A stretch of DNA of 64,000 nt from Pseudanabaena yagii GIHE-NHR1. Its GTDB lineage: Bacteria; Cyanobacteriota; Cyanobacteriia; Pseudanabaenales; Pseudanabaenaceae. The translations under genes were made by a program, and so were the position numbers. Where the stretch lies: NCBI RefSeq assembly GCF_012863495.1, contig NZ_JAAVJL010000001.1:992001-1056000 (forward strand), given 5' to 3'. This document shows positions 1 through 64,000 of this stretch, in pieces. The number at the start of each line of letters is the position of its first letter. Positions within the stretch are counted from its first letter, which is position 1. A model generated the notes under the pieces. It did not search any database. It was not told the origin of the DNA and was given only the letters and a program-made list of their open reading frames with translations.

Positions 1-1137
1 TTTTGATTTATCTTCCTGAAGCATTCCAGCTTGACATTCTTTCTTAATTAATCGTGCTATCTGATCATAAGATGAGTTAACAAAAATAGAATTATTTTGT
101 TCAACACACTCTTTATATTTATTTGCTAGTTTTAAGTTTTCAATTTTTTCTATTTCTGCAAACAAAAATCTATCATTCTGATATTGTTGTGCATATATAT
201 AAATTAAAACAAAAGGAATTGGAAGAATAATTATTAAACCAATAATAAGTTTAAATTTATTCGATTGAGACAAATAAGTTCTAATTTTTTTTATTAAAGT
301 TAGCCTTGATGAATTGAGTAATTTTATATCTCTTATTCCCTTCAAAATATTTTTTTTCATGCCTAAAGATTGTAGATTTTCATTTTCCACAACTTTGATT
401 GTTTCTCCTTTCTTTCTTAAAATGAGAATTTTAGTTGCTTCTTCGTTGGCAAGATCGAATTCGATTGCTACCTTACCCCATTTAAAAGCCTCTTCATAAC
501 TCTTCCCTGACCCGATCGCATCATAAAACCCCTGTGAAAACTTAATCGCCACATTATCCTCAACCACATCACGCATCCCAATCGTAAACAGAATATTTGC
601 CGCGATCGCATCACCCTGCACATCCGAATAACAAGCATTCAACACCACACATTCCAAATGCTCCTCACAAAGCTGTAACAAATTTGCTAATGGTTTTGCA
701 GGTACAAACTTAATTTCATCATTGTTATTAGTCGAACGCGATCGCACCTCTCCCCCTTCCGAACGATAGATCGCACTTGCCGACTCATCACTCACAAACA
801 GCAAACCCTGCTCCCCCGAACCGTGACCGCTAAAATGCAAAACATGGGGTTCTAAATCCAACAAAGCCCGACGTAATTCTGAAGGAGTAGCCGCCAGCCG
901 ATATTCCACCTCAAAATTATCCCGTTTGCGCGATCGCCTTAACGCCTCTTGGATGGTTTTTACCTCATGATCTAGCTTCAAAGGTGATGAGCCTAACGGA
1001 TTAGCCGCTACTACCAAAATCCTAACGCGATCGCCTGATTGTGCTAACCGTTCCGCAATACCGACATTCAGGTTCTGCACATTCACAGTACCGCCCTGAA
1101 CATTAATACCAATTTTTTCAGCCAAGGGATCGGTCAT
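1..1137 (-). CDS. Membrane-anchored CHAT-domain protease-like protein (3' end outside window)
   Basis: The frame is open from an ATG to the window edge: 379 codons with no stop, so the C-terminus is missing. After a short N-terminal segment (GINVQGGTVNVQNLNVG, residues 9-26) comes a CHAT (caspase HetF-associated) domain at about 37-250. It has the catalytic-type His105 in HFSGHG and Cys169 in VLNACYS. A basic linker follows, then one clear membrane helix (about 295-318, IIGLIIILPIPFVLIYIYA) and a charged tail. CHAT proteins are caspase-fold cysteine proteases. The layout suggests a cytoplasmic N-terminal protease tethered to the membrane. The linker and tail beyond the CHAT domain are visibly more AT-rich than the domain itself. 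The substrate is unknown. A second CHAT protein lies 9 kb away. The family call is firm; the function is inferred. Confidence 0.85.
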   Translation of the reverse strand, partial: MTDPLAEKIGINVQGGTVNVQNLNVGIAERLAQSGDRVRILVVAANPLGSSPLKLDHEVKTIQEALRRSRKRDNFEVEYRLAATPSELRRALLDLEPHVLHFSGHGSGEQGLLFVSDESASAIYRSEGGEVRSRSTNNNDEIKFVPAKPLANLLQLCEEHLECVVLNACYSDVQGDAIAANILFTIGMRDVVEDNVAIKFSQGFYDAIGSGKSYEEAFKWGKVAIEFDLANEEATKILILRKKGETIKVVENENLQSLGMKKNILKGIRDIKLLNSSRLTLIKKIRTYLSQSNKFKLIIGLIIILPIPFVLIYIYAQQYQNDRFLFAEIEKIENLKLANKYKECVEQNNSIFVNSSYDQIARLIKKECQAGMLQEDKSK

Positions 1138-1268
1138 GATGCTAGAAATTACTGACTATCACATTATCGTCAGATTTAGAGATAATTACAAGTACTTATA
1201 TTTCGCGATTAGTGACTTTGTTTGAAGCGATCGCCTCAACATCAAACATCTGAGACAAATTACAGCAA

Positions 1269-1655
1269 TCAGATCGCAAATTCTTGTTCCAGAATATCTA
1301 AAAGTTCCAGAATGCTTAGAGAATTACCAGAAATGACATTTTCTTCCGACTCCACATGAATATGATGCGGGAAATTAGGCAAATTAGGGAAATGCGGCAC
1401 ATTGTCCCAACGTTTTCTTAAGATAATGCGATCGCTGTCCATCCACTGATAGCGATACCTAGTCGTTGCAACAACATTCTCCGTAATTTTGAAATACTCA
1501 GCAATTTCCAAGAAATCATCATTACTGAGTGTAACCCTTGCTCGAAAATAACCGCGATCGCCTAAATCTAATTCTTCAATAATCGTAAATGCAGCGATCG
1601 CATTGCTGGAAATCAGTCTAGATTTAATATTTTCAAGATATTGACTAGCTTCCAT
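1269..1655 (-). CDS. DUF6516 family protein, probable toxin of a two-gene TA-like pair
   Basis: A protein of 128 aa starting MEASQYLENIKSRL. This ATG lies 5 bp after the stop of the preceding small gene; an upstream in-frame ATG would overlap that gene and is less likely. The layout LGDRGYFRARVTLSNDDFLEIAEYF, then YRYQWMD, then RWDNVPHFPNLPNFPHHIH fits the DUF6516 family as I know it: small proteins usually encoded beside a short partner and treated as toxin-antitoxin-like. The tight coupling to the gene upstream supports one operon. The biochemical activity of the family is not established, so the toxin role is inference from gene arrangement. Confidence 0.65.
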   Translation of the reverse strand: MEASQYLENIKSRLISSNAIAAFTIIEELDLGDRGYFRARVTLSNDDFLEIAEYFKITENVVATTRYRYQWMDSDRIILRKRWDNVPHFPNLPNFPHHIHVESEENVISGNSLSILELLDILEQEFAI

Positions 1656-1660
1656 AATGT

Positions 1661-1978
1661 CTATTGTCTTTTGGGCTGTAACACCTGCAAACGCTCTTGA
1701 ACAGATTGCCAAAGCTCATAAATAACACCCCATTCAAAATAATCCATCTCATCACCTAAACTACCCTCACTAAATCGTTGATAGAAAATCTCTGAAGGTA
1801 TTTGATACTGAAGTTCGTATGCTTGTAACTTTGCTTGAAGATCAGAAGCTTGCTTAAGATTATTAGCTCGCTCTAACTCGATGATCTTATTAAGGGAACG
1901 CTCAATTAAATTACTTCGATAGCCCTGTCGATAGAGTAAGTCTAGAATTTGTAAGGGTTCCGATGTTTGTGAAATCAT
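1661..1978 (-). CDS. Small helical partner (antitoxin-like) of the DUF6516 protein
   Basis: A 105-aa, mostly helical acidic protein beginning MISQTSEPLQILDLL. It ends 5 bp before the DUF6516 start, so the two are almost certainly co-transcribed with this gene first, the usual antitoxin-first order. It has no helix-turn-helix that I can point to. The C-terminal half (DYFEWGVIYELWQSVQERLQ) is aromatic and amphipathic and could contact the partner. The residues resemble small cyanobacterial partner proteins of DUF6516, but I cannot name a family. The assignment rests on size, order and spacing. Confidence 0.6.
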   Translation of the reverse strand: MISQTSEPLQILDLLYRQGYRSNLIERSLNKIIELERANNLKQASDLQAKLQAYELQYQIPSEIFYQRFSEGSLGDEMDYFEWGVIYELWQSVQERLQVLQPKRQ

Positions 1979-2077
1979 AGTTTTATACCCTTTTTTCCAA
2001 AAATGACCGCAGGTAATAGCTATACGATATCAAATATAACTCGTCCATCGCATCGCCAATATTGTTACAGAGGCAAA

Positions 2078-3244
2078 TTAAAACCCACGTAAATCTTGGG
2101 GTAAAAAGGTGCGATCGCTTGGCAACATCGCCACAGGTTCTGTCAGCGTGAACTCTCCCTTGACAATCCAATCTTTGAGAGTCTTCGCCGCTTCTTCCGA
2201 TAGATGCAAGCTAGCAAGAGGCGCAGTCCGCACAGTCGCACCTGCGATCGGAATTTTGCCAGACTTAAGTTCCGCATAGGAAACAGAACCAAAAATCGGA
2301 CGAACTCTGCGGGGAATCGAGAAATCAATCACAGGTGCAACCAATTGCTCATCTAGTACAGCAGCCTTTGCAACCACTTCTTCATTAATCACAGGTAGCG
2401 GCACGGCAACACCCATCATCAGCGACGCGCCATAATTACGGAAATAGCAACCACGCACCCATTCAGGAGACATTTGCTTAGCATCACCGATTAGCGCCAG
2501 AGTCGCCGCAGGTCCAATCGGGGTACGATTTTCCAAACGCTTTTGCAGTGGAAAATGCTGGGTTCCTTCCCATGCCACATAGCCAATACCACCACCCATA
2601 AAGATGCGTGTACCAATCCCAATCAATTGCAAATCAGGATCGTTCCATAATGGCGAAATTGCCCCCGGATTAGAATAGACCGCATTTCCTAAGCGTGGCT
2701 GAAGAGGTCCCAAATAGGTGTAAAGAGTTTCTTCACCTCCATTCACACCGACAATAAAATTTTGATAGAGATTGCGAGGATTAAAGAGATAGAACTGATT
2801 GATCGAATCCTTCGTAATTGTCGTCTCAAAATTAGCACGAGGATAACAATCGTTAGGATGTCCGATCGCTTTAAAGTTAACTGTCTTTCCTGCAATTAAA
2901 TCCGCAATCACATGACCGCCGCCACGATTTTGGACACCTTCATCATTAGCCTCTGGTTCTTGGGTTGCGCCTAAATAAATATCAACAGCTCCAAATCCCG
3001 CATAGGCAGGTACACCATCGATCCAACAAGTGCGAATCTTGATCGGTGGATCGGTATGTCCTAAATTGAGAATTGCCCCCGATGATTCCATTGGCTCAAA
3101 TGTGCCTGTAACGATCACATCTACTTTTTTTGTCGCCTGCGTAACCCCAATCTCGGCAACAAGGGTTTTAAGCTCAGTCGCAGTCAGGACTTTAGCCTTA
3201 CCAGCTTTGATTTTGTCATTAATATCGGCGATCGTTTGGGGCAT
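2078..3244 (-). CDS. Homocysteine biosynthesis protein, DUF39 (L-aspartate-semialdehyde sulfurtransferase type)
   Basis: A 388-aa DUF39/COG1900 protein. In methanogens this family inserts sulfide into aspartate semialdehyde to make homocysteine directly, bypassing O-acyl-homoserine. Cys73 (IRTCWIDG) and Cys133 (HPNDCYPR) lie in the best-conserved blocks and are candidates for the sulfur-carrying cysteines; Cys266 is also present. Glycine-rich segments (RIFMGGGIGYVAWEGTQHF) are typical of the family. The archaeal enzymes often carry CBS domains or a partner ferredoxin; here the protein stops after the DUF39 core. It lies about 0.9 kb from metK, on the opposite strand, consistent with a role in the methionine/SAM cycle. 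Enzyme activity in cyanobacteria is inferred, not shown. Confidence 0.85.
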   Translation of the reverse strand: MPQTIADINDKIKAGKAKVLTATELKTLVAEIGVTQATKKVDVIVTGTFEPMESSGAILNLGHTDPPIKIRTCWIDGVPAYAGFGAVDIYLGATQEPEANDEGVQNRGGGHVIADLIAGKTVNFKAIGHPNDCYPRANFETTITKDSINQFYLFNPRNLYQNFIVGVNGGEETLYTYLGPLQPRLGNAVYSNPGAISPLWNDPDLQLIGIGTRIFMGGGIGYVAWEGTQHFPLQKRLENRTPIGPAATLALIGDAKQMSPEWVRGCYFRNYGASLMMGVAVPLPVINEEVVAKAAVLDEQLVAPVIDFSIPRRVRPIFGSVSYAELKSGKIPIAGATVRTAPLASLHLSEEAAKTLKDWIVKGEFTLTEPVAMLPSDRTFLPQDLRGF

Positions 3245-3331
3245 AGGACTTTGCTGAATTGAAATTATCTAGAAATATAGGGCTTAAGAATTTAATGAGT
3301 AATGAGAAGTTGTGGAGCAAATTCCCATTAC

Positions 3332-3832
3332 TCAAAATGTAGGCAGTGACCAACCGTTATTAGACAATGTACCTGCATGGATACGATCTAAGGCTCTTTT
3401 ACCACCCCAGCGATCGACAATTTTATCGTCATATTCATCAGCAATTTCCATCACTGCCTTTACGGAAGCTTCCAATTCTTTCATGCTGCAAGTTGAACCA
3501 ACGATGGAATGTTCAAAGAGAATTTCATTGTCTGGTGAAATTCCAAAAGCGCCAAAAATCATCTTGGCATTTTCTTCTAATAAATATCGCATCAGTTCAG
3601 GTTTTAATTCAGCTCCGACCACTACATACGATCGCGTATTAATTACCGCATCATTTTCGTCCCAAGGAAAAACTAATATTTCTACTAAGGCTGATCCGAC
3701 AAACATTCCTAATCCGGGAAAATCTTGGCGAGCGCAGGGATATTTGCCAAAAATCTCTTGGATCCACGTTACTACTTTTTCATAGCAGGCTTCTTGAGCG
3801 CTAGTTTGGAATTTCAAGTTATTTGCCTCCAT
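3332..3832 (-). CDS. YbjN / type III secretion chaperone-like fold protein
   Basis: A 166-aa soluble protein taken from the ATG giving MEANNLKFQTSAQEACYEKV. An ATG 22 codons upstream would add a hydrophobic leader (MGIVLISLATILIAKIAQF) that looks like non-coding drift, although a real anchor cannot be excluded. The body has the alternating strands and helices of the YbjN/CesT-like fold: VGSALVEILVFPWDENDAVINTRSYVV..PELMRYLLEENAKMIFGAFGISPDNEILFEHSIVG. In cyanobacteria such proteins are conserved and of unknown role, sometimes labelled secretion chaperones by fold alone. No secretion genes are nearby. Transcribed away from metK. Confidence 0.7.
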   Translation of the reverse strand: MEANNLKFQTSAQEACYEKVVTWIQEIFGKYPCARQDFPGLGMFVGSALVEILVFPWDENDAVINTRSYVVVGAELKPELMRYLLEENAKMIFGAFGISPDNEILFEHSIVGSTCSMKELEASVKAVMEIADEYDDKIVDRWGGKRALDRIHAGTLSNNGWSLPTF

Positions 3833-3939
3833 AGGTTGATCAAACTGGGCGATTTTGGCAATCAGTATAGTAGCTAAGCTAATCAGAACTATACCCATAG
3901 GCAGTTACATTTTCCAAGCATTATTTGAATATTTTCCAA

Positions 3940-3976
3940 GAAAAAGAAGATGGTACTGATTGCCATCTTCTTTTTC
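3940..3976. repeat. Hairpin between divergent genes
   Basis: A perfect 14-bp inverted repeat (arms GAAAAAGAAGATGG / CCATCTTCTTTTTC) with a 9-nt loop. It lies in the divergent spacer upstream of both neighbours, so it cannot terminate either. It could insulate the two promoters or be a remnant element. Confidence 0.7.
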
Positions 3977-4081
3977 GCGGTTGCTCAACGGCAATTAAAC
4001 CAGTCATAAAGCAATAACGCCTTGTACTATGATGGATAAATCTTAAGAGATACAAAAATTTGCCTTACACTTCTTACGTTT

Positions 4082-4098
4082 AGGAGGAAACATAGTTG
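4082..4098 (+). promoter_or_regulatory. Consensus Shine-Dalgarno before a TTG start (metK)
   Basis: AGGAGG is followed 8 nt later by TTG. No ATG is placed correctly, and the protein from TTG begins (M)[11 protein letters not shown] as in other SAM synthetases, so the TTG is the start. Confidence 0.8.
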
Positions 4099-5334
4099 GC
4101 TAGTCGCTTCTTATTTACATCTGAATCGGTTACGGAAGGACATCCTGATAAAATTTGCGATCAGATTTCCGATACGATTCTTGATACCTTGTTGGCTCAA
4201 GATCCGCGATCGCGTGTCGCTGCCGAGGTTGTAGTAAACACTGGTCTGGTCTTGATCACAGGGGAAATTACAACCAAAGCGCATGTCAATTACGTCGATA
4301 TTGCCCGTAAAAAAATTGCTGAAATTGGTTATACCAATGCTGATAATGGTTTCTCGGCAAATAGCTGTGCGGTAATCGTTGCCCTTGATGAACAGTCTCC
4401 AGATATTGCTCAGGGCGTGAATGTTGCCCTCGAAGCCCGTACTGGTGAAGAAGAAGATGCTGCCCTCGAAGCAGTAGGTGCAGGCGACCAAGGGATTATG
4501 TTTGGGTTTGCCTGTGATGAAACACCTGAATTTATGCCGATGCCGATCGCGATCGCCCATCGCCTCGCCCGTCAGCTATCGGTTGTCCGAAAAAATGGCA
4601 CATTATCTTATTTACGCCCCGATGGTAAAACCCAAGTTACTGTAGTTTACGAAGGTGATAAGCCCGTTGCGATTGATACCATCCTCATCTCGACACAGCA
4701 TGATGCGGCGATCGATGGCATTACTGACGAAGCCAAAGTACAAGAAAAAATCAAGGCGGCTCTTTGGACTCATGTAGTCTTGCCTAGCTTTGCTGATACT
4801 TCCGTTAAGCCTAATGACCAAACGCGCTATCTGGTTAACCCCACAGGCAAATTTGTCATTGGGGGGCCTCAAGGTGATTCTGGTCTCACTGGACGCAAAA
4901 TTATTGTCGATACCTACGGCGGCTATGCTCGTCATGGTGGTGGCGCTTTCTCTGGCAAAGATCCCACAAAGGTCGATCGCAGTGCAGCCTATGCGGCGCG
5001 TCATGCAGCGAAAAATATTGTGGCAGCAGGTCTGGCTAGCAAGTGTGAGTTACAAATCAGTTATGCGATCGGTGTGGCACGTCCTACCAGTATGCACATC
5101 GATACCTTTGGCACGGGCAAGGTTGATGAAGAAACTCTATTGCGTCTAGTCAAGGATAATTTTGATTTGCGTCCTGCGGCAATCATCAAGAATTTTGATT
5201 TACAAAATCTACCTAGTACTAGAGGTGGTCGTTTCTATCAAAATGTCGCCGCCTATGGTCACTTAGGTCGCAACGATCTCGATCTTCCTTGGGAACGCTT
5301 AGACAAAGTAGAAATCTTGAAAAAGAACGCTTAA
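4096..5334 (+). CDS. metK: S-adenosylmethionine synthetase
   Basis: A 412-aa enzyme making S-adenosylmethionine from methionine and ATP with release of PPi and Pi; cytosolic homotetramer. Hallmarks are N-terminal [18 protein letters not shown] (the HPDK ATP-binding motif), [16 protein letters not shown] (the signature hexapeptide region) and [22 protein letters not shown] (the phosphate-binding loop near the C-terminal third). Length is usual for cyanobacteria. Translation starts at TTG behind a perfect AGGAGG. I saw no SAM riboswitch in the 200-bp leader. A 19-bp-arm hairpin overlaps the stop codon and should end the transcript, making metK monocistronic. Confidence 0.97.
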
Positions 5335-5372
5335 ATAATAGAAAGGCTCGCTTAGCGAGCCTTTCTATTATT
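5334..5372 (+). terminator. Perfect 19-bp hairpin at the metK stop
   Basis: Arms AATAATAGAAAGGCTCGCT and complement around a single central T. The left arm begins on the last base of the TAA stop codon. Bidirectional in form (A-rich and T-rich flanks), likely an intrinsic terminator. Confidence 0.8.
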
Positions 5373-5444
5373 AGTAGTCAAATTTCAATTTTCAATAGCA
5401 ATACTTGAAAAAGCATATGATGTGGAAAAGGAGATAATTTCGCA

Positions 5445-5777
5445 ATGGATACCCTCAGTCAGTACCGTGAATATATCCAAACACTCCTAAAAGCCCAAGC
5501 TAGCCTTGTTTGGGACACACGCATTTCGGCGGAAACTGTTTTTGATACGACAAGCGATCGCTACTTGCTAGTTTATACAGGTTGGCGAGACTCTAAGCGG
5601 TTTTATGGAATAGTTTTGCATGTAGATATTATTGACGGCAAAATTTGGATTCAACAAGATGGAACTGAAGTCGGGATTGCGAATAAGTTAGTTGACTTAG
5701 GTGTTCCTCATCACGATATCGTTCTTGCCTTTGACCCACCAAATCTGAGGAAATATACGGAATTTGCCGTGAGCTAA
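5445..5777 (+). CDS. XisI family protein
   Basis: A 110-aa protein of the XisI family. The founder was described as a controlling factor for fdxN-element excision in heterocystous cyanobacteria. The family pattern is clear: MDTLSQYREYIQTLL, then YLLVYTGWRDSKRFYGIVLHVDI, then KIWIQQDGTEVGIANKLVDLGVPHHDIVLAF. XisI genes normally follow xisH, which encodes a nuclease-like partner; none is present here, so this is a solitary copy. Such orphans are common in non-heterocystous genomes, where no fdxN element exists. An excision role is therefore unlikely, and the real function is unknown. The closest visible neighbour is an aldo/keto reductase 65 bp downstream. Confidence 0.85.
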   Translation: MDTLSQYREYIQTLLKAQASLVWDTRISAETVFDTTSDRYLLVYTGWRDSKRFYGIVLHVDIIDGKIWIQQDGTEVGIANKLVDLGVPHHDIVLAFDPPNLRKYTEFAVS

Positions 5778-5842
5778 CCTTTACAACTTCTGTGCTTTTG
5801 TGTTTCTGGTATTGTTATGTTTGCAATATATGTGCATCAAAC

Positions 5843-6895
5843 ATGGAATACAAGAGACTTGGCACAAGTGAACTGTTGGTGTCCGAAATATGTCTAGGGA
5901 CAATGACCTATGGACAGCAAAACACGATCGCAGAAGCCCATGAGCAACTAGACTATGCGATCGCGCAGGGGATTAACTTTATTGATACTGCGGAAATGTA
6001 TCCAGTACCGCCAAATGCTGCAACACAGGGTAGGACTGAGCAATATATTGGAGAATGGCTAGCCCAACCGCATATTAAGCAACAAAGAGATAAATTAATT
6101 ATTGCCACCAAAATTATAGGCACAGGGCGCAATTACAGTTGGTTGCGGGATGACTCGATCGCGGCTTTAAGTCGTAAAAATATTTTGCAAGCGATCGATG
6201 ATAGCCTCAAGAGATTGCAAACTGACTATATCGATCTTTATCAAATCCATTGGCCAGATCGCAATGTACCGATGTTTGGACAGGTTACATTTGAGCCTCA
6301 AAATGAACGGGAAATGGTAGCGATCGCTGACCAATTAGCCACATTTGCGGAATTAATTCAAACAGGTAAAATTCGTCATTTAGGAGTCAGCAATGAAACC
6401 ACTTGGGGAATTAGCGAATTTAGCCATACTGCCAAGCAGTTAGGTTTACCGAAAATTGTCTCGATTCAAAATGCCTATAACCTCATCAATCGCACCTTTG
6501 AGATGGGGCTGACCGAAGCTTGCTATCGTGAGCAGGTGGGGCTACTAGCCTATAGTCCCTTGGGCTTTGGGCATCTTTCAGGCAAATATGTCCAAGGTTC
6601 ACCCAGCAATACCCGCATTACCCTATTCCCGCAATTTGGGCAGCGCTATAAGAAGGTAAATGTACAGGCGGCGACTGCCGAATATGCAGCGATCGCGCAA
6701 AAATATGATTTATCTCCGACCCAATTGGCGCTAGCATTTGTGCGAAGTCGTTGGTTTGTTACCAGTACAATTATTGGCGCAACCACGATGGAACAACTCA
6801 AGGAAAATATCGACAGTGCTAAAGTACAGCTAAATACTGAGATTTTGGCAGAAATCGACCAAGTTCATGCCCGCTATTTTAATCCTGCTCCTTAA
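5843..6895 (+). CDS. Aldo/keto reductase, Tas-like
   Basis: A 350-aa NADP(H)-dependent aldo/keto reductase of the Tas/YghZ-like group. It was started at the ATG giving MEYKRLGTSELLVSEICLGT; 17 upstream in-frame codons are Cys/Tyr-rich and do not look like protein. The catalytic tetrad is visible as Asp48 (FIDTAEMY), Tyr53, Lys90 (IIATKI) and His136 (YQIHWPD). The cofactor-binding end is SPTQLALAFVRSRWFVTSTIIGATTMEQLKEN. The Tas-specific AEMYPVPP is present. The substrate is unknown; members reduce diverse carbonyls. Confidence 0.92.
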   Translation: MEYKRLGTSELLVSEICLGTMTYGQQNTIAEAHEQLDYAIAQGINFIDTAEMYPVPPNAATQGRTEQYIGEWLAQPHIKQQRDKLIIATKIIGTGRNYSWLRDDSIAALSRKNILQAIDDSLKRLQTDYIDLYQIHWPDRNVPMFGQVTFEPQNEREMVAIADQLATFAELIQTGKIRHLGVSNETTWGISEFSHTAKQLGLPKIVSIQNAYNLINRTFEMGLTEACYREQVGLLAYSPLGFGHLSGKYVQGSPSNTRITLFPQFGQRYKKVNVQAATAEYAAIAQKYDLSPTQLALAFVRSRWFVTSTIIGATTMEQLKENIDSAKVQLNTEILAEIDQVHARYFNPAP

Positions 6896-6955
6896 ATTAT
6901 TTCTGCATAATTTTGATGACCTCAAAACTATGCAAATTAGTCACCGTTTAGCATC

Positions 6956-8767
6956 ATGAAAATGACATACCGTAAAACGCTAATCTCCCTTATTGCTGTC
7001 AGTTTTAGTCAATTTCTCATTGCGGATAGCGCTCCTTCCGCACCCATACCTGAGAGCGGCAATGTAATCCAACTCAATGGACAGCCTTGGGCGGGGCGTT
7101 GGATTAGGAGAGTGGAACAGGGACAACAAAATCTGTATGTGCAGGAAGATTGGCTGACGGGTGGCTTAGGTGTACAGATGATGGATTCGGAAAAAGCCGA
7201 TCGCCAAAGGGTGCGATGGTTTTCTAGTCCCACCTTTTCGCGAGTAGCTTTTGATAGTACGGGTAGATTTCGCTATCTCGATCTCACTCCTTTTGCTGAG
7301 CAATGGCGAACAGAAATTATTGGCAATTCCCTAAATATCTACACTCCTGACACAAAAATACAGGCAGTACGTCGCAGTAAGCAGGCTTGGGGTGATCGCC
7401 TTGTGATTGATCTCAATCGGCGGACTCCTTGGCGAGTGAGTCATCAGGGTAATGTGATTAATGTCGTGGTGTCAGCAGAGATGGCTGCCGATCAACCGAT
7501 TGGCACAAATACCACCGCAGGCAATCTGGTGAAATCGGTAACGGTGCAACCACAGGGCAAACTAACCCAAATTCAGATTGAAACGAAGGAATCTATTCAT
7601 CCTGCGATCGAATTGCTGAGTAGTCCCACGCCCCGCATGGTCATTGATCTGCGCCGTGACTATGTGCCACCAAGCTTAACGGTGCAATGGGCAGATGGAT
7701 TGAGAAGGATTGAAAAAATTGTCGAGATTCCCAATAAACCGAAAACAGATAAAGATCCCAAAACGATTAAGTTCTCAGTTACAGCTTTGGAAGTTGATCT
7801 CAAGCAACCAAGATTAAAATTGCGCCCGATTTGGAGTAATCCCGATGGCTCACCCAATGGCATCCTTGGTTTATTACCAGTTCCCCAAATGGTGGAAAAG
7901 GCTCAAGCTGTAGGGGCAATTAATGGAGGTTTCTTTAATCGGATTCGTCAATTGCCTGTAGGTGCAATTCGTGAAGGCAATCGCTGGATTGCGGGAACAG
8001 CTTTAGTCAGAGGCGCGATCGCATGGAATGAGAAAGGAGAAACTCTGATTGATCGCCTCAACTTCACTGAAGAAATTACTACTGCTAATCAAACCAAAAT
8101 CACGCTCACAAATCTCAATAGTGGCTATGTCCAACGCGGAATTGCTCGTTATACTCCCAATTGGGGCAGTGGCTATACGCCATTAACTGAAAATGAATTG
8201 CTGATCGTAGTCCGAGGCGATCGCGTAGTTGCTCAATACCAAGGTGGTGCGGTCGGCGTAGGACAGGTTGCCATTCCTAGCGATGGTTATGTTTTAGTGG
8301 CAAGACAATCTCCTGAAGCAGCAAAACAACTACCTGTGGGAATGACTGTGCGCGGTCGTCAAGCCTTCGTTCCAGAGAAGTTTTCCAACTTCCCTAACCT
8401 GATTGGTGCGGGGCCCCTGTTGCTGAAAAATGGCAATATAGCCCTAGATGGCAAATTAGAAACTTTCCAAGCAGGTTTTGATACGCAATCTGCCGATCGC
8501 AGTGCGATCGCTATCACCAAGGAAAAAGGCAAACTACTTCTCGCTACAGTTCAAGCGGCTCCCGAAGGCATTGCTCCCAATCTTTTACAAACTGCGGAAG
8601 TTCTCAAAAAGATTGGTGCAGTTGATGCGCTAAATCTCGATGGAGGTAGTTCTTCGACTCTGTTCCTCGGTGGCAATGTTCTCAATCGCTCTATTACGGA
8701 AATAGCACCTGTCCACAATGCGATCGCGGTTTTCATTACCCCACCTCCTGCTAAGCCTCAATTTTAG
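6956..8767 (+). CDS. Secreted phosphodiester glycosidase family protein (NAGPA domain)
   Basis: A 603-aa exported protein. Residues 1-28 form a signal peptide (MKMTYRKTLISLIAVSFSQFLIADSAPSA). The middle (about 40-250) is beta-rich and resembles cyanobacterial AMIN-like wall-binding regions. From about 280 to the end is a phosphodiester glycosidase/NAGPA (formerly DUF2233) domain: AINGGFFNRIRQLPVGAIREGNRW, GAGPLLLKNG, DRSAIAITKEKGKLLLATV and the diagnostic VDALNLDGGSSSTLFLGG near the C-terminus. The family removes sugars linked through phosphodiesters, and the probable site of action is the periplasm or cell wall. A 28-bp gap separates it from the next gene. The substrate is not predictable. 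Confidence 0.85.
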   Translation: MKMTYRKTLISLIAVSFSQFLIADSAPSAPIPESGNVIQLNGQPWAGRWIRRVEQGQQNLYVQEDWLTGGLGVQMMDSEKADRQRVRWFSSPTFSRVAFDSTGRFRYLDLTPFAEQWRTEIIGNSLNIYTPDTKIQAVRRSKQAWGDRLVIDLNRRTPWRVSHQGNVINVVVSAEMAADQPIGTNTTAGNLVKSVTVQPQGKLTQIQIETKESIHPAIELLSSPTPRMVIDLRRDYVPPSLTVQWADGLRRIEKIVEIPNKPKTDKDPKTIKFSVTALEVDLKQPRLKLRPIWSNPDGSPNGILGLLPVPQMVEKAQAVGAINGGFFNRIRQLPVGAIREGNRWIAGTALVRGAIAWNEKGETLIDRLNFTEEITTANQTKITLTNLNSGYVQRGIARYTPNWGSGYTPLTENELLIVVRGDRVVAQYQGGAVGVGQVAIPSDGYVLVARQSPEAAKQLPVGMTVRGRQAFVPEKFSNFPNLIGAGPLLLKNGNIALDGKLETFQAGFDTQSADRSAIAITKEKGKLLLATVQAAPEGIAPNLLQTAEVLKKIGAVDALNLDGGSSSTLFLGGNVLNRSITEIAPVHNAIAVFITPPPAKPQF

Positions 8768-8795
8768 CTGCATAAAATCGGTATGAATTAATAAC

Positions 8796-9647
8796 ATGCC
8801 AATATTAGACAAATTCACGATATCGACATACCGTCCACAGGCAATTGATACAACTGTGGAAATGGATCTATTTGAGTTCCATCAATTGCGTCAGCTTTCT
8901 AATCTTGAACGGTTACAGATGGCGGCGATGTTGACTAAGAGTGCAAGGCAATCATCTTTGAGAGGATTGAAATTTAGATTTCGATCTTTGCCAAGTATGG
9001 AATTTAGGCAAAAAGTTTTACAGGCTTGGCTCCAAGATGATTTCCTTCCCAACTTTATTCTCTCAAGTTCAGAAACTATGTGGATACAAGATCCGCTAGA
9101 AATAGCTTTACAGTTACATGATCTCTTGATCGCTTTGCAAGTGGATTATTACATTACTGGTGGTGCTTCTGCGGTCGTTTATGGTGAGCCGCGCACGACT
9201 AGAGATATTGATCTAGTCTTAGCAATCTCTTTATCAAAAATTGATGCTTTGGCGATCGCTTTAGAGCAGGCTGGTTTTTATATTGAGGGAATGGAAGATG
9301 TAAGATCTGGGCAATCGAAGATTTTGCAGGTAATCCATATGGAATCTATATCTCGTGCGGATTTGATAATTGCAGGGGAGCAGCCTTTTGATTTGATCCA
9401 GTTTCAACGTAAACAGGCAATCGAGGTGATGGAGGGTCGGGTTTTATATTATGCCTCACCTGAGGATGTCATTTTGAATAAGCTGATCTGGAGAACCCAA
9501 AGTGTTTCTGAGAAGCAATGGCGAGATGTTTTGGGGATTCTAAAGGTACAAATGGAGTTATTGGATTTGGATTATTTGCGTCAATGGGCAGGTTATTTGG
9601 AAGTTCTAGATGATCTCGATTTGGCGATCGCACAGGTGAAGATATGA
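8796..9647 (+). CDS. AbiEii/MNT-type nucleotidyltransferase domain protein
   Basis: A 283-aa protein. The N-terminal ~100 residues are helical and basic (LRQLSNLERLQMAAMLTKSARQ). From about 105 there is a nucleotidyltransferase fold: DYYITGGASAVVYGEPRTTRDIDLVLAI, with the GG..A...G..R.T.DIDLV signature of AbiEii/MNT enzymes, followed by VLYYASPEDVILNKLIWR. AbiEii toxins block growth by adding nucleotides to tRNA or proteins. No AbiEi-like antitoxin or HEPN partner sits beside it. The extra N-terminal region is typical of cyanobacterial stand-alone copies. Toxin function is therefore only possible. Confidence 0.75.
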   Translation: MPILDKFTISTYRPQAIDTTVEMDLFEFHQLRQLSNLERLQMAAMLTKSARQSSLRGLKFRFRSLPSMEFRQKVLQAWLQDDFLPNFILSSSETMWIQDPLEIALQLHDLLIALQVDYYITGGASAVVYGEPRTTRDIDLVLAISLSKIDALAIALEQAGFYIEGMEDVRSGQSKILQVIHMESISRADLIIAGEQPFDLIQFQRKQAIEVMEGRVLYYASPEDVILNKLIWRTQSVSEKQWRDVLGILKVQMELLDLDYLRQWAGYLEVLDDLDLAIAQVKI

Positions 9648-9940
9648 GTAACTGTATAAGTTTCCCCAGATGAGTCGAGAGGAGGTTGATCTGAAGGGGT
9701 GAGATTTTTTGGTTAATTTTTTTGTAATTACGGTTTGGTTTTGGGAAGCTCGTTTTATGCTTTTTAGTTAGCTAGGCATAGGAAAATTTAGAAAGTACGG
9801 ATTGAGGTTTCCAACTTTTTTGTGAATTTGCAAATGGTCTTTGCTTGCTGAGAAAAAGTTGGGGATCTGTACTTTTACAGTCTTTTGCTGACCTACAAGA
9901 CGATTACAGATTGTGATGTCAGTGTGAGGATTATTTGGTG
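9648..9940. other. Intergenic spacer before the TPR-CHAT gene
   Basis: No gene found. It is T/G-rich, with an AGGA 10 nt before the ATG of the downstream gene (and GTG/TTG alternatives in frame just upstream). AGTTAGCTAGGCAT near 9766 resembles the end of the TAAGTAGCTAGG repeat seen at 39.7 and 51.06 kb. Confidence 0.4.
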
Positions 9941-12706
9941 ATGAATAGGATAATCGGTGTGTCTATGGTGATGGCTTTGTTGGCTGGTTTACCTATGCCC
10001 ATCATTACTGAAAGTGTCCAAGCACAAACAACCCAATCCCGCAAAGCAGAGGCGGATCGACTAATTCAGCAAGCCTATAAGTTATATCAAAGCAGTCGCT
10101 ACCGAGAAGCAATTCCAGTATTGGAGATATCTCTAGAAATCTATCGCGAGATCAAAGATCGCAAGGGTGAAGCAACTTCGCTTCTTGGGCTGGGGTTACA
10201 ATACGAAAAGCTGGGAGAGTACCAAAAAGCGATTGATTACTATCAGCAATCCTTAGCAATTCAAAAGCAAATCGGCGATCACATTGGTGAAGCAAGGTCT
10301 CTTAATAATTTAGGTGAAGTAGATAGAAGTCTCGGACAGTACCAGAAGGCAATTGAGTTCTTTCAGCAATCTTTAGTGATTAAAAAGCAAGTCGGTGATC
10401 GCAATGGTGAAGCAACGTCTCTCAATAATTTAGGTGCTGCATACGACAGCCTCGGACAGTACCAGAAAGCGATTGATTACTATCAGCAATCCTTAGCAAT
10501 TCAAAAGCAAGTTGGTGATCACATTGGTGAAGCAAGGTCTCTCAATAATTTAGGTGCTGCTTACGACAACCTCGGACAGCATCAGAAGGCGATTGATTAC
10601 TATCAGCAATCCTTAGCAATTCAAAAGCAAATCGGCGATCGCAATGGTGAAGCAAGGTCACTGAATAATCTGGGAAGTGCATACGATAGTCTCGGACAGT
10701 ACCAGAAAGCGATCGACTACTATCAGCAATCCTTAGCCATCCAACAGCAAATCGGTGATCGCAATGGTGAATCAACGTCTCTCAATAATTTAGGACTTAT
10801 ATACGATAGTCTCGGACAGTACCAGAAGGCGATTGATCACTATCAGCAATCCTTAGCAATTACAAAGCAAGTCGGTGATCGCAATGGTGAAGCAAGTTCT
10901 CTCAGTAATTTAGGCACTGCATATAGAAGGCTTGGACAGTACCAGAGGGCGATTGATTACTATCGGCAATCCTTAGCAATTACAAAGCAAATTGGCGCTC
11001 TAAATGGTGAAGCAAGTTCTCTCAATAATTTAGGACTTGCATACAATTATCTTGGACAGTACCAGAAGGCAATTGATTTCTATCAGCAATCCTTAGTAAT
11101 TACAAAGCAAATTGGCGCTCTAAATGGTGAAGCAAGGTCTCTCAATAATTTAGGACTTGCATACAACAATCTTGGACAGTACCAGAACGCGATTGCATAC
11201 TATCAGCAATCCTTAGAAATTGAACAGCAAATCGGAGATCTCAATGGTGAAGCGCTTTCTCTAAATAATTTGGGTTTTGCTTTTAACAAACTTAACCAAC
11301 CCGAAGTATCAATTCTCTTTTATAAGCAAGCTGTCAATACCTTTGAATCCATTCGCAAGGATATTAAGAGACTGAAAAAAGAAGAACAGCAGTCTTTTAT
11401 CACCAGCATTGCATTCAGCTATCGTGACCTCGCCGATATCTTGATTCAACAAGATCGTGTCATGGAAGCCCTCCAAATCCTCGACCTCCTCAAAGTCCAA
11501 GAACTCGAAGACTATCTCAAAAATATCAAAGGCAGTGACAGATCCGCGCAAGGTGTCCGACTTTTAGCACCAGAGAAAGCTCTTAGCGACAAGCTCTTAG
11601 CGATTAGTTCTGACAACATCAAAGATATCAACAGTCAACTTGCCAATCAAATTCAACAAATCCCAAAATCAGAAATCAACAAAGTTCCCGACTATCTCAA
11701 CCAAATCCCGCAGGGAAATGTACTTATCTATCCCCTAATCCTCAGCAACAGACTGGAAATTATTCTCTTTGCCCCCAATACATTACCCATTCATCGCACC
11801 GTCAACATCAAACAGACCGAACTCGAAGCATTAATTACAGAGTTCCGTTCAGGACTGCAAGACCAATATTCCGAGGACTTTAAAGAACCAGCTAAGAAAC
11901 TCTATAGCCTTTTGATTAAGCCCATCGAAAGCGAACTCACTAACGCCAAAGCAACTACCATTCTCTATGCCCCCGACCGACAATTGCGCTATGTTCCTCT
12001 TGCGGCTCTTTATGATGGTAAACAATGGCTAACTGAGAAATATCGGATTAGCAATCTCATCGCCTATAGCCTCGGCGATTTTAGTCCTAAGTCCAAAATA
12101 GAACCAAGTATTCTGGCGGGAGCCTTTGGCGGTAAAGCTGGTGAGCGAAAGTTTGGACAAGATCCATTGCCAGCAACAATTACCGAAGTCCGTATGATCT
12201 CTCAAACAATCCAAAACTCTAACACTCTCGAAGAAAATGAATTTAGTCGTCAAGCCACGGAAGCAGGTTTAAAAAAGCATAATATTCTCCATCTTGCTAC
12301 CCATGCCGAATTTAATACAGGCAGTCCCGACAATTCACGCATCTTCTTTGGTAATGGCGATATTCTCAAGTTGCGTGAAATCTCTGACCTGTCTTTGCAA
12401 AATATTGACCTCATTGTATTAAGTGCTTGTCAAACAGGTGCATCGGGTTTGGGGGATGGGGTGGAAATTTTAGGCTTTGGTTATCAGGTGCAGAAAGCAG
12501 GGGCAAAACAAGCGATCGCTTCGCTCTGGTCTGTCAATGATGAAGGTACTCAAGCTTTGATGGCAGCTTTTTATCGGGAACTGCAAAAAGGCGAGGTCAC
12601 ACCGATTGAGGCTTTGCATAGAGCGCAAGTCACTTTGATTAAATCAGACAAGTTTAATCATCCGAGTTACTGGTCAGCGTTTTTTGCGATCGGCAATGGC
12701 TTGTAG
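9941..12706 (+). CDS. Exported TPR-repeat CHAT protease
   Basis: A 921-aa protein with a signal peptide (to about residue 29, ending SVQAQ), ten TPR units of exactly 40 residues (76-475), a helical linker, and a C-terminal CHAT domain. The CHAT domain has His788 in HLATHAEF and Cys830 in VLSACQTG, the caspase-like dyad. TPR units share GEA.SLNNLG.AY..LGQYQKAI.YYQQSL.I and are very similar to each other at the DNA level; the last unit is degenerate. Such TPR-CHAT proteins are abundant in filamentous cyanobacteria, and the TPR array is thought to sense or bind partners. Start chosen at ATG; GTG (one codon earlier) and TTG (two codons earlier) are also in frame and closer to the SD. The signal peptide implies periplasmic action; the substrate is unknown. 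Confidence 0.93.
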   Translation: MNRIIGVSMVMALLAGLPMPIITESVQAQTTQSRKAEADRLIQQAYKLYQSSRYREAIPVLEISLEIYREIKDRKGEATSLLGLGLQYEKLGEYQKAIDYYQQSLAIQKQIGDHIGEARSLNNLGEVDRSLGQYQKAIEFFQQSLVIKKQVGDRNGEATSLNNLGAAYDSLGQYQKAIDYYQQSLAIQKQVGDHIGEARSLNNLGAAYDNLGQHQKAIDYYQQSLAIQKQIGDRNGEARSLNNLGSAYDSLGQYQKAIDYYQQSLAIQQQIGDRNGESTSLNNLGLIYDSLGQYQKAIDHYQQSLAITKQVGDRNGEASSLSNLGTAYRRLGQYQRAIDYYRQSLAITKQIGALNGEASSLNNLGLAYNYLGQYQKAIDFYQQSLVITKQIGALNGEARSLNNLGLAYNNLGQYQNAIAYYQQSLEIEQQIGDLNGEALSLNNLGFAFNKLNQPEVSILFYKQAVNTFESIRKDIKRLKKEEQQSFITSIAFSYRDLADILIQQDRVMEALQILDLLKVQELEDYLKNIKGSDRSAQGVRLLAPEKALSDKLLAISSDNIKDINSQLANQIQQIPKSEINKVPDYLNQIPQGNVLIYPLILSNRLEIILFAPNTLPIHRTVNIKQTELEALITEFRSGLQDQYSEDFKEPAKKLYSLLIKPIESELTNAKATTILYAPDRQLRYVPLAALYDGKQWLTEKYRISNLIAYSLGDFSPKSKIEPSILAGAFGGKAGERKFGQDPLPATITEVRMISQTIQNSNTLEENEFSRQATEAGLKKHNILHLATHAEFNTGSPDNSRIFFGNGDILKLREISDLSLQNIDLIVLSACQTGASGLGDGVEILGFGYQVQKAGAKQAIASLWSVNDEGTQALMAAFYRELQKGEVTPIEALHRAQVTLIKSDKFNHPSYWSAFFAIGNGL
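10166..11365 (+). repeat. Ten tandem 120-bp coding repeats (TPR units)
   Basis: The phrase GAAGCAA.GTCTCTCAATAATTTAGG and the phrase CTCGGACAGTACCAGAA recur every 120 bp through the TPR array. Internal units are nearly identical, while the first and last are diverged, as expected from recent expansion by unequal recombination. Confidence 0.9.
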
Positions 12707-12710
12707 CATT

Positions 12711-12817
12711 TATAGATAATTCAAATAAAAACTACAGCTTCGACTTCGCTCAGCTAGCTTACACCGATGGCTGAGCGAAGTCGAAGCCCCTCTGCAAATT
12801 ATTTAAAACAACTATAG
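12711..12817. repeat. TATAG-ended repeat with CTTCGACTTCGCTCAG hairpin (copy 1)
   Basis: Inner arms GCTTCGACTTCGCTCAG (12737-12753) and CTGAGCGAAGTCGAAGC (12771-12787) are perfect complements (17 bp). The outer ends carry TATAGATAAT and its rough complement around ACTATAG. The same inner hairpin occurs near 20.4 and 29.5 kb. Sits between two convergent genes and may terminate both. Confidence 0.8.
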
Positions 12818-12818
12818 T

Positions 12819-15323
12819 TTACGCCGCAAGAATTGCCGCAAGCTTTCCTATGGAAATCCCATACCACTTTTGCATTCTCAACAATTCACCTTCGAGAGCT
12901 AGCGTATCTGGGAAATCGCAGCTATAGCCCAGTTCCCGCAATGCAGCAACGATCGCACTGGGAGAAATCCACCATTGCTGGGCTAAATCTAAGAGATTGA
13001 GAGTATTCAGATTCTCGATATCAAGGGATTGGATCTTAGCGCGAAATTCTTCAATCGAAGGTATAGATGGGATATGAGAACCGAGATAAATGAAATTGGG
13101 TTTAGAGATCGCAATTAGCCATAGCAAATGCGTAAAGGATGGCGGCAAAGTCCATAGGACAACCGCTTGATAGTCCCGATCGCGTATGGGGCGATCGCAA
13201 TCGACATCACCCTGAAACTTATCGGCAGGGCGATCGCAACCATAGAGTAATAATGGTCTGGATAGGGGGCGCGGGGCTTCACTCAGTTTTTGCCATTGGG
13301 GAAACTTGGTAATCGCAGGCGCAGTTTTGTATTGCAACGGAATCTGTTGGGCGGAATTCGGAGAACTTTCCATTACATCACTTGCCTCGCGAATACCGAC
13401 GATTTCTAATTCTACGGAAGTTGTATCTTGCCATTGATTTGCCCGTAGTTTGTAAGCGATATCTACACGATCAGGAATCGGACAATATTCTCCCCACCGC
13501 CATGCGATCGCTTTAATCTTGCCATTACCTGTATCCAGTTCTAGGGATAGATGTTTGACTTTATCCTTACCGCGAGTTTGTTGAGCAAGTACCCGCACAT
13601 TTTCGCTATAAAACACTGGATCAGGATTGCCGATGCCACAGGGCTGAAGGCGATCGCAGGTTTGTAACAATGTCATCGAGATATCGCTGAGATCGGCTCG
13701 CACATCGACATTGATCAGCGGCATGATATGGCTAGGCAAAATATTTTCGCGATCGGCAAATTCCCTCAACTCACTTCGCAACTTCTCCATATTTGCCGCA
13801 GGTAGGGTAAAGCCTCCCGCCGCCTTATGTCCACCACCTTTATTCCGAATATTGGCAATATATTCAAGGGAATGGAAGACATGGAACTCAGGAATGCCCC
13901 TCACTGAGAAGCGAACAGTCGCATCTTGATGTTTGGCTTCTAAATCACCCTCTTGTTCATGAGCATCTTCATAGCTACCAATAAACACAGGTGCACCATA
14001 ACGTTCTACTAAACGGGAGGCAACAATACCAATTACGCCATGATGCCATCCCTTAACCCCAATCACTTTCCCATTGTCAGAGGGATGAGGATTTACATCT
14101 TCTTCAATCTTAGATTCAGAACTCTTAGAAGTTACTTTCTTTCGTTTAGCCACAGTCTTTTTTCCCGATCCTGCGGGAGAGGGGCTAGGGGTGAGGGCAG
14201 TTTGTACCTCGCGATCCACTATTACCAAAACTCGCTCTTGAGTAATGTCAAAACCTTCAGACTTCCGTTTTCGCATATAGGCGATCGCTTCTTCTTCGAT
14301 TTCTTGACAAAGAGCTTGACGCTTACGATTAGTTGCCTCACATTCTTGCGCCAAAGTAATTGCCTGCCCCATCTCATCACAGGTCAGCAGATCGATGACG
14401 GTTTGCGGATTGCCGATCCGACCGATCGCATTAATACGGGGTCCCAAACCAAAACCAATCGCTTCAGGTTTTAATCCCGTTTGTTTATCTTTGGCAATTC
14501 CCGTTTCGTTAATTAGCGCGATAATGCCAATTACTTTTGATTGTGAAAGTAAGCGTAACCCTTTTTTGACGAGGCGGCGATTGATGCCTGTTAGCGAGGC
14601 AAGGTCAGCGATCGTACCAAGGGTAAATAATTCTAGTAACGGATTTTCTAATTCGGCACGTTTACCAAAGCGATCGCTTAATTCCAATGCCAACACATAG
14701 GCAACACCAACACCAGCGATCGCTGCGTAGGGAGAATTGGGATCAACTTGGTATTTCGGATTAAGGATTGCCGTTGCAGGGGGGATTTTGTTAGGGTCTT
14801 CGGGGACTTCGTGGTGATCGGTGACAATTACAGAAATATTTAAGGACTTTGCTAAAGCGATCGCATCGTAAGCAGCGATGCCATTGTCAACAGTAATAAT
14901 TAATTTCACATGACGTTCGTGACAATCTCGGACAATGCGTGGATTGATCCCATAGCCCTCGGTCATCCGACTAGGAATTTCATATTCCACATTTGCACCT
15001 AATAAGCGCAGAGTGCGAATCAGTAAAGCCGTACTAGTCATACCATCAACATCATAATCACCACAGATGGTAATGCGATCGCCATTTTTAATCGCCTGCT
15101 CAATTTGATCAATACTCACCACTAAGTCAGGGAATTCCTGTTTAGGATCTGGTAACTCCTCTAAATCAGGGTCAAGGAATATCCTCGCAGCTTCAGGAGT
15201 ATTAATGCCACGATTTAGTAAAACCTGCGCGATTATGGGAGAAAGTCCTGTGGCATTAGCGATCGCTTCTGATAAATCTGTCTGTGGTGCGGAAATCTGC
15301 CATCGTTGTTGAGGTAAACTCAT
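12819..15323 (-). CDS. recJ: Single-stranded-DNA-specific exonuclease RecJ
   Basis: An 834-aa 5'-3' ssDNA exonuclease of recombination and repair. DHH-family motifs are complete: CGDYDVDGMTST (metal-binding Asp), ITVDNGIA, VTDHHEVPE (the DHH box), RINAIGRIG, and the DHHA1 box KGGGHKAAGG. A C-terminal OB-like part (NVDVRADLSD..HLSLELDTGNGKIKAIAWRWG) is followed by a roughly 200-residue cyanobacterial extension. Between VIVDRE and KVIGVKGWHHGVIGIVASRL lies an unusual low-complexity insert of about 45 residues containing LTPSPSPAGSG. It is divergent from sasA with a 58-bp spacer. Confidence 0.95.
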   Translation of the reverse strand: MSLPQQRWQISAPQTDLSEAIANATGLSPIIAQVLLNRGINTPEAARIFLDPDLEELPDPKQEFPDLVVSIDQIEQAIKNGDRITICGDYDVDGMTSTALLIRTLRLLGANVEYEIPSRMTEGYGINPRIVRDCHERHVKLIITVDNGIAAYDAIALAKSLNISVIVTDHHEVPEDPNKIPPATAILNPKYQVDPNSPYAAIAGVGVAYVLALELSDRFGKRAELENPLLELFTLGTIADLASLTGINRRLVKKGLRLLSQSKVIGIIALINETGIAKDKQTGLKPEAIGFGLGPRINAIGRIGNPQTVIDLLTCDEMGQAITLAQECEATNRKRQALCQEIEEEAIAYMRKRKSEGFDITQERVLVIVDREVQTALTPSPSPAGSGKKTVAKRKKVTSKSSESKIEEDVNPHPSDNGKVIGVKGWHHGVIGIVASRLVERYGAPVFIGSYEDAHEQEGDLEAKHQDATVRFSVRGIPEFHVFHSLEYIANIRNKGGGHKAAGGFTLPAANMEKLRSELREFADRENILPSHIMPLINVDVRADLSDISMTLLQTCDRLQPCGIGNPDPVFYSENVRVLAQQTRGKDKVKHLSLELDTGNGKIKAIAWRWGEYCPIPDRVDIAYKLRANQWQDTTSVELEIVGIREASDVMESSPNSAQQIPLQYKTAPAITKFPQWQKLSEAPRPLSRPLLLYGCDRPADKFQGDVDCDRPIRDRDYQAVVLWTLPPSFTHLLWLIAISKPNFIYLGSHIPSIPSIEEFRAKIQSLDIENLNTLNLLDLAQQWWISPSAIVAALRELGYSCDFPDTLALEGELLRMQKWYGISIGKLAAILAA
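14169..14203 (-). repeat. In-frame copy of the LTPSPSP intergenic repeat inside recJ
   Basis: The DNA reads CCTGCGGGAGAGGGGCTAGG followed by GGTGAGGGCAG, encoding LTPSPSPAGSG. This GC-rich short sequence is one I recognise as a common dispersed cyanobacterial repeat. It sits in the middle of a Lys/Ser-rich insert absent from typical RecJ. Confidence 0.65.
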
Positions 15324-15381
15324 GAGAACAATAATATAATTGTTAAGAATGTCTTAAAATCCGTTGCGAGTCCGACAACTA

Positions 15382-16497
15382 ATGAGGACTATTCCAACAT
15401 TACCTGAATCAACCCTCCAACTCCTACTATTTATTGACGATCGCCCCAAGGCAAAGGATTTAGTCAAGGAAGTAGAGGAGTTTTTGCAACGAGAAAAAGC
15501 TTGTCCATCGGAATTACAAATCATCAATGTCGCAGGGCAACCACAATTAGCAGAGCTATTTAAAGTGGTCATGTCTCCTGCATTGCTTAAGCTATCACCT
15601 TTACCTCGACAAACGATCGCTGGCAAAAACCTCATTAAGCAACTAGAAAACTGTTGGGATACATGGAAACAACAGGTACTAGAACAATCCACCCATAATT
15701 ATCCACCTGAGCTATCCCAAAATATTGAATATATGACTGAATTAGCGCATTTGGCGGATGATGTCTTTCGATTGTCACAGGAAAAATCCGAAATCGAGGA
15801 GCAACTGCGCTTTAAGGATCGCGTCCTTGGCATGTTGGCGCATGATTTACGCAATCCTTTAACGGCAATTTTATTAGCGATCGATACGATCGAAAAAAGT
15901 GGCGACAAGATCGAGCCACAAATGGTGTCACGTTTACTCAAACATGCCCGTAATAAAGCGAGGGATGCGGACAATCTCATTACTGATATTCTCGAGGCAG
16001 GAAGGGGGGCTAACGCACAGTTTCGGACTCAACGCCAAAAAATTCAATTTGATCAACTTTGTCACAGTGTCATCAGCGATTTCTATTTCAATAAATGTTT
16101 GGAGGGGAAAATGCAAAAGCTTATTAAGGACATCCCCACCGATCTCCCACCTGTCTATATCGATCAAGAAAAGATTCGACAGGTTTTAATCAATCTTTTA
16201 GGTAACGCCACTAAATACACTCCCGAAGGCGGCAAAATTGAGATCACGGTAATGCATCGGACTGCTCAAAAAATTGAAGTTAGTATTACTGATAACGGGC
16301 CAGGGATTCCTGCGGAATTGCGTGATCGCGTATTTGAGGAGCGCTATCGCCTTGAGCGTGATGGGGAGGCTGAGGGTTATGGTATTGGTCTATCGCTCTG
16401 TCGTCGGATTATTACTGCCCATTATGGTCATATCTGGGTCGATGATGCGATCGGCAAAAAAGGCAGTTGTTTCCGCTTTACCCTACCTGTCTACTAA
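15382..16497 (+). CDS. sasA: Clock-output-type sensor histidine kinase SasA
   Basis: A 371-aa kinase. The N-terminal ~95 residues form a thioredoxin-like KaiB/SasA sensor domain (LLLFIDDRPKAKDLVKEVEEFL..ELQIINVAGQPQLAELFKVVMSPALLKLSP) that docks on KaiC. Next come an HisKA domain with His154 in MLAHDLRNPLT and an HATPase_c domain with LINLLGNATKYTP (N box), ITDNGPGIP (G1) and GYGIGLSLCRRI (G2). It has no membrane segment, as expected. In the clock output it passes phosphate to RpaA. Started at ATG (MRTIPTLPE); a TTG six codons upstream is less likely. No kai genes are in the window. Confidence 0.95.
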   Translation: MRTIPTLPESTLQLLLFIDDRPKAKDLVKEVEEFLQREKACPSELQIINVAGQPQLAELFKVVMSPALLKLSPLPRQTIAGKNLIKQLENCWDTWKQQVLEQSTHNYPPELSQNIEYMTELAHLADDVFRLSQEKSEIEEQLRFKDRVLGMLAHDLRNPLTAILLAIDTIEKSGDKIEPQMVSRLLKHARNKARDADNLITDILEAGRGANAQFRTQRQKIQFDQLCHSVISDFYFNKCLEGKMQKLIKDIPTDLPPVYIDQEKIRQVLINLLGNATKYTPEGGKIEITVMHRTAQKIEVSITDNGPGIPAELRDRVFEERYRLERDGEAEGYGIGLSLCRRIITAHYGHIWVDDAIGKKGSCFRFTLPVY

Positions 16498-16504
16498 AAT
16501 TTAC

Positions 16505-16572
16505 GGCGCTTTGCGCCCAAACCAAGAGATGTTTTGAAAGTGTGGCAAAGCCACACCTTCAAAACATCTCTT
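16505..16572. terminator. Convergent-gene hairpins after sasA
   Basis: A small GGCGC-TTT-GCGCC hairpin (16505-16517) is followed by 22-bp arms AAGAGATGTTTTGAA.GTGTGG (one mismatch) around CAAAG, 16524-16572. The right arm overlaps the stop codon of the opposing Uma2 gene. Probable bidirectional terminator. Confidence 0.75.
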
Positions 16573-17425
16573 ACGGTTCAATGCCTAGCTCTCTCAAACG
16601 TTGTAGTAAATATTCGGCACGCTGTTCCGCAGATTCGGCACGTTGCTCAGCAGATTCAGCGCGTTGCTCAGCAGATTCAGCGCGTTGCTCAACTGAAGCT
16701 ATCTCTTGCTTAGCTATCTCTAAGCTCTCAGCATCCGTAGGTATCCAGTTTCCCTCTGAGTCATACCAACGTAGCCACAATCGATCAATACCACGATATT
16801 CACCTTCCCAAATCCCTAAGCCTAGCTCAATTTCAGGTATCCAGATTTTCGACTCAGTTAACGGCATTTCTACATAATGTCCCGATCGCAGTGTAAATAC
16901 ACGCAACTGATTGGTATAGCGACTAAACACCAAATAATAGGGAATCCGCAAAATCTGCTCATAAACTTTCCACTTAGAGGGTGGCTTTTCGACTTGGGAA
17001 TTAGCCCCATTGCGATCGCTGATTTCCAGTTCCCCTAAATCTTCTTTTTCGGTACTTGGTGATAAGAGTTCTACGACAATGCTAGGACTGACTCCCTCTT
17101 GCCAAATCACATAACTCAAGCGCAAATCATGACCATCATAAAGTCTTGGCACACCCAAAACGGCAAACCAGTCAGGGCGCTTATGCCAATTTTGATGATG
17201 GACATCGTAGTAGAGATTGAGATCGCTAGCCGTAAACACAATATCTTCAGGATAGTTGGCTGGGCGAAAAGTCAATCCTAATAGTTCGGGCTGAAAGTCA
17301 TGAAATTGATCGGGCAAACCAGACTCCTCTGGATCTTCACTAGGCAAATCGTACATTGTCGGTAGGGTTTCCCTAGGCGACAGGGGTGGATCACTTTGTT
17401 CGGCGGGGTACTTGAGTCGAAACAT
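16571..17425 (-). CDS. Uma2 family endonuclease with heptad-repeat tail
   Basis: A 284-aa protein of the Uma2 (DUF820) family, a PD-(D/E)XK nuclease fold greatly expanded in cyanobacteria. Recognisable parts: DFQPELLGLTFRPANYPEDIVFTASDLNLYYDVHHQNWHKRPDWFAVLGV, EGVSPSIVVELLSPSTEKED, WKVYEQILRIPYYLVFSR (nuclease core, with D and E.LSPST positions as in the family) and WIPEIELGLGIWEGEYRG. The last ~50 residues are a coiled coil of near-identical AESAEQR heptads encoded by a 21-bp repeat. Biological role unknown; a second intact Uma2 and a broken one lie elsewhere in the window. Confidence 0.88.
   Translation of the reverse strand: MFRLKYPAEQSDPPLSPRETLPTMYDLPSEDPEESGLPDQFHDFQPELLGLTFRPANYPEDIVFTASDLNLYYDVHHQNWHKRPDWFAVLGVPRLYDGHDLRLSYVIWQEGVSPSIVVELLSPSTEKEDLGELEISDRNGANSQVEKPPSKWKVYEQILRIPYYLVFSRYTNQLRVFTLRSGHYVEMPLTESKIWIPEIELGLGIWEGEYRGIDRLWLRWYDSEGNWIPTDAESLEIAKQEIASVEQRAESAEQRAESAEQRAESAEQRAEYLLQRLRELGIEP
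16619..16692 (-). repeat. 21-bp tandem repeat coding AESAEQR heptads
   Basis: The 21-mer GCACGTTGCTCAGCAGATTC/A (+ strand) recurs about 3.5 times with minor changes, giving a slippage-prone coiled-coil tail. Confidence 0.75.
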
Positions 17426-17467
17426 ACATTTATCTATGTCGATATCTATGTCGAGCTAGCATCAATC

Positions 17468-18193
17468 TTACCAATTTAAATTTGCGGATGCGGTAATCAC
17501 AATGGGGTGTAGCCAGCGAAATAGCACAACGGTGATGGCGACACCAATATAGGCAGGACGAATAAATTCTTTTAAAACTAATTGTTGGCGACCTTGGGAG
17601 ATCGCCAGAAATGGCACAACGGAAGTCCGTTCCTTGAGCGCCAGAAATGCATCCCCATGACGCTTAAATAAACGATGATCGCCATGCCAAACTGCAAAGG
17701 AATGGTAACTAACTAAGGCGATCGCTGTGGTCAGGGCAAAGGAAGTACCCAGCCAGAGCGTATGGGCTATACACCAGAGCGTCATGCCAATTAGCTGGGG
17801 ATGGCGGCTGATGCGCGTGATCCCCGTCTCAAATAAATGCACCTGTGGCTTTTGGATCGCCGCAACTTCGCCTAGATTGAATGTCGCGGGATAGAGGAAT
17901 AAAAAGGCGATCGCCGATAAACCTAAAACAAATTCATGAATTCCTGTAACGCCCTGTAAATTCCACAACTGCACCCCGTCATAGCGATGGTTGAAGTAAA
18001 AAATAAAGAGGACGACCGCAAGGGGAATACTGACCAAAGCAAACAAAACTCGATATAGCCTCTCTCCAATCTTTGATTCCGCCCAAATCCGTAATGCGGC
18101 AAGCCCACTATGGGTGATCGCAAAGGTCAAAATCAAGCCCAGCATTACAAAATGAGTGAAATAGGTTGAGAAGAAACTACTAAGAGAGGTCAT
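17468..18193 (-). CDS. NnrU family membrane protein, candidate 15-cis-zeta-carotene isomerase
   Basis: A 241-aa polytopic protein with about six hydrophobic helices. The NnrU signatures are LTFAITHSGLAALR, LFALVSIPLAVVLFIFYF, the central GITRISRHPQLIGMTLWCIAHTLWLG, and VSYHSFAVWHGDHRLFKRHGDAF. Plant and cyanobacterial Z-ISO, which isomerises the 15-cis double bond of zeta-carotene using heme b, belongs to this family; the several conserved His residues (THSG, SRHPQ, IAHT, YHSF) could be heme ligands. No other carotenoid gene is adjacent, although an FAD desaturase-like gene sits at 36-37 kb. Family certain; Z-ISO activity a good guess. Confidence 0.8.
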   Translation of the reverse strand: MTSLSSFFSTYFTHFVMLGLILTFAITHSGLAALRIWAESKIGERLYRVLFALVSIPLAVVLFIFYFNHRYDGVQLWNLQGVTGIHEFVLGLSAIAFLFLYPATFNLGEVAAIQKPQVHLFETGITRISRHPQLIGMTLWCIAHTLWLGTSFALTTAIALVSYHSFAVWHGDHRLFKRHGDAFLALKERTSVVPFLAISQGRQQLVLKEFIRPAYIGVAITVVLFRWLHPIVITASANLNW

Positions 18194-18261
18194 GTTAACT
18201 AATTACGAAAATAGATCTAAAAAAGCGAAGGTAGCGTAATAAATTTTAACTTTTATTGCAG

Positions 18262-18516
18262 CTAGCCATACTTTAGTTTGAAGCGCAAAATGGCAAGATT
18301 CAAAATTAGCGTGATCCCGTTAGCAATATAGATGGGTGCAGCATTCACCAATAGTCCATAAATTAGCCAGAGCGTGATCCCCGCAATGAAAGTAATTAAC
18401 ATGGGCAAGGAAATATCCTTAGTCGATCGCGATCGCCATACTTGGATTACTTGAGGCAAAAAGGCAAAGGTCGTCAGAGATGCAGCCGTAAATCCAAGAA
18501 TATTGGTAAAGTCCAT
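18262..18516 (-). CDS. SemiSWEET-type sugar transporter
   Basis: An 84-aa protein with three membrane helices forming one MtN3/PQ-loop repeat: LGFTAASLTTFAFLPQVIQVWRSRSTKDISLPMLITFIAGITLWLIYGLL..IYIANGITLILNLAIL. The LPQ/PQV motif of helix 1 and the WLIYG segment of helix 3 are typical of SemiSWEETs, which work as homodimers for passive sugar movement across the inner membrane. Only 84 aa, the normal size. The substrate is not predictable. Confidence 0.9.
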   Translation of the reverse strand: MDFTNILGFTAASLTTFAFLPQVIQVWRSRSTKDISLPMLITFIAGITLWLIYGLLVNAAPIYIANGITLILNLAILRFKLKYG

Positions 18517-18550
18517 AGGTTACATAAATAGGCTAATTTGAGGATATATC

Positions 18551-18595
18551 CCCAATGGAGAGTGGCGGCGCTTTGCGCCGCCACTCTCCATTGGG
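18551..18595. repeat. Perfect 21-bp-arm hairpin
   Basis: Arms CCCAATGGAGAGTGGCGGCGC and complement around TTT. It lies in the divergent spacer between SemiSWEET and coaE, so it is not positioned as a terminator. Flanking GAGGATAT / ATATCCTT form a further weak outer inverted repeat. Confidence 0.8.
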
Positions 18596-18633
18596 TTTTA
18601 TAGCAAAATATCCTTAGATTAGAATTTAAACAC

Positions 18634-19254
18634 ATGAACCAACGCATCATCGGCATCACAGGAGGCATTGCCACAGGTAAAACCACGGTTTCCAATTATC
18701 TGCATGATACCTATGGCTTACCAATTCTGGATGCGGATATTTATGCTAGACAAGCTTTAACAGGTGATCGCCTCGCAAAACTTAGCGATCGCTATGGCAA
18801 GTTAATCCTTGATGAGCAAGGCAACCTTGATCGCCGCAAGTTAGGTGCGATCGTGTTTGAGAGTGTAAGCGAGCGGAAGTGGCTCGAAGCCTTAATTCAT
18901 CCCTATGTCCAAGAATGCCTGATTAATGAAGCCAATCGCCTCGCACCATCAACTGTCGTCATGGTAATTCCCCTGCTATTTGAATCGAAAATGGAGGATT
19001 TAGTGACTGAAACTTGGGCGATCGCTTGTGATCCCCAACAACAGCTAAAAAGACTAATGAATCGCAATCATTTATTAGAATCCGAAGCAAAACAAAGAAT
19101 TTCTAGTCAAATGTCCCAATCGGAAAAAATCGAACTTGCCGATGTGGTAATCGTTAATTCTGACAATACCGAAGAATTATTCTTTCAAGTTGACAATGCT
19201 CTGTTTAACTCTCAACTTGGCGTACATTTTCGTATCTGTGATCCAGCTGCTTGA
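18634..19254 (+). CDS. coaE: Dephospho-CoA kinase
   Basis: A 206-aa cytosolic kinase catalysing the last step of coenzyme A synthesis (3'-phosphorylation of dephospho-CoA by ATP). The P-loop GITGGIATGKTTV is at residues 7-19. Next come LPILDADIYARQ (substrate-binding Asp of the DAD motif) and LIHPYVQECL, and VMVIPLLFESKMEDLVTETWAIACDPQQQLKRLMNRN covers the CoA and lid regions, with SSQMSQSEKIELADVVIVNS at the end. Length is standard and the start ATG is unambiguous. Confidence 0.96.
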   Translation: MNQRIIGITGGIATGKTTVSNYLHDTYGLPILDADIYARQALTGDRLAKLSDRYGKLILDEQGNLDRRKLGAIVFESVSERKWLEALIHPYVQECLINEANRLAPSTVVMVIPLLFESKMEDLVTETWAIACDPQQQLKRLMNRNHLLESEAKQRISSQMSQSEKIELADVVIVNSDNTEELFFQVDNALFNSQLGVHFRICDPAA

Positions 19255-19289
19255 TGCACTTGTACAAGAGCGCATCAAGCAACCTATCC

Positions 19290-19928
19290 TTATCTTTTAG
19301 TAGCCCATTCCCGCACTTGGCGGATTAATGCATTCTCTTTGAGCGTATTTTTCAGTTCTAAAAAACTCTGGATATCACTAGTTTTTAATACAGCAAAAGC
19401 AAGACTGCGATCGCCCAAAATATAGCGATCCCCGACTAGATGATGAATAGTTATCGTCTGACCGTCATAACGCCATACCTCAGGCACACCTAATTGAGCA
19501 TAGATAGCAAAACGATTTAACGAACTACTTGTAATATCAATTTCGATCGCTAGATCTGGTGGCGGATCAATCTGTAAATCGATCTGATCTTTACCCCAAA
19601 CCTGTGACTCATTTTGGATGTAATAGCACTGATCGGGTTCTAGACCTCTGGCTAGATCCTCACGATCACAGGTCATCGAACCCAAGCTACAAATCTCTAA
19701 ATCTAGAGACTCAGTTAACGCCTCAACAATTCTGCCTAAAAGCTTCTTATAACTTTCATGTAGTTCCGATGGCATCCTTATTTCTAACAGTCCTTGGTCA
19801 TAGGTAAGTCTCTTGTTAGGCTGTGACTCCAAATCACAGGCGATCGCCCGATACGTCTCCCATCGAATTGATGGCAACAATATCTTGTTACTGATGCGAT
19901 CGCTGGATTTAGTTAGAGTTACCGTCAT
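19290..19928 (-). CDS. Uma2 family endonuclease
   Basis: A 212-aa Uma2/DUF820 protein without coiled-coil tail. It shows RLTYDQGLLEIRMPSELHESYKKLLGRIVEALTESLDLEICSLGSMTC, the nuclease core EPDQCYYIQNE..DLQIDPPPDLAIEIDITSSSLNRFAIYAQLGVPEVWRYDG (catalytic Asp and the EID acidic pair) and the usual closing helices. It lies 12 bp downstream of secG on the same strand and may be co-transcribed. Role unknown. Confidence 0.9.
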   Translation of the reverse strand: MTVTLTKSSDRISNKILLPSIRWETYRAIACDLESQPNKRLTYDQGLLEIRMPSELHESYKKLLGRIVEALTESLDLEICSLGSMTCDREDLARGLEPDQCYYIQNESQVWGKDQIDLQIDPPPDLAIEIDITSSSLNRFAIYAQLGVPEVWRYDGQTITIHHLVGDRYILGDRSLAFAVLKTSDIQSFLELKNTLKENALIRQVREWATKR

Positions 19929-19940
19929 GACACCTTCATG

Positions 19941-20282
19941 TTATTGCTGAGGCTTTTCGGGAGTTGTCGCAGGTAAATTCAGGGGAATGGGCTTAGCATC
20001 AGGAACATTCTTGGTCGATGGAGCAACCTGTGGGGCTGGGGCAATTACGGCTGATGGCGCTGTAAACCAACCGCCACTCAGGACAACAGTTAAGCCTAAA
20101 AATGCTGCTGTCAAAAACCAAGTCACTCGATTGAGAGTTGTTTCTGCACTCTTGGTACTTGAAAACAGTTGCGCCTGACCACTAAAGCCACCTAGACCAT
20201 CACTCTTAGGGCTATGCAATAAAATTAAAACTACTAGGCATACTGCAACTACTGCCCAAATTGCTTTCAAGGTTCCGTACAT
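19941..20282 (-). CDS. secG: Preprotein translocase subunit SecG
   Basis: A 113-aa membrane protein, auxiliary subunit of the SecYEG channel. Two helices are visible: 7-24 (AIWAVVAVCLVVLILLHS) and about 53-72 (VTWFLTAAFLGLTVVLSG). They are joined by the typical Gly-rich KSDGLGGFSGQAQLFSSTKSAE loop that occludes the pore. The C-terminal 35 residues are Pro/Ala-rich (PSAVIAPAPQVAPSTKNVPDAKP), longer than in the shortest SecGs. secY is at the other end of the window. Confidence 0.93.
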   Translation of the reverse strand: MYGTLKAIWAVVAVCLVVLILLHSPKSDGLGGFSGQAQLFSSTKSAETTLNRVTWFLTAAFLGLTVVLSGGWFTAPSAVIAPAPQVAPSTKNVPDAKPIPLNLPATTPEKPQQ

Positions 20283-20341
20283 TTTAGATATTTTTCTTTA
20301 AGTATTTTTCTATAAACAGCTTAACGCATCAGCAATTACAT

Positions 20342-20455
20342 TAGAAACATATAGCCATCCTAAGTTATCTAGCTTCGACTTCGCTCAGCTAACGTTGACT
20401 GAGCGGAGTCGAAGCCACAGGTACTTTCATTAATAGCAAGTCCCTAAGTGGATAA
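20342..20455. repeat. CTTCGACTTCGCTCAG hairpin repeat (copy 2)
   Basis: Arms 20372-20388 and 20399-20415 (17 bp, one mismatch). Outer flanks ATATAGCCATCCTAAG and TAATAGCAAGTCC resemble the ends of the copy at 29.5 kb. Lies between ntcA and secG, both on the minus strand, and may terminate ntcA. Confidence 0.75.
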
Positions 20456-20464
20456 CTCTTGCAC

Positions 20465-21127
20465 TTAAGCAAATTGTTGACCTAATTCGATGGGATTATG
20501 CACAGTGATGCGTTTTTTGGAAATAGCGATCATCTTTTGTTTGCGTAAGTCTCCGAGTAGTCTGGTAACAGTTACTCTGGTTGAGCCGATCGCTTCAGCG
20601 ATCGCCTGATGAGAAAGCTTTAAATCAATCGTTACACCATCTGAAGAAGGCGTACCAAAGTCGCGACAGAGAATCAATAAAAAGCTCACTAATCTTGATC
20701 CCATATCACGGTGAGCCAGCGTCTCGATCATCATCTCCGTCTGCAAAATCCGTGATGATAAACCACGCAATAGCACCATCGGCAATTCAGGATCTTCTTT
20801 GAGCGCCTTCTCGACTTGATCAATTGGCACAGAGAGCAACTCCACAGGCGTAAAGGCAACCGCATGATAAAAGCGATCGGAGCGATTACCAGTAATCAAG
20901 GACAAAACACCAAACACGCTATTTTCGCGCAGTAGAGCAACGGTAATTTCTTCACCTGCTTCGTAAACTCTCGAAAGTTTGACTGCGCCTTTAACTAAAA
21001 AGTAAAAACGCTCCGCAGGATCACCAGGAAAGAAAATTGTCTTACCGCGTTCAAACGTTTCTGTCATGGGTGGAAACATTCCCCCATTCATTTCGCGAAA
21101 GACTTCAACAAGAGCACGGTCAGCCAA
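20465..21127 (-). CDS. ntcA: Global nitrogen regulator NtcA
   Basis: A 220-aa CRP/FNR-family activator that responds to 2-oxoglutarate and controls nitrogen assimilation genes in cyanobacteria. The cyclic-nucleotide-like sensor domain ([53 protein letters not shown]) is followed by the dimer helix ([35 protein letters not shown]) and the helix-turn-helix [26 protein letters not shown]. Identity with NtcA is unmistakable and the length is exact. A 514-bp upstream spacer leaves room for several promoters; I did not find a perfect GTA-N8-TAC autoregulatory site in it. Confidence 0.97.
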
Positions 21128-21641
21128 TCTTATACACCCTCTTTAACCGAAAATAAAAAATAAAACAAAGCAAAGTACAAGTAATCGTTTGAGCGTTTAC
21201 CCGAATAATGGCAAGCATCGCCTTGAGGCTAAATGACCACCATCTCTATACCTCACCAGCCACATCTAAAGAGTTGGTATGGTTTACAGGAAAGTATGCC
21301 AGCGCACAATCAATTTAAGTTGTTTATGTTAGCTTTCATATAACTTGGAAGTAGGCGTTATTAAAAAGCTAGTCTGTGCATATAGCCTAAGAATCTATCC
21401 TTTGAAAATATTCCATAAAAGCTAAAGAGAAATAGTTAGATTTATTCCTAGCCTTTTTAGAATTCATCAAGACATAGATTTAATCTAGACAAAATATCTA
21501 AATTAACAAACGGTTATTTCCACTTAAACTCACTACATCATTGTAGTTTGTATCATGGTGCACATTTTCTTCGATTAAATATAATTCCGAAATGCAAACT
21601 GTCCTGATAGAGCCATACCAGAGATAATTTTAGGGCGATCG
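21128..21641. other. Long spacer upstream of ntcA
   Basis: No open reading frame of credible composition. GTA and TAC triplets occur near 21175-21200 and 21278-21287, but with wrong spacing for an NtcA box. No strong hairpin seen. Likely the ntcA promoter region and leader. Confidence 0.4.
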
Positions 21642-22640
21642 CTACCTAAACATGCTACTTACAGAAGTATCTTCATGGACACGCCAAATCGTTTCACCCA
21701 ATAGATCAGCAACTGACAAAACCCGTAATTGGGGGAAATAGTTTTCTTGCCTTACAGGGGTGGAGTTAGTCACAATGACTTCTTCAAATACACCACTAGA
21801 TAGGCGATCAACTGCTGGTGGCGAAAAAATTGCATGGGTAGCACAGGCATAAACTTGTCTAGCCCCCTCTTTTCTAAGCAGCTTAGCTGCTTCATAAATG
21901 GTTCCTGCGGTATCGATCATGTCATCGACTAGTACAGCAGTTTTACCCGAAACATCCCCAATCACATTCATCACTTCAGCTACGTTGTGAGTCTGGCGAC
22001 GTTTATCAATGATAGCTAAAGGAGCATCATTGAGTTTTTTCGCAAAGGCGCGAGCACGAGCTACGCCCCCCACATCGGGCGAAACCACCACTAAGTCGGG
22101 AAGTTTCTTTTCGCTGAGATAGTCTAATAAAACGGGAGCACCATAGACATGATCGCAGGGAATATCGAAATATCCCTGAATCTGTGCTGAGTGTAAATCC
22201 ATCGCAATGACGCGATCAGCGCCAGATTGCACGATCAAGTTAGCAACTAGTTTTGCGGTGATAGATTCACGTCCTGCGGTTTTGCGATCGGCGCGGGCAT
22301 AGCCGTAATAGGGCATCACTGCGGTAATTTGCCTTGCCGATGCACGACGGCAGGCATCAATCATGATCAACAATTCAGTCAAATGGTCATTAACAGGGCG
22401 ACAGGTAGGTTGGAGCAAATAAACATCACAACCCCGAATCGATTCCTGTACTTGCACATAGACTTCCCCATCGGCGAAATTTTTTCGCACCATAGGCCCG
22501 AGTTCTATACCTAAATAACGGGAAATCTCTTGGGCAAGTGGCAAGTTTGCCGAGCCAGCAAACAGCCTCAGTCGATCTTCACCACTATTAAGAGAGGGTA
22601 ATCTGTGAAGTCCGTGCCTAGTAGTCGTTAAGTGTGTCAC
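21642..22640 (-). CDS. prs: Ribose-phosphate pyrophosphokinase
   Basis: A 332-aa PRPP synthase, converting ribose-5-phosphate and ATP to PRPP for purine, pyrimidine, His and Trp synthesis. It has RLRLFAGSANLPLAQEISRYLGIELG at the start; IRGCDVYLLQPTCRPVNDHLTELLIMIDACRRASARQITAVMPYYGYARADRKT (ATP-binding flexible loop); MDLHSAQIQGYFDIPCDHVYG; and the PRPP-binding VLVDDMIDTAGTI. About 20 extra N-terminal residues are usual for cyanobacteria. Confidence 0.96.
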   Translation of the reverse strand: MTHLTTTRHGLHRLPSLNSGEDRLRLFAGSANLPLAQEISRYLGIELGPMVRKNFADGEVYVQVQESIRGCDVYLLQPTCRPVNDHLTELLIMIDACRRASARQITAVMPYYGYARADRKTAGRESITAKLVANLIVQSGADRVIAMDLHSAQIQGYFDIPCDHVYGAPVLLDYLSEKKLPDLVVVSPDVGGVARARAFAKKLNDAPLAIIDKRRQTHNVAEVMNVIGDVSGKTAVLVDDMIDTAGTIYEAAKLLRKEGARQVYACATHAIFSPPAVDRLSSGVFEEVIVTNSTPVRQENYFPQLRVLSVADLLGETIWRVHEDTSVSSMFR

Positions 22641-22873
22641 TGCAATTTATTGGGAGGTAACATAGCCATATACTTATTGTCACGCCTAATCCGCTATTCT
22701 CAGCATCTATTTACGATTAAATTAGATTATTTTTTGCAGATTGCGATCGCATATGAATATAAAAGACGATGTCAAGCCACGTCTTTTCATAATTATGGTC
22801 AGAATTGGGATTGCTGAATTATGTATTATGTGAGGCTTTGCTCTGCGTAGCTCAACACAACCCATTAAGGTTT

Positions 22874-24172
22874 CTATTTTGGTGGGCGACGACGCTGCAA
22901 AAAGTCGGGAATGTCTAATCCTGGTTTACTGATCTTGATTTCCGATTGCGAAGTGCTTTGCGATGTACTAGGCGGAGGTGCTGAAGCCGATTTTGAAGAA
23001 GATGTAGAGGTTAGAGACTGTGGCGATCGCTTAGAAATTTGTGGCGGGATCGCAGGATGCGTCTTTGGAGCAAACCCCGTTGCGATTACGGTAATTCTAA
23101 TTTCACCATCAAGCTTAGGATCAATTACCGCACCAAAAATAATATTGGCATTTTGATCGACGACCTCATATATGGTCTCAGCAGCAGCATTAACCTCATG
23201 GAGGGTCATATCTTCGCCACCTGTGATGTTAAAGACAACGCCACTGGCTCCTTCAACCGATGTTTCCAATAATGGCGACGAAATAGCAGTCATCGCGGCT
23301 TCTCTAGCTCTGGACTTGCCTGAACCAATGCCAATACCCATCATTGCTGAGCCTGCATCTGCCATGACTGCCCGAATATCTGCAAAGTCCACATTAACCA
23401 GTCCGGGGATCATGATTATATCGGAAATGCCCTGTACACCTTGACGCAAGATGTCATCTGCAACCCGAAAAGCCTCTTGGACAGGGGTTTGCTCTGAGAT
23501 CACAGACAATAATTTGTCATTGGGGATCACAATGAGTGTATCGACACGACTCTGTAAGCCAGCAATCCCTTCTTCAGCCTGTTGTCCACGTCTTCTACCT
23601 TCAAAGGTAAAGGGACGAGTGACAATCCCTACGGTCAATGCACCTGCTTCTTTAGCTACCTCGGCAATAATTGGTGCGGCTCCAGTACCCGTGCCACCAC
23701 CCATACCTGCGGTAATAAATACTAAATCGGCTCCTTCAACGGCAGCAGCGATGTCATCACGGGACTCTTCGGCAGCTTTTTGACCGATCGCAGGGTTGCC
23801 ACCAGCACCTAAACCTCTGGTCAGCTTTTGCCCCATTTGGAAGCGTTTAGAGGCGGAAGATTGTAGAAGTGCCTGAGCATCGGTATTAAATGACCAAAAC
23901 TCTACGCCAACTACATCGCTCGCAATCATGCGATTTACAGCGTTGCCGCCGCCACCACCAACACCAATTACTTTAATTTTTGCAACACTGCCCAACATGA
24001 TATTATCCGCTTTTGCATCAACGCCTAACTGCTGCTTCATACGATTGTGAGAGTGACTTAGATTTGATCTAGAGTTATTTGAAAACTCAGAAAGTTCATC
24101 CATTTCCACGTCTACTTCTCCGTTTTCTGAACCATTTGAGTCCAAATCTGACCAGTCGTTTTGAGATGTCAT
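22874..24172 (-). CDS. ftsZ: Cell division protein FtsZ
   Basis: A 432-aa tubulin-like GTPase that forms the Z ring. The N-terminal ~60 residues are an acidic and Asn/Ser-rich cyanobacterial extension. The GTPase core follows: [42 protein letters not shown] (tubulin signature) and the T7-loop [27 protein letters not shown] Ser/Pro-rich linker ([28 protein letters not shown]) leads to the C-terminal peptide [11 protein letters not shown], which docks on ZipN/SepF-type partners. It lies downstream of ftsQ with a 140-bp spacer, the usual cyanobacterial order. Confidence 0.98.
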
Positions 24173-24312
24173 TTATCGAGGGATGTCATAAATAGAATCG
24201 TTTTTACTGATGCTCTCTAGATTTCGCTAAGCTTAAACCCCTTTCGAGCTAGAAGTCCGATTTATAATTTAAACCTAACTGAAAAAAATAATAATAGCCT
24301 TAAAACGGCTAA

Positions 24313-25125
24313 TTAAGATTTTGTTTCCGAAGATTTATCCTTAGATGGGATATTCATTTCTAAAATCGGGGTAGTAGGTTGGCTTAAATCAATATAGTTA
24401 AAACTCTTAGATTTTAACTGGTCAGGTAATGTTCTAAGCCGATCAAGTGTCTCTAACTGTGTGCTAAATAGTGAGGGCTTGTATGTGCCAAAATATACCA
24501 ACCCTAGCTCTGTATTTAAAATTAGATTTGATTCATCCCTGATATCCACTTGCGATATTTTGACCTGACTTTGGCTAACTTGTCGATACAAAGTTGACCA
24601 TTGGGCAAATATCCGATTAGTTGGCTCCAGAACTGTAAGATTTGGCTTAGTGATATTAGATGGATAAGCCTTAGCAGCCGTCCAAACTCCCTCAGCGTCT
24701 AGAAAGCCTTGCTGATTATTGCGTGTGGAGTTAGCGATCGGCAGACGTTCTTGGACTTGGATAGTTAACTTTGACGGGAAAATAGTACGAGATACTGAAA
24801 CCTTAGAAACGGGAGCTGACGCTTCTAACTGAGAGGCGATCACCTGTGGCTGAATCTGAAAAATTGATTGTGGGTATTGAACTGACAGGGATTTTTTAAT
24901 AGTTTCTTTAGAGAGCAATTTATTACCCTCTATTTCAATCTGATTTGAGCTACGCAATTGCCATTCTGGCAGCATGGCAACCCACAACATCCCACCTGTA
25001 AGCCCTGTGATAAATACTAATTGCCAAATACGTTGAAAAATGCGAAGGCGGCGTTGTTTTCGCAGTTGTTTGCGGCGAGCCACATAGTCTGCCTCTCCAT
25101 TGGAGATCGGGAATTCAAGCGTCAT
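24313..25125 (-). CDS. ftsQ: Cell division protein FtsQ (POTRA domain)
   Basis: A 270-aa bitopic membrane protein. A basic cytoplasmic segment (RRKQLRKQRRLRIFQRI) is followed by one helix (about 33-51, LVFITGLTGGMLWVAMLP). A periplasmic POTRA domain comes next (SSNQIEIEGNKLLSKETIKKSLSVQYPQSIFQIQPQVIASQLEASAPVSKVSVSRTIFPSKLTIQVQERLPIA) and then the FtsQ beta domain. It connects early and late divisome proteins. Position directly upstream of ftsZ confirms the call. Confidence 0.93.
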   Translation of the reverse strand: MTLEFPISNGEADYVARRKQLRKQRRLRIFQRIWQLVFITGLTGGMLWVAMLPEWQLRSSNQIEIEGNKLLSKETIKKSLSVQYPQSIFQIQPQVIASQLEASAPVSKVSVSRTIFPSKLTIQVQERLPIANSTRNNQQGFLDAEGVWTAAKAYPSNITKPNLTVLEPTNRIFAQWSTLYRQVSQSQVKISQVDIRDESNLILNTELGLVYFGTYKPSLFSTQLETLDRLRTLPDQLKSKSFNYIDLSQPTTPILEMNIPSKDKSSETKS

Positions 25126-25149
25126 CTTTGCCCTTACCTACTTGTGTTG

Positions 25150-25404
25150 CTAGGAGTCAGATGATGGGCTACTAGCAAATTGCCGTTCCAGCATAGCAAT
25201 GATTTCTTCTCGTTGGGTAGAAATAGCTAATGGGTCTTTGGTATTAGGGCGTAGAAACATGACTTGATCATTATGATCAGATACTTGTTTCTTAGACATT
25301 AAAGACTGGATAGCTTTAACAAAGAATATACCTGCACTAATTACTAAAAGTACAGATATCGATATGTAGATGATTGCTGCGATCGCCATATCTATTATGT
25401 TCAA
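25150..25404 (-). CDS. Small single-pass membrane protein upstream of ftsQ
   Basis: An 84-aa protein with one long hydrophobic helix (about 5-32, MAIAAIIYISISVLLVISAGIFFVKAI) and a soluble charged tail ending in Ser/Asp residues. I do not recognise the family. It lies 24 bp before ftsQ on the same strand, so it is probably the first gene of the ftsQ-ftsZ unit, and a role at the division site is a fair guess. Codon use and GCGATCGC content match its neighbours. Confidence 0.7.
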   Translation of the reverse strand: MNIIDMAIAAIIYISISVLLVISAGIFFVKAIQSLMSKKQVSDHNDQVMFLRPNTKDPLAISTQREEIIAMLERQFASSPSSDS

Positions 25405-25496
25405 ATAAAAATGTTGATATCACAATAGATGAGGGAGTTAGGTTTTTCAATCAGAATTACGAAAATGTATAGATTTGCTTTGCAAAGCTTCACATA

Positions 25497-25537
25497 ATAA
25501 GCATCTAAAAAGGCGCTTCGCCTTTTTAGATGCTTAT
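25497..25537. repeat. Perfect 19-bp-arm hairpin upstream of htpG
   Basis: Arms ATAAGCATCTAAAAAGGCG and complement around CTT. It lies in a divergent spacer, 110 bp before the htpG start. Confidence 0.75.
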
Positions 25538-25648
25538 AGGTACGGAGAACGCGACAACATCTGGAGACTGGCTTGACATTGGATTCGATATAATCAGATT
25601 TAGTTAATACTCAGTAACATTTAGTAATATTCAGGAGCTTTGCAAGAT

Positions 25649-27544
25649 ATGCACGAGCAGGGAACGATCAGCATTCATACCGAGAATATCTTTCCCATTA
25701 TCAAGAAGGCTTTATATTCAGAACGTGATATCTTCTTGCGGGAGTTGATTTCTAATGCTGTTGATGCAATTAGCAAACTCAAGATGGTGTCCTATGCGGG
25801 CGAGACTACGCATTCTGCTGATCCCGAAATTGTAGTCACAATTGATAAAGACAAAAAGACGCTCGCGATCGCCGATACAGGCATCGGCATGACGGCAGAT
25901 GAAGTTAAAAAATATATTAACCAAGTTGCTTTTTCCAGCGCTCAAGAATTTGCCACAAAGTACGCTAATAGCGGTGCTGGCGACCAACAAATTATTGGTA
26001 ATTTCGGGTTAGGTTTCTATTCGTCATTTATGGTGGCGAGTAATGTCGAAATTGACACTCGTTCCTACAAAGAGGGTGCTGAAGCCGTACATTGGTCTTG
26101 CGATGGCTCAACGACCTTTACCCTTGATAGTAGCGATCGCGCCAATGTGGGTACAACGATCACGCTCACTTTGCAAGAAGACGCTGAAGAGTACTTAAAT
26201 GAATTTGAAATCAAGCGGATGATTCGCAACTATTGCGACTTCATGCCCGTGCCGATCAAGCTCAATGATGAAGTCATCAACAAGCAAACTGCTTTGTGGG
26301 ATAAATCACCCAAGTCAGTTACCAATGAAGAATATCTAGAATTCTATCGTTATCTCTATCCTTACCAAGATGATCCTCTGTTCTGGATTCATTTGAATAC
26401 AGATTATCCCTTTGTAATTAAGGGCATTCTCTATTTCCCCAAGATGAAGGCGGATATCGACCCCAATCGTGGACAAATCAAGCTATTCTGCAATCACGTT
26501 TTTGTCAGTGACAATTGCGACGATGTGATTCCCAAGTTTTTGATGCCTTTGCGTGGGGCGATCGATAGTACCGATATTCCTCTGAATGTGTCGCGTAGTT
26601 TCTTGCAAGGCGATCCCAAGGTTCGCAAGATTCAAGACTTTATTGCCAAGAAAGTAGGCGATCGCTTGACCTCTCTATATAGTGACTCTCGCGAAGAGTT
26701 CTTGAAGTGTTGGCAAGATATCAGCATCTTCATGAAGTTTGGTTCGATGAATAGTGATAAGTTCTACCAACAGGTCAAGGAAATCCTAGTCTATCCCACC
26801 ACTAGCGAAGATGAGAAAGTCAAGAGTGAAAGCGGCAACTACACTACTCTCCAAGAGTATCTAGAGCGCAATAAGGCGGAACATGAAAACCAAGTGTTCT
26901 ATACTTCTGACCCCATTGCTCAAGGGACTTATGTAGAACTTCATAAAAACCAAGGTATTGAAGTGCTTACCTTTGATTCCTTTATTGATAGTCACTTCAT
27001 CAACTTCCTTGAACGCGAATTTAAGGATATTAAGTTTGCGCGTGTGGATGCAGAAATCGACGATCGCCTCGTTGATAAGGAATCAAAAACGGAAATCGTC
27101 GATCCTAAGACCAACAAAACCAAGAGCGATCATCTCCAAGATATCTTCCGTGCGGCTCTGAATAAGCCCAAACTCACAATTCGTACTGAGGCAATCAAGG
27201 CTGAAGATGCGGCTTCAGCACCACCTGCGATTATTCTCTTGCCTGAATTTGCTCGTCGGATGCAGGAGATGACTGCTGTACTGCAACAGGGTTCAGTTAG
27301 CTTCCCAGAAGACCATATCTTGTTGGTAAATACTTCTCATCCTTTGATGGAAAAGTTGATCAGTTTAGATGCCAGTCAAATTCTTGTTGATGGTAAATCA
27401 GAATCGGCAAATCTAGCGAATTTGATTTGTAATCATGTCTATGACTTAGCCTTGATGGCGCAAAAGAGCTTTGATGCTGACAGCATGAAGGGCTTCTTGC
27501 AGCGTTCTAATCAGTTGCTAACTACGTTGACTAGCAAAATCTAA
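25649..27544 (+). CDS. htpG: Molecular chaperone HtpG (Hsp90)
   Basis: A 631-aa cytosolic Hsp90. GHKL ATPase motifs are present: ELISNAVDAISKL, IADTGIGMT, and IGNFGLGFYSSFMVA. The middle domain has VNRGQIKLFCNHVFVSDN-type text and DIPLNVSRSFLQGD, including the catalytic Arg of the SRS/QGD segment. Length is typical. Start taken at the ATG giving MHEQGTISIHTENIF, 10 nt after AGGAG; a TTG three codons earlier is unlikely. A GC-rich 9-bp hairpin follows the stop. Confidence 0.96.
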   Translation: MHEQGTISIHTENIFPIIKKALYSERDIFLRELISNAVDAISKLKMVSYAGETTHSADPEIVVTIDKDKKTLAIADTGIGMTADEVKKYINQVAFSSAQEFATKYANSGAGDQQIIGNFGLGFYSSFMVASNVEIDTRSYKEGAEAVHWSCDGSTTFTLDSSDRANVGTTITLTLQEDAEEYLNEFEIKRMIRNYCDFMPVPIKLNDEVINKQTALWDKSPKSVTNEEYLEFYRYLYPYQDDPLFWIHLNTDYPFVIKGILYFPKMKADIDPNRGQIKLFCNHVFVSDNCDDVIPKFLMPLRGAIDSTDIPLNVSRSFLQGDPKVRKIQDFIAKKVGDRLTSLYSDSREEFLKCWQDISIFMKFGSMNSDKFYQQVKEILVYPTTSEDEKVKSESGNYTTLQEYLERNKAEHENQVFYTSDPIAQGTYVELHKNQGIEVLTFDSFIDSHFINFLEREFKDIKFARVDAEIDDRLVDKESKTEIVDPKTNKTKSDHLQDIFRAALNKPKLTIRTEAIKAEDAASAPPAIILLPEFARRMQEMTAVLQQGSVSFPEDHILLVNTSHPLMEKLISLDASQILVDGKSESANLANLICNHVYDLALMAQKSFDADSMKGFLQRSNQLLTTLTSKI

Positions 27545-27551
27545 GCTCAAC

Positions 27552-27574
27552 AAGGCGGCTCAAAAAGCCGCCTT
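27552..27574 (+). terminator. htpG terminator
   Basis: AAGGCGGCT-CAAAA-AGCCGCCTT followed by TAGTTTC. A classic short GC-rich stem right after the stop codon. Confidence 0.8.
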
Positions 27575-27633
27575 TAGTTTCTTAAGTAAAGTGAATGCTA
27601 AGCTATGAGTGATACTCATTAGCCATAAAACCA

Positions 27634-28872
27634 ATGTTTACTGAAGTTCAAATCGAGAACTACAAGTCTATCCAAAGTCTCAAGATTGGTTTGGGGCGGG
27701 TTAATGTGTTTATTGGTGAGAATGGTTGCGGGAAGAGCAATATTTTAGAAGCGATCGCTTTAGCTGGTGCAGCCGCCGCCGATAAATTAGATAATGAATT
27801 TCTTTACTCTAGGGGAATTAGAGTTACTGAACCAGAATTTATGCGATCGGCTTTTGACAAAGAAAATACTACAAAAGAAATCACAATAAATTTTAAAGAA
27901 ACAGACAAAGTAAATGATGAAGAAATAGCACTTAACTTCATGATAAATCATGACAATCAACCTTATTCTAAATGGAAAAAGTTTGATTTATTTGAGCATA
28001 AAAACGAAATGGAAGATGTTTTCAGAAAACAAAAAGGTGAGAACTTATCAGATTTTATTGCAAGACGTACTCAAGAACTACTTACAGAACACTATAATGA
28101 TTTAAGAAAGACATTTGAAAATATACCACCTGAATTATTGTTTGATGAAATAGCAAAAGGTTTCAAAACAGCTATTTTATTCCAAGTATCACAAGATTTA
28201 CAAAAAAACAGTTTTGATTTGATGAGTTTTATAATATACTCACCAGAAAATTCTTTGTTACGGAATTTTATAGAAGAGGGACAAGTTCAACCACTAGGTA
28301 CTAAGGGTGAAGGGTTGCTTAAACTATTAAGGGTTTTAAGCGATAGCCCAGATAAAATAAAAGAAATCAAACAAAGACTTGAATTAATAGACTGGTTTGA
28401 TGATTTTAAAATGTCTGTTGATTCTGAACTAGAAAGAAACGTTCAAATTAAAGATCGATATTTAGATAAAGAATTGCCTTACTTTAATCAAAGAAGCTCT
28501 AATGAAGGCTTTTTGTTTTTGATGTTTTACTTTGCATTGTTTGTCAGCGATGATACACCAAAATTCTTTGCAATTGACAACATCGAAAATGCACTCAATC
28601 CTAAACTATGCACAAGACTAATCCAAGAATTAGTAGAGCTTGCAAAAAAATATGATAAACAAGTTATATTCACAACTCATAATCCTGCGGTCTTAGATGG
28701 ATTAGATTTGACCGATGATGAGCAGCGTCTTTTTGTGATTTATCGAAATATGGATGGACATACCAAAGCTAGACAAATTGCTCCTCTAGAACCTTTAGAG
28801 GATGATGAGATCGTGCCTTTATCAGAAGCTTTTATAAATGGTTATATTGGCGGACTACCGAAAAATTTTTAA
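27634..28872 (+). CDS. AAA_21/OLD-like ABC ATPase of a candidate defence pair
   Basis: A 412-aa SMC/ABC-type ATPase. It begins FTEVQIENYKSIQSLKI, the usual opening of AAA_21/OLD/RecF-like proteins. The Walker A motif GENGCGKS is at residues 28-35, and a long helical, Lys/Glu-rich middle (about 100-285) follows. The Walker B region is FFAIDNIENALNP, with Asp315 followed by Asn316 where many relatives have Glu, and switch His349 lies in FTTHNPAVLDG. The stop codon is one base before the next gene's ATG, so the two are tightly coupled. The gene is visibly AT-rich with only one GCGATCGC, unlike its neighbours. Closest functional analogues are ATPase halves of two-gene abortive-infection systems (AbiL-, PARIS-like); this is inference from architecture. 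Confidence 0.85.
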   Translation: MFTEVQIENYKSIQSLKIGLGRVNVFIGENGCGKSNILEAIALAGAAAADKLDNEFLYSRGIRVTEPEFMRSAFDKENTTKEITINFKETDKVNDEEIALNFMINHDNQPYSKWKKFDLFEHKNEMEDVFRKQKGENLSDFIARRTQELLTEHYNDLRKTFENIPPELLFDEIAKGFKTAILFQVSQDLQKNSFDLMSFIIYSPENSLLRNFIEEGQVQPLGTKGEGLLKLLRVLSDSPDKIKEIKQRLELIDWFDDFKMSVDSELERNVQIKDRYLDKELPYFNQRSSNEGFLFLMFYFALFVSDDTPKFFAIDNIENALNPKLCTRLIQELVELAKKYDKQVIFTTHNPAVLDGLDLTDDEQRLFVIYRNMDGHTKARQIAPLEPLEDDEIVPLSEAFINGYIGGLPKNF

Positions 28873-28873
28873 T

Positions 28874-29500
28874 ATGCACACATTTGGCACAATTGTAGAA
28901 GGAATAACTGATTTTCCCATCATTAATAGTATTTTGATAGGATATTTTAATGACAGCAAAATTGATATTAACCCGATTAGCCCTATAAACTTTAAAGCGT
29001 CATCTAATTACGACAAAGTATTTAAAAGCTGTAAGCCAGAAAAATTAAAAAGAGCTTTTCTAGCTAACAGATATATTATTATTCATGTCGATACTGATGT
29101 ATCCGAGAATTTTGGTATATCCCATTACGAAGATGATAAACCACTTTCTCCACAACAACTGATTGATAAAACAGTAGATAAATTTAAACAGCAGATGGGG
29201 GAGGAATTTTATAATCAATATGGACATCGAATTATTTTTGCGATCGCAGTTCACTCGATAGAATGTTGGCTATTTCCTCTATTAGCTTCTGATGATAAAA
29301 GTGACGAAATAGAAAACTGTTGTCAAATCCTAGAAAAAACTGTTCCAAACTTTAAGAAAAAGCATGAATATTACCAAGAAATTACTAAGAGATATCGCAA
29401 TCACGATGATTTGATAAATCTCTATCCTAAAAATCCTAGCTTGAAGATTTTTATTGAAGAACTTGCAAGCAAAAATATTGAAATTCTTGAAGAATCATGA
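28874..29500 (+). CDS. TOPRIM/DUF4276-like effector partner of the ATPase
   Basis: A 208-aa protein starting MHTFGTIVEGITDFPII. The pattern E9-G-x-T-D near the N-terminus, D73-x-D75 in IIIHVDTDVSE, and a later HSIECWLFPLL is the acidic arrangement of TOPRIM-like/DUF4276 domains, which bind metal for nucleic-acid cleavage or nucleotide chemistry. It follows the ATPase by one base and shares its AT-rich composition. Such ATPase + TOPRIM pairs typically sense phage activity and then attack host or phage nucleic acid or tRNA. I cannot name the exact family; it resembles neither full OLD (fused) nor DUF4435 clearly. An in-frame upstream ATG would overlap the ATPase by 35 bp and is less likely. Confidence 0.75.
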   Translation: MHTFGTIVEGITDFPIINSILIGYFNDSKIDINPISPINFKASSNYDKVFKSCKPEKLKRAFLANRYIIIHVDTDVSENFGISHYEDDKPLSPQQLIDKTVDKFKQQMGEEFYNQYGHRIIFAIAVHSIECWLFPLLASDDKSDEIENCCQILEKTVPNFKKKHEYYQEITKRYRNHDDLINLYPKNPSLKIFIEELASKNIEILEES

Positions 29501-29505
29501 ATAGG

Positions 29506-29625
29506 TTATAGCAGTCCTTAATCATTTGTGAAGACCATTAGCTTCGACTTCGCTCAGCCATCGGTTTATAGGTGGCTGAGCGAAGCCGAAGCCACTTACA
29601 ACATTTCATTTAGGATAGCTATAGC
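29506..29625. repeat. TATAG-ended CTTCGACTTCGCTCAG repeat (copy 3)
   Basis: Arms GCTTCGACTTCGCTCAGCCA (29541-29560) and TGGCTGAGCGAAGCCGAAGC (29573-29592), one mismatch. Outer ends TTATAGCAGTCCTTAAT and the rough complement TTTAGGATAGCTATAGC make a roughly 120-bp MITE-like unit placed between two convergent genes. Confidence 0.8.
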
Positions 29626-29635
29626 AGTGAGCTAG

Positions 29636-30562
29636 CTAATTAATGGGGTGTAAAACTACGATTGGTTGGAGATCGGAGCCGATCGCCTCACTCACACCGA
29701 GAAACTGATGATCTTCAGTATAGGTACGGACGTAATTATGAGTTTCTAGTTTTGCTGATTCTTCAAGTGAGTTGACAGTAAGAGCAAATCCATCCTTAAT
29801 TGTTTGTCCCATACACCAACGTTTTGTCAGATCGACACCGAGTAAAACTTCGGGTAAAAAGTGCAACCCATGATCAGGGGCGAGAACTTTGAGATTTTGC
29901 GATCGCATAAGTTCAGCGACTTGTTCAAAGGTCAAACTCGCTTCTAAGGCAAACCCGTTACTATAAGTGCGCCTTAGTGAGGATAAAGTCGCTCCATAAC
30001 CAAGCTTCTCTCCTAAATCCCTAGCAATGGAACGAATATAGGTTCCTGAACCACAGGAAATCGCCACATCTAATTCTGGATAGTCTCCCTCAGTCCAGCC
30101 TAACACCTTGATTTCAGTAATTTCCACCTCACGAATGGGAATATCTGATTCATTAATTTCACCCCTTCGCGCCAGATCGTACAGTCGTTTCCCATTGACC
30201 TGAATCGCGCTAAAAGCAGGTGGACGTTGCGTAATTGTGCCTTGAAAAAGAGGCAGATATTTCTCAACTTCATCAAGAGTTAAATTTGGACAGGAGCGAT
30301 CGCTCAGCACCTCACCCGTAATGTCATCGGTATTCGTCACAATTCCAAAGCGAATTTTGGCGTTATAAGCTTTCCCTTCAGGCAGAAATCGTAAAAGCCT
30401 AGTTGCATTGCCAACTGCGATCGGTAAAACCCCCGTAGCCATGGGATCAAGCGTCCCTCCATGACCTATTTTTTTTTGTTTAAGCAGCTTTCGCAAATTA
30501 CTCACACAGTCATGGGCAGTAATAATGGGCGGCTTATCGATACTAATAAATCCATTGAACAT
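29636..30562 (-). CDS. truB: tRNA pseudouridine(55) synthase
   Basis: A 308-aa enzyme forming pseudouridine-55 in the T-loop of all tRNAs. The catalytic aspartate is Asp39 in GHGGTLDPMATGVLP. Other motifs are GFISIDKPPIITAHDCV, ITQRPPAFSAIQVNGKRLYDLARRGE, and CGSGTYIRSIARDLGEKLGYGATLSSLRRTYSNGF. The C-terminal PUA-like part (GVDLTKRWCMGQTI..VRTYTEDHQFLGV) is present. Confidence 0.96.
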   Translation of the reverse strand: MFNGFISIDKPPIITAHDCVSNLRKLLKQKKIGHGGTLDPMATGVLPIAVGNATRLLRFLPEGKAYNAKIRFGIVTNTDDITGEVLSDRSCPNLTLDEVEKYLPLFQGTITQRPPAFSAIQVNGKRLYDLARRGEINESDIPIREVEITEIKVLGWTEGDYPELDVAISCGSGTYIRSIARDLGEKLGYGATLSSLRRTYSNGFALEASLTFEQVAELMRSQNLKVLAPDHGLHFLPEVLLGVDLTKRWCMGQTIKDGFALTVNSLEESAKLETHNYVRTYTEDHQFLGVSEAIGSDLQPIVVLHPIN

Positions 30563-30889
30563 AAGAATTTAGACTGATTTTTAAACTGATGAGACTAAGT
30601 TTCTATAACTTGGAATTTCTAAAGAATTGACAATACATAATGCTTAATGCCTTATAGCACAGGTTCTTTCAGGAATTTCTAGAGGCACAGTACGACATTT
30701 CCCCTAAGTGAATGGAACGAAAGCAAGGAAAATTTGTCATAAAATAGATAACGTAGATACAAGGCTAATTTGGCAAAAGTTATATCAGTCTCAAAACCTG
30801 TTAAACTGACGAGCCTTATAAAGGTCTATCGCTAGCTTTAATTTTTGTATGTTTTTACCTTCATCATTAGTGATACTGGGTGAGATAAG
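30563..30889. other. Divergent spacer between truB and the phosphatase gene
   Basis: No gene. TTGACA at 30627-30632 is a fair -35 box, but no well-spaced perfect -10 was found. No strong hairpin. The downstream TTG start has GGGTGAG 5 nt upstream. Confidence 0.4.
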
Positions 30890-31663
30890 TTGACTCGATT
30901 TGTATTCGGCGATATTCATGGTCAATTTGATGGCTTAATGAAGTTACTAGACTTTATTAAGTACAGCTCTAGCGACAAATTATTTTTTCTTGGCGATTTG
31001 ATTGATCGGGGCAATCGCAGTGCCGATGTTGTGCGCTGGGTAATGGAAAATGGTCACACTGCTCTCAGGGGTAACCATGAGCAAATGTGTCTTGATGCCT
31101 TTGGGAGTAATGAGGGTTCACTGATTTGGAAAGGTTGGTTGCTGAATGGGGGCGCAAACACCTTAGAAAGCTATGGCAAGGAAGGCTTACCCATAGAGCA
31201 TTTAAAGTGGATGCAACAATTGCCACTTTATCTAGATCTAGGCGATTCTTGGTTAGTCCATGCGGGACTCAATCCTAATATCCCTCTTGAGTTACAAGGT
31301 GCTGCTGAGTTTTGTTGGATTCGAGAAGAATTTCACAGTGCTACTGAGCCTTTTTTTGATGACAAAATCATTATTACAGGACATACGATTACCTTTGTAT
31401 TTCCGGGGGTAAAACCTGGAAACTTAGTTTTAGGCAAAGGATGGCTGGATATTGATACTGGTGCTTATCATCCTAAGAGTGGTTGGTTATCGGCATTGGA
31501 TCTTGATTCGGCAATGGTTTACCAATGTAATACCTTTACCAATGAATTAAGGTCAAGCCCATTAGCAGAAATTACAACGGTGATTGAGCCAATGCCGACG
31601 CGATCGCAAAGATTAGATGTGAAAAAGACAAATACCCCAAAACGTCGTTGGTCTTGGGTATAG
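30890..31663 (+). CDS. Serine/threonine-type metallophosphatase (PP2A-like)
   Basis: A 257-aa calcineurin-like phosphoesterase. Metal-binding motifs are in order: GDIHGQ (residues 7-12), FLGDLIDRGNRS, LRGNHEQM, WLVHAGLNP, and ITGHTITF. The layout is that of bacterial PrpA/Ap4A-hydrolase-like phosphatases, which act on phosphoproteins or dinucleoside polyphosphates. The start is TTG; the first motif begins six codons later, so no later start is possible. The ~50 C-terminal residues are basic (RSQRLDVKKTNTPKRRW) and not part of the fold. Substrate unknown. Confidence 0.88.
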   Translation: MTRFVFGDIHGQFDGLMKLLDFIKYSSSDKLFFLGDLIDRGNRSADVVRWVMENGHTALRGNHEQMCLDAFGSNEGSLIWKGWLLNGGANTLESYGKEGLPIEHLKWMQQLPLYLDLGDSWLVHAGLNPNIPLELQGAAEFCWIREEFHSATEPFFDDKIIITGHTITFVFPGVKPGNLVLGKGWLDIDTGAYHPKSGWLSALDLDSAMVYQCNTFTNELRSSPLAEITTVIEPMPTRSQRLDVKKTNTPKRRWSWV

Positions 31664-31695
31664 CAATCATCTTTGCGAAGCCAAGGTGATCGCTT

Positions 31696-32550
31696 TTATG
31701 GCGATAGTAAAACTTGATATAAGTCAGGACGGCGATCGCGGAAAAAGCCAAAGGAAGCACGATTTAGTTTTACCTGCGCCAGATCAAATTCAGCTAGAAT
31801 TACCCCTTCTTCGGTGTCATTTAGTTCGGCAACCTTATCACCACGGTGATTAGCAATAAAGGAATGACCATAAAAAGTTTGATTGCCCTCTAAGCCAATG
31901 CGATTTGCGGCTGCCACAGGAATAACATTGCTCACGGCATGACCAATCATGGCGCGTTGCCAAGGATCTTTAGTGTTCAAATTGGGTTCCTCTGGTTCTG
32001 AACCGATTGCAGTGGGATATAGCAGAATTTCTGCGCCCATGAGCACCATAGCTCTAGCACATTCGGGAAACCATTGATCCCAGCAGATCCCTACACCAAT
32101 TTTGCCAAAGGTCGTATCCCAAACCTTAAAGCCCGTATCACCATTGCGGAAATAAAATTTTTCTTCGTACCCAGGACCATCGGGAATATGGCTTTTGCGA
32201 TAAACGCCCAGCAATGCACCATTAGCATTCACCATTGCCAAACTGTTGTAATAGACTTGCCCCGATCGCTCAAAAAATGACACAGGAATGACAACATTAA
32301 GTTCTTGCGCCAGCTTTTGAAAATGGGCGATCGTCGGATGATTTTCTACGGGTTGCGCCCAATCAAAAAAGCGATCGCGCTCCTCGCGACAAAAATAAGA
32401 ACCTTCAAATAATTCTGGCGGCAAAATTACCTGTGCGCCTTGATGGGCAGCTTTGCTGACTAACTCCGAAATTTTCGCGACGTTAGTAGCAATATCTGCA
32501 TTCAAAGATGCTTGAATAACAGCGATCGTGACAGTTTTAGAGGATGACAT
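31696..32550 (-). CDS. aguB: N-carbamoylputrescine amidase
   Basis: A 284-aa nitrilase-superfamily amidase releasing putrescine from N-carbamoylputrescine in the arginine-decarboxylase polyamine route. The Glu-Lys-Cys triad is Glu46 (LPPELFEGSYF), Lys119 (VYRKSHIPDGPGYEEK) and Cys156 (GVGICWDQWFPECAR). The text YRKSHIPDGPGYEEKFYF and QWFPE is characteristic of AguB rather than other nitrilases. It is convergent with the phosphatase gene, 32 bp apart. No agmatine deiminase gene is in the window. Confidence 0.95.
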   Translation of the reverse strand: MSSSKTVTIAVIQASLNADIATNVAKISELVSKAAHQGAQVILPPELFEGSYFCREERDRFFDWAQPVENHPTIAHFQKLAQELNVVIPVSFFERSGQVYYNSLAMVNANGALLGVYRKSHIPDGPGYEEKFYFRNGDTGFKVWDTTFGKIGVGICWDQWFPECARAMVLMGAEILLYPTAIGSEPEEPNLNTKDPWQRAMIGHAVSNVIPVAAANRIGLEGNQTFYGHSFIANHRGDKVAELNDTEEGVILAEFDLAQVKLNRASFGFFRDRRPDLYQVLLSP

Positions 32551-32597
32551 CAGAATATTAGGATGGAAACGGTAAAGTGTAGATATAGCTACTAGTA

Positions 32598-32638
32598 AGA
32601 AATTGGGAGGCGGCGCGGAGCGCCGCCTCCCAATTTCT
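32598..32638. repeat. Perfect 19-bp-arm hairpin upstream of yidD
   Basis: Arms AGAAATTGGGAGGCGGCGC and complement around GGA, in the divergent aguB/yidD spacer. Confidence 0.8.
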
Positions 32639-32692
32639 GGGTTTTAGTTGACGACAGCTTTATCAATAGCCTACCGCAGCACGAAAAAATTC

Positions 32693-32932
32693 ATGAAAAA
32701 ACTTGTCATTTTATTGATTCAGTTTTATCGCCTATTCATTTCGCCCCTGTTTCCACCAAGGTGTCGATTTCAGCCAACCTGTTCGCAATATGCCTTAACT
32801 GCGATCGAGCGCTTTGGCTTAATTAGAGGCGGTGGGCTAGCTGTAAAGAGAATTTGTAGTTGTCATCCTTGGAATATTGGTGGTTATGATCCCGTACCTG
32901 AATTACTCCAACCCAAAGATGAATCTCTATAA
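32693..32932 (+). CDS. yidD: Membrane protein insertion efficiency factor YidD
   Basis: A 79-aa protein that assists YidC-dependent membrane insertion. The family core is intact: [59 protein letters not shown], with the conserved cysteines of [11 protein letters not shown] and CSCHP. The N-terminal amphipathic helix [11 protein letters not shown] attaches to the inner face of the membrane. Started at ATG; an upstream in-frame TTG would add 15 unrelated residues. yidD usually sits with rnpA/yidC; here it is isolated. Confidence 0.94.
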
Positions 32933-32948
32933 AATATCCTTAGTTCGA

Positions 32949-33003
32949 CACAAGCAAAACATAGGAAGAATCGCTTTGTGATTCTTCCTATGTTTTGCTT
33001 GTG
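32949..33003 (+). terminator. 24-bp-arm hairpin after yidD
   Basis: Perfect arms CACAAGCAAAACATAGGAAG+AATC and complement around GCTTTGT, 16 bp after the yidD stop. Confidence 0.75.
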
Positions 33004-33065
33004 CCGTGCAAAGCACGGTGCAAACTGCCAAATAGAAGGGCAGCAATAAAAACACATTAACTAAA

Positions 33066-33126
33066 AAGTCTGCCTAAATTTTAGAAATTGCCGCGAAGCA
33101 GCAATTTCTAAAATTTAGGCAGACTT
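33066..33126. terminator. 26-bp-arm hairpin at the end of the ComFB gene
   Basis: Perfect arms AAGTCTGCCTAAATTTTAGA+AATTGC and complement around CGCGAAGCA. The right arm covers the last codons and stop of the ComFB gene, so part of the element is coding. Confidence 0.75.
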
Positions 33127-34221
33127 GGACAAGATTAAATCCTGCACAATTGGCACGATATTGTTTAGAGAAACATCTTCACGGTTAAAGAATTTTCTTA
33201 ATACCTGCATTGATTGTGTATATTCTTTCTCAAATTGATAGGCATAGATTGGCGGGACATCGGTATAGGAAACTTGTAAAACCTTCATTACCCCAGTACG
33301 CACGGCAGCAACTAATTCACGAGCAAATTCATTTACTACTTTTTGTCTTAGGTGCTTAAATCCGCGATCGCTAGTTGCATACATGGGCGGTAAACGATTT
33401 AGGGCATAGGCAGCCACCTCAGCTTGGTTAATTTGGTTATATAGCTCTGGTTTCATAATTTTTTCCATAGCACGAAATATGAGGTGATCTAAAACATTAA
33501 CCAGACCCAACTGCGCTTGCAAAGTATAGGACTGTAGCGCTCTATATTCCATTTCCGCGGCATCCTTGACTTTCTTTTCCAAAGCCCAAGAAGAACTTCC
33601 ATAATTCACTTGTCCTTGAATTACACAAAGACTTGCGTCATACAGACATAATGATTGCTGAGTGGATTCCTGTTCTTTTTGTTGTGCTATGCGCTTTTCC
33701 CTAAAACGTTTTGAGCCAGAAAGTAATGATTGAGTGTGCCGACTCAAATAACTTGCATCCTGTAAAACAGTTTCTTCCTCAGATTGAATTATCGTTTGAT
33801 TATTAATTTTGGTTGCATAGGTAGATCGCGTAGTAATTGCTTCAACTAAAACGGGAACGTCTCGCCAGCGTAAATGTTTGCGTCCCAAAATTTGGCTTAA
33901 CTGATAAAGTACACCTGCGCTATTGGTAAATAAATGATTAGGTAATGGTGTTACATCATGGAGAGGATCACCAAATAAGACAGTTTTTATGCCCTGCCGC
34001 ACTAATTGTGAAATTTGAGGCTGTAATTCATTTACGGCATAGGCATATTGGTAATGCCATCCACTCATAGATGTGGCAAATAATGGTGGTAAACGGTTAA
34101 GAGCATAGGCTACCACCTCTGCAACTCTAACTTTAGGTTGTATTTCTGGACGTAGTTCGTCGATTTGATGATAGGTTTCCTTAACTAGAATTTCTTCCAA
34201 AACATTGACGAATCCAAGCAT
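33115..34221 (-). CDS. Tandem ComFB-domain protein
   Basis: A 368-aa protein with two late-competence ComFB domains. The first is at about 1-120 (FVNVLEEILVKETYHQID..VAEVVAYALNRLPPLFATS) and the second at about 230-340 (LVNVLDHLIFRAMEKIM..QAEVAAYALNRLPPMYATSDRGFKH). A basic helical linker (LLSGSKRFREKRIAQQKEQE) joins them. Single-domain ComFB proteins of cyanobacteria have been reported as cyclic-dinucleotide or cAMP receptors, so this may be a two-site version. It is an isolated gene with a hairpin across its stop codon and a long upstream spacer. Domain call firm; ligand inferred. Confidence 0.88.
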   Translation of the reverse strand: MLGFVNVLEEILVKETYHQIDELRPEIQPKVRVAEVVAYALNRLPPLFATSMSGWHYQYAYAVNELQPQISQLVRQGIKTVLFGDPLHDVTPLPNHLFTNSAGVLYQLSQILGRKHLRWRDVPVLVEAITTRSTYATKINNQTIIQSEEETVLQDASYLSRHTQSLLSGSKRFREKRIAQQKEQESTQQSLCLYDASLCVIQGQVNYGSSSWALEKKVKDAAEMEYRALQSYTLQAQLGLVNVLDHLIFRAMEKIMKPELYNQINQAEVAAYALNRLPPMYATSDRGFKHLRQKVVNEFARELVAAVRTGVMKVLQVSYTDVPPIYAYQFEKEYTQSMQVLRKFFNREDVSLNNIVPIVQDLILSKSA

Positions 34222-34695
34222 CGCTTTATACCTGTATTAGCATTCGATCAAAGGGTGTAATTGAGCTTTAACAGACAAAGAAATCTATAAGTTTGGTGAT
34301 ATATGATATTGGCGAATCAAGAGGAATAGTTGATAACTATGCCCTTAAATTCGTGCAATATTATTTAATATTTTTGTATTTTTTATGCTTTTATAAGTGA
34401 AACGAATATAGCTAGATATCCTCCCCCTATTACCCCACCATCATTCAGCATCTAAATCTCATTAGAATAGATGCGAAACTAGATGGATATATGTTTTAGC
34501 TAAGTATTTATTGGCGATTACTCGCAACTTTATCACTATAAATAAAAGCACTTTATTATAACGAAATAAACCTATTATATGTCTCGGATAATTACTTTTC
34601 TAGACTCTTTGCCTAGACTTAACTTATCAATAAATATGAACAATGGGACTGATCAAATGTCGTAGATTTGCCCCCAAATCAAAGTAAAGTTTCCA
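34222..34695. other. AT-rich spacer upstream of the ComFB gene
   Basis: No gene or strong repeat. Oriented as the promoter/leader region of the minus-strand ComFB gene, followed by a block of four hairpins. Confidence 0.4.
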
Positions 34696-34752
34696 ACATA
34701 AAAAATTCTTGAAAAAGCTTGCTTCGCAAGCTTTTTCAAGAATTTTTTATGT
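34696..34752. repeat. 27-bp-arm perfect hairpin
   Basis: Arms ACATAAAAAATTCTTGAAAA+AGCTTGC and complement around TTC. First of four consecutive hairpins in the spacer downstream of the response regulator. Confidence 0.85.
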
Positions 34753-34867
34753 ATAGCAATGTAAGGTTTGCTTAGGAAATAAAACCCAAATAAGTGAAGG
34801 CGGCGCGAAGTGCCGCCTTCACTTATTTGGGTTTTGGTTTATTCTAGCTATCTCTTACATTGCTATA
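34752..34867. repeat. MITE-like element with TATAGCAATGTAAG terminal repeats (copy A)
   Basis: The 14-bp terminal inverted repeats TATAGCAATGTAAG and CTTACATTGCTATA are perfect. Inside is a 24-bp-arm hairpin (34781-34835) AAAACCCAAATAAGTGAAGG+CGGC. A second copy in the opposite orientation sits at 54.07-54.17 kb. Confidence 0.85.
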
Positions 34868-34902
34868 GAACCCAACACTTTGCTACGCAAAGTGTTGGGT
34901 TC
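34868..34902. repeat. 16-bp-arm perfect hairpin
   Basis: Arms GAACCCAACACTTTGC and complement around TAC, abutting the MITE-like element. Confidence 0.8.
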
Positions 34903-34903
34903 T

Positions 34904-34948
34904 GGTATTTGAGAGAGAATTTGCACAGCAAATTCTCTCTCAAATACC
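34904..34948 (-). terminator. 21-bp-arm perfect hairpin after the response regulator
   Basis: Arms GGTATTTGAGAGAGAATTTGC and complement around ACA, 28 bp beyond the response regulator stop, so a likely terminator for it. Confidence 0.75.
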
Positions 34949-34976
34949 GTTTTAAACTAGCCAGACCTCGAATGAA

Positions 34977-35705
34977 CTAGCCTAAGCGATAACCAAAGCC
35001 ACGTACAGTCACAATATGTTTAGGATCGCTGGGATCAATTTCGATTTTTTCGCGCAACCAGCGAATATGCACATCAACAGTTTTGCTATCACCAACAAAG
35101 TCTACTCCCCAGACCTTTTCCAGTAGCTGCTCCCGTGACCAAACACGACGGGGATGACTCATAAACAAATCGAGTAGACGAAATTCTTTTGGCGAAAGGT
35201 TAATCTCTGTATCATTGATTGTCACGCGACATTCATCGGGATACATAGTGATATCGCCAAATTTATATACTGTGGCATTGGTTGCCACGAAATCACGACG
35301 ACTACGACGCAATAATGCTCGACAACGGGCTACAAGTTCACGCATCCCAAAGGGTTTACTGAGATAGTCATCAGCTCCGACCTCTAAGCCCACAATGCGA
35401 TCGGACTCATTGCCTTTAGCACTAATCATCAAAACAGGAACATTGTTACCTTCATGACGCAAGATCCGACAGAAATCTAGACCATTAATCGAAGGCAACA
35501 TTACATCTAAAATTACCAAATCTAGCCTCACCGCAGTTTTGGCAATTTGTAAAGCTGTATAACCATCTTCAGCGAGGAAAACGCTATATCCTTCTTCCCG
35601 CAAAGCCAGAGCGATCGCCTCTTGAATTATCGCTTCATCTTCCACTACCAAGATACAACCGACAGTGGTTTTAGAAGCTGAGACAGGCTGTTCTGTTAAG
35701 AGCAT
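34977..35705 (-). CDS. OmpR/PhoB-family response regulator
   Basis: A 242-aa two-component regulator. The receiver domain has the acidic pocket (VVEDE), phospho-acceptor Asp67 in VILDVMLPSING, Ser94 region MISAKG and Lys117 in LSKPFGM. The C-terminal winged helix (about 145-242) contains INLSPKEFRLLDLFMSHPRRVWSREQLLEKVWG..KTVDVHIRWLREKIEIDP..VRGFGYRLG. No kinase gene is next to it. It does not look like RpaA or RpaB by its receiver text; an SphR-like (phosphate) role is possible but unproven. Confidence 0.9.
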   Translation of the reverse strand: MLLTEQPVSASKTTVGCILVVEDEAIIQEAIALALREEGYSVFLAEDGYTALQIAKTAVRLDLVILDVMLPSINGLDFCRILRHEGNNVPVLMISAKGNESDRIVGLEVGADDYLSKPFGMRELVARCRALLRRSRRDFVATNATVYKFGDITMYPDECRVTINDTEINLSPKEFRLLDLFMSHPRRVWSREQLLEKVWGVDFVGDSKTVDVHIRWLREKIEIDPSDPKHIVTVRGFGYRLG

Positions 35706-35825
35706 AAAAAAGTTGTATTAGGTTTGGTCTAACCGTATCCAATTTTACATTGATTACTAGCTAATTATGTTTCATAGTTTTTGATTTTCAGCAGCATCAG
35801 CACTAAAAGCTAAAAACTTAATTAA

Positions 35826-37328
35826 TTATGGCAAGGAAAAGTTAGGGATCATGGATTTTGCCAAATTTCTTAGGTTTTGGTTGAGCGATCGCGCAATTTG
35901 GATGTGAGGCTCATCGGCTTCAATTGGGAGAATCTGAGCCATGTTCCCCTGACTAAATTGTTGAGTCACTAAATTTGCCGCTTCTAACCCAGTGACATAG
36001 GCTTTTTCCTGAGACCATGAGCCATGATTCGTAATAATCCAATCACCACTCATATATAAGTTTGGAAAGCTAGTAATAGGGCGCAATAGGTGCTGGTAAC
36101 TTCCGGGGGCGAAATGGGTCACAGCGCGAGGCAACCTAATTACACTGCTATCCACAACTGTTGCATTACTAAATTCTTGCAAACAAGTGGCGAGATATTG
36201 CTGGACAATTGTTACGATTTCTTGATTGTCAAGGGGCAAGAATTGGTTTGCGTGATAAAAATCCACTTCGATTACCGAACCAGTCTCATCTGCATATTCA
36301 TCATGGAGCGCATTGAGATCAAAGAATGTCCAGCCAGTAGTTGCATCAAAACCAAAGCAAGCATTGGATGGACGAGGAATATTGATTTTGCGATCGAACC
36401 ATAGGCGCACGGCTAAAACATCGATCGCTCCTAAATTCATCAAGTTACGAAATTCACGCCTTTTTTGTAAAGCCGCACTATTAGAGACAATTTTCTGCAT
36501 CCCTGAAATGCCCACGGAGAAAACCACGGCATCGGCATCAAAGGTTTCTTCGCCACAAATTACACCTGTAACTTTACCCGATCCATCAACGCGCAAATCG
36601 CTAACACGTCTATTGGTGAGGATTTTGCCACCTAAACTGGTAATGCGATCGCACCAAGGTTTAAAGATTTTTTCGCCCACTGTGCCACGACACCAGACTA
36701 CATCAAAATCCGCTTGATGCGCCAAGATGAAGTAATACAACATTCCCAAAGCCGCCGCCGCCGAGCATTGCTCTCCAGGAGCAAATAATCCGACTAATAG
36801 CATTGGCTCAAAGGATTCACGATATAACCGCTCCGATACACCATACTGACGGAATAACTCTCTGGCGGTGATGCCATCGTAGCGTTTCCATGCATCATCG
36901 GAATTGTCAAAGTCCACTACGGCATACATTAGAGGCAATGCCGAAAGGCGATCGCTAAGTGGCAATCTTTTAAATTGTGTATAGGCAAAAGTGCCAAGGG
37001 GTGAAGGCAATCGCGGCAAGTCTTGAAAAATCGGCGATTCCACTTCTAATCCTGCGGGGGAATATTGTGCCGATCGCGTCCAAGGGGTGAAGGGATCAAG
37101 CTCTAGCTCTTTAACTAAGGAAAAAATATTGCGATAGGGATACCAAAAACCGTGAATGCCTGCCTCAACCGATCGCCCCCCTGCGGTTTTCCAACCTGCG
37201 ACTAAGCCCCCTGCCTGCGCCCCTGCCTCTAGCAAGGTGACATCATAGCCCTGCTTGGTGAGTTGATAGGTCGCGCCTAAGCCAGCCCAACCTGCACCAA
37301 CAACGATTACTTTTGGTTTATCTGTCAT
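35826..37328 (-). CDS. FAD-dependent desaturase-like oxidoreductase (carotenoid desaturase family)
   Basis: A 500-aa flavoprotein. The N-terminal dinucleotide-binding motif KVIVVGAGWAGLGATYQLTKQGYDVTLLEA is followed by GGLVAGWKTAGGRSVEAGIHGFWYPYRN, a hallmark of the phytoene/zeta-carotene desaturase-related group. The C-terminal FAD motif is NLYMSGDWIITNHGSWSQEKAYVTGLEAANL. It is related to but distinct from CrtP/CrtQ. The cyanobacterial and plant homologues are usually annotated as NAD(P)-binding amine-oxidase/desaturase-like proteins. The substrate is probably a polyene or carotenoid, but that is inferred. Confidence 0.85.
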   Translation of the reverse strand: MTDKPKVIVVGAGWAGLGATYQLTKQGYDVTLLEAGAQAGGLVAGWKTAGGRSVEAGIHGFWYPYRNIFSLVKELELDPFTPWTRSAQYSPAGLEVESPIFQDLPRLPSPLGTFAYTQFKRLPLSDRLSALPLMYAVVDFDNSDDAWKRYDGITARELFRQYGVSERLYRESFEPMLLVGLFAPGEQCSAAAALGMLYYFILAHQADFDVVWCRGTVGEKIFKPWCDRITSLGGKILTNRRVSDLRVDGSGKVTGVICGEETFDADAVVFSVGISGMQKIVSNSAALQKRREFRNLMNLGAIDVLAVRLWFDRKINIPRPSNACFGFDATTGWTFFDLNALHDEYADETGSVIEVDFYHANQFLPLDNQEIVTIVQQYLATCLQEFSNATVVDSSVIRLPRAVTHFAPGSYQHLLRPITSFPNLYMSGDWIITNHGSWSQEKAYVTGLEAANLVTQQFSQGNMAQILPIEADEPHIQIARSLNQNLRNLAKSMIPNFSLP

Positions 37329-37389
37329 TATTTTTTTGAATACAAATTTTCTGTAACGAACCTCACGGAGTAAGGCTTATGACCAAGAA

Positions 37390-38088
37390 TTAAAGTCTCT
37401 TACTAATTTTAAAACCGTGAGAGTCAGTTCCACAGGTGTGCATAAGTCCATGAATATCCGCAAGATGCCGAATTTCTTCGGTTTGCTTAGGGCTAGGTTT
37501 CCAAGGATCGCTATTGTCATAACCATAGTAGGTTTCTACACCGTCAATCCCCAAGGCGGCGGCGGCGGGAATCAGGTCTTCAGGCGATCGCCGATAACGG
37601 GCAGGATGGGCAAGTACCGCTAGTCCCCCAGCCGAATGAATGGCTTTAATTACACTAATTGCTTGATAGTCTAAACCTGCGGTGGTTTTACCTTGCAAAT
37701 AAGGGTGCATTGCCCCATGTTTAGGATCAAAGCCATAGCCGAGAATATGTACTTCCGTAAAAATTAGACTGGCATTCACTTCGATCCCTGACCAGAGGGT
37801 TGGGAGGTTTGCTGGCTCATTGACTTGGCTAGCAAAATTATCAAGATATTGCTTGGCAACGTAATAACCGCCGATCGCATGGTGATCGGTAATTGCCAAA
37901 TCGGATAGACGCAAAGCGATCGCCTGCTGAATTAAATCAACAGCCTGCATCTTGCCATCAGAATGCACCGTATGCAAATGAAAGTTCAGCCTATGTGGAC
38001 AACTCATGGCATCGACAGACGCAAAAATTTTTCGCAATTTACTGGTTGCGCTCGACTCTGAGATCAATAGCGGAGTTTGAGTTACCAT
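37390..38088 (-). CDS. PHP-domain phosphoesterase
   Basis: A 232-aa metal-dependent phosphoesterase of the PHP family (RNase AM / nucleoside-bisphosphate phosphatase type). Metal ligands are visible in NFHLHTVHSDGKM, LAITDHHAIGGY, WSGIEVNA, AVLAHPARY and THTCGTDSHGF-like text (MHTCGTDSHG). The fold is complete and short. It shares an orientation with the FAD enzyme 61 bp downstream and may be co-transcribed. Substrate unknown. Confidence 0.88.
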   Translation of the reverse strand: MVTQTPLLISESSATSKLRKIFASVDAMSCPHRLNFHLHTVHSDGKMQAVDLIQQAIALRLSDLAITDHHAIGGYYVAKQYLDNFASQVNEPANLPTLWSGIEVNASLIFTEVHILGYGFDPKHGAMHPYLQGKTTAGLDYQAISVIKAIHSAGGLAVLAHPARYRRSPEDLIPAAAALGIDGVETYYGYDNSDPWKPSPKQTEEIRHLADIHGLMHTCGTDSHGFKISKRL

Positions 38089-38273
38089 GACACATCTCTA
38101 CATAAGCAGATCTTTAACAATTCTTAATTTCTTAACCACAATTTTACCCAAATCAGGGTAGATAGCTTAACTTTTATTGAGATAGATTCTCAGATACTAA
38201 GACATTGATACACGAATTTTGTTCGCCTATGCGATGAATAAACAGAGCAATAGGTATATCAATCTAAGGGGAT

Positions 38274-38507
38274 TTAGGACTGTTGATCGTATTGACCATA
38301 CTGGGCTTGCTCGATCACATTATGATCAAGGCTTTGCTCAGAAGTCTCGTAATAACTAGATAATAATTCGCGAGTTTCGACTTTGCCTAAATTCGACTCG
38401 ATTTCGGCAGTAATAGCAACGCATTCACTACCAGACATGTCAATCGCACGCTCAACGATTTTGCCATCTTTCCCGATTAAGTACTCGATACGTTGATATT
38501 GCGACAT
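38274..38507 (-). CDS. DUF2997 family protein
   Basis: A 77-aa protein. The first ~50 residues match DUF2997: RIEYLIGKDGKIVERAIDMSGSECVAITAEIESNLGKVETRE. The single Cys29 sits in the conserved SGSEC. In many cyanobacteria DUF2997 is encoded beside a DUF1257 (Ycf35) protein and a ferredoxin; neither is adjacent here. The tail is Gln/Tyr-rich and variable. Function unknown. Confidence 0.8.
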   Translation of the reverse strand: MSQYQRIEYLIGKDGKIVERAIDMSGSECVAITAEIESNLGKVETRELLSSYYETSEQSLDHNVIEQAQYGQYDQQS

Positions 38508-38610
38508 AATCTATTAATTTTTCTCAACAATAACAATTACTAATATTCTAGCGTTTCTAAATCAAAATGATCAAAAACCTAAAATGCAAGGTAGCTCTTT
38601 GTGCAGACTT

Positions 38611-39249
38611 TTACTGTGATATGACGAGCTGACCAAGAGATTTTAAAATTTGCAGCACTAGGTATAAATGGTTTTCTGGTTCTGAGAGTGAGAAAACTTT
38701 AGATAGTGTGTAAGTAGGTGAAGGAGTCGGTTCTAGCTTAATAAAACGAAATTCTCGCCCATTGGTAATCATCCCAAATGTATTTTGGTTAGCCAAATGA
38801 TTAGGGCTAGCACTCATGTAGGTCAGGGCTTGAGGCAACGCCATCATTACGTCATACTGAACACTCTTAGACTCGATCACCACTACCCAAATCGAATTTT
38901 GCAGCACTAAGACATCAATTTGTCCTCGTACTGTTTCAGAGCCATCTTGAGATTCCACTTCAACTGATTCTTCGAGGGTTGTGTAAAATGGCGGGTCATA
39001 AAATCCTGCGAGGGATAGCAAAGGCGACAGTGTAACCATCTTGACGGTTACTTCTAAGAGTGGACGCTTAGCCAGATAACTGTAATGTTGCTTAGTACGA
39101 TCTAAAATCTGTTTTTCAAATTCACTCAGATCGGGCGATGACTGTAGTAATTGTGTAAAAAAGTCATCAGTTGTGAATTGTTGCCGTAAATGCAATTTAC
39201 TTTCGACATCGTACAAGCTGAGCCTTGAGGCTTGTAGAGTTACAGGCAT
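38611..39249 (-). CDS. HsdR-N/PD-(D/E)XK nuclease-like protein
   Basis: A 212-aa protein resembling the N-terminal nuclease part of type I restriction R subunits. The motif RGQIDVLVLQNSIWVVVIESKS supplies the D...E-x-K catalytic set of the PD-(D/E)XK fold. Conserved upstream text is LLEVTVKMVTLSPLLSLAGFYDPPF. There is no helicase domain and no HsdM/HsdS gene nearby, so it is a stand-alone cyanobacterial member of unknown role rather than an active restriction enzyme subunit. Confidence 0.8.
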   Translation of the reverse strand: MPVTLQASRLSLYDVESKLHLRQQFTTDDFFTQLLQSSPDLSEFEKQILDRTKQHYSYLAKRPLLEVTVKMVTLSPLLSLAGFYDPPFYTTLEESVEVESQDGSETVRGQIDVLVLQNSIWVVVIESKSVQYDVMMALPQALTYMSASPNHLANQNTFGMITNGREFRFIKLEPTPSPTYTLSKVFSLSEPENHLYLVLQILKSLGQLVISQ

Positions 39250-39307
39250 AATGAAAACTCCTTTACAGTAATTTACAGTTAGCTTTTAGTAGCGATCGCC
39301 CACATCA

Positions 39308-39598
39308 TCATTTTCCAGCTAAACGCTTCTCGGTATTTTGAATTGCTTTAGTGGCATAGACATCATTGGGGCGCAACTTTAAAGCTCTCTTAAAGTTAAT
39401 CAGAGCGGTGTTGTAGTCTTTTTTGTCATAGGCTTTATAACCGATTCTCATCCAAACGTCATATTTACCTTTTGTAGTTTTGGTAGCAGTGTTGGTTGAT
39501 TTGGCTTTAACAGTTTCTGTGGTTGATGGCGCAGCTATAGCGGAGTTACAAAATATGCAGGAGCCGATAATCGTAAGGAGCAATAGAAATTCTTTCAT
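39308..39598 (-). CDS. Small exported TPR protein
   Basis: A 96-aa protein with a signal peptide (about 1-22, MKEFLLLLTIIGSCIFCNSAIA), a Thr/Lys-rich spacer and one and a half TPR units (WMRIGYKAYDKKDYNTALINFKRALKLRPNDVYATKAIQNTEKRL). Probably periplasmic. Too small to be a scaffold alone; may pair with another TPR protein. Confidence 0.8.
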   Translation of the reverse strand: MKEFLLLLTIIGSCIFCNSAIAAPSTTETVKAKSTNTATKTTKGKYDVWMRIGYKAYDKKDYNTALINFKRALKLRPNDVYATKAIQNTEKRLAGK

Positions 39599-39693
39599 AC
39601 CCTGATTTAAACCTAATTTAAGTACGTTGAGAAAATTAACGATGTTGAGATTACTATATTAGCCTTCCCAAAGTTTACTAATAAGTAATAACA

Positions 39694-39805
39694 ATTAATA
39701 AGTAGCTAGGTGCAATTAAATATGGAACCATAAAGCCTATAAAAAGAGCAGCTTGCCCTGTAGGCTTTAATTTTGGTCTTTAATTATGCCCAGCTACTTA
39801 ATAAT
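39694..39805. repeat. MITE-like element with TAAGTAGCTAGG ends
   Basis: Imperfect terminal inverted repeats of 22 bp (39699-39720 TAAGTAGCTAGGTGCAATTA.. and 39779-39800) enclose a small AAAGCCTA/TAGGCTTT hairpin. The right end recurs almost exactly at 51.05 kb. Confidence 0.75.
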
Positions 39806-39843
39806 TTTCAAGACAGTAACGACCTCTTAAAAGTTGCAAAATC

Positions 39844-40896
39844 CTAGCGATCAAGTTCCACAACTTTATTCGCCGAGATTCCATCGGTTGCTGTGCCAAA
39901 ATACCAGAGAGAAGCAACAGCTTCGGCGCGGGTAACAGGCTTTTGGGGTTGTAACAATGTAGTAAATCCAAAGCTACGACGAATGTTAGAAATATCGCGC
40001 AGTTGGGCATCAGCAAAAATTGCCCCTAAAGCATTTTCGCTAATGCGATCGCTATCTTTAAAGCCCCATGTTTGACTAATACTGTCCCATGTAGCACTAG
40101 GTAAAGGCTGTCGGAGATCAAGGGGTATTTTCCATTGCACCAATTCTTCACGGAGGAGGGGATCATTAGGACGAAAGCGATCGCCTGTACCAATTAGCCC
40201 TGCATTAGCTAAGCCTTGAATGATGGCAAAGTCAGGATGGTTATTCGGTACATCCGTAAAACTTGCCGTGTCATTGGGTTGCGCGAGACGAATCTGGCGG
40301 CTTGGTTGATTTTTGTAGAGACGATTATTAGTTTGCAGTAGCCATCTGGCATATTCTCGCCTTGCTACTAAGTTATTAGGCTGGAATTGCAATCCTGTTT
40401 TTGCGGTAATAGTCCCTAATTTATTGAGATCTTTGATCCAAGGTCTTAAGGCAACGGGAGCCTGCTCGATGTCACTAAATTCGCCCGCCTGAGGTTGAGC
40501 AGTTGCAAAATTGATATAAAAAAAGGTTTTGAGAGAATTTGGATTTTTAGTGCTTGAAGAATTAGGTAAAGCTTGTACAGCGATCGCAATCATCTGATTA
40601 GATAAGCTTTCACTTTTAAAATTTGGGAAATTAGGGCGATCGCTAAATTTTGGAGTCACGCTGGGGGAAGCGATGGGAGCAGGAGATGGCGTGGTGACAG
40701 GTTCTGTGGTGGGAGTTACAGTTGGGGTGGCAGAGGGAGCAGGTTTATTTTGTTCAGCAATGGGTTCAGGGCTGGAGTCACTGTTAGGGTTTGCTGGAGC
40801 GATCGCCCCTTCTAAGGAATTGCCAAGATTAGACCCTTGGCAAGCGGTGAGGGAACAAGCAATTAGTCCTAGGATTAATCGAAATGTGAACTTCAT
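39844..40896 (-). CDS. SLH-domain lipoprotein
   Basis: A 350-aa secreted lipoprotein. The signal peptide ends in the lipobox LTAC (Cys19). A long Pro/Thr/Ser linker follows (about 30-90). Then come S-layer homology-type units: FSDIEQAPVALRPWIKDLNKLGTITAKTGLQFQPNNLVARREYARWLLQ, FTDVPNNHPDFAIIQGLANAGLIGTGDRFRPNDPLLREELVQW, and a final FKDSD..PVTRAEAVASLWYFG. Cyanobacterial SLH proteins bind peptidoglycan and link it to the outer membrane. Its ATG overlaps the DUF29 stop by one base (TAATG), indicating translational coupling. Confidence 0.88.
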   Translation of the reverse strand: MKFTFRLILGLIACSLTACQGSNLGNSLEGAIAPANPNSDSSPEPIAEQNKPAPSATPTVTPTTEPVTTPSPAPIASPSVTPKFSDRPNFPNFKSESLSNQMIAIAVQALPNSSSTKNPNSLKTFFYINFATAQPQAGEFSDIEQAPVALRPWIKDLNKLGTITAKTGLQFQPNNLVARREYARWLLQTNNRLYKNQPSRQIRLAQPNDTASFTDVPNNHPDFAIIQGLANAGLIGTGDRFRPNDPLLREELVQWKIPLDLRQPLPSATWDSISQTWGFKDSDRISENALGAIFADAQLRDISNIRRSFGFTTLLQPQKPVTRAEAVASLWYFGTATDGISANKVVELDR

Positions 40897-41345
40897 TAAA
40901 ACTCCACATCAATATCATCAGGAAAGCTCAAGTCCAGCAACTGTTCCAAGGTATAGGGACATTCATTGGGCAATACGTTTTTCTTAATTGGTGTCTCACT
41001 CAAAACTAACGCTAATCCCAAGCGAAAACCCTTGAACAAAGCTTTATCTAAATAGGACTTTAGACTCGGATTGTCCGCTAACAAGTCTTGAATTTCCTCT
41101 CTTTGCAACTGGATCGTCACTTGCCAACTACGCGATCGCTTTTGGGGTTGGTATTGCCATTTTAAGAGATGTCCAATCAGCACTCCTAGCCGATTAGATA
41201 ACTCCTGCTGCTTTTGCTTACCCAAAGACTCAATTTCCTCAACTAAGTTAGCTACATCTAATCCATCTAACTTACCTAATGCTAAAAGTTTGGACTGCTG
41301 CATTGTCCAACCATAAAAATCTGTCTCATATAAACCTGTTTCCAT
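40896..41345 (-). CDS. DUF29 family protein
   Basis: A 149-aa protein with the full DUF29 pattern: YETDFYGWTMQQSKLLALGKLDGLDVANLVEEIESLGKQKQQELSNRLGVLIGHLLKWQYQP..SWQVTIQLQREEIQDLLADNPSLK. A widespread all-helical cyanobacterial family of unknown function. It ends within the start codon of the SLH lipoprotein gene, so the two form an operon. Confidence 0.92.
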   Translation of the reverse strand: METGLYETDFYGWTMQQSKLLALGKLDGLDVANLVEEIESLGKQKQQELSNRLGVLIGHLLKWQYQPQKRSRSWQVTIQLQREEIQDLLADNPSLKSYLDKALFKGFRLGLALVLSETPIKKNVLPNECPYTLEQLLDLSFPDDIDVEF

Positions 41346-41426
41346 ACTGTGATTGGTAATAATTCAGTATTTATAGGATAGGCATCTCTAAGAGATATCT
41401 ATCCTATAAATACTTATTGTGCATGA

Positions 41427-43223
41427 TTAAGAAGCTTGATCGATCTCGGCGAGATTAGGGCTAGGTGGTAACAGCAGTGGCGTATTTATGGGAATAACAC
41501 AGGCAATTTCAGGACGGAAATTGGCATAGCGGCTGCGGCGGATGCCGATTAATTCTGCCTGAATATCCGTAGTACTTTCACCTAAACAAATCAGCAAATG
41601 CGTAGTTAGTTCTAAGCTTGCCTCAAAGGTGGGATGCACAACTTCCTTGGCTCCCAGTTGATACAGCGTATCGATATCCGCATCTTTTTCGGCTCTAGCA
41701 ACGATATCAATCTCTGGGGAAATACTAATGGCTCTCTGGACGCATAACCTTGTAGCGATCGGATCAGAAATAGCAATTAGCATCGATCTCGCATGGTCGA
41801 TTTCCGCTTTTTCGAGTACTAAGGGACTGGCGCAATTGCCATATAGGTAAGGGATATTTTGCGATCGCAAGATCTCTACCTTAGACTCAGCATCTTCAAT
41901 TACGAGTACAGGATAACCCTTTGATTGCAGTAACGCCACAATGCCCTGTCCGATCCGCCCATAACCGCAGACCACCACATGATCCTTAAGTTCAGCATTG
42001 GCGGAAAGTTCTTGAGGCATATCTAGCTTGTTCATCCATGCCTTGAGAACTGGGATTTTTTCAAGCAATTGCAAAATCTGTGGTGTTGCCTTCAGCAAGA
42101 AGGGTGTAACCATCAAGGTGACAGCAGTTGTACCTAAAATCAGTAAATATACGCGGCGGGAAACTAATCCTAATTTTTGACCTTCGCTAGCGAGTACAAA
42201 GGAAAATTCCCCAATTTGGGCAAGACCTAAGCCTGCAAAGATGGCAACGCGCAGGGGATAACGGAAAATACTCACCAATGGTACGACGATCAGGAATTTA
42301 CCCAACATCACAATCGCCACCAGACTCAGAATCAATTCCCAGTTTTGCAGTAAAAATGCAGGATCGATCAGCATCCCGATCGCCGCAAAAAACAAGGTAG
42401 CAAACACATCGCGCAAGGGCTCTACATAGGTGAGCGCTTGATCAGCATATTCCACCTCCGAAATCATCAAACCTGCGACGAATGCGCCCATTTCAATCGA
42501 CAAGCCTAAATGCTCAGTAAGTAGGGCAATGCCTAGACATAGGACGATCACACTCAGCAAGAATAGTTCACGGCTCTCGGTACTTGCCACCCAGCGCAAA
42601 AATGGCGGAATCACCCAAATTCCCGCCGCGATCGCTGCCCCAGCAAATAGAGCCGTCACCGCTAAGGCTTTGATCACCTCAATACCTACGGATTCAGGAT
42701 GATCGAGCGCAGGTAATACCGCCAACATTAATCCCAAAGCCAAGTCTTGGATGATTAACATCCCCAATGTCACCTGTCCCTGTGCAGACTCAGTTTCGTT
42801 GGTTTCCATCAAACTTCTCAGCACGACTGCCGTAGATGAAAGCGACAGAATTCCACCGAGGAAAATGCCTTGAGTTGGTGTGTCTACCCATCCCACCAAT
42901 ACAGATACTCCTGTGGTGAGGGCGATCGTCAATAAAATCTGTAAAGTACCACCACCAAGAGCGATCGCTCTCACTTTATTTAACTGCTTTAGTGAAAACT
43001 CAACGCCAAGGGCAAATAGTAAGAAGGCAACACCAAACTGGGCAAGGGTCTCTACCTGAATCAATTCTTTGATCAGTCCTAAGCCCGTCGGTCCAACGAC
43101 GATGCCACCAAAGATGTAGCCCAATAAAACTGGTAATCGCAGCGCCGCCGCCAATAATCCACCAAAGGAGGCTGCTGCAAGAACCGTTACTAAATCAACA
43201 ATTAACCGAAAATCTTCTTGCAC
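41427..43223 (-). CDS. CPA2-type cation/proton antiporter with TrkA-N domain
   Basis: A 598-aa membrane protein. About 12 helices make a Na+/H+ exchanger (Kef-type) domain (residues 1-380), e.g. LLAAALRLPVLLGYIFGGIVVGPTGLGLI and GAFVAGLMISEVEYADQ. A Rossmann TrkA-N regulatory domain follows (HVVVCGYGRIGQGIVALLQSKGYPVLVIED). The last ~100 residues hold no full TrkA-C. It likely exports or exchanges K+ or Na+ for H+ and is gated by NAD(H). The start was put at GTG ((M)QEDFRLIVDLV); a TTG three codons earlier is the alternative. Confidence 0.92.
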   Translation of the reverse strand: MQEDFRLIVDLVTVLAAASFGGLLAAALRLPVLLGYIFGGIVVGPTGLGLIKELIQVETLAQFGVAFLLFALGVEFSLKQLNKVRAIALGGGTLQILLTIALTTGVSVLVGWVDTPTQGIFLGGILSLSSTAVVLRSLMETNETESAQGQVTLGMLIIQDLALGLMLAVLPALDHPESVGIEVIKALAVTALFAGAAIAAGIWVIPPFLRWVASTESRELFLLSVIVLCLGIALLTEHLGLSIEMGAFVAGLMISEVEYADQALTYVEPLRDVFATLFFAAIGMLIDPAFLLQNWELILSLVAIVMLGKFLIVVPLVSIFRYPLRVAIFAGLGLAQIGEFSFVLASEGQKLGLVSRRVYLLILGTTAVTLMVTPFLLKATPQILQLLEKIPVLKAWMNKLDMPQELSANAELKDHVVVCGYGRIGQGIVALLQSKGYPVLVIEDAESKVEILRSQNIPYLYGNCASPLVLEKAEIDHARSMLIAISDPIATRLCVQRAISISPEIDIVARAEKDADIDTLYQLGAKEVVHPTFEASLELTTHLLICLGESTTDIQAELIGIRRSRYANFRPEIACVIPINTPLLLPPSPNLAEIDQAS

Positions 43224-43325
43224 AGAAATCAACTTAAGAACATTGCCTTCTCTACTTTAAACCCATATCCGAAAAAGGGAACAAGCATTGCTCCTTTTTC
43301 TTTCACCCCAATACAGCGCTAAAAA

Positions 43326-43378
43326 ACAGAGAAATTTTTGAAAGCGCGGCTTCGCCGCGCTTTCAAAAATTTCTCTGT
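43326..43378. terminator. 25-bp-arm perfect hairpin
   Basis: Arms ACAGAGAAATTTTTGAAAGC+GCGGC and complement around TTC, between the broken Uma2 gene and the antiporter gene. Confidence 0.85.
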
Positions 43379-43384
43379 ACTACT

Positions 43385-43790
43385 TCAAGCTGCAACAGGC
43401 AGCAATTCATTAACTGTCATGCTAAAGCCATTAAGAACGACAGAGGTAATCACCTCATCGGCAACATAAATTTTGCGAGCATCTTGGGTTAATACCACGA
43501 TCAACCGTTCTTCATTAAAAATTAGCCAAACTTCTTGGCACTGCGATCGCAAATATTCGTGCGCCTTAGCAAATACATCGTTAGCGGCATCAGTCGGTGA
43601 GATTACTTCCGCAATTAAAGGAAAGCTTTGGGGCAAAGTGGGTAAATTGTAATGTCATACCCGTTTTTTCGATTAAATTGCCGTTAACCCATTCCAGTGC
43701 ACCTAATGAGGGATTGTTAACCCATTCATCAAGGGAAATTTTTGGAATAGCTATTTCTTCTGCTTTTTCAGCGATCGCAGGGCTAACCAT
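43385..43790 (-). pseudogene. Uma2 family endonuclease, internally deleted and frameshifted
   Basis: The first 48 or so codons from ATG give a normal Uma2 opening (IPKISLDEWVNNPSLGALEWVNGNLIEKTGMTLQ). The frame then shifts, and the other frame continues with the Uma2 C-terminal part (LPQSFPLIAEVISPTDAANDVFAKAHEYLRSQCQEVWLIF). The join lies near 43640-43660. The central part of the family (about 50-60 residues, including the R/D core block) is absent, so both a deletion and a frameshift occurred. It lies 97 bp from the end of an insertion sequence. Confidence 0.8.
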
Positions 43791-43832
43791 AGTTTTAAGC
43801 AAGCTAACTTTAGTCTGATTATACTTAAACCT

Positions 43833-43871
43833 AATTTTTTGTGGCGTAGCTTTGCTGCGCCACAAAAAATT
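43833..43871. repeat. Hairpin beside the insertion sequence
   Basis: 18-bp arms AATTTTTTGTGGCG.AGC (one mismatch) around TTT, 16 bp outside the left IS end. Confidence 0.75.
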
Positions 43872-43886
43872 GGGTTCTTTAATTTT

Positions 43887-45383
43887 ACTGGAATTTAGAC
43901 TAAGTTGATTAAGAGAATCAGAAAAAGAGCAGGAAAAAGTGACCCAGAAAACGGAGAACTGAGTAAAAGCAAGAGAGAGAAAAAGAGAATATTGAAAGTT
44001 AGGAATTAAGGTAGTCTTGATTGACCTTTTTCGAGCGAGAAGCTCGTTTTTTGACGACAGGAAAGCGAGAAAAAGGAGAACGCTTGCGTCCAGATTTCCA
44101 ACCGAGAGACTTACCACGAGGTTGGGGAGAACAAGCAGGAGAGCCAATCCTGACCAAAAGTGCGGCAAAGCCCTGAGCGACTCGACCAAAATTAAGATTG
44201 GTTTGAGGTTTCTGCCAAGGCAAAGGAGTATCAATAACCAGTTGACGAGCCAACCACAATTGCCAAGAGAGTAAAGGCATAAGGTCACTCCAACGCAAAG
44301 CTTGCTGAGGAGTCAACAAATGGGGAAGAGTCCAATGTAATCTTTGTTTGGCAAAACGATACCAATGGTCGATGGCAAAACGACGTAAGTACAAGCGCCA
44401 AAGGGAGTCTAAAGTCGGCATCTGTTCACCCACCCAAGCTAACCACAAACCAGAGCAATGAGAATGTGTAACTCGAATAACTTGAATATGTCGTTGGGCT
44501 GCTTGCCGAAAGTGTAAGTTAGACCATTGCTGGATTTGCACCTGTCCAACCGTCTCATCTTCTAAGCTAAAAGTTGCCGATGGCTCTCCCCAACTATCAG
44601 CATTGGCAAGTTGGAATTTATCCCCATGCTTACGAGGACGACCATAACCACTGTAGGGCGCAGGGGCTTTGTATAAGCATCGGTTAGGACGTAGACGTAT
44701 TAGTAAATCGGCAGGGATATCCTCAGTCAAATTCATAAAGACGGCACTGCCATATTCACTGTCGTAAGTAGCGATTGGTCTTACCGTTAAATCTCGACAT
44801 ACTTGACTCAGTTGGAATGCGGCTCTTTGCCCTGCTGTCTCAAAACTACTGATCCGCTCGTGACATAACGGGATTGCCCAACTCCCTGTCATCTCTGGTA
44901 TCCATGCCAAGGTGCTGTAGTCATGCCCTAACACGATCGGTTTGTTCCCTTCTACCAAATTCGGTTGATGCACAAAACTCCTGTCTTTTAGCGTTTTGGC
45001 ATGGGGTCTTCCCCATCCTGTATGGTCTCCTGCTAGCAAAGGGCGGATGTCTTTGGGTATTTGTTCCACACATAACCGTCTTATCCTGCCTCGGTTGGGG
45101 CGACTGTCTTTTAATGATTCATACAGACTTGACCATTTTCTTCGATACACTGCGGATAACGATAATTCTACAAATGATTTCACTCTCGGACTGGTCAATA
45201 CTGCATCCATCAAGTCAAATATTGCATCCCGTCCGTTCCCTAAAAATCTATATACCTGTTGACGAAAGTCTTGTAGTTTATCAATAATCATGGCTGTAGA
45301 TGTCTCTTTACTTTTCATCTACTTTAGGCAGTTTGTATCTCTTTTACTCTGCCTTTTTTACCTTTTTTAGTCTAAACTCCAGT
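43887..45383 (-). mobile_element. Complete insertion sequence with terminal inverted repeats and 7-bp direct repeat
   Basis: About 1,497 bp. The left end ACTGGAATTTAGACTAA and right end TTAGTCTAAACTCCAGT are inverted repeats with one mismatch in 17. The direct repeat TAATTTT flanks both sides (43880-43886 and 45384-45390), which fits a target-site duplication. It encodes one intact transposase, so this is a young, probably active or recently active copy. Confidence 0.85.
43999..45318 (-). CDS. Transposase (IS701-like / NF041680 type)
   Basis: A 439-aa DDE-type transposase. The text AGDHTGWGRPHAKTLKDRSFVHQPNLVEGNKPIVLGHDYSTLAW holds the first Asp; ATYDSEYGSAVF holds the second. The third acidic position probably lies in FAIDHWYRFAKQRLHWTLPHL, where this copy reads Asp instead of the Glu I would expect. 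The C-terminus is strongly basic (KSLGWKSGRKRSPFSRFPVVKKRASRSKK). It has no frameshift or internal stop. It is the only gene inside the insertion sequence. Confidence 0.85.
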   Translation of the reverse strand: MKSKETSTAMIIDKLQDFRQQVYRFLGNGRDAIFDLMDAVLTSPRVKSFVELSLSAVYRRKWSSLYESLKDSRPNRGRIRRLCVEQIPKDIRPLLAGDHTGWGRPHAKTLKDRSFVHQPNLVEGNKPIVLGHDYSTLAWIPEMTGSWAIPLCHERISSFETAGQRAAFQLSQVCRDLTVRPIATYDSEYGSAVFMNLTEDIPADLLIRLRPNRCLYKAPAPYSGYGRPRKHGDKFQLANADSWGEPSATFSLEDETVGQVQIQQWSNLHFRQAAQRHIQVIRVTHSHCSGLWLAWVGEQMPTLDSLWRLYLRRFAIDHWYRFAKQRLHWTLPHLLTPQQALRWSDLMPLLSWQLWLARQLVIDTPLPWQKPQTNLNFGRVAQGFAALLVRIGSPACSPQPRGKSLGWKSGRKRSPFSRFPVVKKRASRSKKVNQDYLNS

Positions 45384-45449
45384 TAATTTTAGTGAAAGCA
45401 CTGTAAATCAACACTTTCACGGTTTCGAGAAATAAATTTTATTTTTGGG

Positions 45450-45477
45450 TTGTCAAGATTGCATAGTATGTTATCAT
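45450..45477 (+). promoter_or_regulatory. Promoter of tRNA-Arg
   Basis: TTGTCA (-35) and TATCAT (-10) with a 16-bp spacer; the tRNA starts 17 bp after the -10 box. Confidence 0.6.
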
Positions 45478-45493
45478 TAGATTCGCGAGTTAA

Positions 45494-45567
45494 GGGCTTG
45501 TAGCTCAGTGGACTAGAGCACGTGGCTACGGACCACGGTGTCGGGGGTTCGAATCCCTCCTGGCCCG
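45494..45567 (+). tRNA. tRNA-Arg (anticodon ACG)
   Basis: 74 nt fold as a cloverleaf: acceptor GGGCTTG with CTGGCCC (one T-T mismatch, one G-U), D stem GCTC/GAGC, anticodon stem CGTGG/CCACG with loop CTACGGA (ACG at positions 34-36), T stem GGGGG/CCCTC with loop TTCGAAT, discriminator G. CCA is not encoded. ACG decodes CGN Arg codons after A34-to-I editing. Confidence 0.93.
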
Positions 45568-45579
45568 TCCAAAATGAAT

Positions 45580-45608
45580 AAAAAAGCAGCACTATGTGCT
45601 GCTTTTTT
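45580..45608 (+). terminator. tRNA-Arg terminator
   Basis: AAAAAAGCAGCAC-TAT-GTGCTGCTTTTTT, 12 bp after the tRNA. The right arm with following bases is duplicated as a 26-bp tandem (45597-45648) running into the end of the LCP gene. Confidence 0.85.
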
Positions 45609-45632
45609 ATTGGGCATCTTTATGCTGCTTTT

Positions 45633-46721
45633 TTATTGGGTATCTTGTTTAGTTTTAAACTTTCCTGCGATCGCTTGCTCGACATCTTCAGGACTGACAA
45701 TCCAATAGCTAAAGCGAAACTCATTGGCTCCGCTAGGTCTACCCTTAAGACTTGTAGCTTGGATTTGATCAGGTTTTAAAGTGAGGCTAAAAGTCGCAAT
45801 CGCCATCATTTCATCAAAGCTGAGATTAGAGTCTACATGCTTTTGCATGATATTGATCAAATCAGGAAGACGTAGCACAACCGAAGGACTAGCAATTTTT
45901 GCCTTGAGTGCTTTTAAAACTATTTGCTGACGCTTAATACGTCCGATATCTCCCTCTTCATCATGACGGAATCGGGCAAAACCTTCAGCCTGCTCACCAT
46001 TGAGAACTTGTACTCCTGCATAAAGATCAATATTTAGCTTTTGCGTTTTATCTACGTACTTCATCCGCTTAGGAACATTGACCTCAATTCCACCAAGGGC
46101 ATCAACCAAAGCTGATAGCCCAGAGGTATCTAAGCGTACATAGCGATCAATTTCTACGCCATTGAGTTTTTCAGAAACTATTTCCTGAGCGAGTTCTGCA
46201 CCACCATAGACATTAGCGGCATTAATCTTGGTTACGCCATAATTGGGGATTGGTACTTGGGTATCGCGAGGGATTGAAAGGATATTCACAGAGCGATCGC
46301 TTGGATCAAAGCGGATCAGCAACATACTATCGCTGCGACCGTTAAATGATTCTGGCGAACCGAGGGGAGCCTCAAGGACACGATCTACTCCCATTACTAG
46401 AATTTGGTAAGGACGTTCTAACTTCCGCCCCAAGCCTTCCATCAACACTTCTTCGGGCTTGCGACCAGACAGTAAACCACTCCAGTCTAGGGCATTAATC
46501 GGGACAATTCGCCCTAGAAACGCACCAGCACCAACAGAGACAAGTAAAGATATCGTAAACCCAATTTTCGCAAAGGGAATGCGCTTAATTTTGGAGATGG
46601 TTTGTGCCACATTGACTTGCATTTGTTCTGGCGTATTACTAGGCAAATCAGCACGATTAGTAGTATCGTCTGACCGAACTTTGGATGCGGTAATCGGTCT
46701 ATTGGTCACACACCACTCCAT
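45633..46721 (-). CDS. LytR-CpsA-Psr (LCP) family ligase
   Basis: A 362-aa membrane-anchored enzyme. A cytoplasmic N-terminus (about 1-60) precedes one membrane helix (IGFTISLLVSVGAGAFLGRI). The extracytoplasmic LCP domain contains YQILVMGVDRV, RSDSMLLIRFDPSDRSVNILSIPRDTQVPIPNYGVTKINAANVYGG (the conserved Arg/Asp set binding the pyrophosphate lipid) and GFARFRHDEEGDIGRIKRQQIVL. LCP proteins transfer glycopolymers from lipid carriers to the wall. The start was set at ATG 18 codons inside the longest frame to avoid overlap with the divergent gene 48 bp away. The neighbour makes activated sugars, a fitting partner. Confidence 0.92.
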   Translation of the reverse strand: MEWCVTNRPITASKVRSDDTTNRADLPSNTPEQMQVNVAQTISKIKRIPFAKIGFTISLLVSVGAGAFLGRIVPINALDWSGLLSGRKPEEVLMEGLGRKLERPYQILVMGVDRVLEAPLGSPESFNGRSDSMLLIRFDPSDRSVNILSIPRDTQVPIPNYGVTKINAANVYGGAELAQEIVSEKLNGVEIDRYVRLDTSGLSALVDALGGIEVNVPKRMKYVDKTQKLNIDLYAGVQVLNGEQAEGFARFRHDEEGDIGRIKRQQIVLKALKAKIASPSVVLRLPDLINIMQKHVDSNLSFDEMMAIATFSLTLKPDQIQATSLKGRPSGANEFRFSYWIVSPEDVEQAIAGKFKTKQDTQ

Positions 46722-46769
46722 ACTTCTATAATGCTCAACAAACAACATATACCGCAAGTCAACAACTCT

Positions 46770-47726
46770 ATGCAAGCTGTAATTATTGCTGGTGGGAAAG
46801 GAACTAGGCTCAGACCCTTGACCTATGGCTGCCCTAAGCCAATGCTACCTTTGATTGACCGACCATTCTTAGAATGGATGATTAATCGATGTCGTGAAGC
46901 TAGTGTGACCGACATTTTGTTAAACGTGCAGTATCACTCGCAACAAGTAATCGATTATTTTGGTGATGGCGATCGCTTTGGCGTAAAAATTCGTTATGTT
47001 GAAGAATCTACGCCATTAGATACCGCAGGAGCCATTAAGCTTGCAGAGCCATATTTTACGGGTGAATCATTGATTGTCTTCAATGCTGACATTCTCACCA
47101 ATTTAGACTTGACGGCATTGATAAAGTTTCATCAAGAGACTAAAGCTGATGCAACTTTGACCTTAACCAGAGTCCCCGATATTACGCCATTTGGCTTAGT
47201 AGAGATTGACAAGCAAAATCAAGTGCAGGCTTTCCGCGAAAAACCAAATGCAGAACAAGCCGTAGCATTTCTGGCACAAGGAATTAATACGATTAATGCA
47301 GGAACTTATGTTCTGGAGCCAAAGATTTTTGATATCTATCCTACTGGAGAGCCTTTGAGCTTTGAACGCACAGTCTTCCCAAATGTGCTAGAGCGTGGTT
47401 TGAAGATGATGGGCTTTGTGTGGGATGGCTATTGGATGGATATGGGAACACCTGAGAAGTATTTCCAAGCCCAGATTGATGTGTTGGAAGGAAAGGTTCC
47501 TTATGATTTTGGCGATCGCTCTGAGCAGCGAAGTTCAGGTGTATGGGTTTCCAAAACTGCCACTATCGCTGATGGAGCAGTTTTAGAAGCTCCTTGCTAT
47601 ATAGGAGATGCTGCTTCCATTGGTAAGAATTCTCATATTCCTTCTCAAACTTTAGTGGGAGCGAATTCTTTGATCAATAAAGCGATCGCTTCAGGTATGT
47701 ATAGCACAGGCTCACTAATCGTTTAA
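46770..47726 (+). CDS. Sugar-phosphate nucleotidyltransferase (mannose-1-P guanylyltransferase type)
   Basis: A 318-aa NDP-sugar pyrophosphorylase. The N-terminal nucleotide loop is AVIIAGGKGTRLRPLTYGCPKPMLPLIDRPFLEWMI. The metal/sugar segment is LIVFNADILTNLD, followed by GINTINAGTYVLEP, and KMMGFVWDGYWMDMGTPEKYFQA is the mannose/glucose-1-P-type signature. The C-terminal ~70 residues begin a left-handed hexapeptide helix (VWVSKTATIADGAVLEAPCYIGDAASIGKNSHI). It makes an activated hexose for polysaccharide synthesis. Started at ATG (MQAVIIAGG), 13 codons into the longest frame. Confidence 0.92.
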   Translation: MQAVIIAGGKGTRLRPLTYGCPKPMLPLIDRPFLEWMINRCREASVTDILLNVQYHSQQVIDYFGDGDRFGVKIRYVEESTPLDTAGAIKLAEPYFTGESLIVFNADILTNLDLTALIKFHQETKADATLTLTRVPDITPFGLVEIDKQNQVQAFREKPNAEQAVAFLAQGINTINAGTYVLEPKIFDIYPTGEPLSFERTVFPNVLERGLKMMGFVWDGYWMDMGTPEKYFQAQIDVLEGKVPYDFGDRSEQRSSGVWVSKTATIADGAVLEAPCYIGDAASIGKNSHIPSQTLVGANSLINKAIASGMYSTGSLIV

Positions 47727-47737
47727 TTAGCCTAGAT

Positions 47738-47786
47738 ACTTAAAAGCCTGTGGTGCACGCGCAGCGTGCACCACAGGCTTTTAAGT
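47738..47786 (+). terminator. 23-bp-arm perfect hairpin after the pyrophosphorylase
   Basis: Arms ACTTAAAAGCCTGTGGTGCA+CGC and complement around GCA, 12 bp after the stop. Confidence 0.8.
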
Positions 47787-47804
47787 TTAGCCACCTAGAT
47801 AAAA

Positions 47805-47825
47805 AAGCCTCGCTTAGCAAGGCTT
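47805..47825. repeat. Short AAGCC hairpin
   Basis: AAGCCTCGC-TTA-GCAAGGCTT, one mismatch; second of three hairpins in this convergent spacer. Confidence 0.55.
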
Positions 47826-47846
47826 CAATCATTAACTTCAATCGTT

Positions 47847-47875
47847 AAAAAAGATTCGCATTGCGAATCTTTTTT
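47847..47875 (-). terminator. 14-bp-arm hairpin after the mechanosensitive-channel gene
   Basis: AAAAAAGATTCGCA-T-TGCGAATCTTTTTT, with the A/T runs expected of a bidirectional intrinsic terminator, 3 bp beyond the stop codon. Confidence 0.85.
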
Positions 47876-47878
47876 GAT

Positions 47879-49480
47879 TTAGTAGTTACGTTTAAATGAC
47901 TCTAGCCATTCACGCAATTGTTGAGTAGCAATCTCTTTACCTCCAAGACCAAAGGCAACAGCGATCGCAACGGCAATTGCACCAGTCAGTAACCCAAAGG
48001 CAAGATCAACAATATTGCTAGCAACACCAATCTGCTTAAGAGCCATCGCTGTAATCAGAACAACAATGGAAATCCTTGCCGCATGACCAAGAATTCTAGC
48101 TTGTCGTCCACCTGTACTAGAAATCAGATTAAATGCCAGATTGGCAAGATATAAACCAATACCAAAGATAATTACACCACTTAGTACTTGACCTGCAACT
48201 TGCAAGATTCCAAACACAATGCGGGTAAGAGCACTAATTTGTAAGACATCGGTTGCGGCGGCGATAGCTACGAGAATAATCGCAATGAACACGATGATAC
48301 CGACAACTTGCGAAGGCGTTTGTTGAGGTAGAGTCGTACTTTCTTTATTCTCAGGATCTTCGTTTGCTGCGGAGTCACTAGGAGGAATTGCGGCGATCGC
48401 AGGAAATCCTAACCATTGCAATATATTGTTAAATCCTAGACCTGTGAGAATTCCCGAAACAATATCTCTAGCAAACTGACCAATAAAATAGGCAACAGTC
48501 AGAATAACGATGGCTACGAAGATTTGAGGAAGGAATCGCAATACTTGATCGAGCATTGCTGTTGCTGGACGCGAGATTGCGCCAACTTCTAAAGCCTCTA
48601 ACGTGGATATAGCTGTGGGAATTAGAATCAGTACGTAAAGGAAATTCCCAACTACTTGAGAAAGAGTATATTCAGTTTGATTGCTCGCCCAGCGTCGTAG
48701 GAATTGATCGGCTCCGCTAGTAGCTAGGAGATTAGTCACAATTCGCTTAACCACTTGAGCAATCAACCAGCCGATACCACCGATAATTACTGCCTTGAGA
48801 ATTTTCGGTAGAGCACTCAAAATTTGATTGACTAGGTTTTGCAAGGGTTGGAGCGCCTGTACTAAACCTAGAGCATCCAAAACTAAAGGCAAAAATAGCA
48901 GCAGGATAAACCAATACAAAGCCGAAGATAAGGTTTCACTAAGAGGTAAAGCCTCGGATTTTGATTCGGTAGCATCGCCGTTAACCTGTGCATTTACCTT
49001 GTCGTCAATTTTGGCGGATTTCAAGAAGCTACCAACAAGCAATTTGCTGATGGTTGCTAAAACCCATGCAATCCCAATTAAGAGTGCTGCCCCACCAAGT
49101 TTTGGTAAAAATGATGTGATTTGACCTAGAAAACTATTTAATGGGGTGGCAACTGCATCTAATTTTAGGAACTGGAAAAATGCGACTAAAGTAAATAGCA
49201 AAATAATCCAGAAAATCGTAGTGCCAGCCCATTTCTCAATAGGGAAGGCGCTGCTACGAGAGCCTGTTAACCAATTTGCTAACTTATTGTCAATATTTGT
49301 GCGTCTCAGAAAATTTTCTGTTATAGAGGCAAAAACTATGGCAATTACCCAACCACCGACTAAAATTGCGATCGCAAATACAAGTTGCAATACTAGTCCA
49401 TCGGGTTTAAGCAAATCTTCAATTGCAAATCCTTTCGCTGTTGACGTTTGAGCTAACAGGAAAGAGGGAAATTCGTGCAT
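47879..49480 (-). CDS. Mechanosensitive ion channel family protein with repeated TM-helix units
   Basis: A 533-aa polytopic protein with about 10-12 hydrophobic segments. Four similar units appear to contain a helix plus an amphipathic LPK-type segment (FLGQITSFLPKLGGAALLIGIAWVLA, LVNQILSALPKILKAVIIGGIGWLIAQ, MLDQVLRFLPQIFVAIVILTVAYFIGQ, GILQVAGQVLSGVIIFGIGLYLA). These match the conserved-TM-helix repeat of the MscS-related family found in cyanobacteria. It likely releases solutes under osmotic downshock, but a classical MscS beta-domain is not evident. Start at ATG behind GAGGTG. Confidence 0.85.
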   Translation of the reverse strand: MHEFPSFLLAQTSTAKGFAIEDLLKPDGLVLQLVFAIAILVGGWVIAIVFASITENFLRRTNIDNKLANWLTGSRSSAFPIEKWAGTTIFWIILLFTLVAFFQFLKLDAVATPLNSFLGQITSFLPKLGGAALLIGIAWVLATISKLLVGSFLKSAKIDDKVNAQVNGDATESKSEALPLSETLSSALYWFILLLFLPLVLDALGLVQALQPLQNLVNQILSALPKILKAVIIGGIGWLIAQVVKRIVTNLLATSGADQFLRRWASNQTEYTLSQVVGNFLYVLILIPTAISTLEALEVGAISRPATAMLDQVLRFLPQIFVAIVILTVAYFIGQFARDIVSGILTGLGFNNILQWLGFPAIAAIPPSDSAANEDPENKESTTLPQQTPSQVVGIIVFIAIILVAIAAATDVLQISALTRIVFGILQVAGQVLSGVIIFGIGLYLANLAFNLISSTGGRQARILGHAARISIVVLITAMALKQIGVASNIVDLAFGLLTGAIAVAIAVAFGLGGKEIATQQLREWLESFKRNY

Positions 49481-49679
49481 ATTACACCTCAAAGCTGAAC
49501 AATTAAGGAGTATCCTCTTCCGTATCTTAAGTGGAGATATCCCGAAAAAAAAGTCACTAATAATTAAGGTTTTTCCTAAACATAAAGAAAAACCTAATTA
49601 TTTGCGACTTTTAAGCGTCTCAAGAACATAAAAATCGCTCAGCAGCTTCAATAGAGGAATTTTTAAAAACTTGGCGAAA

Positions 49680-50684
49680 TTAGCGCTTCTTTTTACCTTT
49701 TGTTGCATTTGTTAACTCTGACTGAGCAATTTCAGCATCAAGAATTGTTTGCCCCGTTGCAGCTAAAAAGACATCATCGAGGCTGGGGCGTGACTGCGAC
49801 AAACTAAATACTTCAATATCAACGGCAGCAAGGATATTTTGGATTTCACTGATGGCATTAGCATCAGGCTTTACAAAGAGGTTAACAGCATTGCCTTGAG
49901 CAGCATTAATTGTGATGCTTTGAACAATTGGTAATTGCTGCAAAATCTTTTGGGCATGTTCCGCTTCATGGCGCTCAGCAAATTCACGGATCCTCACGGT
50001 AATGCGATCGCCACCAACCTTAGTTTTTAGCTCAGATGTCGTGCCTTCGGCAATAATTTTGCCTTTGTCGATAATGGCTACGCGATCGGCAAGGGCATCA
50101 ATTTCTTCAAGATAGTGACTACTGATCAAGATGGTGACACCCGAAGCTCTCAGCTTGCGTAAAAATTCCCAAATGGCAAGACGACTCTGAATATCTAGAC
50201 CAACCGTTGGCTCATCAAGGATCAGTACCGATGGCTGGTGCAGTAATCCTGCGGCTAAATCTAGACGTTTTTTGAGACCACCCGAATAAGTACCTGAGAG
50301 TTTATCGGCGTAATCTTCAAGCTGGAGTAGATCTAGAACATAGTCAATGCGATCGCTAATTTGTTTTGCTGGAATATGATACAAAGCTGCCTGAAATTGT
50401 AAAAGTTCGCGGCCTGTTAAAACTTTATCGAGAGCAACTTCCTGTGCAATATAGCCAATGCGATCGCGGATTGCTCTAGGTTCTGTTGCCCCAGCCACCT
50501 CAATCAAGCCTGAGTCAGGGGTAGTTAAAGTACAGAGACAGCGCATGGTTGTAGTTTTGCCTGCTCCATTAGGGCCTAGTAGCCCATAGATTTGTCCCTG
50601 TGTAACATTTAGAGAAATTCCATCTACGGCAATAGTTGTGCCATAAGTTTTCTTGAGATTTTCAATTCTTACTGCCGACTGCAT
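49680..50684 (-). CDS. ABC-2 type ABC transporter ATPase
   Basis: A 334-aa ATP-binding subunit of the daunorubicin-resistance (DrrA)-like group. Walker A is GLLGPNGAGKTTTMR; the Q-loop region IGYIAQEVALDKVLTGRELL follows; the signature is TYSGGLKKRLDLAAGLL; Walker B is VLILDEPTVGLDIQS; the switch His lies in ISSHYLEEID. The last ~100 residues are the DUF4162-type C-terminal domain ending in a Lys-rich tail (TKGKKKR). No permease gene is adjacent. Confidence 0.93.
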   Translation of the reverse strand: MQSAVRIENLKKTYGTTIAVDGISLNVTQGQIYGLLGPNGAGKTTTMRCLCTLTTPDSGLIEVAGATEPRAIRDRIGYIAQEVALDKVLTGRELLQFQAALYHIPAKQISDRIDYVLDLLQLEDYADKLSGTYSGGLKKRLDLAAGLLHQPSVLILDEPTVGLDIQSRLAIWEFLRKLRASGVTILISSHYLEEIDALADRVAIIDKGKIIAEGTTSELKTKVGGDRITVRIREFAERHEAEHAQKILQQLPIVQSITINAAQGNAVNLFVKPDANAISEIQNILAAVDIEVFSLSQSRPSLDDVFLAATGQTILDAEIAQSELTNATKGKKKR

Positions 50685-50778
50685 GGAGGTATCTAATTAT
50701 TACGTTCTGTTAACTTAGCATTTTAACCGTGACGTTCTTCACATCGCAATAAAATCTTGCATGAACAAATTTACAATT

Positions 50779-50805
50779 TTGTGGCGTGGCTAAGCCACGC
50801 CACAA
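50779..50805. repeat. 13-bp-arm hairpin
   Basis: TTGTGGCGTGGCT-A-AGCCACGCCACAA. First of four hairpins in the spacer upstream of the phycobiliprotein gene. Confidence 0.75.
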
Positions 50806-50842
50806 CAAATCTGATTCCTTATTTTACGGTACGTCTCTAACG

Positions 50843-50990
50843 TAACGTCAGTTAGGTTTAAGCTGGTAAATTTTCAAAGCCTAAAAGTAAAAGCCTTGCT
50901 AAGCAAGGCTTTTACCTTTAGGCTTTGAGAGAAGGTTTGAGTAGCAAACCTTCTCTCAAAGCCTGTTTTAAATTATCCCGAACTCGCGTT
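50843..50990. repeat. MITE-like repeat with two overlapping hairpins
   Basis: The ends TAACGTCAGTTAGGTTTAAGC (left) and ATTATCCCGAACTCGCGTT (right) match, in reverse, the ends of the unit at 59295-59361. Inside are a 26-bp-arm hairpin (50875-50927, one mismatch) and a 19-bp-arm perfect hairpin (50921-50963). They share GGCTTTG, so only one of the two full stems can form at a time. Confidence 0.75.
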
Positions 50991-50996
50991 AAATAT

Positions 50997-51051
50997 AAAA
51001 ACCAAAAGACTATGGCGCACGCTCCGCGTGCGCCATAGTCTTTTGGTTTTT
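50997..51051. repeat. 26-bp-arm perfect hairpin
   Basis: Arms AAAAACCAAAAGACTATGGC+GCACGC and complement around TCC, immediately followed by TTAATTATGCCTAGCTACTT, the end shared with the 39.7-kb element. Confidence 0.85.
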
Positions 51052-51070
51052 AATTATGCCTAGCTACTTA
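51048..51070. repeat. TAATTATGCCTAGCTACTTA repeat end
   Basis: 21 of 22 bases match 39779-39800, the right end of a MITE-like element. No clear left end was found here. Confidence 0.65.
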
Positions 51071-51200
51071 TGTCGAAATATATTGTTAAGTTAACTTTAA
51101 TTTCATTCTTAAACAGAGGGGCAAATACAACTTTATTCTTTTATATACGGGGGAGTTGTCGGGGCAGTTATTTCTAAGTTCGGGCGAAATATCACATAAA

Positions 51201-51206
51201 TATAAT
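51201..51206 (+). promoter_or_regulatory. Candidate -10 box of the phycobiliprotein-linker operon
   Basis: Perfect TATAAT 33 bp before the start codon. The -35 region is weak (GTTCGG), as in many regulated cyanobacterial promoters. GAGGGGT precedes the ATG as Shine-Dalgarno. Confidence 0.45.
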
Positions 51207-51239
51207 ATCTACGGTAGTTAATTGAGGGGTTAAAAGATT

Positions 51240-51710
51240 ATGCTAACGATGAATCGCACTTTAGATGAGAAAACTAGTGACGTTGAGCATGTTTATCTTA
51301 CTGACAGCGACATTTTTAATTTAGAGCGTTTTGCTAATACCTTCTCACTGCGTGTCAAGACCTATGGTCTATTGCGCGATCGCGCTGAGGAAATTACCAT
51401 CAAGACCCTTAAACTCTTGGCTCAGCAATATCCTGAGTTGGTACACAAGCAGTTGGCACGTTGTAAATATGACATGACCAATATGATTCGATACACATCA
51501 CTATCCATCTTGCGTGATGATGAGCTTTTCTTCCGAGAAACCTTGATGGATTGGTTGGCAAATATCATTAACTCCTATCAAGTTGCGAAGGAATGCTCTA
51601 CTTGCTATCGACTAATGCAAACGGTCATTGATGAGATGCTTCCTTCTGAATGTGCAATGTTGGTTAAGCCCTATTCTGAGCTAGCTGTTTCTGCATTAAT
51701 GAACGCCTAG
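51240..51710 (+). CDS. Orphan phycobiliprotein-like subunit
   Basis: A 156-aa globin-fold protein of the phycobilisome family. The segment CKYDMTNMIRYTSLSILRDD can be laid gaplessly on the allophycocyanin-type [20 protein letters not shown]: the bilin-attachment Cys, the Asp three residues later and the Arg nine residues later are all kept. Outside this core it is highly divergent (e.g. ETLMDWLANIINSYQVAKECSTCYRLMQ), and it is not a standard Apc/Cpc subunit. It probably binds one bilin. It is followed 98 bp later by a two-domain linker on the same strand, so the pair may make a small specialised antenna or regulator. No partner alpha/beta subunit and no bilin lyase lie nearby. Confidence 0.8.
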   Translation: MLTMNRTLDEKTSDVEHVYLTDSDIFNLERFANTFSLRVKTYGLLRDRAEEITIKTLKLLAQQYPELVHKQLARCKYDMTNMIRYTSLSILRDDELFFRETLMDWLANIINSYQVAKECSTCYRLMQTVIDEMLPSECAMLVKPYSELAVSALMNA

Positions 51711-51808
51711 TTTAAGCCAAATATCAATTATTTCAATCTCCGAGACTCTGGGTAACTAGATTGACAAGTATTTTCAAAAATTTTTAGAGGTTTGCAGGAG
51801 AAGCTGTT

Positions 51809-53119
51809 ATGGATACTCATACCCCCACCACTATTGACCGTAATTCTACCGAGGCAGAGCGCCAAAACGCACTTCAGCAAATTTATGCTCAAGTGCTAGA
51901 GCGTCAACCCTATGCTTCTGAACGCAAGGAGATTGCCAAGATTGAGAAGGACTTTCTCAAGGGCAAATTGGGAGTACGTCATTTTATTGGCGAACTAGTC
52001 ATGTCATCGGTCTATCTCAACAGTTTTTATCGTGACTGTTCCAATCTCAAGTTTGTGGAATGGAGCTTTAAGCATATCCTCGGTCGAGCCTTAAGAGACA
52101 ACGAGGAGATTGCGAAGTACATGAATTTGCTGATGATGGAGGGGGTATCGGCATTTTTTCATGAGATTCTTGGCTCTGAGGAATATCGCAAAGCCTTTGG
52201 TAGTTTTACAATTCCCTATGCGCGTGATGTCAAGTTTTATGATTCACCTCGCAACTATCTCCAGACCAATCTCTTAAAGCAAGAACATGTTGGTCAACGC
52301 GGTAAAATCGTACCGATGATCTATTGGCAACGGCTAGGTTTAGATTGCGAAACGGGAACCTGTGTGATGCCTGAGGAAATGCAACACAATGCAGCAGCAG
52401 TTAGTCATTCTGTCCATTCCGCAGCAGATCGTCAAAACCTACTGGCGCAAATCTATACTCAAGTGCTAGAACGCCAACCCTACGCTTCGGAACATCACGA
52501 GATTGCGGATTTAGAGAAGAATTTTCTAGCTGGTAAATTGGATGTCAGACATTTCCTTGGTGAATTGGTAATGTCTAATCTATATTTAGATAACTTCTAT
52601 CGTGACAGTTCTAACTTGAAGTTTATGGAGTTTAGCTTTAAGCACCTTCTTGGTAGAACCCTTCACGACAAGGAAGAAATTAGCCTCTATACCGATATAC
52701 TCACAAAGCAAGGTGTGGCTGTCTTCTTCCATAAAATCTTTGACTCCGCAGAATATCGCACCGCCTTTGGTTGTCACACCATTCCCTATAACCGCGATGT
52801 CAAATTCCATGATTCCCCTCGCAACTATTTGCAAAGCGATTTAGTCGAGCATGAACATGTAGGACAAAGAGGCAAAGCAGTCCCTAGCCTCTATTGGCAA
52901 GAACTAGGCATGAATTGCGAGACGGGAACCTGCGTAATGCCTGATACCCCTGCTGAGCAATATATTCCTGAGCCAACCAAGACACAGGAACCTGTATCCC
53001 GATCGCTCAATGAAGAAATCGAAGAACTTTTACAGATGCTGCAAAATAGCGATGCCCGCCAAGTGCTCCAAAGCATGAATGAAAAACAGCGATCGCTACT
53101 TCGCAATTTAGCCAAGTAA
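51809..53119 (+). CDS. Tandem phycobilisome linker (two REP/pbs_linker_poly domains)
   Basis: A 436-aa soluble protein. Two linker domains, about 20-195 and 210-385, each contain QIYAQVLERQPYASE, VRHFIGELVMSSVYLNSFYRD, FVEWSFKHILGRAL and FGSFTIPYARDV(or N)..DSPRNYLQ. The two copies are about 70% identical, pointing to internal duplication. Each copy ends with an unusual CETGTCVMP. A short C-terminal helix pair (SRSLNEEIEELLQMLQNSDARQVLQSMNEKQRSLLRNL) is unlike CpcD or FNR tails. Rod-core CpcG linkers carry one such domain and ApcE two to four plus a chromophore domain, so this is neither. Starts at ATG behind GCAGGAG. Confidence 0.88.
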   Translation: MDTHTPTTIDRNSTEAERQNALQQIYAQVLERQPYASERKEIAKIEKDFLKGKLGVRHFIGELVMSSVYLNSFYRDCSNLKFVEWSFKHILGRALRDNEEIAKYMNLLMMEGVSAFFHEILGSEEYRKAFGSFTIPYARDVKFYDSPRNYLQTNLLKQEHVGQRGKIVPMIYWQRLGLDCETGTCVMPEEMQHNAAAVSHSVHSAADRQNLLAQIYTQVLERQPYASEHHEIADLEKNFLAGKLDVRHFLGELVMSNLYLDNFYRDSSNLKFMEFSFKHLLGRTLHDKEEISLYTDILTKQGVAVFFHKIFDSAEYRTAFGCHTIPYNRDVKFHDSPRNYLQSDLVEHEHVGQRGKAVPSLYWQELGMNCETGTCVMPDTPAEQYIPEPTKTQEPVSRSLNEEIEELLQMLQNSDARQVLQSMNEKQRSLLRNLAK

Positions 53120-53162
53120 CAAAAATGAAGTGCCTTACTAAGCAAGGCACTTCATTTTTGTT
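53116..53162 (+). terminator. 20-bp-arm hairpin after the linker gene
   Basis: TAACAAAAATGAAGTGCCTT and complement, loop ACTAAGC; the left arm starts within the stop codon. Ends the phycobiliprotein-linker unit. Confidence 0.8.
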
Positions 53163-53198
53163 ATATATTTGGATTCTCAACGTTGAGTTAACTGCCCT

Positions 53199-54065
53199 AT
53201 GGAACGAGTCTTACAGGAAATTGGGCGATCGCCTTTAATTATTGCCGAGATCACCGTTGGCTTTATCTTGTTTTGGATTGGACAGTTTGTTTATCAAAAG
53301 TTCTTTCGCCGTAAGCTCGAACTAAATGTTGAGCTATTTGTACGCGACAACTCAGCAGTGGCATTAGCTCTAGTTGGTTACTATTTAGGCATTGCGATCG
53401 CGCTCAAAAGTGCCCTTACCAAATCAGTCTTAGGTTGGCAAAATGTAATCATCAATCTAGTTCTCTATGGACTATTGGTCATTGGCTTGATGTGGGTCGG
53501 AGCAATAGTATGCGATCGCTTAATTTTGGAACGCTGTGACAGCGCTAGAGAAATTCTCGAAGAACGTAATTTTGGTGCGGCGGCACTCGAATCAGGCTGT
53601 CATATCGCCAATGGAATTATTATTAGTTCGGCGATGGGGGGAGATTCGGGAACTTGGTTAGTTGGCTTAGTAAGTTATGCAATCGGTTTAGCCACATTGG
53701 TAATTGCGAGTTTTTGTTACTCGGCGATCGCTGGTTATGACGTATTTAAAGCAATTCAAGAACATAACAATCCTGCGGCGGGAGTTGCCTTTGCGGGTCT
53801 GCTAGTTGCGATCGGTAATGTCGTGCATTTTGCCTTCTTGCCTGAGTTTGAGAATTGGGGTATTAGTTTTATTTTGTATGCCTTAGCAATTCCTTTTGGG
53901 CTATTGATGCTCGTCGCAATTCGCTGGGTTGCCGATCTTATCCTCGTTCCGGGGGTCAAAATTTCCGATGAAATCGTGAGACAGGAAGTTCCCAATCTCG
54001 GAGCGGGATTGATTGAAGCTTTTGCCTATATTGCAGGCTCTTTACTAATTGCTTGGAGTATTTAG
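53199..54065 (+). CDS. Tandem DUF350 membrane protein
   Basis: A 288-aa protein with about eight hydrophobic helices forming two DUF350 (YjfL-like) units. The first is around FVRDNSAVALALVGYYLGIAIALKSAL; the second around IQEHNNPAAGVAFAGLLVAIGNVVHFAF. The N-P/S-A-V/G-A-L pattern and the acidic residues inside helices are typical of the family. Its function is unknown; it is often near stress-envelope genes. A hairpin separates it from the linker gene, so it is not obviously co-regulated. Confidence 0.88.
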   Translation: MERVLQEIGRSPLIIAEITVGFILFWIGQFVYQKFFRRKLELNVELFVRDNSAVALALVGYYLGIAIALKSALTKSVLGWQNVIINLVLYGLLVIGLMWVGAIVCDRLILERCDSAREILEERNFGAAALESGCHIANGIIISSAMGGDSGTWLVGLVSYAIGLATLVIASFCYSAIAGYDVFKAIQEHNNPAAGVAFAGLLVAIGNVVHFAFLPEFENWGISFILYALAIPFGLLMLVAIRWVADLILVPGVKISDEIVRQEVPNLGAGLIEAFAYIAGSLLIAWSI

Positions 54066-54171
54066 CCGCTAATAGCTAGGACAAATCAAACCCCAAATAA
54101 GTGAAGGCGGCACGAAGTACCGCCTTCACTTATTTGGGGTTTATGCGCTAAGCAAAACTTACATTGCTATA
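54066..54171. repeat. MITE-like TATAGC/CTTACATTGCTATA element (copy B)
   Basis: Same family as 34752-34867, in reverse orientation: 23-bp-arm hairpin (54088-54142) with CCCAAATAAGTGAAGGCGGC, then CTAAGCAAAACTTACATTGC+TATA. The left end (AATAGCTAGGACAAATCAAA) matches the corresponding inner flank of copy A but has lost its terminal repeat. Confidence 0.8.
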
Positions 54172-54174
54172 GAA

Positions 54175-54532
54175 GTAAGGGTTTGTTTACCATCTTCGGT
54201 GCGGAAACAAACCTCTATACCTCGCTTGCTTGAAAAGCGCCATATAAAAAGCGTAGGATTACTACGCTTTTTATGTTCTAGAGAAGAATCTGTTTCTTAT
54301 AATCGAGAATAGTGTTCTCAATTTGTTTAATGCTAATGATTGTGGCATCTGTAGAGAGGTAAGAAATACTCTTATATATTCCATGTGTTTGTAGAAGCTT
54401 CTATCTCTCTCAGATTTATGCTTTTAGAACTAATTTTGGACTGTCTCTATTTTGAGTCAACATTCTCGACTGTTTTGGGATACGCAACTAAATCACTGAC
54501 AATCAATTAATCAACACTAACTAATAGGTGAG
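54175..54532. other. Spacer with one short hairpin
   Basis: No gene. Contains ATAAAAAGCGTAG-GATTA-CTACGCTTTTTAT (54244-54274), terminator-like for the DUF350 gene direction or for the opposing small gene. The rest is AT-rich and featureless. Confidence 0.55.
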
Positions 54533-54817
54533 TTAATTAGAATTTGCAGTTTCGCGTACAGGAATGACGGTAACGGACTTAACATCTTTACTCTTGTTGC
54601 GAGTATCGTTAATACTTACAACCGTATAGGTTTTAGTGTTGTCAGCACGGAATATGTCACCGACTGCGAGAGGTTTGTTATAGTTCAATGAGCCGATGAA
54701 ACGTTGATGAAGATCTGACATTAAGTACTGCATAAACTCCTCGTTGTAATAGTCAAATTTGGCGTAGCGATCGCAATATGCGGCAAGCACATATTGCTGC
54801 TGCCATCTGTATACCAC
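54533..54817 (-). CDS. Small hypothetical protein (DUF-like, aromatic-rich)
   Basis: A 94-aa protein starting at GTG (MVYRWQQQYVLAAYCDRYAKFDYYNEEFMQYLMSDLHQRFIGSLNY). The N-terminal half is helical and rich in Tyr/Phe. The C-terminal half (KPLAVGDIFRADNTKTYTVVSINDTRNKSKDVKSVTVIPVRE) looks like a small beta-barrel. No family recognised. It is free-standing, with a spacer on both sides. Coding quality is moderate (no GCGATCGC bias problems, coherent composition). Confidence 0.6.
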   Translation of the reverse strand: MVYRWQQQYVLAAYCDRYAKFDYYNEEFMQYLMSDLHQRFIGSLNYNKPLAVGDIFRADNTKTYTVVSINDTRNKSKDVKSVTVIPVRETANSN

Positions 54818-54953
54818 TGTTTACGCGATTGGTATATAAAATTTCTTATATTTTTTTGTAACTTAGTCACTTTTTATCAAACACTTAGAAGAGTGCTACA
54901 AGATTTATCTAAAAATCTTAAGTAATGCCGATATTTCAAAATGTAATCTTTCT

Positions 54954-56015
54954 ATGACTTCATTGCCTGTAACCGAACTTGAGCCTGACTATTCGTTAAG
55001 TGCCTATGACTATGAGTTACCTAGCGATCGCATTGCTCAAGATCCAGTTACACCAAGAGACTCATCGCGATTATTGGTCATTGATCAAAATCGCGCACTA
55101 CTCCATCATCACTTTTACGATCTTCCCAAATTCTTACAGGCTGGGGATTTATTAGTTTTTAATAACACCAAGGTTATTCCTGCCCGAATGTATGGGCATA
55201 AAATATCGGGTGTCCCTGTTGAAATTTTGTTGATGGAGCCAATTGGGCATGATCGATGGCTAGCTTTAGTAAAACCTGGTAAGCGCTTGCCTATTGGCAG
55301 CACAATTATATTTGCGGAAAATGTTAAGGCAACGGTTGAGGGGATTGAGACAACAACAAGGGCAAGAGAATTACAGTTTCATATTCCTGATGATGCTGAT
55401 TTGGACAAAATTATTGATCAGCTAGGTCAAATTCCTTTGCCGCCCTATGTGACTGATTCGCATACCGAGCCTGATCGCTATCAAACTATTTATGCAGAGA
55501 TATCAGGAGCGATCGCTGCACCAACTGCGGGGCTACATTTTACAGATCGACTATTTGAGGAATTACAGGCTCAAGGCATTGATAAGGCTTTTGTCACCCT
55601 ACACGTGGGAATTGGCACATTTCGTCCTGTCGAGACTGAGGACATTACTCAACATGTCATGCATAACGAATGGTGTGAAGTCCCTGAGGAAACGATCGCC
55701 AAAATCCAAGCAACAAAAGCGCGAGGTGGCCGAGTTATCGGTGTGGGCAGCACGGTGGCACGATCGCTAGAAAGCTCAAACTTTCAGGCTTTTAAGGGTA
55801 AAACGAATTTGATGATTTATCCAGGGTATGAATGGAAAGTACTAGATGGAATGGTGACTAATTTCCATTTACCCAAGTCAACCCTATTAATGATGGTGTC
55901 ATCATTTTTGGGCAAAGATGGGCGTAAATTATTAATGTCGGTTTACCAAGAAGCGATCGCCAAGGAATATCGTTTTTATTCCTTTGGTGATGCCATGTTG
56001 ATGTTGAATAAATAA
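54954..56015 (+). CDS. queA: S-adenosylmethionine:tRNA ribosyltransferase-isomerase
   Basis: A 353-aa enzyme converting preQ1 in tRNA to epoxyqueuosine using the ribosyl part of SAM. Family text: LSAYDYELPSDRIAQDPVTPRDSSRLLVID, LLVFNNTKVIPARMYG, IPLPPYV..DRYQTIYAEISGAIAAPTAGLHFTDRLFEEL, VTLHVGIGTFRPV, GRVIGVGSTVARSLES, and NFHLPKSTLLMMVSSFLGKDGRKLL. Length is normal. A perfect hairpin follows the stop at once. Confidence 0.97.
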   Translation: MTSLPVTELEPDYSLSAYDYELPSDRIAQDPVTPRDSSRLLVIDQNRALLHHHFYDLPKFLQAGDLLVFNNTKVIPARMYGHKISGVPVEILLMEPIGHDRWLALVKPGKRLPIGSTIIFAENVKATVEGIETTTRARELQFHIPDDADLDKIIDQLGQIPLPPYVTDSHTEPDRYQTIYAEISGAIAAPTAGLHFTDRLFEELQAQGIDKAFVTLHVGIGTFRPVETEDITQHVMHNEWCEVPEETIAKIQATKARGGRVIGVGSTVARSLESSNFQAFKGKTNLMIYPGYEWKVLDGMVTNFHLPKSTLLMMVSSFLGKDGRKLLMSVYQEAIAKEYRFYSFGDAMLMLNK

Positions 56016-56018
56016 CGA

Positions 56019-56067
56019 AAGCCCGAAATCAAAAGCCTTGCTAAGCAAGGCTTTTGATTTCGGGCTT
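56019..56067 (+). terminator. 24-bp-arm hairpin after queA
   Basis: AAGCCCGAAATCAAAAGCCT+TGCT, single central A, complement; 3 bp after the queA stop. Continues into a copy of the GGCTTATAAAATTTG repeat (56063-56101). Confidence 0.85.
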
Positions 56068-56101
56068 ATAAAATTTGTAAGCTTAACTCGACCTGACGTT
56101 A
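56063..56101. repeat. GGCTTATAAAATTTG..CTGACGTTA repeat (copy 1)
   Basis: 39 bp, 37 identical with 59323-59361; overlaps the queA hairpin. A diverged reverse copy is at 50843-50881. Confidence 0.8.
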
Positions 56102-56103
56102 GC

Positions 56104-56904
56104 TTACAAATACATTGAGTAGCTGATGTTGGTTGGAGCGATCGCTAGTAGTAATTTTTGAGTGATTCTAATTAGTAATAATCGCCTCAAAGCAATGTCG
56201 CGATCAACTCCAAAGATGCGGCAGTGATCGTAAAAATCTAAAAAAGATTTTGCAAGTGCTTGCGATAGCTTCGATCTACTTAGAGCATGATCTGAAACAA
56301 GGGAATGCTCTTGTTCACGATTTAGAAAGTCAGCGATCGCTAAATTTTGCATATATAGGCTAATTTCTAAAGGCTCTGTGAATATTGCATTGGTGATAAT
56401 CGAACTATCAATCAATATCGATGGCAATAGTAAATTTTCTCTATAAGCTAATCTAATTAAGGCACAACAACGCGCATAGGCATATTGTAGGACTGGGGGA
56501 GGAGATAACATTGTGTGATTAGAGATCCTATTATTTTGCCAAAATCCCTGATCGTAATTCATGCCATAGGGTTGCCAAGATTCTAGTGCTAGTAAATTGG
56601 TAAATATATATTGATCGCTTAAAACAATATTGAGCCAACCTTTACCAAAGGCGTGAAGTTGCCATTGCGATGAAATTTCTGGATTTTGTGAACAGGTTTG
56701 AGCGATCGCTTCAGCAATATTGATTGCCTTATTGTTCAAACGTTGAGAAATCGCTAGAGCAATCGCTGATGTGTAATGAGCCGCATACTTGGGATAGCAG
56801 GCAGTGATCGATATTTCCTTAGGAGCGATCGCAGTCTGAAATATTGCCTTAATGGCATCAGCGATCGCCATTTGAATCGCTTGGGATGGAGAAGTAAACT
56901 TCAC
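56104..56904 (-). CDS. ArgRS-like protein lacking the catalytic core (N-terminal + DALR domains)
   Basis: About 266 aa from a GTG start. The first ~90 residues resemble the arginyl-tRNA synthetase N-terminal additional domain (AIADAIKAIFQ..ISITACYPKYAAHYTSAIALAISQRL..FGKGWLNIVLSDQYI). The last ~120 resemble the DALR anticodon-binding domain (VLQYAYARCCALIRLA..LARSFLDFYDHCRIFGVDRDIALRRLLLIRITQKLLLAIA). HIGH and KMSKS motifs and the whole Rossmann core are missing. Such proteins are conserved in cyanobacteria and their role is unknown; tRNA-Arg binding is plausible. The longest frame (to 56991) overlaps the upstream channel gene. Confidence 0.78.
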   Translation of the reverse strand: MKFTSPSQAIQMAIADAIKAIFQTAIAPKEISITACYPKYAAHYTSAIALAISQRLNNKAINIAEAIAQTCSQNPEISSQWQLHAFGKGWLNIVLSDQYIFTNLLALESWQPYGMNYDQGFWQNNRISNHTMLSPPPVLQYAYARCCALIRLAYRENLLLPSILIDSSIITNAIFTEPLEISLYMQNLAIADFLNREQEHSLVSDHALSRSKLSQALAKSFLDFYDHCRIFGVDRDIALRRLLLIRITQKLLLAIAPTNISYSMYL

Positions 56905-56914
56905 AGTTTTTATT

Positions 56915-58024
56915 TCACGCTTCTTTAGTACGTGGCAATCTGAGAATATTTGGCTTTTTAGAGAGTGGACTGAGAATTTGATTGAGGGCACGAAGTTGTT
57001 CAGGGGTTCCCATCGAAATTAGAACGTCTCCCTGCAAAATTTCAGTATTACCATCGGGACCTGCGATCACATCGCCATCAGCGCGGCGAATTGCTAATAC
57101 TAAAGCCCCTGTTTGCGATCGCAAACTAGCTTTTTTTAAAGACATGCCAATGTAACTAGGTTCATCAATGCGGTATTCCTCAATATAAAAGGAGCGATTT
57201 GAGCCTGCAATAATGCCATCCACAAAGTCCATTACCTGCGGACGCAGTGCTACTGCTGCCATGCGCTTACCCCCTGTAATATATGGGGAAATCACTTCAT
57301 CGGCTCCACCTCGACGCAGCTTTTTCATAGACTCTTCGGTGCTTGCTCGTGCGATCGCCCTAATATCAGGATTTAAAGTTTTGGCGGATAATACAGTGTA
57401 GAGATTTTCTGCATCCGATGGCAGGGCTGCCACAATGCAAATGGCTCGTTCTACCCCCGCTAGCAGGAGAGTATTATCAAGAGCCGCATCACCTTGTAAT
57501 GCGGGATAGCCCTCCTGCTCAGCCTGCTCAATCGTCACAGGATCACTATCAATAACTACAAATGGAATGCTTCCCTCCGCCGCAAATTCGGCGGTTACCT
57601 GTCGCCCCGTTCGCCCAAATCCACAAACGATATAGTGTTTGTCGAGTGATTCCATAACTTTTCTCTGCCGCCTTGCTTGAAAAATATTATAAATATGACC
57701 ATTAGCGATTGCTGTCGTAAACTGTGCTGCAATGTAGCTAATGCTAATTACCCCCATCACAATCAAGGTCATCGTAAATATCCGACCCTCCAAATGCAAA
57801 GGATTGGTTTCCCCATAGCCAATCGTGGCAAGGGTAATAATCGTCATATAGAGAGAATCAAACCAACTCCATCCTTCAATCAAGTGATAGCCTAAGGTTC
57901 CAATTATCACTAGACTAACTAAAATTCCCACATTAACCAGCAAGGTACGCTGATATTGCAACAACTCACGTTGCAAAACAATTGGTTGTAACTGTTGGTA
58001 GTTAAGAGAACTTTTGGGAATCAT
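56915..58024 (-). CDS. Potassium channel with TrkA-N and TrkA-C domains
   Basis: A 369-aa channel subunit. Two membrane helices (about 31-52 and 90-110) flank a pore loop with selectivity filter TLATIGYGE. A TrkA-N Rossmann domain follows (HYIVCGFGRTGRQVTAEFAAEGSIPFVVIDSDPVTIEQAEQEGYPALQGDAALDNTLL). The C-terminal TrkA-C/RCK-C part is SYIGMSLKKASLRSQTGALVLAIRRADGDVIAGPDGNTEILQGDVLISMGTPEQL. This is the MthK/Kch layout, gated by cytoplasmic ligand. It lies 10 bp upstream of the DALR gene, a likely operon. Confidence 0.94.
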   Translation of the reverse strand: MIPKSSLNYQQLQPIVLQRELLQYQRTLLVNVGILVSLVIIGTLGYHLIEGWSWFDSLYMTIITLATIGYGETNPLHLEGRIFTMTLIVMGVISISYIAAQFTTAIANGHIYNIFQARRQRKVMESLDKHYIVCGFGRTGRQVTAEFAAEGSIPFVVIDSDPVTIEQAEQEGYPALQGDAALDNTLLLAGVERAICIVAALPSDAENLYTVLSAKTLNPDIRAIARASTEESMKKLRRGGADEVISPYITGGKRMAAVALRPQVMDFVDGIIAGSNRSFYIEEYRIDEPSYIGMSLKKASLRSQTGALVLAIRRADGDVIAGPDGNTEILQGDVLISMGTPEQLRALNQILSPLSKKPNILRLPRTKEA

Positions 58025-58155
58025 ATATATCTGTACTGTTGCCTGTAAGTAATTTAACTAAGAACTCAATTAAAAAAAATGTTAAGCTGCTTATAGCAAT
58101 ACTAATTGGGCTTAGAATTACCGTTCCCATAGATGCTGTCACTCACGAGACAAGT

Positions 58156-58698
58156 ATGACATCAGAGCCACCTTCAGACATCACACAAGCCAATCGTGTT
58201 GTTACTTCTCCTTATCGTTCTGCCGTTGATATTAATGATGATAATTTAGAGAAGTTCCACGTTTGGACTGGATATAACACTCATACTGATATGAGTAGTA
58301 ACACAAAATTCCAAATGCGTGATTTTCATATTGATCTAGGTATGGCAGTTATCGGTTTTGGGGTGCTATGTGGATGGGAAGTGCGATCGCGCAAAATCGA
58401 ATTTAAAGGTAAAACTCATATTATTTATGAGTTAAGGGGTGATAGTGATCCGCAGGTTGTGCCGATGTTGCGGCAAAACTGTAGTGATGAAATGGCAACT
58501 TTCTTGCACAGTCGTTTAATTAGAACTTTGGATTTTTTACGCTCTTGCTCAAAGTTTTCGGGCATTCCCCATGTGCATATCATCTCGATTCGTAATCACT
58601 ATGTGATGAGTGCAGTATGGCGACCCTATCAAAATAAGATTTGGATGATTCCCATTGATCAGCTTGAGGGATTATCTTTTTCTAATCATTTAATCTAG
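58156..58698 (+). CDS. Conserved-looking hypothetical protein
   Basis: About 180 aa from ATG (MTSEPPSDITQANRV). The frame can start 39 codons earlier at TTG with a Lys-rich hydrophobic leader (KKNVKLLIAILIGLRITVPIDA), so a signal anchor is possible. Distinct features: VWTGYNTHTDMSSNTKFQMRDFHIDLGMAVIGFGVLCGWEVRSRKIEF, MLRQNCSDEMATFLHSRLIRTLDFLRSCSKFSG, and HVHIISIRNHYVMSAVWRPYQNKIWMIPIDQLEG. I cannot name the family. It is immediately upstream of rsmD (11 bp), suggesting co-transcription. Confidence 0.65.
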   Translation: MTSEPPSDITQANRVVTSPYRSAVDINDDNLEKFHVWTGYNTHTDMSSNTKFQMRDFHIDLGMAVIGFGVLCGWEVRSRKIEFKGKTHIIYELRGDSDPQVVPMLRQNCSDEMATFLHSRLIRTLDFLRSCSKFSGIPHVHIISIRNHYVMSAVWRPYQNKIWMIPIDQLEGLSFSNHLI

Positions 58699-58709
58699 CT
58701 CTAAGCTCC

Positions 58710-59252
58710 ATGTCTATTCGCATTAAGGGCGATCGCGCAATTAAAACCCCAACAGGACTAGCTACGCGCCCAACGCCGAGTAAGGTGAGGGCAGCAGTCT
58801 TTAATATTTTGCAAAGTCGCATCTATGGTGCAAATTGGTTAGATATTTGTGCAGGTTCAGGAGCTATGGGAGCCGAGGCTTTAGTTCGTGGTGCACACCA
58901 AGTTGTGGGGATTGAATTATCGGCGATCGCCTGTCGGATTGTGAAGGAAAACTGGCAGAAAATCGCGAAATCGGAACAGATTGTCCAAGTGATCAAGGGT
59001 GATGTGTTGAAGATTGTGCCAAAATTACAACCAAAATTTTTTGACTTAGTTTATTTTGATCCACCCTACCAAAGCGATCTGTATCAACCTGTGCTCCAAG
59101 CTCTACCGCCATTGTTGACTGATGATGCCATCGTTATTGCTGAGTGCGATCGCTTACGCCCACTACCTGATGTGATTGGTGATTTGGTTTGTAGCGATCG
59201 TCGCCAATATGGACAAACAGCTTTAAGCTTTTATCGATTATCGTCACCCTAA
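58710..59252 (+). CDS. rsmD: 16S rRNA (guanine966-N2)-methyltransferase
   Basis: A 180-aa SAM-dependent methyltransferase. Motif I is NWLDICAGSGAMGAEALVRGAHQVVGIE; the catalytic motif IV is DLVYFDPPYQS. The N-terminal RIKGDRAIKTPTGLATRPTPSKVRAAVFNIL is the RsmD hallmark. Methylates G966 in 16S rRNA. Ends with a strong hairpin. Confidence 0.94.
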   Translation: MSIRIKGDRAIKTPTGLATRPTPSKVRAAVFNILQSRIYGANWLDICAGSGAMGAEALVRGAHQVVGIELSAIACRIVKENWQKIAKSEQIVQVIKGDVLKIVPKLQPKFFDLVYFDPPYQSDLYQPVLQALPPLLTDDAIVIAECDRLRPLPDVIGDLVCSDRRQYGQTALSFYRLSSP

Positions 59253-59289
59253 AAAAGATAGGCGGTGTTTCGCACCGCCTATCTTTTTT
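59251..59289 (+). terminator. 17-bp-arm hairpin after rsmD
   Basis: AAAAAAGATAGGCGGTG-TTTCG-complement; begins in the stop codon and ends with a run of T. Confidence 0.85.
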
Positions 59290-59294
59290 TAATC

Positions 59295-59361
59295 AACGCG
59301 AGTTCGAGATAATTTGATTTTTGGCTTATAAAATTTGCAAGCTTAACTCGAACTGACGTTA
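59295..59361. repeat. MITE-like unit AACGCGAGTTCGAG..CTGACGTTA
   Basis: About 67 bp with imperfect terminal inverted repeats (AACGCGAGTTCGAGATAA against TTAACTCGAACTGACGTT). The right 39 bp match the repeat after queA; both ends match the ends of the unit at 50843-50990. Confidence 0.75.
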
Positions 59362-59904
59362 ATCAATATATGAACCTCGATATTTCATTCTTTCCTTAGG
59401 CTGAGCAGATTTTTGGGGTTGGCGATCTTTTGATAAGTTGTCTGTAGCTTCCCCAGAAGCAATATCTTCATTCTGATAACTATTATCACTATTGATAATT
59501 GCCCCGCGATATTTAATGACAGGCTTTGTGTCATTTTTTTTGTTTGGGACAGCGATATTACTGGACTTAGTTTCTAAATCTTCAGGTTTATACCGAGTTC
59601 CTCGATATTGCATCGTTTCCCAAGTTTCGTCGAACTCAGCCTGAATATTATCTGTACTATCGGTAGCTGACTGTGGATCCTCGCGATCCCTTGATGCTGG
59701 AGGGGTATAGAGTTTACCTAAAGCTTTGAAACAAATATAAGGGAATACCAAAGCGATCGCCAAAATGACTAACAGCGAATTGATACGAGTAATCGTTTGA
59801 GAAACAATCTCTACATGGTTTTCCGATGCCCATACCGAAGCTGCCGCATAAACTGCTACAGCAGCAGCAATTTGTAACGTGCGATAGGCTAAAGACTTTT
59901 TCAT
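59359..59904 (-). CDS. Membrane-anchored DUF4278 protein with three YRG motifs
   Basis: A 181-aa protein. Two hydrophobic helices in the first ~60 residues (LAYRTLQIAAAVAVYAAASVWA; LLVILAIALVFPYICFKAL) precede an acidic disordered tail. The tail carries three short DUF4278-type motifs, MQYRGTRY, IKYRGAII and MKYRGSYI, the last at the C-terminus. DUF4278 is a cyanobacterial peptide motif of unknown role. Starts at ATG, two codons inside a possible TTG. Confidence 0.75.
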   Translation of the reverse strand: MKKSLAYRTLQIAAAVAVYAAASVWASENHVEIVSQTITRINSLLVILAIALVFPYICFKALGKLYTPPASRDREDPQSATDSTDNIQAEFDETWETMQYRGTRYKPEDLETKSSNIAVPNKKNDTKPVIKYRGAIINSDNSYQNEDIASGEATDNLSKDRQPQKSAQPKERMKYRGSYID

Positions 59905-60091
59905 GAGCAATAAGGCAATATTGCCTTCACAGAAATTTGCTGAATTTCAAAGAATAAACAAGAAATAAAAATAGGGGTAACTCTTCAATTGCTCCTATTT
60001 CTATCAGTTTATAAGATACTCTACTAACATATCGGTTATTAATAATAGCGATCGCCATATTAGCTACGATTTCTAGGACTTGGTACACATA

Positions 60092-60706
60092 ATGCAGGAA
60101 TGGATTACAAACACAATGAATACCCTAGGCTATCTAGGGATTGGGCTACTGATGTTTTTAGAAAATCTATTTCCACCAATTCCCTCAGAGTTGATCATGC
60201 CTCTGGCAGGGTATACCGCAACGTTACCGAATAGCCAAATTCAAGTACTTCCTGCCATTTTAGTAGGTGTGGTTGGCACAATATTAGGGGCAATTCCCTG
60301 GTACTATGCTGGCTTAGTTTTAGGGCAACAACGCTTGCAGATTTTGGCAGGACGTTACGGTAAATGGATTGGAATTTCTGGCGAAGATATCGAAAAGTCA
60401 GTGCATTGGTTTCAAAAACATGGGGCAAAGGCTGTGCTATTGGGTCGCCTTGTGCCTGGAATTCGGACATTGATTTCGATTCCCGCAGGGATTAGCAAAA
60501 TGCCAATTGTGCCATTCTTTATCTATTCCACTATTGGTACGATTGGCTGGGTATCTTTATTAACCTATGCAGGGTACTTACTAGGGAAAAATTATGCAAT
60601 AGTCGAAAAATATATAGATGTAGTTAGCAAAATTGTTGTTGTTGGTATTCTAGTTGCGATCGCTGCATTTATTGGTTATCGCCTCTATAAGACATCCAGA
60701 AAATAA
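60092..60706 (+). CDS. DedA family membrane protein
   Basis: A 204-aa inner-membrane protein with the DedA/SNARE-associated core: TLGYLGIGLLMFLENLFPPIPSELIMPLAGYTA, GTILGAIPWYYAGLVLGQQRLQILAGRYGKW, HWFQKHGAKAVLLGRLVPGIRTLISIPAGISKMPIVPF (with the G.R.VPG.R membrane loop) and a final pair of helices. Members act as lipid carriers (undecaprenyl-phosphate or phospholipid flippases). Started at ATG (MQEWITN); a TTG four codons upstream is possible. Confidence 0.93.
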   Translation: MQEWITNTMNTLGYLGIGLLMFLENLFPPIPSELIMPLAGYTATLPNSQIQVLPAILVGVVGTILGAIPWYYAGLVLGQQRLQILAGRYGKWIGISGEDIEKSVHWFQKHGAKAVLLGRLVPGIRTLISIPAGISKMPIVPFFIYSTIGTIGWVSLLTYAGYLLGKNYAIVEKYIDVVSKIVVVGILVAIAAFIGYRLYKTSRK

Positions 60707-60740
60707 AAAATAAAAGCCCCAGATGGGGCTTTTATTTTTT
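60705..60740. terminator. Bidirectional terminator between dedA and infA
   Basis: AAAAAATAAAAGCCCC-AGAT-GGGGCTTTTATTTTTT, 16-bp perfect arms between two convergent genes, ideal for both. Confidence 0.9.
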
Positions 60741-60745
60741 CGAGA

Positions 60746-60985
60746 TTATTTTTTGCCGCCGCCTTGATTCTTGAGGCGGTAAGTAATGCGTCCTTTCGTG
60801 AGGTCATAGGGCGTTAGCTCCACTTTAACGCGATCGCCTGGCAAAATTTTGATGTAGTTCCGACGGATCTTGCCCGAAATGTGAGCAAGTACATTAAAGC
60901 CATTATCGAGGGCAACTCGAAACATAGCGTTAGGAAGTGACTCAGTTACCGTCCCTTCCATTTCAATAGCATCTTCTTTTGACAA
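60746..60985 (-). CDS. infA: Translation initiation factor IF-1
   Basis: A 79-aa S1/OB-fold protein that fills the ribosomal A site during initiation. Started at TTG, giving (M)[71 protein letters not shown], with GGAGAG 5 nt upstream. In-frame codons further upstream are not IF-1. The tail NQGGGKK is slightly longer than usual. Last gene of the spc-type operon here. Confidence 0.95.
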
Positions 60986-61067
60986 ATAAACTCTCCAAAA
61001 TTTAGTATAAGTTCTGTATGTTTTAGATAATTTTATGAAGCTTGGCTCCATAAAATTATCAGCCTAC

Positions 61068-61625
61068 CTATGCAAGGAATTTTTTGATTGCTTCAGTTAC
61101 TTCTGGCATAGACGGTGTGCCATCAATCTGTTTAACTTTATTGCCATAAAATTCTAGCAGAGGTCTTGTTTTGGCATTGTATTCCTCCAACCGATTTTTG
61201 ATCACATCTTCAGTGTCATCAGCACGTCCTTGATCGATCGCTCTCGCTTTAAGGCGATCGATTAAAAACTGATCGGGCACATCCAAATTAATCACTGAAT
61301 CGTAGGGTTGATTCAACTCTGTTAGTAGAACATCTAGGGCTTCCGCTTGGGCAACTGTGCGAGGAAATCCGTCGAGAATCCAACCAGATTGAGTGTCAGG
61401 TTGACGCAAGCGGGACTCGATTACTTCAATGACGACTGCATCAGGAACTAATCTACCAGAGTCGCTATAGGACTTGACTTTTAATCCTAACTCCGTACCC
61501 TGCTTAATTTCTGCCCGAAAAATATCACCAGGAGCAATTTTGGGTACTTGCCATTCAGTAGCCAAAATTTCACCTTGTGTACCCTTGCCAGCCCCAGGGG
61601 GCCCCATCAAAATCACTCTAGGCAT
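61068..61625 (-). CDS. adk: Adenylate kinase
   Basis: A 185-aa short-type (no zinc LID domain) kinase: ATP + AMP = 2 ADP. P-loop LMGPPGAGKGTQ; AMP-binding GDIFRAEIKQGTELGLK; GWILDGFPRTVAQAEALD; LID region RLKARAIDQGRADDTEDVIKNRLEEYNAKTRPLLEFYG. Its ATG overlaps the secY stop codon (TAATG), so the two are translationally coupled. Confidence 0.96.
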   Translation of the reverse strand: MPRVILMGPPGAGKGTQGEILATEWQVPKIAPGDIFRAEIKQGTELGLKVKSYSDSGRLVPDAVVIEVIESRLRQPDTQSGWILDGFPRTVAQAEALDVLLTELNQPYDSVINLDVPDQFLIDRLKARAIDQGRADDTEDVIKNRLEEYNAKTRPLLEFYGNKVKQIDGTPSMPEVTEAIKKFLA

Positions 61626-62965
61626 TATTGTTTAACCATACCTTCATAACGTTGAGAAATTACATATGTTTGGATTTGCTTGGAGGTTTCGATCGCCACA
61701 CCCACCAAAATCAGTAATGAAGTTGCACCAATGCCACTAAAAGTAGATACCCCCGTTGCCTTCTCCAATGCACTAGGAATAATTGCAATTCCACAAAGGA
61801 AGATTGAACCAAGTAAAGTTAGGCGATTTAAAACACCACTGATGTAATCAGAAGTTGCTTTACCTGGACGGACAGTGGGAATACTACTACCCATTTTTTT
61901 CAGGTTTTGCGACAACTCAATCGGGTTTAATATAAGCGTTGAGTAGAAAAAACTAAAGCCTAGAATCATGAGCATGTATACGGGAATATGCCAGTTGCCG
62001 CTAGGAGAAATCTCACTTGCAATATGACTAAAAAAATCATTCTTAATGCTTTGGCTGAGATAGGCAGGCAAAATCATCACTGATGACGCAAAAATGATTG
62101 GCATTACACCGCCTTGATTTAAACGTAATGGCAAATAAGAAGCTTGTTCGCGATAGAGTTTTCGTCCAACTTGACGACGTGCAGAAATAATCGGAATTCG
62201 CCTTGTTCCTTCTTGTACAAACACAATGCCAATAATCATGAGCAAGAAGATCGCGAGTAACAAGATGACACCACCAACTCGCGAGCTATCTTTTTGAGCA
62301 AGGGCGATCGTGTCTCCCAAGGATTTTGGTAAGTTTGCCACAATACTAATAAAAATTAGTAGGGAAGCGCCATTACCAACACCCTTTTCGGTAATCAATT
62401 CGCCAGCCCACATCACAAACATAGAGCCAGCAGCAAGGGCAACTGTAGTCTGAAAAATGAAACTGGAAAAAATAACCCTACCATCGCCGAGGGAAATCCA
62501 ATTCGCACTAGCTTCGGATAGTACACCTGAGTTTTGCACCCAAACTCCTAAACCCCAACTTTGGATAACTGCCCAAACAAAGGCAACATAGCGTGTGTAT
62601 TGAGAAATTTTTCTTCTACCTGCTTCACCTTCATTCTTTTGAAGATTTTCTAAGCTAGGTAGTGCTGATGTCATCAGTTGCATGATGATCGAAGCGTTAA
62701 TAAATGGCAAAATACCAAGGGCAAAAATACCCAACAGCGACAAACCGCCACCAGAGAAAATATCTAAGAAATTAACTACAGCATTATTTTTAACAATTTC
62801 TGTAAATCGGAGGCGATCGACTCCTGGTAAGGGTAAATAAATTCCCAGTCTAACTAATATCAAAACGCCCACAGTAACTAGCAAACGTCCCCGCAATCCT
62901 GCGGCTTGAGCCATTTGCAAAAAAGTTTCTTGGGCTGTCGGGGTCTTTCCTTTACTGACAACCAT
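61625..62965 (-). CDS. secY: Preprotein translocase subunit SecY
   Basis: A 446-aa channel with ten membrane helices. LRGRLLVTVGVLILVRLGIYLPLPGVD (helix 1), the plug region (FLDIFSGGGLSLLGIFALGILPFINASIIMQLM), VVQEG-type cytoplasmic loop (VFVQEGTRRIPI), and QASYLPLRLNQGGVMPIIFASSVMILPAYL. Full length. Continues the rpsE-rplO-secY-adk-infA order. About 180 bp and two hairpins separate it from rplO. Confidence 0.97.
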   Translation of the reverse strand: MVVSKGKTPTAQETFLQMAQAAGLRGRLLVTVGVLILVRLGIYLPLPGVDRLRFTEIVKNNAVVNFLDIFSGGGLSLLGIFALGILPFINASIIMQLMTSALPSLENLQKNEGEAGRRKISQYTRYVAFVWAVIQSWGLGVWVQNSGVLSEASANWISLGDGRVIFSSFIFQTTVALAAGSMFVMWAGELITEKGVGNGASLLIFISIVANLPKSLGDTIALAQKDSSRVGGVILLLAIFLLMIIGIVFVQEGTRRIPIISARRQVGRKLYREQASYLPLRLNQGGVMPIIFASSVMILPAYLSQSIKNDFFSHIASEISPSGNWHIPVYMLMILGFSFFYSTLILNPIELSQNLKKMGSSIPTVRPGKATSDYISGVLNRLTLLGSIFLCGIAIIPSALEKATGVSTFSGIGATSLLILVGVAIETSKQIQTYVISQRYEGMVKQ

Positions 62966-62995
62966 AACTAAACTTACCTCAAGGCTAATGGTCTA

Positions 62996-63038
62996 TAGGC
63001 TAGGGTAGGCGATGCATTGCACCACCTACCCTAGCTAT
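62996..63038. repeat. CTAGGGTAGG hairpin between rplO and secY
   Basis: ATAGGCTAGGGTAGG and near complement around GCGATGCATTGCAC, close to the secY start. Confidence 0.65.
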
Positions 63039-63093
63039 GAAATATATTGTAGTTCGATGATGAACAGTGCAATCTATAGTTATCCAAAACGAA

Positions 63094-63144
63094 AAAAGAG
63101 AATATGTGGCGAAGCGTCTAGCACCTCGCCACATATTCTCTTTT
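63094..63144 (-). repeat. 19-bp-arm hairpin between rplO and secY
   Basis: AAAAGAGAATATGTGGCGA and complement, 13-nt loop, 3 bp after the rplO stop. Might attenuate transcription within the ribosomal operon. Confidence 0.75.
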
Positions 63145-63146
63145 GC

Positions 63147-63593
63147 TTAGGCAGTAACTTCTACAGTGCCACCAGCAGCTTCGATTTTCGCTTTAGCCGA
63201 GGCAGTGATTGAATGTGCACGAACATTCAGTGCAACATTAACCTCACCTCTTCCTAAAATCCGCAAAGCTCCATCATTTTGAGTAACGATACCTGCGTCA
63301 ATTAAAGAATCAAGTGTTACTTCCGTACCTTTTGGTAATCCACTTAATTGATCGAGGTTCACAATTGTAAAATGCTTAGGATTGACAATTGTGAAGTGCT
63401 TAAGTTTGGGTACTCGTCTGTAAAGGGGAATTTGACCACCTTCAAATCCAGGTCTAGTGGGACGACCTGAACGAGATTTTTGACCGCGCATACCAAATCC
63501 ACCACTAGCACCTTGCCCTGCGGCAATACCACGCCCGATTCGACGCTTACGATGCTGTGAGCCTTCTTGAGGCTGAAGATCGTCAATTCTCAT
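63147..63593 (-). CDS. rplO: 50S ribosomal protein L15
   Basis: A 148-aa ribosomal protein. The Gly/Arg-rich N-terminus ([28 protein letters not shown]) is followed by [39 protein letters not shown] and the conserved C-terminal half ([36 protein letters not shown]). The doubled HFTIVN is normal for cyanobacterial L15. Confidence 0.96.
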
Positions 63594-63616
63594 AGTTTTT
63601 TCTCATTTATCGTTGG

Positions 63617-63647
63617 TGCAATGACGGCGCTACGCACCGTTATTGCA
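63617..63647. repeat. Small hairpin between rpsE and rplO
   Basis: TGCAATGACGGCG..CACCGTTATTGCA, one mismatch, placed directly after the rpsE stop. Confidence 0.6.
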
Positions 63648-64000
63648 TTAATTAAATAACTGCTCAAGTGTGATACCACGGGATCTGGCAACTTCACCAA
63701 AGGTACGCAATGTCGAGAGTGCATTAATAGCAGCACGAGCATTGTTTAATGGGCTGCTGGAGCCGAGTTGTTTCGCCAAAATATTTTTGACACCAGCCAG
63801 TTCAAGTACAGTTCTGACGGCTCCACCAGCGATTACCCCAGTACCAGGGGATGCAGGACGGATGATTACTTTTGCACCACCGCCAATACCATTGGTGGGA
63901 TGAGGAATGGAATTAGCTTTGGTTAGAGGTACGTCGATCGCATGTTTTCTGGCATCAGCGACACCTTTTTTAACAGCGTTAATAACATCAGCAGCTTTGC
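63648..64000 (-). CDS. rpsE: 30S ribosomal protein S5 (5' part outside window)
   Basis: 117 codons of the C-terminal part are visible; the start lies beyond the window. The text [105 protein letters not shown] is typical S5. First gene of the visible spc operon segment. Confidence 0.95.

Follow-up and report, generated by a model that had tools for sequence, protein, structure and literature searches.

Bilin biosynthesis-associated globins (BBAGs) have been described as a lineage sister to the antenna phycobiliproteins, and in cyanobacteria they are defined by gene clusters with V4R and Fe-S genes (Rockwell, Martin, Lagarias 2023, PMC10151467). In the available text of that study, the BBAGs tested bind bilins without strong fluorescence and have a function that is not yet known, a CXRD motif is named for BBAG-1 and BBAG-3, and the word 'linker' is used on two occasions in the main text, one concerning phycobilisomes in general and the other a cloning linker. 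Bilin binding that needs no lyase is a further trait of the group. AplA is another phycobiliprotein-like protein that, in the accessible part of PMC2246261, is described as outside the phycobilisome, a character in which the globin discussed here may resemble it; it is homologous to ApcA and its gene occurs upstream of cpcGII in marine Synechococcus. Among the linkers, the PF00427 domain and fold are common to CpcG, CpcC, ApcE and CpcL, and several PF00427 stretches within one chain are known from the multi-domain linkers ApcH, CpcJ and CpcN of Anthocerotibacter (8imk, 8iml, 8imn) and from Glr1262 and Glr2806 of Gloeobacter, with ApcH carrying two such stretches in 431 aa. The available portion of PMC10053587, on the linker types of thermophiles, makes no mention of a Cys-tailed family of the kind described below, and neither a Cys-tailed linker nor the pairing of a linker with a BBAG-type globin appeared in the titles and abstract openings among the literature matches listed, a set that largely excludes subscription papers.

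The window analyzed here, a stretch of 64,000 nucleotides from Pseudanabaena yagii GIHE-NHR1, carries a linker gene and a globin gene side by side (Table 1). The linker has the domain and fold of CpcG, CpcC, ApcE and CpcL and differs from them in its placement in a separate clade and its CxxGxC tail. It resembles the multi-domain linkers in the number of its PF00427 stretches; it differs in that its domains are 69% mutually identical and its two-domain form is restricted to one genus in the class sample. The globin, in turn, resembles the BBAGs in grouping with Fer2/V4R-clustered globins and in retaining the bilin Cys and Asp, and differs in its C-x-Y-D motif, its additional Cys119 and the presence of a linker gene where no V4R or Fe-S neighbor was found. 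This co-occurring BBAG-type globin, itself the carrier of an unusual conserved cysteine, was missed by the preliminary description of the locus.

The linker gene and its duplicated domains

The linker as a whole matches PF00427 at E 1.8e-69 (232.1 bits against a Pfam cut-off of 28.7), with individual domain scores of 122 and 117.2 bits, and its AlphaFold2 model superimposes on the solved PF00427 domains of 3ohw (VIA Z 20.5, 126 residues, rmsd 1.2) and 3pru (VIA Z 20.4, 134 residues, rmsd 1.0). The internal duplication that had been noted previously, with copies close to 70% identical, is borne out by a gap-free alignment in which the two halves share 120 of 174 aa (69%) and 363 of 524 nt, each half then running into the nonapeptide CETGTCVMP about 40 residues beyond the end of its PF00427 domain. 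The feature had been drawn to end at position 52960, which cuts off the C-terminal tail, as 58 aa of the protein remain beyond the second motif. This tail can be aligned in many single-domain relatives and is absent in two (L028 and L030). The cysteines are spaced C-x4-C and the family-wide pattern is C-x2-G-x-C. The two residues flanking the first motif, 179 and 186, have a strand or bridge assignment in the model, at low confidence and with no DSSP partners listed, and pLDDT values in the motif blocks are 66 and 56 for the first copy and 47 and 36 for the second. Terminator-like hairpins in a consensus scan, one 5′ of the globin gene and the other 3′ of the linker gene, are consistent with a two-gene unit.

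Table 1. Positions of the linker, the globin and associated features in the window
Feature	Coordinates	Strand	Basis
Terminator-like hairpin in the gap between the ABC-transporter gene and the globin gene	50919..50965	+	Consensus scan only
Phycobiliprotein-like globin (probable BBAG lineage), 156 aa	51240..51710	+	PF00502 E 2.4e-13, linkage, AlphaFold2, tree
Globin Cys75, bilin-attachment position (C-x-x-D)	51462..51464	+	60/60 linked globins
Globin Cys119, conserved	51594..51596	+	60/60 linked globins; not Cys in five antenna subunits
Two-domain linker with CxxGxC tails, 436 aa	51809..53119	+	ORF, PF00427 twice, same-genus orthologues
First PF00427 linker domain	51848..52225	+	Pfam
First CETGTCVMP motif, aa 180-188	52346..52372	+	Sequence and conservation
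Second PF00427 linker domain	52418..52795	+	Pfam
Second CETGTCVMP motif, aa 370-378	52916..52942	+	Sequence
Predicted C-terminal helical tail, helices aa 398-413, 416-422 and 425-435	53000..53116	+	AlphaFold2 model
Terminator-like hairpin 3′ of the linker	53117..53163	+	Consensus scan only

By domain and fold this is a PF00427 linker family, and by the features tested it is not CpcG, CpcL or ApcE. In a tree of linker domains, all 13 Cys-tail domains fall in one clade (support 100/100) on a long stem, apart from the CpcG of the window genome, and this clade adjoins the ApcE repeats only at 83/39; the tree used 43 of 111 ordinary domains, and of its labels CYS is reliable, but 'CpcG' and 'rod', assigned by a crude text rule, are not. 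The NCBIfam CpcG models, which are narrow 'exception' models, give at best 110.9 bits on the linker against a cut-off of 420. Neither comparison places the linker with CpcG, and a CpcG origin was dropped because of the low NCBIfam score and the separate clade. A hydrophobic C-terminal segment as in CpcL is absent from the linker, the C-terminus of which reads by eye as charged and polar, and a PF00502 domain as in ApcE was not found in the chain, where only PF00427 scored above its cut-off and DUF4214 fell below.

Conservation and history of the CxxGxC tail

The CxxGxC motif occurs in all 80 related loci, the best-scoring 80 of 91 from a peptide-pattern scan of named genomes that includes near-duplicates (several Nodosilinea, Planktothrix and Laspinema). 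Counted by domain it is present in 87 of 88, the exception being the second domain of L058, which is also the one miss among the eight alignment rows that reach the second motif. C180, G183 and C185 were invariant in a first alignment of 17 rows and are identical in all 49 rows of a larger one (the window sequence plus 48 loci from the set of 80), down to 41% identity, which is far above chance. The conserved segment extends upstream of the motif: numbered from the first Cys, Gly −15, Pro −11 and Leu −4 occur in 87/87 rows and Trp −7 in 82/87, counts that cover 78 of the 80 loci (without L077 and L078, which a text rule removed) and both domains of the window, with L058 entered once.

Ordinary linkers lack this feature. 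In 117 ordinary PF00427 domains, the region from 10 residues before the end of the match to 75 residues beyond it contains neither CxxGxC nor any C-x4-C. These controls are distinct strings from 65 loci and do not constitute a census; they comprise the 6 PF00427 loci of the window genome, 30 loci retrieved with a single CpcG as query and, from a check of linker-negative genomes that gave 30 loci, 29 of these. The thirtieth, L198, was excluded as part of the split Cys-tail linker of genome G598, the other part of which (L217) is a 93-codon frame below the 120-aa limit. The view that the spaced cysteines are foreign to standard linkers therefore stands for those examined, and the two observations that had been named as capable of overturning it, a motif common in ordinary linkers and cysteines not conserved in relatives, are both contradicted by these counts.

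The motif is not indispensable, since it is absent from the linkers of G438 and G394 in the class sample, where it was read in some of the 100 linkers and where each of these two stands beside a Cys119 globin, and from the L058 second domain. These tolerated losses would fit a structural remnant, that is, a linker paralogue under ordinary constraint in which the cysteines only cap the domain and have no redox or metal role. Such a remnant is quite improbable, as it sits poorly with the C, G and C kept in every one of the 49 rows and with the cysteine kept in the partner protein.

The linker was found in 100 of 388 class genomes, belonging to 45 of 160 sampled genera, and a phylum scan of 386 genomes gave a match at E ≤ 1e-40 in 16. 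In the class sample the two-domain form is confined to Pseudanabaena and a single domain is found elsewhere. Among the 26 Pseudanabaena genomes listed there, 20 have the linker, with two-domain frames (439-464 codons) in 11 and one-domain frames (249-295 codons) in 9, whereas outside the genus the open frames of the 80 linker-positive genomes never exceed 317 codons. Eight of the 80 named loci are two-domain (L048-L051, L054 and L058-L060), most of them labelled Pseudanabaena, with one Phormidium tenue and one uncultured cyanobacterium.

In a domain tree of 34 rows, in which the two-domain L058 was handled as one row, the second halves form a single clade (100/100) and the first halves are mixed with single-domain Pseudanabaena linkers (89/79). 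Because the second-half clade falls outside the group of first halves and single-domain Pseudanabaena linkers, the simplest history seems to be one duplication at the base of Pseudanabaena followed by several losses of the second domain. The duplication had been regarded as recent relative to the age of CpcG and ApcE, and of this the relative part can be retained, as it is younger than CpcG/ApcE; it is not recent within the species, its apparent origin lying at the base of the genus. The CxxGxC motif predates the duplication.

The globin partner and its neighborhood

The globin gene ends 98 nt upstream of the linker, and the two genes can with considerable confidence be called a conserved pair. 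In 59 of the 80 loci the gene directly upstream of the linker, without exception on the same strand, encodes a globin found by similarity to that of the window; with the window's own this makes 60 linked globins. In the other 21 loci a profile search returned no further globin neighbor; in the searchable genomes without linkage a globin occurs elsewhere in 18 of 19, with no strong match in G636. A globin is also beside the linker in 14 of 15 regions from the phylum scan. Pairing the linker and globin counts on the assumption that both cover the same 388 genomes, as their shared handles suggest, a globin at E ≤ 1e-38 is present in 98 of 100 linker-positive class genomes (G430 and G594 being without a strong match) versus 19 of 288 linker-negative ones, with the proviso that related genomes are not independent. 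The fractions become 78/100 versus 12/288 at E ≤ 1e-45, mainly because genus g197, in which the genes are unlinked, scores lower, and 100/100 versus 79/288 at E ≤ 1e-25, because more distant globins are then counted. Among the 19 linker-negative genomes, G598 has its linker split over two contigs. The co-occurrence is partly a matter of shared ancestry. Two Pseudanabaena genomes have the globin without the linker (L158 in G505 and L159 in G529); G505 keeps Cys119, and in L158 a DUF350-type gene directly follows the globin in the absence of the linker.

Within 4 kb no third partner conserved across lineages was found. The largest neighbor cluster, of 32 loci, is an artefact consisting of the linker itself, and the others shown cover at most 14 of the 80 loci and appear lineage-specific. 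In seven loci (L098, L100, L103, L109, L116, L120 and L124) a gene upstream of the pair comes from one family, of which a single piece was compared and found to match GvpL/GvpF gas-vesicle proteins. Within the window, a long palindrome 5′ of the globin gene (51001-51047) is a dispersed REP-like element, the 29-nt core of which has 35 strand-placements in the genome at up to 3 mismatches (21 forward and 14 reverse, with some sites on both strands) versus 0 for a reversed control, and its copies show matching changes in both arms. Further away are a minus-strand gene (56104-56991) for a protein of 295 aa that has the N-terminal domain of ArgRS and a DALR anticodon-binding domain and no catalytic-core match, and a DDE_5 transposase-type gene of 439 aa, also on the minus strand (43999-45318).

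The AlphaFold2 model of the globin (pLDDT 87.7) has a phycobiliprotein fold, with its best VIA Z of 18.7 to a far-red allophycocyanin. Both C75 and D78 are kept in 60/60 linked globins, and the same Cys and Asp are found in ApcA, ApcB, ApcD, ApcF and CpcB of the window genome. The motif reads C-K-Y-D and not CXRD, the Arg position being Tyr in 56/60 linked globins. In a globin tree, a split supported at 100/99 separates the eight antenna subunits of the window genome (ApcA, ApcB, ApcD, ApcF, two CpcA and two CpcB) from a group in which the window globin is joined by Fer2- and V4R-neighbored globins from its own genome. That tree included 17 of the 60 linked globins (the alignment covered 37), had no outgroup and no sequence from PMC10151467, and contained two long branches, L193 and L194, in its BBAG-side group. 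On this placement the globin falls with the BBAG-type globins and not with the antenna phycobiliproteins. No Pfam match to a V4R or Fe-S gene was found beside it in the ABC gene, the linker, the DUF350 gene, the 94-aa ORF, or the genes at 47882-49492 and 56107-56991.

Two BBAG-type clusters with Fer2 and V4R occur elsewhere in the window genome, L192 (G000:C2:269000-276000) and L194 (G000:C3:362000-368000), the globin of the latter having Gly in place of the bilin cysteine. A fourth BBAG-like globin, at 3353-3835 on the minus strand of L193 (G000:C1:3234000-3241000), has Trp for the bilin cysteine and Cys at 119. AplA was also considered as the identity of the window globin. Montgomery, in 2004, is said to have described a 28-aa N-terminal extension in AplA; the 156-aa window globin has no N-terminal extension, and this identity was dropped for that reason and because of the position of the globin among BBAG-type proteins in the tree. 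ApcD4 (8ddy_A, 184 aa) is, as a guess from its length, of the same type as AplA.

The main alternative to a role of its own for the pair is that the linker is an accessory linker of the ordinary phycobilisome by which a minor subunit, the globin, is fixed to the rods or core to act as terminal emitter or quencher, with the cysteines merely stabilizing the tail. The solved PF00427 chains listed are all parts of phycobilisomes or CpcL antennas and the globin fold is nearest that of far-red allophycocyanins, both of which agree with such an attachment, as does the proximity of the linker to cpcB/cpcA-type genes in three of the 80 loci (L076, L087 and L088). In these three the phycocyanin genes lie within about 6 kb and the linker is unlinked from the globin; the L088 linker is also near CpcC- and CpcG-type genes. 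Conversely, a comparison with 12 antenna proteins from the window genome (E ≤ 1e-25, ORFs of at least 80 aa) detected no relative besides the linker itself in the other 77 loci, which span up to 6 kb on each side, or in 14 of the 15 phylum-scan regions, the fifteenth (L042) being the same stretch as L088. Together with the position of the globin away from all eight antenna subunits of its own genome and the separate, long-stemmed clade of the linker, this makes attachment to the ordinary phycobilisome less likely than not, though it deserves more weight than the other alternatives.

Cys119 and a possible bilin assembly

The second conserved cysteine of the globin has no Cys counterpart in the antenna subunits compared, the corresponding residues being V, T, T, V and M in ApcA, ApcB, ApcF, CpcB and ApcD. 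Where linker and globin genes are both present and unlinked, Cys119 is found in the best-matching globin of 18 of 18 genomes, and second globin copies from those genomes have Ala at this position in all 6 fetched. Linker-negative genomes are mixed: of 19 globins read (the 19 of the E ≤ 1e-38 count minus G598, plus G610 from just outside the E limit), Cys is present in 9 and Ser, Ala, Val or Tyr in 10, with three of the nine Cys119 genomes (G558, G597 and G601) under 90% complete. A fixed three-cysteine site, combining the linker motif with Cys119, was considered and is kept as a possibility without being adopted, in view of the motif-less linkers beside Cys119 globins and the nine linker-negative genomes with Cys119.

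Cys119 lies 44 residues past the bilin Cys, and a gap-free count from there leads to a Trp in both CpcA of the window genome, which we take to be residue 128, a residue of the bilin pocket. This position, and the conservation of Cys119 in linker-positive genomes, are what might be seen in a light sensor with dual-cysteine photochemistry, in which the bilin would also bond, reversibly, to Cys119 and the linker would serve as output partner. Other alignments shift the mapping of Cys119 by one residue, and no output domain is present. Additionally, the BBAG-1 and BBAG-2 holoproteins tested were photoinactive in the available text of PMC10151467, and a sensor of this kind appears to be a long shot.

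The cysteines of the linker could themselves bind a bilin, either as a chromophore carrier, like gamma subunits, or as a helper that passes the bilin to the globin. The retained bilin cysteine of the partner and the joint retention of linker and globin cysteines are compatible with this, but a Cys pair four residues apart with a conserved Gly is, in our judgement, better suited to a tight hairpin than to a bilin site, and two motif-less linkers stand beside globins that keep both C75 and C119; bilin binding by the linker is accordingly rated as very improbable. A disulfide or metal hairpin is, in our judgement, the chemistry that CxxGxC would most likely adopt.

A scaffold role of the linker for the globin is marginally favored, an inference by analogy that is drawn because of the role of PF00427 in solved complexes. 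Use of CxxGxC as a redox or metal clip is put forward more tentatively, as a suggestion that has somewhat more against it than for it. The two combined, with the linker as a dedicated scaffold of a BBAG-lineage bilin globin and the CxxGxC hairpin as its clip, make a plausible proposal that stops a little short of an even call. As proposed, the globin would carry a bilin on Cys75 and form ring-like oligomers, as an allophycocyanin-like fold allows, and each PF00427 domain would sit in the center of one ring, as in phycobilisomes, such that the duplicated Pseudanabaena linker would hold two rings and the ancestral form one. Less surely, the CxxGxC segment may close as a disulfide hairpin or bind a metal, possibly with Cys119 of the globin or with a second linker, and the clip may lock or release the assembly according to its redox state. 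A still wider reading, conceivable and at present doubtful, is a bilin complex parallel to the phycobilisome, in which rings of BBAG-type globin are mounted on a dedicated linker, the CxxGxC clip and Cys119 make the assembly or the pigment state redox-responsive, and the number of domains sets the number of rings.

Should this be true, it would provide a physical role for a BBAG-like globin group and a case of linker-based assembly outside the antenna line. The co-occurrence of the linker with one BBAG-type globin group offers a handle on whether such globins assemble in rings, Pseudanabaena, with its change from one domain to two, provides a natural experiment in which linker length varies, and the kept cysteines would allow a simple test of redox or metal control.
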